Shown here: positions 1 through 39,135 of the stretch, piece after piece
Layout of the letters: each line of letters opens with the position of its first letter
How positions within the stretch are numbered: the stretch's first letter is position 1
Assembly: GCA_039111535.1 (NCBI GenBank)
Contig: JBCCIM010000034.1
Location: forward strand, 1-39,135
DNA from: Bacteroidota bacterium
GTDB lineage: Bacteria > Bacteroidota > Rhodothermia > Rhodothermales > JAHQVL01
Direction of reading: 5' to 3'
DNA length: 39,135 nt
The notes under the pieces: generated by a model
Told to the model about the DNA's origin: nothing
Databases searched by the model: none
What the model saw: the letters and a program-made list of their open reading frames with translations, nothing else
Program-made: the position numbers and the translations under genes

Positions 1-613
1 CGTGGCCGTTTGCTTCGGAATAGCTCTCCATAAACACGTTGGTCTCCGCCGGATCTAATTCCACCCTGAATTCCTCGTCACGGATGATGAAGGGCTCTAC
101 GTTTTCATTGAGTCCGCCATATGCTCCCACTGGGACCACCGCTATATCAACCACTGGCGGGTGGTTCACAAAGTAGGCTTTAGCCAGCCGTACAATGGCA
201 CCGTCTCGCGGGTAATAACCAATCCCATCGTGATGCAAAAACAAGCTGCCGCCGGCTAAAACATACGCCTCAATAGCTTCCTCCTCTTCGGGCGTCAACC
301 ACCCATATTTCCTCGGATCCGGCTCTCTGGTCTCTAATTTTTTGTAGTCGTCGATATAATAACGACTCAAAACAATCAGGTCGTACGTGGAAAGTGCATC
401 AAAAGGCACATCGTAATCGGGTATGACATCCGTAACATATCCTTTCTTATTCAATTGCCCCACAATGGCGATGTCCAGCGGCGCAACGCCATGCCAGAAG
501 TCTCCGAGTATGGCCAGTGCTTTCTTAGCGGGTACCGTTTGCCCTGTAGCCACAAGGATGAACGTTGTACTTAAAAACAGGGCGAAAATTGATACGACAA
601 GGAGCTTTTTCAT
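1..613 (-). CDS. ThuA-like domain exported protein (3' part outside window)
   Basis: The minus strand reads open from an ATG at 613 to the window edge, giving about 204 residues with no stop, so the gene is truncated by the window. It begins with a signal peptide (MKKLLVVSIFALFLSTTFI...) ending near ATGQ. It continues with a Rossmann-like flavodoxin/GATase-type fold typical of ThuA proteins: 'ALAILGDFWHG', 'DLIVLSRYYIDDY', then 'YVLAGGSLFLHHDGIGYY'. The last segment matches the ThuA pattern of a glycine-rich turn followed by His. ThuA-like proteins are linked to trehalose and sugar utilisation, but the exact reaction is mostly unknown. The gene is divergent from the PQQ dehydrogenase at 723 with a 109-base gap that probably holds both promoters. 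A second ThuA domain occurs at 29015. The family call is fairly sure; the substrate is unknown. Confidence 0.75.
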   Translation of the reverse strand, partial: MKKLLVVSIFALFLSTTFILVATGQTVPAKKALAILGDFWHGVAPLDIAIVGQLNKKGYVTDVIPDYDVPFDALSTYDLIVLSRYYIDDYKKLETREPDPRKYGWLTPEEEEAIEAYVLAGGSLFLHHDGIGYYPRDGAIVRLAKAYFVNHPPVVDIAVVPVGAYGGLNENVEPFIIRDEEFRVELDPAETNVFMESYSEANGH

Positions 614-722
614 TGTTTTACGCGGAATACTAACAGGTCCAAAACCCTTTCAATATAGCCTCTCGTGGAATTTTTAAAGCCATTTTCGAATAGCACAGCG
701 TTTTTTTATAGATTAGAGGCAC

Positions 723-2885
723 GTGACTCCCTTAAAATCCATCTACTCCGCCATGACTGTCCGATGCCACCAAAGCGGTGCCTCGCCGCGAATTTCTGTT
801 AGCATCATAACGTTGGTTCTACTCGCTGTCACAATAGCCGGCTGCACCCCGCAACATCCCACGCCCATCGGCGCCGGCGCAGACTGGGCGGAATACCTCG
901 GCCACAACAGCAGCAGCCAATACTCTTCGCTTGATCAAATAACAAAAACCAACGTCGCCCGGCTTGAAGTTGCCTGGGAGCACATCACGGGCGACAGCGC
1001 GCAATACCAGGCGAACAACCTTGTCATTGACGGCGTCGTGTACACCCCAACACCAGGCCACCTACTCACTGCGCTCAACGGCGCAACGGGCGAGGAACTC
1101 TGGACCTTCGACCCGGATTCCGTCACTGAAGTACAACCCTCCCGGTCGTCACGCGGACTCATGTACTGGAGCAATGGCGCGGACAGCCACTGGGTGTTTG
1201 TCGGCAAAGGCCCCCGGCTCTACGCCGTTGATGCCAAAACCGGTGCGTCCATTTCTTCTTTTGGAGAGGGTGGCTCGGTGCACATGGGTGGCATGCTGGA
1301 TGTGGAAGGTGAACCCACAGTGCGGTTGCATACCCCTGGCTACATTTACAACGACATGATGATTATGGGTACCGCTGTACCCGAAGACACGCCGGGCGCC
1401 GTCCGTGCCTTTGATGTCCGCACAGGCGAGCGAAAGTGGATTTTCCACACCCTGCCACGACCGGATGAGCCTGGCTCTGAAACCTGGCCCGAAGGATACC
1501 TCGACAAAACAGGCGGCGCTTCCGACTGGTCGGGCATCGCTATCGACACTGAGCGCGGCATTGTGTATTCCTCCACAGAAACAGCCGGCCCCGATTTCTA
1601 CGGCGGCGACCGCTGGGGGAAGAACCTGTACGCCAACTCCCTCATCGCCATCGATGCCAACACGGGCGAATACATGTGGCACTTCCAGTTTGTACACCAC
1701 GACCTGTGGGACATGGATGCCCCAACCCCACCCAACCTGCTCACTGTGGTACATGATGGCGAACTACGGGACGTTGTTGCGCAGGGCACCAAAATGGGCT
1801 ACCTCTATGTTTTCGACCGCGTAACCGGCGAACCGCTCTGGCCCATTGAAGAGGAGCCGCAAGCAGCCTCCCAACTTCCGGACATGAAAGCATGGCCTAC
1901 GCAGCCCCGGCCCACCAAACCGGCGCGCCTGATGCGGGACCGGTATACCGAAGATGATGTATCCAACATCTCCCCGGAAGCAAATCAGATGACTACTGAG
2001 TCGCTTGCGAGAATGGGCACCTATGGCGCATTTCCACCACCAAGCCTCGACCAGACCATTATTTTTCCCGGTTATGACGGCGGCATGGAATGGGGTGGCG
2101 CAGCAATTGGCCCCGGTGGTATGCTGTACGTCAACATCAACGAAATCCCCTGGTTTTACCAGCTCGTAAAAACGCGCAGCGATGGCGGCGCGCCTATATC
2201 GCGCGGCGAAATCCAGTATCGGGTGCGGTGTGCCTCGTGCCATGGCATCAACCGCGCCGGCGATCCGGGCGGTGGTTTCCCCGGACTCATCGACACCCCC
2301 AATCGCCTCTCCAAAGAAGCCGTAGCACAACTCATCGCCAACGGCGGTGCGCGGATGCCGGCCTTCGACCACCTGCCCGACAACGACCGCGCGGCCATTG
2401 TTGACTTCCTGTACGGCGAAGCGCAACCTGAAGCAGACGCATCAGACGAAGACCTCCAGCCCTACATCTTCCGCGGCTTCCACCGCTGGCAAGACGACGA
2501 AGGCTATCCGGCCATCAAACCACCCTGGGGTACGCTCAATGCAGTCGATTTGAACACGGGTGAAATCAAGTGGAAAGTCCCGCTCGGTGAGTACAAAGAA
2601 CTCACCGCCCGCGGCATCCCACCCACCGGCACCGAAAACTACGGCGGCCCCGTAGTCACCGCGAGCGGACTCATTTTCATCGGCGCCACAGCCGACGAAA
2701 CCATGCGCGCCTTCGACGCTGAGACTGGCGAGATCTTATGGGCGCATGACTTGCCGTTTGGGGGCAATGCCACACCGAGTACTTACATGGTTGATGGCAA
2801 GCAATACGTGATTATCTCGGCAGGTGGCTGGAAGACCAACCGCCCAGCCGGCGGCTCGCTGGTGGCGTTTGCGCTGCCGGATTGA
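723..2885 (+). CDS. PQQ-dependent dehydrogenase (quinoprotein) with inserted c-type heme domain, lipoprotein
   Basis: The product is about 720 residues. A hydrophobic segment ends in a lipobox (TIAGC, Cys near residue 41), so the mature protein is probably a membrane-anchored periplasmic lipoprotein. The body is an eight-bladed quinoprotein propeller with repeated 'ALNGATGEELW', 'AVDAKTGA', 'AFDVRTGERKW', 'AIDANTGEYMW' and 'AFDAETGEILW' blades. The 'HHDLWDMD' motif (residues 325-332) is typical of the membrane-bound PQQ glucose/quinate dehydrogenase group. A c-type cytochrome is inserted at residues 503-507 (CASCH), with 'RMPAFDHLPD' supplying a likely axial Met. The fusion suggests sugar or alcohol oxidation with electrons passed directly to the heme and then the respiratory chain. 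Start: GTG at 723 follows AGAGG (715-719) at short spacing; an ATG at 753 is a plausible alternative that keeps the signal. The substrate cannot be told from sequence. Confidence 0.88.
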   Translation: MTPLKSIYSAMTVRCHQSGASPRISVSIITLVLLAVTIAGCTPQHPTPIGAGADWAEYLGHNSSSQYSSLDQITKTNVARLEVAWEHITGDSAQYQANNLVIDGVVYTPTPGHLLTALNGATGEELWTFDPDSVTEVQPSRSSRGLMYWSNGADSHWVFVGKGPRLYAVDAKTGASISSFGEGGSVHMGGMLDVEGEPTVRLHTPGYIYNDMMIMGTAVPEDTPGAVRAFDVRTGERKWIFHTLPRPDEPGSETWPEGYLDKTGGASDWSGIAIDTERGIVYSSTETAGPDFYGGDRWGKNLYANSLIAIDANTGEYMWHFQFVHHDLWDMDAPTPPNLLTVVHDGELRDVVAQGTKMGYLYVFDRVTGEPLWPIEEEPQAASQLPDMKAWPTQPRPTKPARLMRDRYTEDDVSNISPEANQMTTESLARMGTYGAFPPPSLDQTIIFPGYDGGMEWGGAAIGPGGMLYVNINEIPWFYQLVKTRSDGGAPISRGEIQYRVRCASCHGINRAGDPGGGFPGLIDTPNRLSKEAVAQLIANGGARMPAFDHLPDNDRAAIVDFLYGEAQPEADASDEDLQPYIFRGFHRWQDDEGYPAIKPPWGTLNAVDLNTGEIKWKVPLGEYKELTARGIPPTGTENYGGPVVTASGLIFIGATADETMRAFDAETGEILWAHDLPFGGNATPSTYMVDGKQYVIISAGGWKTNRPAGGSLVAFALPD

Positions 2886-2905
2886 GCGAGGTTCGTGCCT
2901 TCCCC

Positions 2906-2934
2906 CACGTCATGCCGGACTTGATCCGGTATCC
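2906..2934 (+). repeat. REP-like palindromic repeat, copy A
   Basis: A 29-base element begins CACGTCATGCCGGA, has a CTTGA loop and ends TCCGGTATCC. The stem pairs CCGGA with TCCGG. It closely matches the copy at 3102-3130, where the stem has changed to CCGGG/CCCGG with pairing kept, and the opposite-strand copy at 6280-6305. Such short palindromes are dispersed extragenic elements in many bacteria. Confidence 0.7.
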
Positions 2935-3101
2935 ACAGGCATGGCACAACTCATCGTATCACCATGCGGGCTGCTTGCCCAGATCCTTCGCACGGCTCAG
3001 GAGGACATGGGGGAGTGCCTGACCCGGTGGGATCCTTCGCCAGTTCTGGAGGACAGCGAAAGTGCAGGGTGGCTTTGCAACCACGCGTCGACCACCCCCT
3101 C

Positions 3102-3130
3102 CACGTCATGCCGGGCTTGACCCGGTATCC
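3102..3130 (+). repeat. REP-like palindromic repeat, copy B
   Basis: This has the same 29-base layout as copy A (CACGTCATGCC...CTTGA...GGTATCC), with stem CCGGG/CCCGG. The two differences from copy A compensate each other, which supports selection on or copying of a hairpin. It lies about 135 bases from the DGR template repeat region. Confidence 0.7.
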
Positions 3131-3300
3131 AGAAAGGAATGCCGAGTGGCTTTTTTGGGGGGTAGCACACTGCCATCTCACGCTACGTCAAAAAACAACG
3201 CTAAGTCCCTCCACAAAACCGCCCCGCGCCCCCTATCCCTTTCATAGGCCGCGCACTGCGTGCGGGTTCATCGGATCATCGTTCATCGGGTTCATCGACC

Positions 3301-3429
3301 ATCGCGGAAGGGAGAACCACGATCCGAAAACCGTGGCTGCTGTAGCGGTTATCTGGATTGTTGTTGTTGCGCGCGGAGCAACGACAGTTGTTCGTGTTGT
3401 TGTTGAACGAACCGCCGCGCAAAACGCGT
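3301..3429 (-). repeat. DGR template repeat (TR)
   Basis: On the minus strand this segment reads as Arg-Val-Leu-Arg-Gly-Gly-Ser-Phe followed by runs of AAC codons (NNNTNNC...ARNNNNPDNR) and GFRIVV. It aligns without gaps at a constant offset of 580 bases to the end of the KAP-FGE gene (3881-4009). Over 128 aligned bases I count 19 mismatches, and 13 fall at adenines of the minus-strand template. That is the mark of adenine-directed mutagenic retrohoming. Blocks 3312-3334 and 3405-3429 are identical in both copies and bracket the variable part. AAC-dense codons are typical of DGR templates for this fold because mutation at A gives wide amino-acid diversity without stops. Weaker homology runs on to about 3264. 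The identification is secure; whether it is still active is doubtful. Confidence 0.92.
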
Positions 3430-3483
3430 TGCTTCGAGCCTGCCCCCGCAATAAACACAGCACGCGACTGTGTGATTGCCTTT

Positions 3484-3828
3484 TTAACGTTCCGCTTTGA
3501 TCCAGCCGCCCATAATGCGGCCCACTTCGTCCACCATCAGCGAAACGTGTTTGTATTGCCCCGGCGTCAGCCATTTCCAGCGTTCTGCCAGCCGCAAATA
3601 CAACCGTACTTTGGCCAGTGCCTCATCTGCCAACCGTAACCGCTGCCGGCGTTCATTCCCTTTGCGTGCATTCGCCTCTTCGAGGCGTTCTCTGACATCA
3701 AATGCGGCATTCAACAAGCGCTGCGTAACCGTATGCCGGTGCGCCTTCGGGAAATGATTGGTCACCGGCAATAGCCAGGTCAACAAATCAAACGTGCGGG
3801 TGAATATAGGCATTTGTTCGTGTTTCAT
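3484..3828 (-). CDS. avd: DGR accessory variability determinant (Avd-like four-helix protein)
   Basis: The product is 114 residues with no signal peptide and is predicted helical throughout: 'FDLLTWLLPVTNHFPKAHRH', 'LLNAAFDVRERLEEANAR', 'LADEALAKVRLYLRLAER' and 'QYKHVSLMVDEVGRIMGGW'. This matches the size and pattern of the Avd/23S-IVP-like four-helix bundle, including the characteristic FPK/HR segment and the closing 'MVDEVGRIMGGWIKAER'. In known DGRs Avd forms a basic barrel-shaped pentamer that binds the reverse transcriptase and template RNA. It starts 27 bases after the target gene stop and sits between variable and template repeats, the canonical position, so it is probably co-transcribed with the target. 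No RT follows it here, so its partner is missing from the window. The open frame looks intact. Confidence 0.9.
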   Translation of the reverse strand: MKHEQMPIFTRTFDLLTWLLPVTNHFPKAHRHTVTQRLLNAAFDVRERLEEANARKGNERRQRLRLADEALAKVRLYLRLAERWKWLTPGQYKHVSLMVDEVGRIMGGWIKAER

Positions 3829-3839
3829 AAACCTGTACC

Positions 3840-3884
3840 ATTCGATTCATCGCGTTCATCGTCCATCGTTTTCATCGGTCATCG
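3840..3884 (-). repeat. Degenerate CGATGAA tandem motif at the 3' end of the variable repeat
   Basis: On the minus strand, after the conserved GFRIVV codons, the sequence repeats CGATGAN at 7-9 base spacing through the target stop codon and beyond. A parallel array lies just past the template repeat (about 3264-3304). The arrays encode the acidic tails MTDENDGR and MVDEPDER. Their location next to the expected initiation-of-mutagenic-homology site is suggestive, but a function is not shown. Confidence 0.45.
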
Positions 3885-6123
3885 GGGAAGAGAGAACCAC
3901 GATCCGAAAACCGTAGCTGAGGTCGCGGTAATCCGGATAGTGGAAGTTGCGCGCAGAGCAACGACAGTGGTACGAGTTGAGGTCGAACGAACCGCCGCGC
4001 AAAACGCGTGATCTCCCCTTATCAGGCCCAGTAGGATCAGTTAAAACGCTATCCCCCCGCTTCTTGTATTCACTTTCATCAAACCAATCCTGACACCATT
4101 CCCAAACATTGCCCGCCATATCTACACAACCAAAAGGACTGTCGCCGTCCGGAGAAAAAGAACCTACCGTTGATGTTGCGCCCGTGCCGGTATTGAGCTT
4201 TTTCTCATCCCACGCGTCACCCCAGGGATATATACGATCATCCTCCATACCACGGGCAGCCTTTTCCCATTGGGCCTCTGTTGGTAACATCACTTCTCGA
4301 CCAGTTTTATCTCTTAACCACGCACAATACGCAGTTGCATCATCCCAGCTTACGTTGACAACAGGATGATCGCTCAGGTCTGAAGGGAAACTTCCTCCAC
4401 TCCAATGGCTTGGTTCGCGGTGTTTCGTCTCTTGCACAAATGCTTGATACTCTACGTTAGTTACTGGAAATTTACCTATTCGGTAAGCACTCGTGTTCAC
4501 TTTATGTTTGGGTAGCTCTCTTTTGAATTCATGACCTATTTTCTTTTGCTGCTCAGGCGTTGTCCCCATCCAGAACTCTCCGGCTGCAATAGGCACAGTA
4601 TCAGGCTCGTACTCAAACGGTTGATAATTGCTTTCGGGGACAATTTCAGGAGTTGTTTTAATGCTCCGGGTCAGCGTGAAATAGCGGCGCAGTTCGTCCA
4701 GCGGGAGCGATTCAAACGAAGCATCTGGGAGCGCAAGGTTTGCCTCCATAATGCGTTTGAGCACCGGATCACTGACGTATGCCTGCAAAGCTTGCGGCGG
4801 CTCTGGCGTTTGTCTAACTGATTCAGGCTGCGGGGTTTTGTCGGCTGCGCTTTCGCGCAACGCTCTGAAATATCCATCCAGGTCGCGCAGCAGGCGCGGG
4901 GTTTGTTTGATGCGGTCGTACACCGCCGGCACCGCTTGCTGTAGCGCTACCACCTTCGCCAACCGGATCGGGCGGATTTGCTCTGCTTCCTGTTTTTGCA
5001 CCAGCTTCCAGAGTAACAGGAACGTGTTTACCGTGCGTTTCACCTGCCGGGGACTTTCACCCATGCCTTCTGCAAACACTTCGGCACACGCGGGATCGGG
5101 CCAGTCTTTGACCAGCTTTTGCACAAACTCCCGCATCACGTTGCCTTCAATGGGAGGAATCTCAAAAGGTACCTGGATTATTTTTTCGAGGTACCGCCGG
5201 CCTTCCATGGCGTACTCTGGGTCCAGATCGATACGTTTTTCATCGTTCCAGCCCAACTCGCGGTACTTGATCTCCACACCCCGGCTGATGACACCATGGT
5301 CCAGCCCGAGGACAAAGAAACACCCTTCCACATCCATAAACAGCTTGATCGACTCCAGGACCTCGATGGATTTATCGGGCCGGCAGCGATCGAGATCGTC
5401 AATAAACACCACGAGTTTTCGGCCGGTGTCGCGCAGCGTCTCTTTGATCAGGGTCCCAAACGCGTCCTGAAATTCTTCGAGGGAGCGCATCCGTTCGCGG
5501 TGTTCTTTGTACCGCTCGCTTTCTATGGTTTCAAACAGGGTTTTGAGTTCGTTTTCGGTAGGCGTTTTGTCGCCTTTCAGCAACGCCGGCAACAGCGGCC
5601 CAACCAGTGGCACCATGCTTAACCCCATGCGCAGTACTGCCTGGCCTGCGCCCTGCGCCATCTTCCCCCAGTTGAACTGCACCTCACCCGGTTTTTCTAC
5701 TTCGATGGCGTGGTACAGGCTGCGTTCGATGGTATCAAACCTTTTCTCGCGTGCTTTCTTTTGTTTGGCCGTCTCTTTTTCGATTTCCAGCCGGCGTACC
5801 GTATCCAGCACACGCAAAATCAGGGCACGCCACAGCGCCTCTTCGCGGTCATACTTCCAGGCATCAAACCAAACCACAGGAAAGTTTTTGGACGCCGTAT
5901 GGGTTTGCAATTCACTCTGCACCATCCGCATGAGCGTTGTCTTCCCCGAACCCCACTTGCCGTAAATCCCAACGGTCATGGGTGTGGTTGCATCATCACT
6001 CGCAATAAAGTCTGTCAGGGTTTCAACATACGAGCCGACGTTGAGCAAGTCGTTGGCTAAACTTTTCTCTGGCAAATCGCCGGCAAGCGCACTACTCTCT
6101 TTGTACTGGGACATCGATTCCAC
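3856..6123 (-). CDS. KAP-family P-loop NTPase fused to FGE-sulfatase/C-type-lectin domain; DGR variable target protein
   Basis: The product is 755 residues. Residues 1-460 are a KAP-type NTPase: Walker A GKWGSGKT (55-62), a hydrophobic stretch at about 159-183 that may contact the membrane, and Walker B VVFIDDLD (238-245). A linker and helical region follow. Residues 508-745 are an FGE-sulfatase domain ('AAGEFWMG', 'YRIGKFPVTNVEYQAFV', 'HPVVNVSWDDATAYCAWL', 'LPTEAQWEKAARG', 'MAGNVWEWCQDW'). The last 50 residues (706-755) are the variable repeat, RVLRGGSF...GFRIVV. The paired catalytic cysteines of true FGE enzymes are not evident, so the domain is more likely a ligand-binding lectin fold. There is no signal peptide, so the protein should act in the cytoplasm. 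Inference: ligand binding by the variable face controls the NTPase, as in defence or conflict receptors. It starts at ATG 6123 and leads the avd/TR cassette. Confidence 0.9.
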   Translation of the reverse strand: MESMSQYKESSALAGDLPEKSLANDLLNVGSYVETLTDFIASDDATTPMTVGIYGKWGSGKTTLMRMVQSELQTHTASKNFPVVWFDAWKYDREEALWRALILRVLDTVRRLEIEKETAKQKKAREKRFDTIERSLYHAIEVEKPGEVQFNWGKMAQGAGQAVLRMGLSMVPLVGPLLPALLKGDKTPTENELKTLFETIESERYKEHRERMRSLEEFQDAFGTLIKETLRDTGRKLVVFIDDLDRCRPDKSIEVLESIKLFMDVEGCFFVLGLDHGVISRGVEIKYRELGWNDEKRIDLDPEYAMEGRRYLEKIIQVPFEIPPIEGNVMREFVQKLVKDWPDPACAEVFAEGMGESPRQVKRTVNTFLLLWKLVQKQEAEQIRPIRLAKVVALQQAVPAVYDRIKQTPRLLRDLDGYFRALRESAADKTPQPESVRQTPEPPQALQAYVSDPVLKRIMEANLALPDASFESLPLDELRRYFTLTRSIKTTPEIVPESNYQPFEYEPDTVPIAAGEFWMGTTPEQQKKIGHEFKRELPKHKVNTSAYRIGKFPVTNVEYQAFVQETKHREPSHWSGGSFPSDLSDHPVVNVSWDDATAYCAWLRDKTGREVMLPTEAQWEKAARGMEDDRIYPWGDAWDEKKLNTGTGATSTVGSFSPDGDSPFGCVDMAGNVWEWCQDWFDESEYKKRGDSVLTDPTGPDKGRSRVLRGGSFDLNSYHCRCSARNFHYPDYRDLSYGFRIVVLSSPMTDENDGR
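3881..4009 (-). repeat. DGR variable repeat (VR), in the 3' end of the KAP-FGE gene
   Basis: This segment encodes residues 706-748 of the target. Compared with the template, AAC codons have become GAC, CTC, TAC, CAC and TTC, ACG became TCG and AAT became TAT, while the flanking Cys, Arg, Gly and Phe codons are kept. Thirteen of 19 differences are at template adenines. Six are not, and four of those fall inside the core (matching template positions 3335, 3340, 3344 and 3375), which implies drift since the last mutagenic transfer. Confidence 0.92.
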
Positions 6124-6152
6124 TTTCTTGTATCACTGGATACTTAAATATA

Positions 6153-6188
6153 GCAAATCCATGCATCCTGGAGGATGCATGGATTTGC
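6153..6188. repeat. Perfect 16-bp inverted repeat (hairpin) upstream of the DGR target
   Basis: The left arm GCAAATCCATGCATCC (6153-6168) and right arm GGATGCATGGATTTGC (6173-6188) are exact reverse complements around a TGGA loop. It sits 30 bases upstream of the target start codon. No T-tract follows on either strand, so a simple terminator is unlikely. An operator, attenuator, or a palindromic transposon remnant are all possible. Confidence 0.75.
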
Positions 6189-6279
6189 GGTTGAAAGTTG
6201 CAGGTTTCTGGTTACAGGTTTTTGTAAAGAAGTGCAACGTGTGTTATCACTTCTCAAACACACCGTTTGCCATACCTGT

Positions 6280-6305
6280 GGATCCCCAGTCAAGCTGGGG
6301 ATGAC
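6280..6305 (-). repeat. REP-like palindromic repeat, copy C (opposite orientation)
   Basis: The reverse complement reads GTCATCCCCAG-CTTGA-CTGGGGATCC, keeping the GTCATnCC ends and CTTGA loop of copies A and B with a different but fully paired stem. Copies B and C therefore bracket the DGR cassette in opposite orientations. Confidence 0.65.
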
Positions 6306-6523
6306 GGTCTGCTCGGGCCATTTCAACAATGAAACCCCATTTCCACCCATCCAGCCCAAAAACTTTCAACCTGCAACTTGTAACCTTCAACCAATCCCTC
6401 GAAGAATCCATAAATTGCGCTGACACGCAGGTCTTGATTTAACAGGAACCTTATGTTTGAAACTTCCCCACCTGTTCGTTTGATACGAGGGGTACACGAA
6501 ATACAATCAAACCCATTACACAC

Positions 6524-9424
6524 ATGAAGCCCGCCAACCTCAATTGGTTTTTTGTACTTCTCCTTTTAGTTTTTTCAGCCTGCCGGCCCAGCTACGAGCC
6601 TGACGAATCAGCTACCGTTTTCCGCTCGGTGCTCGATGAGCGGCCGCGGATGATTACCATGAAGCTCGATGATGCCCTGTGGACGGCCTACAGCGCTGAA
6701 ACGGGCGCACTCTACCGGGTCTGGCGCGATGGGGTCGACTTTAGTGGCGCCGTCTACACAACCGCCCATGGTCCCCAGCCTACCAGTGAAGGCCCTGCGT
6801 ATCTCGTGACCAATACACCTTCTCCGTGGATGATCAGGCAGGCCGGCGTATCCGCTGCGCCGCAGGTACGCTACAAAGGCCACGCAGAACGCGATGGCCA
6901 ACAATCCATTCAAGTTGAATTACGCGCTACTGATGGCGCTACCATGCTCGTCACCGAAGCCCCCTCTTTTGTCACCGACAACGACGGTAACCCTGGCATG
7001 GAACGCGTTTTCACTGTAGAAAATGCGCCGGCTAACGCAGAAGTCATGCTTGCCGTAACCCTCAACTCTCTACTGAACGACCGCAGCTTCTCCACCAATG
7101 GCGGCTTTGAAGTTTCTGAACAAGAGGACGGGAGCCTTAGCGGTTGGCTTACCCTCCGCAACGGCGAGAGCACAACCTTCACGAGCTACTTCGGCGAACC
7201 GGCTGTAGTTCGGCCGCAAGAAGAGGGCCCAGCAAAACCCTACGGCTTGCAGCTCATTGAAGGCAGCGATTGCGCAGCCTGCCACAATGCTGAAGTGCAA
7301 ACAGTGGGGCCCTCCTATGTGGCTATTGCTGAGCGTTATCCCAAAGACGACCTTACGGTAGTTCGCCTCGCTGGCAAAATTATCTCGGGCGGCTCTGGTG
7401 TTTGGGGCGAAGTATTAATGACGCCGCATCCAACCCTTGAGCAGGAAGATGCCAAGCGCATGGTTGAATATATCCTCTCGCTCGGCGGTGCAGAAAATAC
7501 GAGTGGCGGCCCGCTTGATGTGCCCGGCGATATCTACCCGCTGACAGAACAACGGGACGGCAGCAATGGGCTCGCTGTGAATATGTACGCAATTACTAAC
7601 AGCCCTAATTCCCTTGAAACACTCGAACTTTCAGATGCCCCGTACTACTCGGGTATCGTGCCGGCCCTGCACGCACCCAACGAAGGGTATATGGGCGATG
7701 TACGGATCAATTTCTTTGTATCGGTTACCGGTTTCATCACCATCGAGGAGTCGGATAACTATGTATTCCGTCTGGTTGCTGACGACGGCGCGCGTTTCTA
7801 TCTCGGGGACCGGATGCTTATTGACCACGATGGGCTGCACGGTCCTGAACCACGCGACAGCGAACTGCTGCTCGACGCCGGCACCTACCCGATCCGGGTC
7901 GACTTTTTCCAGGCTGGTGGCGGTGCTGCACTTTCCCTGCAATGGGCCAAACGCGGCGATGATGGGTTCTCAGTTATCCCAAATGAAGTGCTAACCTACA
8001 GCCAGGACGACCTCAAAGAAGCTGTCGAATATGCGGTACTGACGGGCAACGACGACAAGCGGCCTGGCGACCAGATGGCGCTCAAAGATGTTCACCCGAG
8101 CTTTGCTGTGGAAACCATCCGGCCAGACAGTTTTGAGCCGATGGTTGGTGGCCTCGACGTCATGGATGACGGCCGCGTTGTCGTAAGCACCTGGGACGGT
8201 GAAGGTGGGGTCTACCTCGTATCCAACATCAACCAGCCAAACCGCGACCAGATTGAGGTAAAGCAGATTGCCCGCGGGCTGGCCGAGCCACTTGGGGTAA
8301 AAGTGGTTGATGGTGAGGTTTATGTCCTCCAGAAACAAGAGCTCACCCGACTCGTGGACGAAGACGGCGATGACGTTGCAGATGTCTATGCAACGGTTGC
8401 CAACGACTGGGGCGCAACCGGTAACTTCCACGAGTTTGCCTTTGGCCTCGTCTACAAAGACAACCACTTCTACGCTACGCTGGCAACCGCCATCCTGCCC
8501 GGCGGGGCCAGCGCTGATCCGCAAGATCCGGATCGTGGCACCGTGGTCAAAATCAACAAAGACACGGGGGATGTGGAATTCATCGCCAAAGGATTGCGGA
8601 CACCAAACGGCATTGGACTCGGCATCAACGACGAAATTTTTGTCGCAGATAATCAGGGAGACTGGCTGCCGGCGAGCAAGGTTGTGCACATCGTTGAAGG
8701 GGAGTTCTATGGCTCACGCTCCGTTGACTTTGAAGGCACTGCAGGACTCACCGAAAAGAAACCGGTGTCCTGGCTACCGCAAGATGAAATTGGCAACTCG
8801 CCGTCCCAGCCGGCCATCCTGAACGTTGGCCCCTATCAAAACCAGATGATCCACGGTGAAGTTACGCACGGTGGTATCAAGCGCGTGTTTGTGGAAGAGA
8901 TCGACGGACAACTTCAGGGCGCGCTGTTCCGCTTTACCCAGGGACTGGAAGCCGGCGTCAACCGCCTCGTCTGGGGACCGGATGAGAAGCTGTACATCGG
9001 CGGCATCGGCAATCCGGGCAACTGGGGGCACGTGGGTAAAACATGGTTTGGCTTGCAGCGGATGACGTACACAGGCAACCCGGTGTTTGAAATGCTCGCG
9101 ATTCGCGCGGCGTCAGACGGATTTGAAATTGAGTTCACCGAGCCACTTGCTGATGGCGTGGGTGAACAGGCCGCTGATTATAACATCACGCAGTTTTATT
9201 ATCTACCAACTGCTGAATACGGTGGACCCAAACGAAGCGAGCGCTCTCTGCCGATGGAAAAAATCGAGGTCTCAGACGACCGCAAACGCGTCAAGCTCAC
9301 CCTCGGAGGGTTACAGCCTGACCACATGGTGTACTTCCGCCTGAACGACGAAACGTTCAGCAGCGAAGCCGGCCGGTCGTTGTGGACCACAGAAGCATGG
9401 TACACACTGAACCGGATTCCGTAA
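6524..9424 (+). CDS. Lipoprotein with c-type heme, PA14 domain and sorbosone/glucose-dehydrogenase-like propeller
   Basis: The product is 966 residues. A short signal ends at lipobox VFSAC (Cys20), placing it on the envelope. After an N-terminal beta-rich region, CAACH (residues 250-254) binds c-heme, with the Met of 'LMTPHPTL' as likely sixth ligand. A PA14 domain spans about 374-485 ('YVFRLVADDGARFYLGDRML'), a fold used for carbohydrate binding. Residues about 535-880 form a six-bladed propeller of the sorbosone/soluble-glucose dehydrogenase class ('GLRTPNGIGLGINDEIFVAD'). A C-terminal Ig-like beta-sandwich follows. Probable role: sugar or polyol oxidation at the cell surface with built-in electron transfer, PA14 holding the substrate. 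It is monocistronic, followed by a strong terminator at 9447. Domain calls are good; the reaction is inferred. Confidence 0.82.
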   Translation: MKPANLNWFFVLLLLVFSACRPSYEPDESATVFRSVLDERPRMITMKLDDALWTAYSAETGALYRVWRDGVDFSGAVYTTAHGPQPTSEGPAYLVTNTPSPWMIRQAGVSAAPQVRYKGHAERDGQQSIQVELRATDGATMLVTEAPSFVTDNDGNPGMERVFTVENAPANAEVMLAVTLNSLLNDRSFSTNGGFEVSEQEDGSLSGWLTLRNGESTTFTSYFGEPAVVRPQEEGPAKPYGLQLIEGSDCAACHNAEVQTVGPSYVAIAERYPKDDLTVVRLAGKIISGGSGVWGEVLMTPHPTLEQEDAKRMVEYILSLGGAENTSGGPLDVPGDIYPLTEQRDGSNGLAVNMYAITNSPNSLETLELSDAPYYSGIVPALHAPNEGYMGDVRINFFVSVTGFITIEESDNYVFRLVADDGARFYLGDRMLIDHDGLHGPEPRDSELLLDAGTYPIRVDFFQAGGGAALSLQWAKRGDDGFSVIPNEVLTYSQDDLKEAVEYAVLTGNDDKRPGDQMALKDVHPSFAVETIRPDSFEPMVGGLDVMDDGRVVVSTWDGEGGVYLVSNINQPNRDQIEVKQIARGLAEPLGVKVVDGEVYVLQKQELTRLVDEDGDDVADVYATVANDWGATGNFHEFAFGLVYKDNHFYATLATAILPGGASADPQDPDRGTVVKINKDTGDVEFIAKGLRTPNGIGLGINDEIFVADNQGDWLPASKVVHIVEGEFYGSRSVDFEGTAGLTEKKPVSWLPQDEIGNSPSQPAILNVGPYQNQMIHGEVTHGGIKRVFVEEIDGQLQGALFRFTQGLEAGVNRLVWGPDEKLYIGGIGNPGNWGHVGKTWFGLQRMTYTGNPVFEMLAIRAASDGFEIEFTEPLADGVGEQAADYNITQFYYLPTAEYGGPKRSERSLPMEKIEVSDDRKRVKLTLGGLQPDHMVYFRLNDETFSSEAGRSLWTTEAWYTLNRIP

Positions 9425-9446
9425 GTATACCCTTCGACACACATTC

Positions 9447-9485
9447 AAAACCCTCTCTACGGCGATCTGCAATAGAGAGGGTTTT
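9447..9485. terminator. Rho-independent terminator (bidirectional) between convergent genes
   Basis: Perfect 12-base arms, AAAACCCTCTCT (9447-9458) and AGAGAGGGTTTT (9474-9485), flank a 15-base loop. The A-run on one side and T-run on the other allow termination of both the upstream plus-strand lipoprotein and the minus-strand lipase. Confidence 0.85.
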
Positions 9486-9508
9486 GTATTTTCGGCGACT
9501 GCGGAGAT

Positions 9509-11131
9509 TTAACCCAAAGCGCCGAGCTTGTCATCTACAATCGAGCAGGCAAACTTGAACAGGTATTGTGAGATGCCGTGGTCGCTCACTGCACCTTCGT
9601 CAAATCCGCTTGATGAGTAGCTCACCCGATCCAGTTCATTGTCAGGCGTCAGGTCGTCTATTTCCAGATGCGCCAGGGTCTGCTCAATTTCAGCGGCAGC
9701 CACTTCCATCAACTCCTGGTTTGCGACCATACTCTCCACACCTTCAGCAATTTCTGCCAGCCCGGATAACGCGTGCCCGCTATCAAACTGCTTCGCCGGC
9801 ATTACTGTATGCCGAAACCCGAGCCAGCGCGTAGGAATTTTGGTGACAATGTCGGTGTTGTTGATATGCAAATAGGTGCGATCTTTCAACAGCGACTTGT
9901 AAAAATCGCAAAACTCATCATTACCCACGCGAGGCGCTCCGTATGTATAGACTGCCGCAACTTTCCGCCCCTCGTGGGCAAGCGCACAGGCTGTGAGTTG
10001 CGCAATGGCTGCGCCGAGGCTGTGGCCGGTAACAAAGATCGGCCGGCCGGCTTGCTCAGCCTCCAGGCTATCCAGCACAGCCCCGAGGTCATTTTTGATG
10101 CTTTCAAATGCACGATTAAACCCGACATGTACGCGCCCCTTGCGTTTGTCATCGAGGAAAGGCTGTTTGCGGAGATTCAAATCGGTCAGAAAATCCCGAG
10201 GCTCTTTGGTGCCTCTGAAGCTGACTACAATATGGCTGTCTTTGACGGCAACAAACCCCTGCGTATCTGTATTTCTGTTTTCAATCCAGTGCACGGCGTC
10301 AAAGCCCCACTGTGGCGCTGTCAACATATCCCGAACATACCCTTCACGCATGTACGCCAGTTGGCTGCATTCCGACATCCAGATGGCATTGGCTTTCGTG
10401 TACGATACAGCATCTGATGCAAACGGGAACAGCATACTCGGGATCACATCATCGCGGCCATACCTGCGGTGGTTCATCACCTGCCCCACATCGCGCAACG
10501 AACGCGCGCCGCTCCATCCTTTTATACGTCCCCACGCAGCACACCGAACAGGTTTGTCAGGGTCGTCGATCGTCATGAGGGTTTCGACAACTTTGTCGCC
10601 CTCTTTGACTTCTTCCAATTTAATACTGAACAGATCAGCATACTCCTGTGTCCATTCAAAAACGTTGAACGCATCTTCGTGCGCTTTCAACGGAATGGGA
10701 CCATCTGTATTAACGCAGTAGTGCTGATACAGCCGGCGCACAGCTTTTGCCTGGTCCGGACCATTGGTCAGCATGTTATCAAAGAGCAACATCGACTCCG
10801 CCAGCTTGGTAAAGTCTCGCTCTTCGTAATACGCTTCTTCATAATAGGGCACCGCCACTTCTTTTTTGTGATGCGCCAGGGCCATTAAAAACTGTGGTTT
10901 GTCAGCCTGTTCGAGATACAGCTTGACCAGATCAGAAATAGTGGATGCGGTTGGAGGGAGCAGTTCATCGAACGTGCCGGATAATTCTGTGAGCATAGCA
11001 GGTTTGGTAGATGTACGGGCAAAAGCAGCCTGAGAGAAAACAAGACTTCCCAGCGTTGCAGTTGTAGTTGTGCCGATAAATTTACGACGGGATAGTCCGG
11101 TACCGTGCGCCTTTTTGCGGGGGCCTTTCAT
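9509..11131 (-). CDS. Tat-exported class 3 lipase-family protein
   Basis: The product is 540 residues. The N-terminus carries a twin-arginine motif, SRRKFIG, followed by a hydrophobic stretch ending near AFA, so it is exported folded. The C-terminal half is an alpha/beta hydrolase of the lipase class 3 family: 'DSHIVVSFRGTKEPRDFLTDL' carries the oxyanion region, the nucleophile elbow GHSLG has Ser371, 'NNTDIVTKIP' gives the likely acid Asp427, and His441 or His453 is the candidate base. The first 240 residues are helical and of unknown function, making it longer than simple lipases. Expected activity is hydrolysis of acylglycerol or other ester bonds outside the cytoplasm. It appears monocistronic; about 207 bases separate it from the TlpA-like gene upstream. 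Confidence 0.85.
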   Translation of the reverse strand: MKGPRKKAHGTGLSRRKFIGTTTTATLGSLVFSQAAFARTSTKPAMLTELSGTFDELLPPTASTISDLVKLYLEQADKPQFLMALAHHKKEVAVPYYEEAYYEERDFTKLAESMLLFDNMLTNGPDQAKAVRRLYQHYCVNTDGPIPLKAHEDAFNVFEWTQEYADLFSIKLEEVKEGDKVVETLMTIDDPDKPVRCAAWGRIKGWSGARSLRDVGQVMNHRRYGRDDVIPSMLFPFASDAVSYTKANAIWMSECSQLAYMREGYVRDMLTAPQWGFDAVHWIENRNTDTQGFVAVKDSHIVVSFRGTKEPRDFLTDLNLRKQPFLDDKRKGRVHVGFNRAFESIKNDLGAVLDSLEAEQAGRPIFVTGHSLGAAIAQLTACALAHEGRKVAAVYTYGAPRVGNDEFCDFYKSLLKDRTYLHINNTDIVTKIPTRWLGFRHTVMPAKQFDSGHALSGLAEIAEGVESMVANQELMEVAAAEIEQTLAHLEIDDLTPDNELDRVSYSSSGFDEGAVSDHGISQYLFKFACSIVDDKLGALG

Positions 11132-11338
11132 GGCTGCGTACCTGGTTTAATAGCAGAAAGATAGCGCGCAATTTCAACACGGCTTTTACTTTTGAAACAC
11201 GCTGTTTGTACCCGGATATGCAAGCAGTCTTCAGCTACAGTTGTGCTTTTGTATCCGAGCTTCTCTATTAAACACACGAAGCCCGCTGTAAAAGGCTCAT
11301 AACCCTTGATTGGTAGTTTAACACACCAGCAGGCAATG

Positions 11339-13090
11339 CTACAACGGCACCTCATCCACCGACTGGATTTGGGAGACAATACGCCCGGTGTTGTCGATGA
11401 GGTACTTGGTGGGGAAATAATCTACCGTGAAGTGCGACGAAATGGGATTGGCGGGGTCGTCGTAGAGCAGGATATAGTTGACGCCTTTGTTTTTTGCGAT
11501 GCCTTCCAACGTCCGCCGGCGGCTGGCAATTTTATTTTGGCCGGCTTCAGATTCATGGGTAATATATCCCCCCAGGTGCAGCGCATCCTCTGCAACGGAG
11601 ACAAATACAATATCATCACGATTGACGATCTGGTTCTGGAACGCGACAAAGTCAGGAATATCACCAATGCAAGGCGGACAACTGGTTGACCAGAAATCGA
11701 GTACTACGGTCTTGCCATTGAGGGCAGCAAGGTCGAAGGTTGTTGAATCGGTTAGATTGGTGTACAGGCCGGCAAACTGTACCGGATCCCCTTCTCCTTT
11801 GATTACAGACCGGCCCATCGTTGCGAGTTGCATTTCGAACAACGCTGAATCGTCTGTAGCTGGCAGCCGGCCGTACCATGCAGCCAAGGAATCATCGGGG
11901 ACAAAAAAGCCCGTCGTTTCGCGGGCGATAAATGCCAGCGTCTCTTTTGCTGCGTCGATGTCACCACGGTTAACATGTTGGTCCAGCAAGGTTCGCGTCA
12001 TAGTCATAACCCGTACCTTTTGCCAGCTAAGGCTCAGATTCGCTGCAGCAGTATCCTGAAGCACGGCCGCGAGTTGCGCGTGGGCTTCATCCAGTGCCCC
12101 GGCTCTCGCGCTCCGCTGAAAGTTTATGTCAACAGCATACGTTGCAATACGATCTTGCTCTCGCTCCAACGTTTTGCGCCATACAGACCCTTCCATTTTC
12201 ATGAACCGATTCATTTGCTCTGGTAGTTGCGTATAGACAGCGTCGAGATGGTCCCAGGACGCATCAGAAAGTCCATAACAGTAGACCGGAGCAAGCGAAG
12301 AAATACCGCGACTCAATACGGGCGAGTTACGCGGGTCGTCAGAAGCCTTCACCATTTCCAATTCCCTCAAGTAGGCTGGCAGCGCATAGTTTGTCTGAAC
12401 GTGACACGACGTCAATTCCGTTGACACGAACCCTTCAGAAATATTGGTCATATACAGATACAAATACGTTCCGCTGGTCAGGAAATTGAACGCGGGGTAA
12501 TACAGCCGGCTCTCCTTAGCCCAGCGTTGCTCTGCCCAGGCAAACAAGCTATCGACACCCTCGATCGTGTCGCTCGCGAAGTTCTGATCTTTAAGAAATA
12601 ACTGAAAGAACTCTGTCTGTTCACTACTGATTTCGTAGAGATTGAACGATGTATTCCGATACTGCTGCAATCCCCAGTGTTTAACCGTATCCTGGCGCTG
12701 CATACCTGCCTCCGGCCGAATATATCTGTCTTTGTGTTGATCTTCCCAGTACCCAACACTTGCGCCGAGGGCATATCGATACTTGATGGGTTCACCAGCA
12801 GGCAAATCCACTTCTATCCAGTATGTGGTATCCGGATTCTCATTTAGCCGCAACGTTTTGTCAGCCCTCTTCCAGTTATTGAAACTGCCGGCCAGAAACA
12901 CATCAGTTTTACTAACCTTTGGAAATTTCACGTGAAAGCGAACAGGCACACAGTTGCCTTCACACGCGTAAGGCGGATCTTCCTCTAAACGGGCTAGCTC
13001 TTTGAAAAAGTAGCCGGCCATCACAACCATAAACAGCGCTAACGTACCAAGCGTAAACGCCTTAAACAGAGAAGTCTTTGTTGCTACCAT
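11339..13090 (-). CDS. Membrane-anchored TlpA-like thioredoxin protein with N-terminal CBM48/AMPK-like domain
   Basis: The product is 583 residues. A single N-terminal transmembrane segment (residues 10-30) should anchor it with the rest in the periplasm. Residues about 45-115 ('DVFLAGSFNNWKRADKTLRL', then 'YWIEVDLPAGEPIKYRYALG') resemble the AMPK/CBM48 glycogen-binding beta-sandwich. A long helical middle resembles the N-terminal regions of Bacteroidota TlpA/AhpC proteins. The C-terminus is a thioredoxin fold with active site Cys471-Pro-Pro-Cys474 in 'DFWSTSCPPCIGDIP' and the cis-Pro loop 'VDYFPTKYLID'. Likely role: thiol-disulfide exchange in the envelope, possibly cytochrome c maturation or reduction of secreted proteins, fitting the many c-heme proteins nearby. 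The carbohydrate-binding assignment is less certain than the thioredoxin one. Confidence 0.8.
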   Translation of the reverse strand: MVATKTSLFKAFTLGTLALFMVVMAGYFFKELARLEEDPPYACEGNCVPVRFHVKFPKVSKTDVFLAGSFNNWKRADKTLRLNENPDTTYWIEVDLPAGEPIKYRYALGASVGYWEDQHKDRYIRPEAGMQRQDTVKHWGLQQYRNTSFNLYEISSEQTEFFQLFLKDQNFASDTIEGVDSLFAWAEQRWAKESRLYYPAFNFLTSGTYLYLYMTNISEGFVSTELTSCHVQTNYALPAYLRELEMVKASDDPRNSPVLSRGISSLAPVYCYGLSDASWDHLDAVYTQLPEQMNRFMKMEGSVWRKTLEREQDRIATYAVDINFQRSARAGALDEAHAQLAAVLQDTAAANLSLSWQKVRVMTMTRTLLDQHVNRGDIDAAKETLAFIARETTGFFVPDDSLAAWYGRLPATDDSALFEMQLATMGRSVIKGEGDPVQFAGLYTNLTDSTTFDLAALNGKTVVLDFWSTSCPPCIGDIPDFVAFQNQIVNRDDIVFVSVAEDALHLGGYITHESEAGQNKIASRRRTLEGIAKNKGVNYILLYDDPANPISSHFTVDYFPTKYLIDNTGRIVSQIQSVDEVPL

Positions 13091-13259
13091 AGCAGGAAAA
13101 GAAAGGCTATATCAGAAGTTAGCAGTGTAGATTACGTAACGCCGCGAAGTTCTAAAAGTAAACGAGGGATGCAGGGATTGGTTACGCGTAGTTTTAAAAG
13201 GATGTTCTGTAACGTTACTGCAGTCCGTTCCTCAAAACATCACCACCAGCCACCTGAAA

Positions 13260-14663
13260 GTGCATTCGTTTGTTTTTGCACTTTTGCGTATCGTTTCTCC
13301 ATACTCACCCAATCCGAGGCTCACTTTGCCATCTCGTTTGCCTACCCGCCTGGCTGCGCTGCTTTCTTTATTCCTGTTGCTTCCCCATCCTTTTGCTTCT
13401 GCCCAGGTTACCGAAGCAGACTCTATGGCCCTCGTCACCATTTACAACAGAATGGGAGGCCCCAACTGGACCAACAATGCAGGTTGGCTACAGGACCGTG
13501 TTGGGAACTGGTTTGGGATTTCTGCCGCTAACAATCGGGTTTCCCGTATTGATCTGACGGGGAACGGCGTCACCGGGAGCATACCTGCAGCCATCGGCCA
13601 GCTTACCCATGTAGACACGCTTGCCTTTACTGCCAACGACCTCTCCGGCACTATCCCACCCGAGATAGGCGATGTAGACAGCCTCAGATTCCTTTTGCTT
13701 CCCAACAATGAACTCACCGGCGCTATCCCTGAAGAACTGGGCCAGCTCGCTGCGCTCGAGTTTATGGCGCTTGCCGGCAACAAACTCTCTGGTCCAATTC
13801 CAGCCACCCTCGGGCAATTGGACAATCTTGTCAATCTCGACCTCTTCAGAAATCAACTCGAAGGGCCCATTCCACCTGAACTGGGTGACATGGATAGCCT
13901 CGAGTTGTTGTTTCTGACGTCAAACAGAATTACCGGCACCATCCCACCTGAACTGGGGCAACTGGAAAACCTGCGAACGTTCCACTTGTCTGGCAACCTC
14001 CTTGAAGGCACACTCCCACCAACGCTCGGCGAAATGCCGCTGCTTCGTGTATTTGATGTATCCTTCAACAACCTCGATGGAGAGCTACCTGCATCGCTTG
14101 GCAACCTTGGTAATCTTGAAGTGCTGTGGATTTTCAACAACGTATTGGAAGGCACCTTGCCATCAACCCTCGGCGACCTCGCCTCCCTCAAAAACTTCAA
14201 CCTCTCCAACACCAACCTAACCGGCAACATCCCTGAGTCGTTTATTGGCATGGAAATGCTTAACTCGTTCAACTATCGCAATACAACAGTATGCAGCCCG
14301 GTAGGCACTCCGCTCCAGGCCTGGCTGGATGGTATTGGTACCCTTACCGGCAATGGGATGGCGTGCGAGCCAACCAGCAACGAAGCTGTAGAACGTCCGC
14401 CCAATGTGCTAATTATTGAGCCACATTACCCCAACCCAAGCCGTTCTGTTACACACATTCGATACCGTTTGCCGGCGGCTAGCGCTGTAAAACTATTTCT
14501 GTATGATGCGCAGGGAAAACGCATCCAACAACAGACGCTTGGCAGCCAGGCGCCGGGCTGGCATGAAGCAACACTCAACTTAGACGATCTTCCACGAGGT
14601 ACGTACTGGTATCAACTGCAATCTGATACCTTCTCGGCTACGCGCAGTATCGTTGTACAATAA
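13260..14663 (+). CDS. Secreted leucine-rich-repeat protein with T9SS sorting domain
   Basis: The product is 467 residues. A long N-region and hydrophobic core ('LAALLSLFLLLPHPFASAQ') form a signal peptide. Residues about 55-355 hold some eleven plant-type LRRs of 24 residues with the 'LxGxIPxxLGxLxxLxxLxL' pattern ('LTGAIPEELGQLAALEFMAL'). The final 75 residues ('PHYPNPSRSVTHIRYRLP...GTYWYQL...SIVVQ') are a T9SS type A C-terminal sorting domain, so the protein should cross the outer membrane and be attached to the surface or released. LRRs usually bind proteins or glycans; the ligand is unknown. The start used is GTG 13260. No clear Shine-Dalgarno sequence is seen, as is common in Bacteroidota relatives. 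It ends 15 bases before the glycosylase gene. Confidence 0.85.
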   Translation: MHSFVFALLRIVSPYSPNPRLTLPSRLPTRLAALLSLFLLLPHPFASAQVTEADSMALVTIYNRMGGPNWTNNAGWLQDRVGNWFGISAANNRVSRIDLTGNGVTGSIPAAIGQLTHVDTLAFTANDLSGTIPPEIGDVDSLRFLLLPNNELTGAIPEELGQLAALEFMALAGNKLSGPIPATLGQLDNLVNLDLFRNQLEGPIPPELGDMDSLELLFLTSNRITGTIPPELGQLENLRTFHLSGNLLEGTLPPTLGEMPLLRVFDVSFNNLDGELPASLGNLGNLEVLWIFNNVLEGTLPSTLGDLASLKNFNLSNTNLTGNIPESFIGMEMLNSFNYRNTTVCSPVGTPLQAWLDGIGTLTGNGMACEPTSNEAVERPPNVLIIEPHYPNPSRSVTHIRYRLPAASAVKLFLYDAQGKRIQQQTLGSQAPGWHEATLNLDDLPRGTYWYQLQSDTFSATRSIVVQ

Positions 14664-14678
14664 TCTATCTTGAAGCGT

Positions 14679-15245
14679 ATGCAGTCCCTTTTGCAAGACA
14701 TTGCCAATTGCACGGTATGTAGCGAACACCTGATCCTCGGCCCGCGGCCCGTCGTGCAGGCATCGCCAAAGAGCAAGCTCGTTATTATCGGGCAGGCGCC
14801 AGGGCTTGCGGTCCACAAAAGTGGTGTCCCGTGGCAAGATAAAAGCGGCGACACCCTTCGAGCATGGCTGGGGATGGCTGAAGAGACGTTTTACAATCCG
14901 GACCATGTTGCGCTGATCCCGATGGGTTTTTGTTACCCGGGAAAGGGCAAATCGGGAGACCTGCCACCACGGAAAGAATGCGCGCCGCTGTGGCATGAAG
15001 CGTTGCTTGACAAGATGTTCAACGTTCAACTTACGCTCTTGATCGGCAGTTACGCGCAAGGGTGCTACCTCGAGAAACGGGCGCATAAAACCCTTACGGA
15101 AACGGTACGGCATTTCAAAGATTACTTGCCACGCTTTTTTGTATTGCCACATCCCTCTCCAAGAAATAACATCTGGCAGGCAAAGAATCCATGGTTTAAA
15201 GCGGATGTATTGCCTGCGCTCAAACAGCTTCTTGCAACAAACTGA
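14679..15245 (+). CDS. Uracil-DNA glycosylase family protein
   Basis: The product is about 188 residues. Motif 1 is 'VIIGQAPG' and motif 2 is 'LPHPSPRNN', the two loops that flip and hold the damaged base in the UDG superfamily. Four cysteines (Cys11 and Cys14 of CTVC, then Cys in 'GFCYPG' and in 'KECAPLW') are spaced as in family 4-like enzymes, so an iron-sulfur cluster is plausible. The motif 1 sequence lacks the acidic or Asn catalytic residue of classical Ung, as is usual in this subgroup. It would remove uracil or related lesions in cytoplasmic DNA repair. I chose ATG 14679; a TTG nine bases upstream is the alternative. It is not functionally linked to its secreted-protein neighbours. 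Confidence 0.8.
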   Translation: MQSLLQDIANCTVCSEHLILGPRPVVQASPKSKLVIIGQAPGLAVHKSGVPWQDKSGDTLRAWLGMAEETFYNPDHVALIPMGFCYPGKGKSGDLPPRKECAPLWHEALLDKMFNVQLTLLIGSYAQGCYLEKRAHKTLTETVRHFKDYLPRFFVLPHPSPRNNIWQAKNPWFKADVLPALKQLLATN

Positions 15246-15380
15246 CGCGGCCGATCAGTGCATCCCAAAAGGGGTACAACCAACACCCCTGCGTGTTGTA
15301 GTTTATGGCACAACATATGCATTCAAGCTCCTGATCACCTGAGCAATCGCTCGCCCATCCACTCCAATCCCTCATGCATC

Positions 15381-16943
15381 ATGCGCAGGAATCCTTTTTC
15401 TGTTGTTCGTAACTGTTTTACCCTGCTTTTGCTGCTGTTTGTCATTGCGGCATGTGACACAAACAACCCGGACGAAAATGATGCATCTGACATCATTACC
15501 GGGCTTACCATTACACCTAACCCAACCGGTTACGCACCGCTAACCGCAGAAATTGCACTGCAAACCAACCAGCCCGTCCAGGTAGAGCTTTTTATTCAGG
15601 GACGCAATGGCGCACTAACCGACGTACAGCACCGGTTTGACGGTGTATCAGATGAAATGACATTGCCCATTGCAGGGCTTTACGCCGGCACCACAGAATT
15701 CACGCTTCGCTTTTTTGACGAACAAGGCGTCTCTCTTGGCCAAATATCAGAGGAGATCACTACCGACCCGCTTAGCATGGACATGCCTGAAGTGGTAATT
15801 GATGTAGACAATCCGTCATCCATGAAACCAGGCATGAACCTCACGGGCTACTTTGGCCACAACGGTACCTTCCGGCCCATGAAACCCCTCATCTTCGACG
15901 CCGGCGGCGATATTCGCTGGCATCTCGACTTCACCAACCACCCCATCCTCAACGACCTTTTTTACGACAACGGCCCCGAGCGCCTTGCCAATGGCAACTT
16001 TTATTTGGCAGACCAGAGCGCTGCCCGCATCGTTGAACTGGATTTGCTGGGCAATATTGTCAATGACTGGGACTTCCCGGGGTATGAATTCCATCATCAC
16101 GTCCTCGAAAAACCCAACGGCAATTTTTTGGTCACGGCCACCCGGCTGGATGTAGCAACAGTTGAAGATTACATCATCGAAATCGACCGCAGTTCGGGCG
16201 ACATCATCCGGGAATGGGATCTGAACCAGTCACTTGAGTATGGCCGGCGCGTGTGGGTATCACCGTTTGTCCCGCCCGACATCGACTGGTTTCACGGCAA
16301 CGGACTTGCCTACGACCCAACAGACGACACAGTTATCATTTCTGGCCGCACACAGGGCACTGTAAAACTAACGGCGACCAATGAGGTTGTGTGGATTGTT
16401 GCACCACACCTCGACTGGGGTACTGCCGGCGACGGCACTGACATGAATACCAAACTGCTGCAGCCCCTCGATGCTAATGGCCAGCCAATCACCGACAGCG
16501 ATATCCTCGACGGCAACACCAACCATCCAGACTTCGAGTGGTCATGGTACCAGCACGCCCCCGAACTCATGCCCGACGGTACCCTGCTTTTATTTGACAA
16601 CGGCGACCGACGAAATTACGCGATGGACCAACTATACAGCCGTGCTGTTGCGTACCGCATTGATGAAACCAATATGACCATTCAACAAGTGTGGTCGTAC
16701 GGCAAAGAACGCGGCGAGGAAACGTACTCGCAAATTGTATCAGATGTGGATTATCATGTAGATGAAGACAACATCGTCTTTATGCCCGGCGCCGCCGGCA
16801 GAAATCAGGGCGCTCCATATGGCAAAGTTGTAGAAGTGGATTTCAACACAAAAAACGTTGTCTTCGAAGCCACCATGACCGCCCCAACAGCCCAATTCGG
16901 TATCACCTTCCACCGCGTAGAACGGCTACCGCTTTACCCGTAA
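15381..16943 (+). CDS. Arylsulfotransferase (ASST)-like lipoprotein
   Basis: The product is about 520 residues from ATG 15381. An upstream GTG in frame would add 41 residues ahead of the signal peptide and is unlikely. The signal MRRNPFSVV...LFVIAAC ends in a lipobox. After an N-terminal beta-sandwich come propeller blades typical of the aryl-sulfate sulfotransferase family, with conserved histidines in 'YEFHHHVLEKPNGNFLV', 'DWFHGNGLAYDP' and 'WYQHAPELMPDGTLLLFDNG'. In the E. coli enzyme a histidine carries the sulfate during transfer between phenolic donors and acceptors; here the exact catalytic His is a guess. The mature protein should sit on the envelope. It is preceded by a 135-base gap with a small CAACAC/GTGTTG hairpin (15281-15298) and stands alone. 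Confidence 0.78.
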   Translation: MRRNPFSVVRNCFTLLLLLFVIAACDTNNPDENDASDIITGLTITPNPTGYAPLTAEIALQTNQPVQVELFIQGRNGALTDVQHRFDGVSDEMTLPIAGLYAGTTEFTLRFFDEQGVSLGQISEEITTDPLSMDMPEVVIDVDNPSSMKPGMNLTGYFGHNGTFRPMKPLIFDAGGDIRWHLDFTNHPILNDLFYDNGPERLANGNFYLADQSAARIVELDLLGNIVNDWDFPGYEFHHHVLEKPNGNFLVTATRLDVATVEDYIIEIDRSSGDIIREWDLNQSLEYGRRVWVSPFVPPDIDWFHGNGLAYDPTDDTVIISGRTQGTVKLTATNEVVWIVAPHLDWGTAGDGTDMNTKLLQPLDANGQPITDSDILDGNTNHPDFEWSWYQHAPELMPDGTLLLFDNGDRRNYAMDQLYSRAVAYRIDETNMTIQQVWSYGKERGEETYSQIVSDVDYHVDEDNIVFMPGAAGRNQGAPYGKVVEVDFNTKNVVFEATMTAPTAQFGITFHRVERLPLYP

Positions 16944-17015
16944 ACAGGTTTAGCGTTGAAGGTTTCAAGTTTAAGGGTCAAAAACTTCGACATTCAAAAT
17001 TCCTTGTTCGGTGTA

Positions 17016-17398
17016 AGGGGTGTTCAGAAAAATTTATTTAATCAATGCGTAAGGATGTCCCATAACGTAAAACGCTTTGAATTGATGGGTGCCCTTGGGA
17101 CTTTTTGACAGTGCTAAAGGTCATACGCTATAGTGAATTGTAAGCTACAGCCTTGCATGAAAAACCGCGTACGTTCATTTCTTTTGCTTGCCCAAAAGAA
17201 ACGAACCAAAGAAAAGGGCACCACCAAATAAAACGCACACTTTTATCTCCTTTCGCGCAGATCCTCCTGAATTTTATTCAGGAAAACGCTTCGATAAAAG
17301 CACCCACCGCACATCGCCACGCATTTGGTGGACATCCACGCACTAAATTGCTCAAAACGAATTAATCTTTGCTATCTACTGGTTTTCTGAACATCCCT
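17016..17398. mobile_element. Possible MITE-like element with 16-bp imperfect terminal inverted repeats
   Basis: The 590-base gap after the ASST gene contains AGGGGTGTTCAGAAAA (17016-17031) and, reversed, TTTTCTGAACATCCCT (17383-17398); 15 of 16 bases pair. The 350-base interior has a different, A-rich composition. It includes a TTTTGCTTGCCCAAAAGAAA stretch of a kind that recurs in dispersed bacterial repeats. A 70-codon frame inside (17153-17365) has no recognisable features and is probably not a gene. Similar TTCGGTGT words occur just outside both ends. No transposase is encoded, so if mobile it would be moved in trans. No other gene is seen in 16944-17535. Confidence 0.45.
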
Positions 17399-17487
17399 GG
17401 TTCGGTGTTCGATATTCAACCCCACCCTGCTCCATATTGGCAAAGCAGCAACCTAACCCCTATCCTGCATTAACCAGTAACTTATCG

Positions 17488-17526
17488 GGCTGCTTACGTA
17501 GGAGATACGTGTATCCGTGAGCAGCC
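17488..17526. promoter_or_regulatory. Hairpin in the leader of the ABC transporter operon
   Basis: GGCTGCTTACG (17488-17498) pairs with CGTGAGCAGCC (17516-17526) at 10 of 11 positions, ten bases before the ATG at 17536. It could be an operator or a structure that modulates translation of the ABC operon. There is no T-tract. Confidence 0.4.
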
Positions 17527-17535
17527 TGCAAATAT

Positions 17536-18474
17536 ATGCCGCAACCCAGTATTCAAGTATCGGGCCTGACCAAGGTCTACCGCAGCACCCTTTCTTCGGG
17601 CGTGAAAGCGCTCGATGACCTTGACCTGACGGTTGAGGCCGGCGAAATCTTTGGCCTGCTTGGGCCGAATGGCGCCGGCAAAACTACGCTGGTCAAAATT
17701 CTGCTCAGCGTGGTCCACCCGACAAACGGTACCGCAAGCCTCTTTGGCGCACCGGTTAAAGACCCGGCCGCGCGTGCAAAGATTGGCTTTCTCCCTGAAA
17801 ATCATCGTTTCCCGGAATTCCTGACACCCGCCCAAATGCTCGACCTGTATGGTCGGCTGGCTGGTGTATCGGCAAACTTGCGTAAATCGCGCACAGACGA
17901 ACTGCTCAATCTGGTCAACATGGGCAAGTGGCGGGATGTGAAGATTAAAAAATTCTCAAAAGGGATGATGCAGCGCGTCGGTATTGCGCAAGCAATGATG
18001 AACGACCCGGACCTCCTCTTTCTGGATGAACCCACAGATGGCGTTGACCCCATTGGCCGGCGGGAAATACGCGACGTCCTTGCTACGCTGCAAAACAGGG
18101 GAAAAACCATTTTCCTTAACTCACACCTGCTTTCAGAAGTGGAGCAACTGTGCACAAGCGTTGCCATTCTCAACAAAGGCAAAAAAATTCGCGAAGGCGC
18201 CGTAGAAGACCTGACCCGCGTTGAAACCCACTTTGACCTGATCACAACCCCCATTCCTTCGCCACTGCTGGCAGAACTGGCTGCCAAGGTCAACATCAGC
18301 GAGCAAAAAAGCGCCGCGGAGCTATCCACCTACCGGCTTGCGGAAGCAGACCGGGCAGCCTTGAACCAGGTCATTGATACCCTGCGGCAGCACAACATCG
18401 AAATAGATGAAGTGCGTCCGATGCGCCAGTCGCTGGAAGAACGGTTTGTTGCTGAAGTCACTGTAGATAACTAG
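17536..18474 (+). CDS. ABC transporter ATP-binding protein (ABC-2 type)
   Basis: The product is 312 residues. Walker A GPNGAGKT (43-50), a degenerate signature FSKGMMQ (140-146) in place of LSGGQ, Walker B LLFLDEP (160-166) and a switch His in 'LNSHLLSEVEQL' are all present, so the ATPase should be active. The C-terminal 80 residues form the extra domain common in ABC-2 exporters of the CcmA/NosF/YhaQ type. It powers the permease encoded nine bases downstream. A lipoprotein completes the operon. The export substrate is unknown; NosF-like copper or enzyme maturation is one possibility, but no nos genes are near. Confidence 0.9.
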   Translation: MPQPSIQVSGLTKVYRSTLSSGVKALDDLDLTVEAGEIFGLLGPNGAGKTTLVKILLSVVHPTNGTASLFGAPVKDPAARAKIGFLPENHRFPEFLTPAQMLDLYGRLAGVSANLRKSRTDELLNLVNMGKWRDVKIKKFSKGMMQRVGIAQAMMNDPDLLFLDEPTDGVDPIGRREIRDVLATLQNRGKTIFLNSHLLSEVEQLCTSVAILNKGKKIREGAVEDLTRVETHFDLITTPIPSPLLAELAAKVNISEQKSAAELSTYRLAEADRAALNQVIDTLRQHNIEIDEVRPMRQSLEERFVAEVTVDN

Positions 18475-18483
18475 AGCCACCAC

Positions 18484-19317
18484 ATGTTTGGGATTCTCCT
18501 CCTTACCCTGCGCGAACTCACCGCGAAGAAAATTACACTTGGCCTGTTTCTGATGAGCACGCTCATCTGGGTGCTGCTGAGCTTTGCCCTGAACCTGGAT
18601 ATCGTTGACGGCACCCTGGCCGGCCTCCGCATTTTTGGTCAGGAAGCACAAGAAAGTGGTAACAATCCGCTGGGCGATACCTCGTTGCTCAAGTTTGTTG
18701 TCGGCGCGCAAACAGCCGTGGCCGGCGCCAGTTACTGGATTGGTATTCTCCTGGCCCTCTTTGCGACGGCGCCCCTGATTAACAACATGCTGGAACGCGG
18801 ACGCATCGACTTACTGCTTTCAAAACCGATTAGCCGGCCCAAACTATTGTTGAGCCATGTGCTTGGTGTTTTGCTGGTTGTCTTTTTGCTGGCAACCTAC
18901 CTGATGGGTATGATCTGGCTGGTGATGTCGATCAAATCGGGCGTATGGCATACCCAGTTTTTATCGGCGATCGTGATGGTTATGCTCATGTTTGCCGTCA
19001 TGTATAGCATTGTGCTGTTACTGGGCGTAACCACGCAAAGCACGGCCCTATCGCTAATTGTTACCTATGGACTCATTTTCTGCTCGATCATATTTGCTGC
19101 AAAAGACCAGCTGGCGATGCAAATCAATCCTCCGTGGCGACAGGTATATCTGGGGCTGTATCATGCCTTACCCAACTTTGCCGAAGTAACAAAAACGGTG
19201 GTGCAACTAGCAGGAGGAGAAACCGTAGAGACATGGTATCCGCTTTTTTCCTCCCTTTTGTTCGGCGCAGTAGTCTATGCGCTGGCCTTTTTCCAGTTTA
19301 ATCGCAAAGATTTCTAA
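18484..19317 (+). CDS. ABC-2 type transporter permease
   Basis: The product is 277 residues with about six membrane helices: residues 5-28, then clusters around 'SYWIGILLALFATAPLI', 'LLVVFLLATYLMGMIWLV', 'FLSAIVMVMLMFAVMYSIVLLL', 'LSLIVTYGLIFCSIIFAA', and a last helix in 'SLLFGAVVYALAFFQF'. A cytoplasmic 'MLERGRIDLLLSKPISRPKLLLS' loop is the conserved coupling region of NosY-like ABC-2 permeases. It begins nine bases after the ATPase stop, indicating co-translation, and precedes the lipoprotein by 18 bases. The function is export or extraction through the inner membrane; the substrate is not identifiable. Confidence 0.87.
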   Translation: MFGILLLTLRELTAKKITLGLFLMSTLIWVLLSFALNLDIVDGTLAGLRIFGQEAQESGNNPLGDTSLLKFVVGAQTAVAGASYWIGILLALFATAPLINNMLERGRIDLLLSKPISRPKLLLSHVLGVLLVVFLLATYLMGMIWLVMSIKSGVWHTQFLSAIVMVMLMFAVMYSIVLLLGVTTQSTALSLIVTYGLIFCSIIFAAKDQLAMQINPPWRQVYLGLYHALPNFAEVTKTVVQLAGGETVETWYPLFSSLLFGAVVYALAFFQFNRKDF

Positions 19318-19335
19318 CCTGTTTCAGGTACACCC

Positions 19336-20355
19336 ATGAAGCGCATTTCTTCTTTTTCAAAAATGACGGCCCTGATGTTTGTGGCTGTCGGCCTCCTGTT
19401 CACTGCATGTGAACCCTATCAATTCCAGGCCCTCAAAGGCACCGTTACTACGGAAGCCAAAAACGCCATTGATGTGTTGCCGGCTGACGTGATGTACGTC
19501 GCCATGATGAACACCCAAGATCTGGACAACAACGAATTCACAGACGTACTTGGTCCGCAAGGTGCTATCTATGGCAATTCTTCGCAAGAAGGGGTTGCCA
19601 TGCTCATGAGCTTTCTTGAGGTAACCAACCTTGACCCTGAAGAAGATCTTCAATCTATTTACCTCGCTGTAAGTGAATCAGATCGTTCGCAGCCTGATTT
19701 CAGTGCCGTTGTTTATGTTGAGAATGACCCGGAAAGCCTGGAAAATTATCTTGAAAACTATGCAACCGGCACCAAGCAGATGCGGAATTACAAAGGCATC
19801 AATATTTTCGAATCCACCGACGGTGACGCCCCAAGTGTTGGCCTGGCCAACGAAGAGATGGTGTTATTCGGGAGTTCGTCGGTATTGATCGAAGCGATGA
19901 TCGACAGGCTACAGGGTGAAGCGTCAGTCACGCCGGCGTTGTCTTCTGATGACGACATGATGGCGCTTGTGGAAGATGCAGCAATAGGTGGGAGCGGTTG
20001 GTTCATCGGCAAGAAGCCAGCAGATGCAAACCTGGGCTTCAATAACAACATGACCGATTCAATGGCACGCGACGCGATGCAAATTTGGTCAGCCCTCGAC
20101 TATGCCGTGGGCACGTTGAATATTGAGGGTGATGGTTTTGACTCGCAGGTGCTTTTTTATCCCAGCGAAAATGTCTCTACAGATGACATGGCAAGCCTTA
20201 TGAATGGCCTGATTGCCGCAGCAAAGGCATTTCCAGAAATTGAGGCGCAACAACTCGAAGTACTGGACGATCTGCGTGCAAAAGCATCTGGTGATTATGT
20301 GCGTATCGCCATGTACATCGACAACAACATGATCCAGACCGTCAGTGGACGATAA
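19336..20355 (+). CDS. Lipoprotein of unknown function in ABC operon (weak DUF3352 resemblance)
   Basis: The product is 339 residues. The signal 'MTALMFVAVGLLFTAC' has a clear lipobox, so it is a membrane-attached envelope protein. The body is acidic and alternates beta and alpha elements. Phrases such as 'NAIDVLPADVMYVAMMNTQDL', 'YKGINIFESTDGDAPSVGLANEEMVLFGSSSVLIEAMID' (given as consecutive short parts of one region) recall proteins in which a predicted value is compared with an error function, as in DUF3352. No catalytic motif is seen. It lies 18 bases after the permease, so it probably works with the transporter, perhaps as a periplasmic partner. The function is unknown. The gene ends 54 bases from the convergent DUF1501 stop. 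Confidence 0.7.
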   Translation: MKRISSFSKMTALMFVAVGLLFTACEPYQFQALKGTVTTEAKNAIDVLPADVMYVAMMNTQDLDNNEFTDVLGPQGAIYGNSSQEGVAMLMSFLEVTNLDPEEDLQSIYLAVSESDRSQPDFSAVVYVENDPESLENYLENYATGTKQMRNYKGINIFESTDGDAPSVGLANEEMVLFGSSSVLIEAMIDRLQGEASVTPALSSDDDMMALVEDAAIGGSGWFIGKKPADANLGFNNNMTDSMARDAMQIWSALDYAVGTLNIEGDGFDSQVLFYPSENVSTDDMASLMNGLIAAAKAFPEIEAQQLEVLDDLRAKASGDYVRIAMYIDNNMIQTVSGR

Positions 20356-20409
20356 GATTACTTTTCATGGCTACCGCCATGGCCCTGGGTGTAAGATGCC
20401 GGCTTTACG

Positions 20410-22044
20410 CTAGCGTACTACGCTCAGGGCTTTTGTTTGTACGCCCCTTTCGGTAGTCAAGCGGTAGAAATACCGTCCGGCTGGCAATCCTTGTGTTGCA
20501 ACGGGCACCTCATAGCGGCCTGCTGGCTGCGTAGCATCCACAACCGACATCAACTGCCGCCCCTGCACGTCGAATACTTCAAGCCGAACAGGGGTTGTTG
20601 CCGGCAATTCGTACCCAATGGTTGTCAGGTTTACGGCAGGATTCGGATAGTTTTGCATAAGGCGGAAAGCGCCGGCATCTGGCGCATCATCCACAGCGAT
20701 CGGCAGCGCCCCCAGGAAATTGAGCGTGTCAAAAGATCCGCCTAGCACCGAGTTGGCTTCGCCATACTCAAGCCCAAACCATCCTTGCAAAATAGTCTGG
20801 TAAACCGCGCGGAAGTCTACATTAAACAACGGGTCGCCAAACTGATCGGTAGCGGTAAGGTCAGGCATAGCGCCGTACATCCCGCCCTGCAGTTCATTCG
20901 CAAGTACAAACAGGGGCGCAGCTGTGCTGTGGTCCGTACCAAATGACCCATTTTCAAACACAGACCGACCAAACTCGGAGAACGACATAATCAGTACGCG
21001 GTCCATCAACTCGGCCGCTTCCAGGTCTTCCACAAACGACTTGACGGCACCGCCAATTTGCTGCAGCAGCTGCGTGTGTAATGGTTCTTGCTCTGCATGC
21101 GTGTCAAATCCGCCAATGGACACCACGTAAACACGGGCCCCTAGTTCTCCCTTAATGAGTTTTGCGACAATAGACAGGTCTGAGGCAAGTGCTGTATCCG
21201 GATAGTTTACCTGGTTGGTTGCATTGCCGGCGGCATCCTGAATCGCTGTGGCATAGCGGTACGAATCGTTGATTACCTGGCGCGCATATCGCATTTCATT
21301 GCCATAGGTCGTCTCCGGAATCCCATCAAAATCAAACGCGATGCCTTTGCCGGCCAACCGGTCAAATGCGGCCGGACTCGCAATGGACATCCCCGTGTTT
21401 TTACCAACCCCATTGAACAGGAAGGAAGACCCACCTAACTGCACACCCAAAGGAAATGGGGATGGCGGCTCACCAAAGGTCGGAAACATGGTTTCCATGG
21501 TACGACCGGTCCAGCCGTCTGTGATAAATGTGTCCCCATCGGAGGCAGACATCCAGATGTCCGTAGACCGAAAATGTGAAAGGTTGGGACTCGGATATCC
21601 GACCCCTTCAACAATAGCCGTACGGCCATCAGCATAAAACGGGTACAGGTCCGCCAATGCGTTGTTCAGGCCCCGATCTTCATTCAACGCGATGGTATCA
21701 CCTTTTGCAATGGCAAGATTTGGCCGCTCGCTGTAATACGTGTCATTGTTTACAGGCACAATGGTATTCAGTCCATCGTTGCCGCCGTCCATCTGAAGCA
21801 AAACGAGGACGCGATCGGTGTCAGCGCCACGCAAGGAATTCAGCATAGACGATTGTCCGAATGCTGTCATTGCGGTTTGCTGAAACATGAAACTTCCGCC
21901 AATGGAAGCTACACCGAGTGCCTGAAAGAATTGCCGACGCGACCACTGCGCGTGCTGCTTTGCGTGGGCTTCACCATGTTCGAGGCGGCTTCCGTCACGA
22001 AAGTTGGTTTTATTTTTTTTATCTGTATGCATAGTACTGCACAA
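20410..22044 (-). CDS. DUF1501 protein, Tat signal plus T9SS sorting domain
   Basis: The product is 544 residues. A twin-arginine motif WSRRQFF precedes a hydrophobic stretch ('ALGVASIGGSFMF'). The DUF1501 body (sulfatase/alkaline-phosphatase-like fold) contains 'LVLLQMDGGNDGLNTIVPV', 'LSHFRSTDIWMSA', 'GGFDTHAEQEPLHTQLL' and 'FGTDHSTAAPLFVL'. The usual GTDHG is GTDHS here. The last 85 residues ('LMQNYPNPAVNLTTIGYELP...RYFYRLTTERG') are a T9SS type A sorting domain, so the protein is exported by Tat and then passed to the outer membrane. DUF1501 nearly always pairs with DUF1800, and the partner is encoded immediately upstream with a 35-base gap. The biochemical role of the pair is not established; an association with secreted polymer or carbohydrate metabolism is suspected. 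Confidence 0.88.
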   Translation of the reverse strand: MCSTMHTDKKNKTNFRDGSRLEHGEAHAKQHAQWSRRQFFQALGVASIGGSFMFQQTAMTAFGQSSMLNSLRGADTDRVLVLLQMDGGNDGLNTIVPVNNDTYYSERPNLAIAKGDTIALNEDRGLNNALADLYPFYADGRTAIVEGVGYPSPNLSHFRSTDIWMSASDGDTFITDGWTGRTMETMFPTFGEPPSPFPLGVQLGGSSFLFNGVGKNTGMSIASPAAFDRLAGKGIAFDFDGIPETTYGNEMRYARQVINDSYRYATAIQDAAGNATNQVNYPDTALASDLSIVAKLIKGELGARVYVVSIGGFDTHAEQEPLHTQLLQQIGGAVKSFVEDLEAAELMDRVLIMSFSEFGRSVFENGSFGTDHSTAAPLFVLANELQGGMYGAMPDLTATDQFGDPLFNVDFRAVYQTILQGWFGLEYGEANSVLGGSFDTLNFLGALPIAVDDAPDAGAFRLMQNYPNPAVNLTTIGYELPATTPVRLEVFDVQGRQLMSVVDATQPAGRYEVPVATQGLPAGRYFYRLTTERGVQTKALSVVR

Positions 22045-22079
22045 AAAGAATTGACTGGATGACGGTTTACAGCGTGGTA

Positions 22080-23723
22080 TTAGTTGAGGTGGATCTCTGG
22101 GAGTTGGTAGAGATAGATCAGAAACCTGCGCACCCGGTCAATAGCGCCCGGTTGGCTCAGGTCCCATTCATACCACGGCGTACCTTCAAGCAGGCGTTTG
22201 GTCAGATCCAGCACGTAGTCCGGCCCGTTTGCAAATTCATCAGGCACAGGCTGTACACCGCCCGATAGATCACCGGAAACGGGATCGATAAACAGCTGCT
22301 CAACCGCAACGGGTGAGAAGTGCGTTGCCAATGCCAATGGCAGGCGGAACGCGGCGTTTGCATCTGACGCATCATGGATGCTATTGGCCATGGCCAGCAG
22401 CGCATCATCAGGGATGTAAAAGTTTGACACGTAGAATCCGATGTACTGGAATCGGTCTGCCACACTGGAAGTGGTGAGCCAGCTTCGGTATCCGGGCCAG
22501 CCGGCAACGTTTGGCGGGTTAAGCAACGCCTGGCCGCTATTTTTTACGCCATACACCATGTCGAGAAACGCACGATCGCTGGACGCGGTAACGCCGGCCT
22601 CGATCACCATCCCAACATACAACTCCGAAGGTGACTTGAAGCGGCCGCCAATGACGTCAGCCGAGAAAAAGTGCTCGCTCGAAATCAGCGTTTGCATCAC
22701 TGTTTTTATATCAAATCCGCTCGACTTGAACAGTGTCACCATCTGCTCTACCACCTCCTCGTTCGGGGTGTGATACACAAACTCGCGGTACATCCGGCTA
22801 CAGATGTAATGCGAAATCTGGTCAGCACGCTGTTCAAAAATGATGTCGATGACCTGATCGTATCCCCAATTGCCCGTTTGTCCAAAAATTGTTTTGGTGC
22901 CGGCATCAAACAAACCGGCGGCAAAATTAACAGACAACGAATCGAGGTCGACTTTCCATCCCGTTAGTGCGCGGGCAATCTCCTCGATATCAGACTGGGT
23001 ATAGTTAGGATTTCCGTTTTTATCGTTAATCCCCATCGTGAAGAGCTCAAGCAATTCACGCGCATAGTTTTCGTTTGGCTCACCGATTTCGCTGAGAAAT
23101 CCGTCGAGGTAGTACAGCATGGCCATATCACGGCCAATGGCATGCACCAGATCTTTGAAATTGCCCAGTCCCTCGTCGCGCAGCAACTCGACGTACCGAT
23201 AGGCTACGGCGCTTACACCGTGCGTATCGTAATCGGTGACCAGTAAATTGGCCCAGAACATGGTCATTTTCTCGCGCAGGCCATGTTGCTGCATTTCGTG
23301 CAGCATGGTTACCTGCATATCCTCAAACCAGCGAAAGTTCTTGTCGATAAACTCAAGCTGCTCTTCGAGTGGTGCGCGCCAGTCAACAGGCGGCAAACTG
23401 GCCCAATCAGGCTCTTCGGGTTTGGGTGCTGCAGCTGCTTCAGCAAATAGCTGACTCACAGCTTCATTGGCCGGCATACCGATGAGCGCTTGCAATCGTA
23501 GCGGCGCAGCGCCGTAGCTGGCACGCCGTAGCAGGTGCGCAGCTTCTTGCCGGCTCAGCGGAGTTGTACGCGGCGTAAGGTTGGCATTGGCCAGCACTGG
23601 TTGTGCTGTCAGCGAATTTTTGCTCGGTGATGGTGAATCAACAGGTGCTGTCCGTGGCGTAATCAGTCCACGTTCAACCATCAACCGCGCTATATGGGTT
23701 TTATAGACGGGATTCGAAGGCAT
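22080..23723 (-). CDS. DUF1800 protein
   Basis: The product is 547 residues. Family landmarks are 'AAHLLRRASYGAAPLRLQAL' near the N-terminus, 'KMTMFWANLLVTDYDTHG', 'NENYARELLELFTMGIND', 'IEEIARALTGWKVD' and 'LNPPNVAGWPGYRSWL'. The protein is mostly helical. No standard signal peptide is visible, only a Pro/Ser/Thr-rich N-terminal tail, so export may depend on its Tat-exported DUF1501 partner; that is inference. It is the first gene of the DUF1800-DUF1501 pair. The region upstream (23724-23966) contains two GGGAGAGGGGC copies and no gene. A paralogous pair is at 31970-35396. Confidence 0.88.
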   Translation of the reverse strand: MPSNPVYKTHIARLMVERGLITPRTAPVDSPSPSKNSLTAQPVLANANLTPRTTPLSRQEAAHLLRRASYGAAPLRLQALIGMPANEAVSQLFAEAAAAPKPEEPDWASLPPVDWRAPLEEQLEFIDKNFRWFEDMQVTMLHEMQQHGLREKMTMFWANLLVTDYDTHGVSAVAYRYVELLRDEGLGNFKDLVHAIGRDMAMLYYLDGFLSEIGEPNENYARELLELFTMGINDKNGNPNYTQSDIEEIARALTGWKVDLDSLSVNFAAGLFDAGTKTIFGQTGNWGYDQVIDIIFEQRADQISHYICSRMYREFVYHTPNEEVVEQMVTLFKSSGFDIKTVMQTLISSEHFFSADVIGGRFKSPSELYVGMVIEAGVTASSDRAFLDMVYGVKNSGQALLNPPNVAGWPGYRSWLTTSSVADRFQYIGFYVSNFYIPDDALLAMANSIHDASDANAAFRLPLALATHFSPVAVEQLFIDPVSGDLSGGVQPVPDEFANGPDYVLDLTKRLLEGTPWYEWDLSQPGAIDRVRRFLIYLYQLPEIHLN

Positions 23724-23966
23724 AGAAATCGGAAAGTGCCTATGGAGATGAGTAATAGGAGCCGGAACAGTGCTCAGCTACTTATACTCCGTTATTCCAC
23801 AACGTTCTCGGGAGAGGGGCAAAAATCTGGGAGAGGGGCTTTTCTGCGCGTCTGGTCGCTAACAGCGGGCCCAAACCGGACCCGCTCGCGCTTTTAATGA
23901 ATGTCGTCCCGTTATTTAAGGATTCGGGAATTGCACGCTACAGCAACAATCACTGGCGCTGAAGTA

Positions 23967-26747
23967 TCACTCATTTTGCAATGGACCGGCTACTTCCACG
24001 CCAAACAGCTTTAACTCCTGCATGGACCACGGAGCTTCATCTTCCGTTGCGTGTTGGGTGATACGCACAAAACGAGCCTTCGTCGGCGCAAAAGCGATGG
24101 TGATGTCCGAATGCTCACCAGTGCCCTCTGCTACAGGTTGACTCCACGTTTCACCGTCGAGTGAGGTCTGCACGCTGTATGCTCGCGGATACGTTTCCAA
24201 CGGTGGTGGTGCATCTGAACCGCCACCCCGCCACTTTGAGGGCGACACAAATTCGATCTGAGCCAGCGACACGGGTGCTGGCATTTCAACTTGAAACCAC
24301 ATACCCGGAACCTGCGGTGCGCCAGTCGACCATCCCTCAAACGACAACGCGCCAATAGGAGAAGCCGATCCACCTACGCGGCTATCTGCTGTATGACTAG
24401 CACTCACTTTCCACACGTCACGATCAAAACGAAGCGGAGCCGGCACCGATGCCTGCAGGGTTTCATAGGTATAAGGTGTCGTTTTATCCGCCGTTGCTGC
24501 ACGTACGCGTGCTACGGACTCAGGGGTCACCATTTCTGCTTCATTGGACAGGTTAGTCCGGATAAAGGAGGCAACGGACGCGATCCATTCATCCGTTTGC
24601 TCAGGCATCCCAAGCATAATGCCGCCCGGATATGATATACCGTCAATTGGGCCACTGATGCCGTGTAGCAGGGTTTTAATCACATAATCCTCATGCCCGT
24701 ACACATGGTCAGAGTTTGCTAGCGGTGGGGCCATAAACTGGCCATTGCCCACATCCATACCCGTACCGTTGTTGCCGTGGCATTGCACACAGAGGTCATT
24801 AAAAATATCAGCACCATCTTCCAGTCGCTGCTGTTCTACGGCAGAAAGTTGTGGACCACCTCTTCTGCCATAATTTGGTGGATTGAGGATTTTGTCGCCC
24901 ACAAACTGCACGCCGGCAGCCGGGTTTGCTGCCATCGCCTGTTCAATAGCTTCTGTTTTGTTTGATGGATCCAGCACCTTCATGGTTAACATGGCCTGGA
25001 TTGCTACGTCAGCGTTTTCATCGGCGGCAAGGCGCTCGTACATCGCATCAAAACTGCGATCTCCTTTTTTGTAGAGCGACTCACTTACACGCAAAGCCTG
25101 GATCTGCATATTGGGCGATGCATCGAGCAATAACGTATGGACAAGATCTGCGTCCAGGGCGCTGAGTCCTTCGAGGGTCCACAACGCGTGATACTGCGCA
25201 TAGGGGGTTTCGCTATTGCGCACCATGGCTTCAAGTGCTGGCACCACCGACTTATCCTGTTCTAACACAAGCAGACGCTGGGCAGCATCCCGCCACGTTC
25301 CGTTTGGGTGCGCGAGGTGGTTTACCCACTGCGCCGGCGTTTCGCTGTGCATCTGCGGACGCGTTGCATCGCGCGGCGTACCTTTGTGCGTGATCCGCCA
25401 GATCCGGCCATGACCAAACGCTTTATCGAGTTCGTATTGTTTGACCTTCGCGCGCAAGAACGTGCGATTTTGCACCCAATTGCCCTGCTGAATGATACCG
25501 CGGTACATATCAACAATATACACGGAACCATCAGGGGCAGAGGCAATGTCCACCGGTCTAAACAATGGATCCGTAGATCGAATAAATTCAGAGGAATCAG
25601 CCTGGTAATAGTTATGAAGTTGCGTGAGACCTTCGGTGTTGACAGGCTCAATACGCCGAACAATGCGGCCCACAGGTTCACCGTAGAGGTAATGCCCGGC
25701 AAGATCCGCCGGCATACGATGACCGCGCACAATATCGTTGCCGGCTGACCCGGTTACCTGGTTTAGCGTACCGTCTTCCCGAGATAAAATCGGACCAGGC
25801 TGATAATCACCTACGCCGGCGATCCCATAAGGCACCTTAAATCCATCAGCGTATGGTTCATCAATATCAAAATTGCCGTAGACAATCGGAAACTGGAAAT
25901 AAGAGGGCAACCCGCTGGCCCCGCCCTGAAACCACATTTTCCCTTCGTTGTCCTGTGTAACGCCCCATTGCGCGCGATTCGATCCGGTTGACTCTTTCTG
26001 AATGCCGTTTGGTGTCCACCGTATTCTGAAATTGTTATAAGTACTGTACAGCCAGTTGTCCATCCCCCAGTAAAGGAAAGATTGCTGATGTTCGACGTTG
26101 CCCGACTTGCCGTAATTGGTGGTGAAGAGCTCCTTTTTGTCAGCCTGGCCATCGCCATCCACATCGGTAAACAGGTATACCTCGTCTTCATTCGATTCCA
26201 TGGACAGGATGCTGTTTTTCCCAAAAGGCATCACAAAGCGCGGAAAAATCAGGCTATCTACAAAGATGTGGTGCGTTTCATAGACGCCGTCATCATCCAG
26301 GTCTTCGTGCATCGAGATGCGGCTGAGCGGCTTCAGCTCATCGGTTGCGTCGATGTCCTGCATGTAGGTCCGCAACTCAAGCACAAACATGCGCCCATCA
26401 CCATCAAACGCAATCGCCGCCGGCTCCTTGATGACCGGCTCGGTCAACACCGGCTCTATCTGGTAGCCCGGTGGCAATAAGAAATGTGTTTGCGCATCTT
26501 CAACAGACATCGGCCGAATGGGGATCGCCGGCGATATGGTATCTTCCACGGCTACGAGCAATTGCCCCATGGCATCATGGTGGACCGATTGCTGGCCCAT
26601 CAATAAAATTGGATCTATCGGCTCAGGTTGAGCAACCGGTGCAGGTGTGAGTTGCTGCGAAGCAGGCGAGCACGAAAAACCAATGAGTAGGCAAACGCAG
26701 ATGGTGGTAAACAGCAAGATTCTGCTGCTGTAGCTAACACGGAGCAT
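23967..26747 (-). CDS. PVC-type membrane-bound dehydrogenase: propeller, HEAT repeats, c-type heme, discoidin-like C-terminus
   Basis: The product is about 926 residues from ATG 26747; a GTG 12 bases upstream is an alternative. The signal 'ILLFTTICVCLLIGFSC' ends in a lipobox. A beta-propeller of the PVC-type dehydrogenase family follows ('PPGYQIEPVLTEPVIKEPAA', 'IAFDGDGRMFVLELRTY', 'DLDDDGVYETHHIF'). Next come helical HEAT-like repeats and then a c-type cytochrome with heme motif CVQCH (about residues 653-657) and a Met-containing 'GIMLGMPEQ' loop. The C-terminal 150 residues resemble an F5/8 (discoidin) carbohydrate-binding fold, ending 'APWSMQELKLFGVEV'. The architecture implies a periplasmic sugar or polyol oxidase that feeds electrons into its own heme. 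It lies 54 bases after the GMC oxidoreductase in the same direction. Confidence 0.83.
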   Translation of the reverse strand: MLRVSYSSRILLFTTICVCLLIGFSCSPASQQLTPAPVAQPEPIDPILLMGQQSVHHDAMGQLLVAVEDTISPAIPIRPMSVEDAQTHFLLPPGYQIEPVLTEPVIKEPAAIAFDGDGRMFVLELRTYMQDIDATDELKPLSRISMHEDLDDDGVYETHHIFVDSLIFPRFVMPFGKNSILSMESNEDEVYLFTDVDGDGQADKKELFTTNYGKSGNVEHQQSFLYWGMDNWLYSTYNNFRIRWTPNGIQKESTGSNRAQWGVTQDNEGKMWFQGGASGLPSYFQFPIVYGNFDIDEPYADGFKVPYGIAGVGDYQPGPILSREDGTLNQVTGSAGNDIVRGHRMPADLAGHYLYGEPVGRIVRRIEPVNTEGLTQLHNYYQADSSEFIRSTDPLFRPVDIASAPDGSVYIVDMYRGIIQQGNWVQNRTFLRAKVKQYELDKAFGHGRIWRITHKGTPRDATRPQMHSETPAQWVNHLAHPNGTWRDAAQRLLVLEQDKSVVPALEAMVRNSETPYAQYHALWTLEGLSALDADLVHTLLLDASPNMQIQALRVSESLYKKGDRSFDAMYERLAADENADVAIQAMLTMKVLDPSNKTEAIEQAMAANPAAGVQFVGDKILNPPNYGRRGGPQLSAVEQQRLEDGADIFNDLCVQCHGNNGTGMDVGNGQFMAPPLANSDHVYGHEDYVIKTLLHGISGPIDGISYPGGIMLGMPEQTDEWIASVASFIRTNLSNEAEMVTPESVARVRAATADKTTPYTYETLQASVPAPLRFDRDVWKVSASHTADSRVGGSASPIGALSFEGWSTGAPQVPGMWFQVEMPAPVSLAQIEFVSPSKWRGGGSDAPPPLETYPRAYSVQTSLDGETWSQPVAEGTGEHSDITIAFAPTKARFVRITQHATEDEAPWSMQELKLFGVEVAGPLQNE

Positions 26748-26801
26748 AAGGGCGACCACTGAGATTAGGGGTGCAAAGACGTATCTCTCAAAGTACGTAT
26801 T

Positions 26802-28328
26802 TCACACCTTGCTCTTCAAGTGATCAGCGAGGCGAATTGCGAGCGCCAGCAGCGTCAGTGTAGGGTTTGCGGCACCAGCTGTAGTAAATGTGGACGAGCC
26901 GGCGACATGTAGGTTGTGGATGCCATGCACGGTGCTGTTTGTATCCAACACCCCTTGCTTTGGATCATCGTGCATACGCGTTGTACCCATGTGATGAAAC
27001 CCACCACCAAGAAAAGAAGGCCAGTTGTGGTCATCATCAAACAGCCAGTCCAGCAGTTGAATCCGACCGATATCCAGCCGCCCCATTTCTTGCCCGAGCA
27101 ATTCGTAGAAAATGCGTATCGACCGCTTGTCGAGCTCGCACAATTGCCAGTGTAGATTTGCCAGTGGCATCCCCATGGCATCTACCTCCTCGCTCAACTC
27201 CACACGGGAATGCGGATTGGGCGCCTGTTCAGCGCGCGAATGTAGTTTGAATGCTTTGTATCCCTCGGGAGGTGCAGCAGGAAAAACCAACGGCCGCCGC
27301 CCTCCATCTTCCATTTCCCAGACCCGTTTGCGCTCAGTGAATCGCTCAAAAAAGCTTGTCAGCTTCTTGTCAAACATGCCTGGACGCAACGATGCTGTGC
27401 CATTCAGGATTTGATGTTTCTCTTGTACCAGGTCTGTCACCGCCAATTCACCACCGGGTAATAACCCGCCGCCCATGCGTCCCAGATACATTTTCATCGG
27501 ACTCTGCTCGCGCAGGAGCAGTTGCGCGCCCCCCATCTCAAAATGCTCCATAAAGAAACGGCCCACGACGTCGTTATCGTTTCCAACTCCCGCCTTATTC
27601 TGCTTATTGGAGGCCAGCAGCAACCGTGCGTTTTGAATAGCGCCACATGCAAGCACATAATGTTTCGCCCTCACCCGGTGCGTTTTGTCATTTAGCGTTT
27701 GCACCTCGATTTCTTCAATCGACGAAACCGTATCATTGGCTTTCACCTCGGTTGCCCGCGCATGGGTCAGCAACCGAATGTTATCTGCCTTTTTGATCGG
27801 ATCACGGTATTTCACGCCAAAACGCGTAGGTGGACTAAACTGCCACATTTTGGTCCAGAACACTTCACTATCCAACGGCAGGCGCTCGAATCCCTCAAGC
27901 GTCGCTTCATAGTGGACAGCGTCGTATTCATAGGGTCCTAATTCGACGTAGGGATGGGCACGTGCATAGAACGGATCGAGGGCTTTTTTTTTGAACGGCC
28001 AGCCGCTGTACGGAATCCAGTCGCGTTTTTCAAAGTCGATGGGGTCGAGTGGTGAACACCAGCCGGCCCAGTGTCCGGTTGTGCCTCCAAAATAGTGCAA
28101 TCGGGCAAACTCGAGTGGTACTTGATACGGCGCGCCAAGGCTTTCGCCACAATAAAATTGCTGCATTTCGAAAGACGGATCAAAACCGCCGCCTTCGAGC
28201 AGTACAACTTTATGCGCTGTGTCCTTCCATTCCATCGCCATGCAAATGCCGGCGGCGCCGGCGCCGATGATGCATAAATCAGCTTCAATAAGCGTGTTGT
28301 TTTCGAGCGTCCGGGCATCAGTATGCAT
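26802..28328 (-). CDS. GMC-family FAD-dependent oxidoreductase
   Basis: The product is about 508 residues from ATG 28328. An upstream in-frame start would add 32 residues of non-family sequence. The FAD-binding GAGAAG motif is at residues 22-27, followed by the acidic end of the second strand ('VVLLEGGGFD'). 'GGTTGHWAGWCSPLDPIDFE' is the conserved FAD-covering region. The C-terminal GMC domain has 'GGGFHHMGTTRMHDDP', with the active-site histidines, and 'NLHVAGSSTFTTAGAANPTLT'. There is no signal peptide. It probably oxidises a sugar, polyol or alcohol, as in cellobiose, glucose or fructose dehydrogenase relatives; a Tat-exported partner subunit of the gluconate 2-dehydrogenase type is not adjacent. 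It follows DUF1569 by 44 bases and leads into the PVC-type dehydrogenase. Confidence 0.88.
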   Translation of the reverse strand: MHTDARTLENNTLIEADLCIIGAGAAGICMAMEWKDTAHKVVLLEGGGFDPSFEMQQFYCGESLGAPYQVPLEFARLHYFGGTTGHWAGWCSPLDPIDFEKRDWIPYSGWPFKKKALDPFYARAHPYVELGPYEYDAVHYEATLEGFERLPLDSEVFWTKMWQFSPPTRFGVKYRDPIKKADNIRLLTHARATEVKANDTVSSIEEIEVQTLNDKTHRVRAKHYVLACGAIQNARLLLASNKQNKAGVGNDNDVVGRFFMEHFEMGGAQLLLREQSPMKMYLGRMGGGLLPGGELAVTDLVQEKHQILNGTASLRPGMFDKKLTSFFERFTERKRVWEMEDGGRRPLVFPAAPPEGYKAFKLHSRAEQAPNPHSRVELSEEVDAMGMPLANLHWQLCELDKRSIRIFYELLGQEMGRLDIGRIQLLDWLFDDDHNWPSFLGGGFHHMGTTRMHDDPKQGVLDTNSTVHGIHNLHVAGSSTFTTAGAANPTLTLLALAIRLADHLKSKV

Positions 28329-28372
28329 AGGGAGGTACCAGCAGTTCGTAGCGGGTGAGGAGTAGATGACGG

Positions 28373-28828
28373 CTAAACGCCAAATTGCTCCAGATGAAAG
28401 TTCAGGTGTTTGTAACATCCCCAACCTAGTTCAGCGTCGGTCATGGCACCAAACAACACGTGATTGATTGCACGACGCTCCGCCTCCGTAAGCGCACCAA
28501 GCTGGTTCATAGCAGCCAGCAAGTTCGCCTTTTCGTCTTCAAATACGCGCTCACCCTCTATGAGGTATTGCGGATGCGTACGCGCATTTCGGGAATAAGG
28601 CACATCGTTAAACACGACTTTTCGGATGGGACCTTTCAGGAGTTTGACAAAAAACGGGGTTCCAACCAGGGGCTTCCCATTCATCACTTCCTGAACCTCC
28701 GCACAGTGGGCCATCATCTGTGCAACAGTCATCTTGCCCCAGGCCGGCTTGCTCTCAGGCGTAAGCTGATTGATACGGTCTATGCATGACTGCCGCACAG
28801 ATTCGTCGAGTAAAGATTTAATGGTCAT
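28373..28828 (-). CDS. DUF1569 protein (DinB-like four-helix fold)
   Basis: The product is about 151 residues from ATG 28828 ('MTIKSLLDESVRQSCIDRIN'). The segment 'PAWGKMTVAQMMAHCAEVQE' with its conserved His is characteristic of DUF1569/DinB-like proteins, which often coordinate metal in a four-helix bundle. It is cytoplasmic with no signal. It is the first gene of the minus-strand run toward the GMC oxidoreductase and is divergent from the ThuA gene at 29015. The biochemical role is unknown. Confidence 0.8.
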   Translation of the reverse strand: MTIKSLLDESVRQSCIDRINQLTPESKPAWGKMTVAQMMAHCAEVQEVMNGKPLVGTPFFVKLLKGPIRKVVFNDVPYSRNARTHPQYLIEGERVFEDEKANLLAAMNQLGALTEAERRAINHVLFGAMTDAELGWGCYKHLNFHLEQFGV

Positions 28829-28967
28829 GACATTTTCGGCGCGTTTACGTGTGCCCCTCATTATAGGGGGCACAGCCAACATTAGGTATGGGGGCCGCAG
28901 CCAGGGCAGCTAATTAATAAAAACCTCATCCTTGCGACTAAACAATCAAAAAACGAACTTTTAGGGA

Positions 28968-28985
28968 GATTTTGTAGGCAAAATC
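28968..28985. promoter_or_regulatory. Palindrome in the divergent promoter region (possible operator)
   Basis: GATTTTG-TAGG-CAAAATC has perfect 7-base arms and lies about 30 bases upstream of the ThuA start and 140 bases from the divergent DUF1569 start. Its size suits a dimeric repressor site, but no regulator gene is adjacent. Confidence 0.35.
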
Positions 28986-29014
28986 GATTTCCCAGCCATT
29001 AGAAGGACTCTGTC

Positions 29015-29920
29015 ATGCGCACAACCCGCCTCTCTGTACTCGCCTTAACGCTGCTTGCTGCACTGTTTTTTACATCGTTTTCTGGTTCAAAAGCCGCCGC
29101 CCAGTCACAAGAAAGACTGCAGGTGCTTTTTCTTGGAGATACGGGCCATCACCAGCCTGCCAAACGCATGCTGCAGATTTATCCCTATATGGCTGCCCGC
29201 GGCATTCACCTCGTGTACACAGATGACGTGTCTGAACTTAATCGAGAAAACCTGGCACACTACCATGCGCTGATATTCTTTGGCAACAGCCCAGTCATCT
29301 CCAAATCGCAGGAAACAGCGCTGCTTGATTTTGTTGCAAGTGGTAAAGGCCTCGTCACGTTGCATGCCGGCATCGCGATGTTTGGTAACTCAGACGCCTA
29401 CACTAACCTCGTTGGCGGTATGTTCAAAAGCCATGGAGAGGGAACGTTCACCGTGAACCACATCCGACCGAACCACCCGGCCATTGCAGGGGTTGATCCG
29501 TTCACGAGTTGGGACGAGACGTACATCCACATGCGGCACAATCCCGACAAAGTGGTGCTGGCTGTGCATGAAGAAGATGGCAGGAGAGAACCATGGACCT
29601 GGGTGCGCGAACATGGTGAAGGGCGTGTGTTTTACACGGCCTGGGGACACGATGAGCGTACCTGGTCGCAAGCCGGCTTCCACCAACTAGTCGAACGCGG
29701 CTTGCGCTGGGCTGCTGGCGACTGGGCACTCGAAGCAGACTGGTCGCCTGATGCGTTGACATACGCGCAAGATGGCGAAATGCCAAACTACCCGGCCGGC
29801 CTGGGCTGGGGGGTTACCGAGGAGCCTTTTACGGACATCCAGCACCCGCTATCACCGGAAGCATCGGTGAATCAAACTTTCATTGAACCCGGATTCAGCA
29901 TGAACCTATTTGCCGCTTAA
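29015..29920 (+). CDS. ThuA domain protein; N-terminal half of an interrupted ThuA/PVC-type dehydrogenase
   Basis: The product is 301 residues. A good Shine-Dalgarno sequence (AGAAGG) precedes ATG 29015. The signal peptide (MRTTRLSVLALTLLAALFFT...) ends near AAAQS. The ThuA fold is complete: 'LQVLFLGDTGHHQPAKRM', 'HYHALIFFGNSPVISKSQE', 'SGKGLVTLHAGIAMFGNSDA', 'WDETYIHMRHN' and 'GRVFYTAWGHDERTW'. The C-terminal end 'EPGFSMNLFAA' is not a natural terminus. In related proteins this phrase runs straight into '-EPDLVNPIDMTWDERGR', the start of the PVC-type propeller. Here the Glu codon is TAA. The following frame at 29930 is in the same phase, so one mutation separates the halves. The ThuA domain may still fold and be exported on its own. 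Confidence 0.85.
   Translation: MRTTRLSVLALTLLAALFFTSFSGSKAAAQSQERLQVLFLGDTGHHQPAKRMLQIYPYMAARGIHLVYTDDVSELNRENLAHYHALIFFGNSPVISKSQETALLDFVASGKGLVTLHAGIAMFGNSDAYTNLVGGMFKSHGEGTFTVNHIRPNHPAIAGVDPFTSWDETYIHMRHNPDKVVLAVHEEDGRREPWTWVREHGEGRVFYTAWGHDERTWSQAGFHQLVERGLRWAAGDWALEADWSPDALTYAQDGEMPNYPAGLGWGVTEEPFTDIQHPLSPEASVNQTFIEPGFSMNLFAA
29918..29920 (+). other. In-frame TAA splitting the ThuA/PVC-type fusion gene
   Basis: The reading frame continues without shift for 660 codons after this stop: GCT TAA CCC GAC CTC GTG AAC CCG. Family phrasing (AAEPDLVNP) predicts GAA at this position, so a single G-to-T change would explain it. It could be a real nonsense mutation, a sequencing error or, less likely, readthrough. 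Confidence 0.75.
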
Positions 29921-29929
29921 CCCGACCTC

Positions 29930-31900
29930 GTGAACCCGATTGACATGACGTGGGATGAACGCGGCCGGCTGTGGGTTGTAGAGACGCTGGACTACCCCAA
30001 CACCTTCACCCCCGATCGCAAAGGACAGGACCGAATCAAAATTTTGGAAGACACCGATGGCGATGGTCGGGCAGACGAGATCACCATTTTTGCGGAAGGG
30101 TTGAACATTCCAACCAGCCTGGTGCTCGCAAATGGCGGCGTCATCGTTGCGCAGGCGCCAGACATGTTATTTCTGAAAGATACTGACGGCGACGACAAAG
30201 CGGATGTGCAGGAAGTACTGTTTACGGGCTGGGGAATTGCCGATACACACGCCGGCCCCAGCAACCTCCGTTATGGATTTGACAACCAGATCTGGGGCGC
30301 CGTTGGCTACTCAGCATTCAACGGTTCTGTACATAACCAGGATTCACTTCGCTTTGGCCAGGCGCTCTTCCGCTTTGCCCCAAATGCTGCGTCCATCGAA
30401 CACATGGCAACCTTCAACAACAATACGTGGGGCCTGACGCTTTCAGAGGATGGATATGTATTTGGTTCAACGGCCAACGGCAACCCGGTGCTACACGCTG
30501 CCATACCCGAGCAATATTACCAGCGTCTGTTGGAAAACAAGAAGCCGTACGTGCTTTCGAGTATTGCAGACGACGCATCCTTTTTCCCTATCGCCCCCAA
30601 GGTGCGGCAAGTAGACTGGCACGGTAAGTACACAGCCGGCTCTGGCTATGAACTCTACACCGCCCGCGCTTTTCCCTCGGCCTATTGGAATCGCATTGGC
30701 TTCATCGGCGGCCCAACCGGGCACTTGCTTGGCAAGTTCATCCATGAAACCGATGGCAGCGGCTTCAAAGCGCACAACGACTGGAACATGGTTGCCAGCA
30801 GGGATGAGTGGTTTTCGCCCATACAAATGCGTGTGGGCCCCGATGGCGCGCTTTGGATTATCGACTGGTACAACCTGATTATACAGCACAATCCTACGCC
30901 ACCGGGATTTGAATTAGGAACGGGCAACGCATACGAAAACGAACTGCGCGATAAACAACACAGCCGTATTTATCGCATCGTGTACGACGAAGCGCCGGCG
31001 GCCCAAACCACAAATCTTGTTGATGCTTCGCCAGCGAAACTCGTTGCAACCCTCAAGCACGATAACCTTTTCTGGCGTATGATGGCGCAGCGGCTCCTCG
31101 TTGAACGCGGCCAAACGGATATCTTGCGGGACCTCTACGCGCTTGTTGAAGACGTACGCACCGACAAAATCGGACTGAATGCCGGCGCAATCCATGCGCT
31201 TTGGACCCTGCACGGACTCGGAGTATTGGACGGCAAAAACACTGAGGCACTGGCCGTGGCAACGCAGGCGTTGCACCATCCTTCGGCCGGCGTCCAGCGT
31301 GCTGCACTTATGGTCCTTCCGCGAACCCATCACCTGCTCGATGCCATCCTCCAGGCCGGCATGTTACCCGACCCAGCTGTGCCCGAAGGCATGAGCTACA
31401 CGGTAGGCATCGGCCAAATGGATACTGCAGATCCCCGCCTTCGTCTGGCGGCCTTGCTTGCGGTGGCTGATATGCCATACTCGGAGTATGCCGGAAACGC
31501 TGTGGCCGATTTGATCAGTGTGCCGGATAATATGAACGACAAAGGCATCCGCACAGCGGCGATGGCTGCAGGATTACAACACAATGCCGCGTTTCTCGTT
31601 CGCGCCTCCCAAATACAGCCCAGATCGGACACGACGTATACCAAACATCTCGAAACCGTCCTCAACGTAGTAGCAAAACGCGCCGTGACGGCCGGCATGA
31701 CCAGCGACCTCCTGCCGTTAATTGACGCATTATTGCAACCGGCGGAAGCCCCCAATCCACAGCTGGTAGAATCCGTGTTAAGCAGCTTGCTCCAGGCAGC
31801 CTCCCAGCCGGTTTCGTTACCGACATCGACAACGAAAAAAATTGTAGCGCTACAAACGCAATTGTCAGATGGCTCGGCGCAAAAAAAATCAGAGCAATAA
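29930..31900 (+). pseudogene. C-terminal half of interrupted ThuA/PVC-type membrane-bound dehydrogenase (propeller plus HEAT-like repeats)
   Basis: From GTG 29930 the frame encodes 656 residues without a signal peptide. It begins in the middle of a family motif ('NPIDMTWDERGRLWVVETLDYPNT'). The propeller continues with 'EDTDGDGRADEITIFAEGLN', 'LFLKDTDGDDKADVQEVLF', 'DTHAGPSNLRYGFDNQIWG' and 'GPDGALWIIDWYNLIIQHNP', then HEAT-like helices to the end. No CxxCH heme motif is present, unlike many relatives. Without the upstream ThuA part the product lacks an export signal, so as written it would be misplaced. Either it is a recent pseudogene, or the TAA at 29918 is an error or is read through. No Shine-Dalgarno sequence is seen near the GTG. 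The remaining frame is free of other damage, so the break is recent or artefactual. Confidence 0.7.
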
Positions 31901-31905
31901 ACAAA

Positions 31906-31942
31906 GCCGGCTGCATGGGGATGAACTCCCAGTGCAGCCGGC
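31906..31942. terminator. Hairpin terminator between convergent genes
   Basis: GCCGGCTGCA (31906-31915) and TGCAGCCGGC (31933-31942) are exact complements, extended inside by TGGG/CCCA. It lies between the PVC-type gene stop and the DUF1501 stop. A T-tract is weak (CAAAATGTTTG), so it may stop or protect both transcripts without being a classical intrinsic terminator. Confidence 0.6.
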
Positions 31943-31969
31943 GTACGTACAAAATGTTTGTGCCTGCAG

Positions 31970-33808
31970 TTAGCGTACCACCGTCATGCGACGTACCGCA
32001 GTGCCGAGTGGCGTAGTCAGTCGACAGATATACATGCCACTCGCCAGACCACTTGCATTGAAGGTAACCGTGTGTTTGCCGGCAGACATACTGCCCTGGG
32101 CAAGCACTTCAACCTGTCGGCCCGTCATGTCGTACACGGCTACATTGGCGCGCATCGTTGTTGGCAGTTCAAACTCAATTCGAGTGCTGCCGGCAAACGG
32201 ATTTGGATAGTTTTGCTGGAGCGAGAACTTGACGAGGTTTTCGTCTCCCACACCAACAGAGCCTTCTCCATTGTCACCACCATCTCCACCGCCGCCGTCA
32301 CCGCCATCTCCGCCGCCACCGTCACCGCCATCTCCGCCGCCACCGTCACCGCCATCTCCGCCGCCGCCGTCACCACCATCTCCGCCGCCACCATCTCCAC
32401 CACCGCCGTCACCACCATCTCCACCGCCGCCGTCGCCGACACCACCATCGCCAGCATCCGGGTCTCCATCATCGCCGGAGGTACCATCGATAAACGCAAA
32501 CGCGCCAAAATTACCGCCGAAGACAGCTGATGTTGTATCTACATCTAACTCCAGCCAGTTACGCAGCACGGAGCTATACACTTTGCGGAAGTCTGTTGTG
32601 TGCACAACGTTACCGCCGCCCGTTGTATTACTGAGATCGGACTCCGTACCGTAGAATCCGCCAGCTACACCATTACCCATCACGATGACGGGCGCTGCTG
32701 CGCCATGGTCTGTACCGTTGGAGCTATTTTCTCCGATACGCCGGCCAAATTCTGAGAAGGTCATCATCAAGACGCGATCCGCGTCACCGGTAGACTGCAG
32801 ATCATCGTAAAATGCCCGCATTGCGCCGCCGAGTTTTTCCATCAACTGCCCGTGGCGCGTTTCCTGGTTGGTGTGCGTATCAAATCCGCCAAGGCCTACC
32901 AGGTAAATGTGGGTTTTCATCCCCCCTTTAATCATCCGGGCAACCTGCGAAATGGTATCCGACAACTCGTTGTTGTTTGGATAATCAACGCTATTCGACA
33001 CACCCGACATTGCATCGCTGATGATGCTGGCATACTCGTAGGAGTCGTTACTGATGGTCCGGGCAAAAGCCAGTTCCTGTCCATAAATCGAGCTCGGCAC
33101 GTCCTGCTCATCATAAATGCTACCACCATCTGCAAGGCGGGCAAAAATGGAATCGCTCACAATGTTCATACCCATAGGCCCAACGGGACCTTGCATGAGC
33201 ACCGAAGATGATTTACCAAGCTGTACAACCAGCGGGTAATCTGGTGGATTGAGTGCATAGTTGGGATGCGTTTCACCCATCGTACGGCCAATCCAGCCTG
33301 TATTCAGATAATCATCAGCACCACTACCCGTTGCCCAGATATCGGTAGACCGGAAATGTGACAGGGTTGGATCGGGATAGCCAACACCATGAATGATACC
33401 CAGATTCCCATCTCCCCAAACGTCTTCAAAGCCGCTAAGCGCGGGATGAAGACCAAAGTCGTTGTTTAGCTTGACTGTGTCATTCGAAGAAATCGAAATA
33501 CTTGGACGGTTCTGGTAGTAAAGATCATTCGAAATGGGGACCACCGTATTGAGGCCATCGTTACCACCGGTAAGCTGAATGAGTACAAGTATGCGGTCCG
33601 TTTCGATGTCGCGGAGGGAGGAGAACATCGAGTGATTCGCATATGCAGAAATAGAAGTATTACCTATCATGAAGCTTGCCGCAGCACCGCCTAAGCCCAT
33701 TCTGAGCATAAAATCGCGGCGGCTCCAGGTCTGATGGTCAGCTGCATGCGCCTTGCCATCAGAAAGCAAGCTTCCTAGTCGAGAGGTACGGGGATGCAAT
33801 TTACACAT
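31970..33808 (-). CDS. DUF1501 protein with Gly/Asp repeat linker, Tat signal and T9SS sorting domain
   Basis: The product is 612 residues. The twin-arginine motif WSRRDFM is followed by 'LRMGLGGAAASFMIG'. The DUF1501 body has 'ILVLIQLTGGNDGLNTVVPI', 'LSHFRSTDIWATG', 'LGGFDTHTNQETRHGQLMEK' and the family signature NGTDHGAAAP. A Gly/Asp-rich linker (32274-32452 in DNA) separates it from the T9SS type A domain ('LQQNYPNPFAGSTRIEFELP...GMYICRL...MTVVR'). The paralogue at 20410 lacks this linker. The linker may act as a spacer to hold the enzyme away from the cell surface, and clustered Asp residues could bind calcium; both are inference. It follows the DUF1800 partner by about 100 bases. Confidence 0.88.
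   Translation of the reverse strand: MCKLHPRTSRLGSLLSDGKAHAADHQTWSRRDFMLRMGLGGAAASFMIGNTSISAYANHSMFSSLRDIETDRILVLIQLTGGNDGLNTVVPISNDLYYQNRPSISISSNDTVKLNNDFGLHPALSGFEDVWGDGNLGIIHGVGYPDPTLSHFRSTDIWATGSGADDYLNTGWIGRTMGETHPNYALNPPDYPLVVQLGKSSSVLMQGPVGPMGMNIVSDSIFARLADGGSIYDEQDVPSSIYGQELAFARTISNDSYEYASIISDAMSGVSNSVDYPNNNELSDTISQVARMIKGGMKTHIYLVGLGGFDTHTNQETRHGQLMEKLGGAMRAFYDDLQSTGDADRVLMMTFSEFGRRIGENSSNGTDHGAAAPVIVMGNGVAGGFYGTESDLSNTTGGGNVVHTTDFRKVYSSVLRNWLELDVDTTSAVFGGNFGAFAFIDGTSGDDGDPDAGDGGVGDGGGGDGGDGGGGDGGGGDGGDGGGGDGGDGGGGDGGDGGGGDGGDGGGGDGGDNGEGSVGVGDENLVKFSLQQNYPNPFAGSTRIEFELPTTMRANVAVYDMTGRQVEVLAQGSMSAGKHTVTFNASGLASGMYICRLTTPLGTAVRRMTVVR
32274..32452 (-). repeat. 24-bp coding minisatellite encoding Gly/Asp-rich linker
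   Basis: On the minus strand this region repeats a 24-base unit, encoding GGDGGDGG with small variants, about seven times, in frame within the DUF1501 gene. Unit differences are mostly synonymous (GGC/GGT/GGA), suggesting repeated slippage or unequal exchange followed by drift. Copy number is likely to vary between strains. Confidence 0.85.
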
Positions 33809-33908
33809 TGATTTATTTCCGTGTATGATTGGCTTAATTGTGTGACGTCGGTTACAGGCCGGCTGCGGCAGGGGATCAGGATTGAAGGTGCAGCGTGCCT
33901 GGTCCGAA

Positions 33909-35396
33909 TCAGATTAGTTGGAACTCGGGAAGCTGCGTCAGATAGGTCATGTAACCACGTAGACGGGCATTCGCGACCTGCTCTTCGATATTCCATTCAT
34001 AGTCTGGCATACCGTCGAGTAGCACTTCCGTCAGGTCGGCATAGTCAGCTTCACTGAGCGTCTGCGGCAAAAAGAAGTCGGCCAACTCCCTGGATAGCGC
34101 GTAGGGGTCGTTGGGGTTTGACATCTGCTTGGCGAGCGGAATGAGATTGGCTGACGGATAGTCACCGGAGCCATTGATCATTTCGCTGACGTAGTTCCAG
34201 CGGAGGGGAAGCGTACCCGTGGACAACCAGGATTGATAACCCGGCCATCCGGCCACGTTCGGCGGATCGAACAATTTCTGCCCAAGGCGCTCCGCGTTTT
34301 CGTGCATTTCTATTTCGCCTGTCTCATCGAGCGTCAGGCCGGCTTCTGCCACAAATCCGTTGAGCAATTCCACCGGACTTTTGTACCGCGCGCCCATAAA
34401 CGCTGCTTCAAAGAAATGCTCACTGGCAAAGAGGGTGCGGAGCACGGGTGCCAATTCAAAATTGTTGGCCAGTAAAATTGAAGCCATCTCACCGACGATA
34501 TCCGCATCTTCTACAGCATGCACAAAGAAGCGATAAAGTTCACCGCAAACATGGTGTGCAATCGCAGAGGTGCGTTCTTCAAAGATAATGTCGATGGCCT
34601 CATCGTACCCAAATTGTCCGGTTTGGCCAAAAATGGTTTTTGTACCAAAATCGTATCGTTTGTCGTCTACATAATGGCTGAGCGTAGACTCGTTGATGCG
34701 CAATCCGGTAAAGCAGCGCGCCAGTTCAGCTATATCGTTTTGGGTGTAGTTTTCCTGGCCGTTCTCGTTCAGGATGCCCATTGTAAAGAGTTCGAGCAAC
34801 TCGCGGGCATAGTTTTCATTCGGGCCTGCATCTTTGTTCTTGATCGAATCAAGGTAGATGAGCATGGCAGGGGTAATCCCGATTTCATGCGTGAAGTCTT
34901 TAAAATTACCCAGCGCGTGCTTACGCAGTACGTCTAGATACTGGAACATGTAAGAGGACAGGTTATAGGCTTTTGCTGCTGCCACAAAGTGATTGCTCCA
35001 GAAAAAGGCCATTTTTTCGCGCAGGCCTGAATTGCGCATTTCTTCAAACCAGCCGAAGATCACTTCTTTTTTGTACGTCCCATCGTTTGACCCGTTAGGA
35101 TACCACGACGGTGGTGCCGGACGGGGCGTATTGATGGCCGTATCTACTACCTGGTTTGCAGCAGTAACGGGATCAAGCGAGAGCACCTGGTCTATTTCTG
35201 CTTTGGTTGCCCCAATGGAAGTGCGACGCAACAGGTGTGCGGCTCTCTTTGCATTCCAGGGTTTCTGATTGGAAGGGTTGTAAGGTTCGAGGCCGGCCTT
35301 CACCTTCAGGGTGGCAACAGGTTGGCGCTCTTGTTCGGGGCGGGGTGCAAGTTTAGTCAAGAATCCCCGCCGACTTATCTGTTCTGTAGTACCCAT
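33909..35396 (-). CDS. DUF1800 protein (second pair)
   Basis: The product is about 495 residues from ATG 35396; a frame upstream to 35510 adds a non-family N-terminus. The start 'MGTTEQISRRGFLTKLA' carries a twin-arginine motif but lacks a hydrophobic core, like a decayed Tat signal. Family landmarks are 'AAHLLRRTSIGATKAEIDQV', 'KMAFFWSNHFVAAAK', 'NENYARELLELFTMGILNEN', 'IAELARCFTGLR' and 'FDPPNVAGWPGYQSWL'. It shares the exact NENYARELLELFTMGI core with the paralogue at 22080. It is paired with the DUF1501 gene downstream and is probably co-transcribed. The molecular function is not established. Confidence 0.87.
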   Translation of the reverse strand: MGTTEQISRRGFLTKLAPRPEQERQPVATLKVKAGLEPYNPSNQKPWNAKRAAHLLRRTSIGATKAEIDQVLSLDPVTAANQVVDTAINTPRPAPPSWYPNGSNDGTYKKEVIFGWFEEMRNSGLREKMAFFWSNHFVAAAKAYNLSSYMFQYLDVLRKHALGNFKDFTHEIGITPAMLIYLDSIKNKDAGPNENYARELLELFTMGILNENGQENYTQNDIAELARCFTGLRINESTLSHYVDDKRYDFGTKTIFGQTGQFGYDEAIDIIFEERTSAIAHHVCGELYRFFVHAVEDADIVGEMASILLANNFELAPVLRTLFASEHFFEAAFMGARYKSPVELLNGFVAEAGLTLDETGEIEMHENAERLGQKLFDPPNVAGWPGYQSWLSTGTLPLRWNYVSEMINGSGDYPSANLIPLAKQMSNPNDPYALSRELADFFLPQTLSEADYADLTEVLLDGMPDYEWNIEEQVANARLRGYMTYLTQLPEFQLI

Positions 35397-35879
35397 GGTC
35401 TCACAAAAACGATAAAAGGGATTATGATGATCGCAGAGAAAGGGGGCAGTACGATTGGGGGGATAAAAGCCGTTAAACAACAACTGGGCCAAGAATAAAA
35501 AAAGCCCCAAACTGCGTAATTTTGGTGTTTGTATTGCGCGGGCTGGCTGGTTACGAAGGGCCTAATCAGCCAATATCACTTTGTATCTTGAATAGAGAAT
35601 GGCGCACCGGTGGCTGCCGCCTGAAAGTAAAGGCCTGCTTAAAATTTGCGCATGGGGTGTGCAGACCTTTTATTTAAGGTTTGTATCGGATTTATGTTGA
35701 TTCTTTTTAAACCGCAGCCCATCCTCGGGGTTATGTGGTGTTTATAATTAGGCCCTTTCAACTGCCCTGGAACGATTTGTATTGTCGCCGGCTACGCAAG
35801 CAACTTCAAATTGAACGACATATCCACGAACGATTTACCAACGATTTACAAAGCTAGATCACCCGACCGAAGAGGCTAC
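35397..35879. other. Divergent intergenic region, no gene seen
   Basis: The 480 bases between the DUF1800 start and the membrane-protein start hold no credible coding frame. They contain a hairpin AAAGGCCTGC (35629-35638) / GCAGACCTTT (35661-35670), nine of ten pairs, followed by a short T-rich stretch. This might be an attenuator or orphan terminator ahead of the membrane-protein gene. Promoters for both divergent genes should lie here but were not resolved. Confidence 0.5.
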
Positions 35880-36686
35880 ATGTCCAGCGAAAAGAGAAAA
35901 AAACCATCCGACTCGGCCGCAGCAAAAAAAACTGCGCGGAAGAAAGAGCCAAAACCAGGACAACGCTTTTGGTTTGAAGTCTTCTCCCTGTGGTTTATGA
36001 ACGAGATTGTCTTCATCATCCTCCCCATCGTTGTCATCCTGCTTATTGATATTGCATTCAGTACGCAAATTCAGACCGTTCTCCTCCTCCCTGAATGGAG
36101 CTTTGCAGCGATTGTGCTTTATGGCGTATCCATTAGCAACACCATAGAATTGAAAGCGAAGTACCACAACGACTTCTCCCCGCGCCTGTTTACAGGTACG
36201 AAGGCGTTAACGATTCTGTTGATCGGAGCCGTTATCACGCTCACACTCGCAGTGTTACGGGAAAATGGCGTCGAAATAAGCGGTCAGTTTGTCTTCATAG
36301 CACAGATTGTCCTGTTTACGCATGCTTTGCTCAGCGTTCTGTTTGTTGTATTTGCGCGTCAGGAGCAGCTATGGTTGCCCCAGCGCTACCCGGAACGCTT
36401 TACGGATCAGGAACTGATGCAGTACATCGTACACCTGACCAAAGATGCTGACCAAACCCTGGGCCGGCTTCGGTTTGCCCTTGAAGAGACTGGATTCAAC
36501 AGTTCTAAAATCCATCCGCGCGACGAAGCGTATTTCTCGTTTTTCATCGATGAAATTGAAAAGTCTATCGGACAGATAAAAGATCGGTGGGTACCGGCAA
36601 AAGGCCAGCAAGCGGATACGGTGCGCCCGGATCGACCGCAGTTGCCTCCCGTTCAGGAAGTACGCCGAGAAATGGCCGGCGGCTGA
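35880..36686 (+). CDS. Four-helix membrane protein of unknown function
   Basis: The product is about 268 residues. I chose ATG 35880, preceded by GAAGAGG at good spacing; a TTG at 35811 would add 23 residues. The N-terminal 27 residues are highly basic (KRKK, KKTARKKEPK). Four membrane segments follow at about 41-60, 66-86, 107-126 and 136-158. The C-terminal 110 residues are cytoplasmic and partly helical ('YIVHLTKDADQTLGRLRFAL', 'YFSFFIDEIEKSIGQIKDRW'), with a Pro/Arg-rich tail. I do not recognise a family. It is monocistronic with a strong terminator just downstream. Confidence 0.75.
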   Translation: MSSEKRKKPSDSAAAKKTARKKEPKPGQRFWFEVFSLWFMNEIVFIILPIVVILLIDIAFSTQIQTVLLLPEWSFAAIVLYGVSISNTIELKAKYHNDFSPRLFTGTKALTILLIGAVITLTLAVLRENGVEISGQFVFIAQIVLFTHALLSVLFVVFARQEQLWLPQRYPERFTDQELMQYIVHLTKDADQTLGRLRFALEETGFNSSKIHPRDEAYFSFFIDEIEKSIGQIKDRWVPAKGQQADTVRPDRPQLPPVQEVRREMAGG

Positions 36687-36705
36687 TCAAAATTTACCAC
36701 ACATT

Positions 36706-36741
36706 AAAAAAGAGCAGCGGCCTGGCCGCTGCTCTTTTTTT
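36706..36741 (+). terminator. Rho-independent terminator of the membrane-protein gene
   Basis: AAAAAAGAGCAGCGGCC pairs exactly with GGCCGCTGCTCTTTTTT around a minimal loop, ending in seven T residues, 20 bases after the stop at 36686. Confidence 0.92.
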
Positions 36742-36798
36742 GTAGCCCATAATTTTTTCCGCCCTGCCATCTTTATCCCCAGACAAGCGTCAAAAGAC

Positions 36799-36855
36799 AA
36801 AAAAAATGCGGTCCCTGTATGCTAACCACCATTATACATACAGCGAGACCGCATT
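36799..36855 (-). terminator. Rho-independent terminator of the LytS/LytTR operon (two-part stem)
   Basis: On the minus strand an outer stem (AATGCGGTC, 36805-36813, with GACCGCATT, 36847-36855) encloses an inner stem (CTGTATG, 36815-36821, with CATACAG, 36837-36843) and runs into eight T residues. It lies about 130 bases past the response-regulator stop. Confidence 0.82.
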
Positions 36856-36986
36856 CCTTCATAGCATTATAGCTGCTGTTAATACACACCTTGCAGCATG
36901 CATACACACCATGATTCAGTTTTTATCAAAAAAAGTCGACTTTTGGATCTATATCTCTAAAAGTGGCTCCAATTAAATCGACCAAA

Positions 36987-37775
36987 CTAACTTTTTAGCA
37001 CCTTTTCGACGCTTTCCCAATACCGCCGGCTGAGTTTAAGCTCTTTACCATTCTTCAGCAGGATGATATAATCACCATGGAAATAAGGTTTGAGCTCACT
37101 GATGCTATCAATACGCACAATACTCGACCGGTGAATGCGTACAAATTGAGCGGGGTCCAGCTTCTCCAGCATACCACTCATCGTTTCGCGCAACAGGTGT
37201 GACTTGCCGTCAATGTGAATCGATACATAGTCGCCGGCCGCCTCAATCCAGTCGACATCCTCAACACGGAGAAAATACATCGACTGCCGGTTCTTGATCA
37301 TGATGCGTTGCAGGTATGATGTATCGGCTTCAACACTTGGGCTGGCTGGCGTTTCATTGCCGGCTACAAGCGCAGCCAGTCGCGCCCCAAGTTCGCCCAC
37401 CTGTTGCTGCTTGATCATCACCCGTACCCGTTCGAGGGCTTGCTCGAAGCGTTCATCGTCGAATGGTTTGAGGAGATAATCGAGGGCCTGCGCTTCAAAG
37501 GCCCGCAGGGCGTATTGGTCATAAGCGGTTACAAAAACCACAACAGGCATGTTTGCCGGCCCAATCGTCTCAACAACTTCAAACCCATTCATCACCGGCA
37601 TCTGGATATCAAGAAATACCAGATCAGGTTTTGTATTGGCTATTGCCTCAACTGCTTCTTGCCCATTCTCGCAGACAGCAACCACTTTTATATCCTCGTG
37701 ATTGTCGAGCAAGAGCTGCAGCGTATCTCGGGCAAGGCCCTCATCGTCTACAATCACCGCGCGAATTTCAGACAT
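36987..37775 (-). CDS. LytTR-family response regulator
   Basis: The product is 262 residues. The receiver domain has the acidic pocket 'VIVDDEG', phospho-acceptor Asp56 in 'DLVFLDIQMPVMNGFEV', a Thr in 'VVFVTAYDQYALRAFE' and Lys in 'DYLLKPFDD'. After a linker comes a LytTR DNA-binding domain ('VDWIEAAGDYVSIHIDGKSH', 'RIHRSSIVRIDSISELKPYF', 'LKLSRRYWESVEKVL'). It would bind direct-repeat promoter sites when phosphorylated by the kinase encoded 47 bases upstream. Targets are unknown. The surrounding exported oxidoreductase genes are candidates only by proximity. A two-part terminator follows at 36799. Confidence 0.93.
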   Translation of the reverse strand: MSEIRAVIVDDEGLARDTLQLLLDNHEDIKVVAVCENGQEAVEAIANTKPDLVFLDIQMPVMNGFEVVETIGPANMPVVVFVTAYDQYALRAFEAQALDYLLKPFDDERFEQALERVRVMIKQQQVGELGARLAALVAGNETPASPSVEADTSYLQRIMIKNRQSMYFLRVEDVDWIEAAGDYVSIHIDGKSHLLRETMSGMLEKLDPAQFVRIHRSSIVRIDSISELKPYFHGDYIILLKNGKELKLSRRYWESVEKVLKS

Positions 37776-37822
37776 TTATCTCTATTGTTTTATTAAGCAG
37801 CGTTTTTTCGCCTGCTACCCTT

Positions 37823-38935
37823 TCAGTCTATCGTATGCTGCACGGGAATGGTAAGCTGAACCAGCAATCCCCCATCTGGAACGTTATGCAGGGTTACCTG
37901 CTGATTATCGCCGTACAATCGCTGCATTCGTTCGATAGAGTTGGATAATCCAACCCCTTTTCGGGCCGTCTCGATTTTTTCGATGCCTGGCCCATCGTCC
38001 TGAACGTCGAGCACCAATTGATCGTGCGTGATGGTTGCACGAATGATAATCTGCCCACCATCGCTATGCGGTGCGATGCCATGGTGAATGGCGTTCTCTA
38101 CAAGGGGTTGCAGGATCAAGTTGGGGACATAAAGCCCAAGGGCCTCTGGGTCAACATCTTTTTGTACCACCAGACGATCCTGAAACCTGATTTTCTCGAT
38201 CTCCAGATAGCGGTCGAGGAAATCCAGTTCTTCTTCGAGTTTGATTTGCTGGGTCCCTTGATTTTCCAATGCAAGCCGCAAAAAATCACCTAGCCGGCCC
38301 AGCATTTTGACTGCCGTACCATTTTCATTTTTACGCACCAGCGCTGCTACCGAATGCAGGGTGTTAAAAAGAAAATGTGGATTGAGCTGCATCTTAAGGG
38401 CCCGCAAATTTGCCTGGGCCAGTTGCAATTCAAGTTGCGAAGCCTGCCGCTCCTGCTTTAGAAACCGCATGTAGTAATCGAACGCGTTGTAAAACCCGAG
38501 CACGGTCCAGAATGCGAGAGCGTTTACGTGCATTCGTGAGGTAAAATGTACTTCGTACAAGGTGAGGTTCATGGTTTCATGCAATCCTGTAACACGAAAC
38601 AGTACCAGGTTAAGGAGTGCGTGTATCCCAAGAAAAGCCAACATTGCCGGAATGTATACTGTCGGAATCAACACTTTCCACGATTCTTCGTTTACGGGAA
38701 ACCGTTGCGCCAACTTGATAATGAGCGGCGTAAAAATCGCCCATGCGTACCACCAAGGTAGCGTGCTTACAATTCCGTATAGCCAGGAGACAGGCTGCGC
38801 CGTTACAATCAGGTTCAGGTGATAGTAACTAAGGGCTGTAAGCGCAGGAATGGACCAGAGGGCAAAGTAGAGGGTCCATTTACGCCACTTGGGCCAGTTC
38901 CAGGGTACTACGGGTAGGGAAATTGCTGCTTCCAT
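37823..38935 (-). CDS. LytS/YehU-type sensor histidine kinase
   Basis: The product is 370 residues. The N-terminal 150 residues contain about four transmembrane helices with no large extracellular domain ('LYFALWSIPALTALSYYHLN', 'WWYAWAIFTPLIIKLA', 'VLIPTVYIPAMLAFLGIHAL', 'NALAFWTVLGFYNAF'). A coiled helix leads to the His_kinase (PF06580-type) domain with phosphorylated His187 in 'LNPHFLFNTLHSVAALV'. The ATPase domain has an N box ('LQPLVENAIHHGI') and G box ('DVQDDGPGI'). It is the usual partner of a LytTR regulator, encoded 47 bases downstream in the same operon. The stimulus is unknown; kinases of this class sense membrane state or small molecules. Confidence 0.92.
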   Translation of the reverse strand: MEAAISLPVVPWNWPKWRKWTLYFALWSIPALTALSYYHLNLIVTAQPVSWLYGIVSTLPWWYAWAIFTPLIIKLAQRFPVNEESWKVLIPTVYIPAMLAFLGIHALLNLVLFRVTGLHETMNLTLYEVHFTSRMHVNALAFWTVLGFYNAFDYYMRFLKQERQASQLELQLAQANLRALKMQLNPHFLFNTLHSVAALVRKNENGTAVKMLGRLGDFLRLALENQGTQQIKLEEELDFLDRYLEIEKIRFQDRLVVQKDVDPEALGLYVPNLILQPLVENAIHHGIAPHSDGGQIIIRATITHDQLVLDVQDDGPGIEKIETARKGVGLSNSIERMQRLYGDNQQVTLHNVPDGGLLVQLTIPVQHTID

Positions 38936-39135
38936 ATAGGCTGCCTTTATTACGCTGTTGTTTTACGGTAGTATTTTTCGTCGTGTCAATCCACAGCCGG
39001 CCCACACGCCAAAAGCGCATGGACCCGCTGTCTTTTGAAAGATCTCAAGAGAAAGCAATGCGCATTTCTGTCAAGTCCTGAAATAGGTTGACAATGAATT
39101 AGTGTATAGTTTGTGATTTAAGCCCAGTTCGGTAG
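38936..39135. other. Upstream region of the kinase operon, no feature resolved
   Basis: About 200 bases to the window edge show no credible gene. The promoter for the histidine kinase operon should be here, but I could not place it. Confidence 0.4.

Follow-up and report, generated by a model that had tools for sequence, protein, structure and literature searches.

The window, by which we mean the whole stretch of 39,135 nucleotides analyzed, carries a diversity-generating retroelement (DGR) that has very probably been inactivated by one crossover between its template repeat (TR) and the variable repeat of a second target gene (VR_B of target B), leaving the first target gene, target A, with what would now be a fixed variable repeat (VR). 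The parts of the locus are the following.

3856..6123, minus strand: target gene A, 755 aa, intact frame; KAP-family P-loop NTPase with a C-terminal FGE/CLec-like domain containing the VR
3885..4009, minus strand: VR of target A, the core that aligns with the TR
3484..3828, minus strand: avd, 114 aa, intact frame
3432..3458, minus strand: TR leader GTGTTTATTGCGGGGGCAGGCTCGAAG, kept upstream of the TR in relatives that bear a reverse transcriptase (RT)
3345..3429, minus strand: AAC-rich portion of the hybrid that is true TR; all of its mismatches to the VR but one (3375) fall at adenines
3306..3344, minus strand: VR-type part of the hybrid; already diversified codons TAC AGC AGC CAC, followed by GFR and by an edge of IMH and not IMH* type
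3276..3305, minus strand: C-terminal tail and stop of target B, SAMVDEPDER and stop, in register with the target-A tail SPMTDENDGR and stop
2886..3275, minus strand: place of the Sp RNA element and the RT in relatives; neither is present in the window
3098..3131, plus strand: dispersed REP/MITE-like repeat, copy 2
2902..2935, plus strand: dispersed REP/MITE-like repeat, copy 1

The initial annotation had read a target gene, a VR, avd and a TR in canonical order on the minus strand, with the avd and target frames intact. Domain profiles and the repeat pair confirm the order, and both ORFs are indeed intact. Target A contains KAP_NTPase and FGE-sulfatase domains (Pfam), and the avd ORF matches both Pfam bAvd (1.3e-19) and NCBIfam DivGenRetAVD (92.3 bits, cut-off 80). 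Recognizable DGR parts are present and the core machinery is gone, as in a degenerate DGR remnant.

The repeat pair (3276-3429 and 3856-4009) is 84% identical. Over the 125 bases from 3429 to 3305 there are 19 TR/VR mismatches, 13 of them at TR adenines (Fisher p = 5e-6), exactly the count given in the initial annotation. This adenine signal, however, is found only in the 5′ two thirds: from 3429 to 3348 all mismatches but one lie at adenines, the single non-adenine mismatch in this 82-base TR-like part being at 3375, whereas hardly any do between 3344 and the 3′ end, a split that the first reading had missed. The leader of the window repeat (GCGGGGGCAGGCTCG) and its AAC-rich 5′ part match the TRs of relatives. 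From about 3344 onward the repeat in the TR position is a VR; its leader and the two thirds at its 5′ end are true TR sequence.

Scanned against 84,980 species genomes, the window avd recovered 66 loci, mostly in Chloroflexi MAGs, the best of them 65-70% identical; no relative of this avd was found in viral contigs. The nearest relatives, where intact, are ordered target(VR) - avd - TR - conserved spacer - RT, and in most relatives 85-100% of the TR/VR mismatches fall at adenines. In 27 TR/VR pairs of relatives the two repeats diverge just past GFR, the TR continuing into an ST(L/F)F-like sequence and the VR into an SP-like one. Past the same point the window TR reads VVLPSAMVDEPDER and the target reads VVLSSPMTDENDGR (in the longer readings, FRIVVLPSAMVDEPDER and FRIVVLSSPMTDENDGR), and each ends in a stop 15 codons past GFR. 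Over nucleotides 13-48 after GFR, window TR and VR are identical at 29 of 36 positions, compared with 9-24 in the relatives' TR-VR pairs. CGATGAA-like repeats abound in the hybrid tail and could make this similarity look higher than it is, but no other position in the window comes close, the next best reaching 20/36.

The codons upstream of GFR are likewise of VR type. The 12 nucleotides before GFR (TAC AGC AGC CAC) hold 4 adenines in the window TR, against 6-8 in the TRs of 38 of 39 relatives; the VRs of relatives mostly have 2-5 here. The non-adenine mismatches at 3344, 3340 and 3335 set GAC CTC AGC TAC against TAC AGC AGC CAC, a pattern that would be expected of two VRs made independently from AAC codons. 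The tail of target B differs from that of target A by about 20%, and in the 5′ part of the TR/VR pair one non-adenine site differs, which argues that the TR crossed over with a distinct target gene, not with a recent duplicate of A. No further TR x VR hybrid was found among the roughly 100 avd loci examined.

The absence of an RT behind the template, noted in the initial annotation, was confirmed: there is no RT between the TR and the PQQ gene, and searches with the RVT_1 profile and with the C39 RT found none anywhere in the window. RVT_1 run over the whole genome (6.6 Mb, 355 contigs, 97.6% complete) placed its single RT on another contig, C39, so that the full-genome search did turn up one DGR-type RT, though none at the window locus. 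Used as a query, the C39 RT added only a relic of about 16 residues on contig C290 and one chance-level match of 10.8 bits.

The RT is not the only part missing. In 39 related loci a TR-type 3′ edge (IMH*) closes the TR, and a conserved Sp element of about 130 nt lies beside it in nearly every one of them; the window has neither this edge nor a downstream spacer RNA. A covariance model of the Sp behind the TR (R1), built from 13 loci, finds the element in 21 relatives outside its building set at 58-98 bits, and also matches the majority in a second set of 40 loci that partly overlaps the first. The spacer on C39 scores 34 bits, being among the 13 model-building sequences and so a match by construction. 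The best score in the window, with filters off, was 4.4 bits, and elsewhere in the genome no further convincing hit turned up (best 15 bits, E 0.6). In the DGR of BPP-1 the spacer recruits the RT-Avd complex and a spacer adenine primes cDNA synthesis in IMH* (PMC12875486); by its homologous position, the Sp of the present family may have the same function. Across several phyla, the majority of loci in this DGR family have the element between TR and RT, with blocks AATGGCGG, TTCCCGGCC and GGGCAAATAACAACGGCC (e.g., L100:5546-5680, L097:2426-2560, L193:4372-4496), and no Rfam family reaches its gathering threshold on it.

From the hybrid anatomy we infer the following history. The ancestor would have been ordered target A (VR_A) - avd - TR - Sp - RT, followed downstream and in the same direction by target B with its own VR. 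A single crossover between TR and VR_B, as direct repeats, would have removed Sp and RT together with the 5′ body of target B, and produced a hybrid repeat in which the TR leader and the 5′ two thirds of the TR are joined to the 3′ end, tail and stop of target B. One such event would account at once for the hybrid, for the target tail and for the missing spacer, RT and target B. The substrate needed for it exists, since 10 relatives (L076, L080, L083, L085, L097, L106, L107, L111, L113, L117) have a second VR downstream of the RT. None of the relatives found keeps an intact ancestor with the same target B, and the deleted segment is a reconstruction. The event is probably recent, given the one non-adenine mismatch in the TR-like part. 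Without Sp, IMH* and RT, template cDNA would not be primed, and target A would be an ordinary gene with a fixed VR. The proposal that the RT was lost and the cassette frozen is supported, with the qualification that the loss is broader, taking the Sp and the IMH*-type edge as well.

Other remnants occur around this family, and avd relics from other deletions are common among the relatives. L101 and L119 have avd with no nearby TR or spacer, and RTs elsewhere in their genomes. In L131 (3675-4199), a deletion remnant, avd residues 4-60 are fused in frame to a C-terminal part of the RT (266-338 of the C39 RT). A recurrent avd-RT fusion was considered and rejected, as other truncated avds have different ends. 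We also rejected the idea, taken from the order avd-RT-TR in C39 and G005, that an RT had been deleted between avd and TR with AITQSRAVFIAG as its C-terminal trace, because the nearest relatives are ordered avd-TR-Sp-RT and the AITQSRAVFIAG stretch is the conserved TR leader.

The RT and Sp could instead have been lost by another route, an insertion of REP/MITE-like repeats or an ordinary deletion, with the VR-type end of the TR acquired separately by gene conversion from a VR. Two dispersed repeats do lie at the place of Sp and RT, MITE-like arrays replaced RT genes in Thiohalocapsa PB-PSB1 (PMC10907252), and relatives offer the avd relics just described. The dispersed repeat (CGTCATGCCGG.CTTGA.CCGGTATCCA) has several dozen copies in the genome, a third local one lying inverted on the other side of the DGR cassette (6268-6306); the gap at 2886-3262 has about 50 further genome matches, mostly to the two REP/MITE-like copies and one other stretch. 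This route nevertheless calls for a second event when a single one is enough, and gene conversion would not carry over a target gene's tail and stop codon; we regard it as unlikely. The repeats may have arrived later and are not needed for the crossover explanation. An assembly artefact, in which short reads of TR and VR_B were misjoined and the real genome has an intact DGR, might be suspected in a short-read draft of 355 contigs, the more so because the left end of the window is ambiguous, with C290 and C254 both ending in its first 135 bases. However, the window contains no Ns, the junction sits between sequences that differ at many positions, and no contig of this 97.6% complete genome carries the missing Sp, TR end or RT, so that an artefact appears very improbable. 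The ambiguous end is an assembly branch inside a duplicated ThuA-like gene, where window positions 1-135 equal C290:5538-5672 and C254:7419-7553, and C290 and C254 share 141 bases.

The initial annotation had raised the alternative of an RT elsewhere acting in trans on the window template. The genome does contain a complete DGR, on contig C39 (L002, G000:C39, 5835-13932), ordered target - avd - RT - TR - target - target and including a spacer element, and the intact avd and target frames of the window, like the trans action proposed for Thiohalocapsa (PMC10907252), would suit diversification of the window VR by the C39 RT using the window TR and Avd. In contrast, the window RNA has neither Sp nor an IMH*-type edge, the 3′ third of its template is already mutated, and the RT, Avd and TR of C39 belong to another DGR lineage with the order avd-RT-TR (the Avd proteins are 39% identical). 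The VRs of C39 differ from its TR essentially only at adenines, and this TR, being unlike the window TR, cannot template the window VR. With no element to recruit or prime the RT and a different TR on C39, rescue in trans is unlikely; the annotation's alternative is not supported, and we consider it highly improbable. The specific version in which the C39 RT reads a spacer-less hybrid RNA, so that the template needs neither spacer nor IMH* and one RT serves two unlike templates, seems slightly less probable still. The C39 targets, an nSTAND1-FGE protein ahead of avd and two TIR-FGE proteins behind the TR, form a diversified set of immune-type sensors.

Contig C290 (L008) holds a wrecked DGR at 5105-5340, in which avd breaks off after residue 43 and runs on as an RT scrap (NAAF followed by RDRVVYHALCNIIEP; FRDRVVYHALCNIIEP). 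Ahead of the fusion stands a NACHT/DUF4062-like FGE target that carries a VR of its own, and this wrecked DGR may adjoin the window. It was considered as the other half of the window DGR and rejected, its VR and the window TR differing, by inspection, at many non-adenine sites, and C254 being as good a left neighbor of the window as C290.

A locus from another phylum, L214 (G279:C185:37000-44400), resembles the window in that no intact RT accompanies its target, avd and TR in cis, the RT being reduced to a relic of about 16-35 codons. Unlike the window, it keeps the spacer and a TR-type end (VR at about 2776, avd 3505-3828, TR at about 4000-4120, Sp 4155-4296), all 20 of its 20 TR/VR mismatches are at adenines, and contig C291 of the same genome encodes an RT of 72% identity that is accompanied by a TR and spacer of its own; two Ns at 3391-3392 mean that an assembly gap is possible there. 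L214 is a good candidate for trans action and suggests what a trans-served cassette should look like, and the window departs from it in spacer and TR end.

RT-less, degenerate and trans-served DGR loci have been published before (PMC10907252; PMC4891356); no description of DGR loss through TR x VR crossover was found in the open-access literature searched, which is not proof of absence. Thiohalocapsa PB-PSB1 has several DGR loci, one complete and others without RT or TR (Dore et al., 2024; PMC10907252), and resembles the window genome in its several loci, its targets of the NTPase conflict-protein type and the dispersed repeats at the lost RT. There, however, the loss was put down to transposons or MITE-like arrays, whereas the window carries the footprint of a TR/VR hybrid, and some Thiohalocapsa loci match a TR elsewhere at all non-adenine sites (trans activity), whereas no TR elsewhere fits the window. 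The window shares with the BPP-1 DGR (avd-TR-Sp-brt) its target-avd-TR order, adenine-specific TR/VR mismatches and Avd family, and differs from it in the absence of Sp, IMH* and RT. In Treponema denticola strains without the core DGR (PMC4891356), as in the window, a VR-bearing target outlives the machinery; both RT and TR are gone there, whereas the window keeps avd and two thirds of the TR.

If the crossover took place as proposed, the locus shows base by base how a DGR can turn itself off: the repeats become a substrate for deletion once a second target sits behind the RT, and multi-target DGRs would thereby carry a route to a fixed receptor. For RT-less cassettes, the rule would be that trans action is invoked only once the 3′ edge of the TR and the spacer RNA have been inspected.
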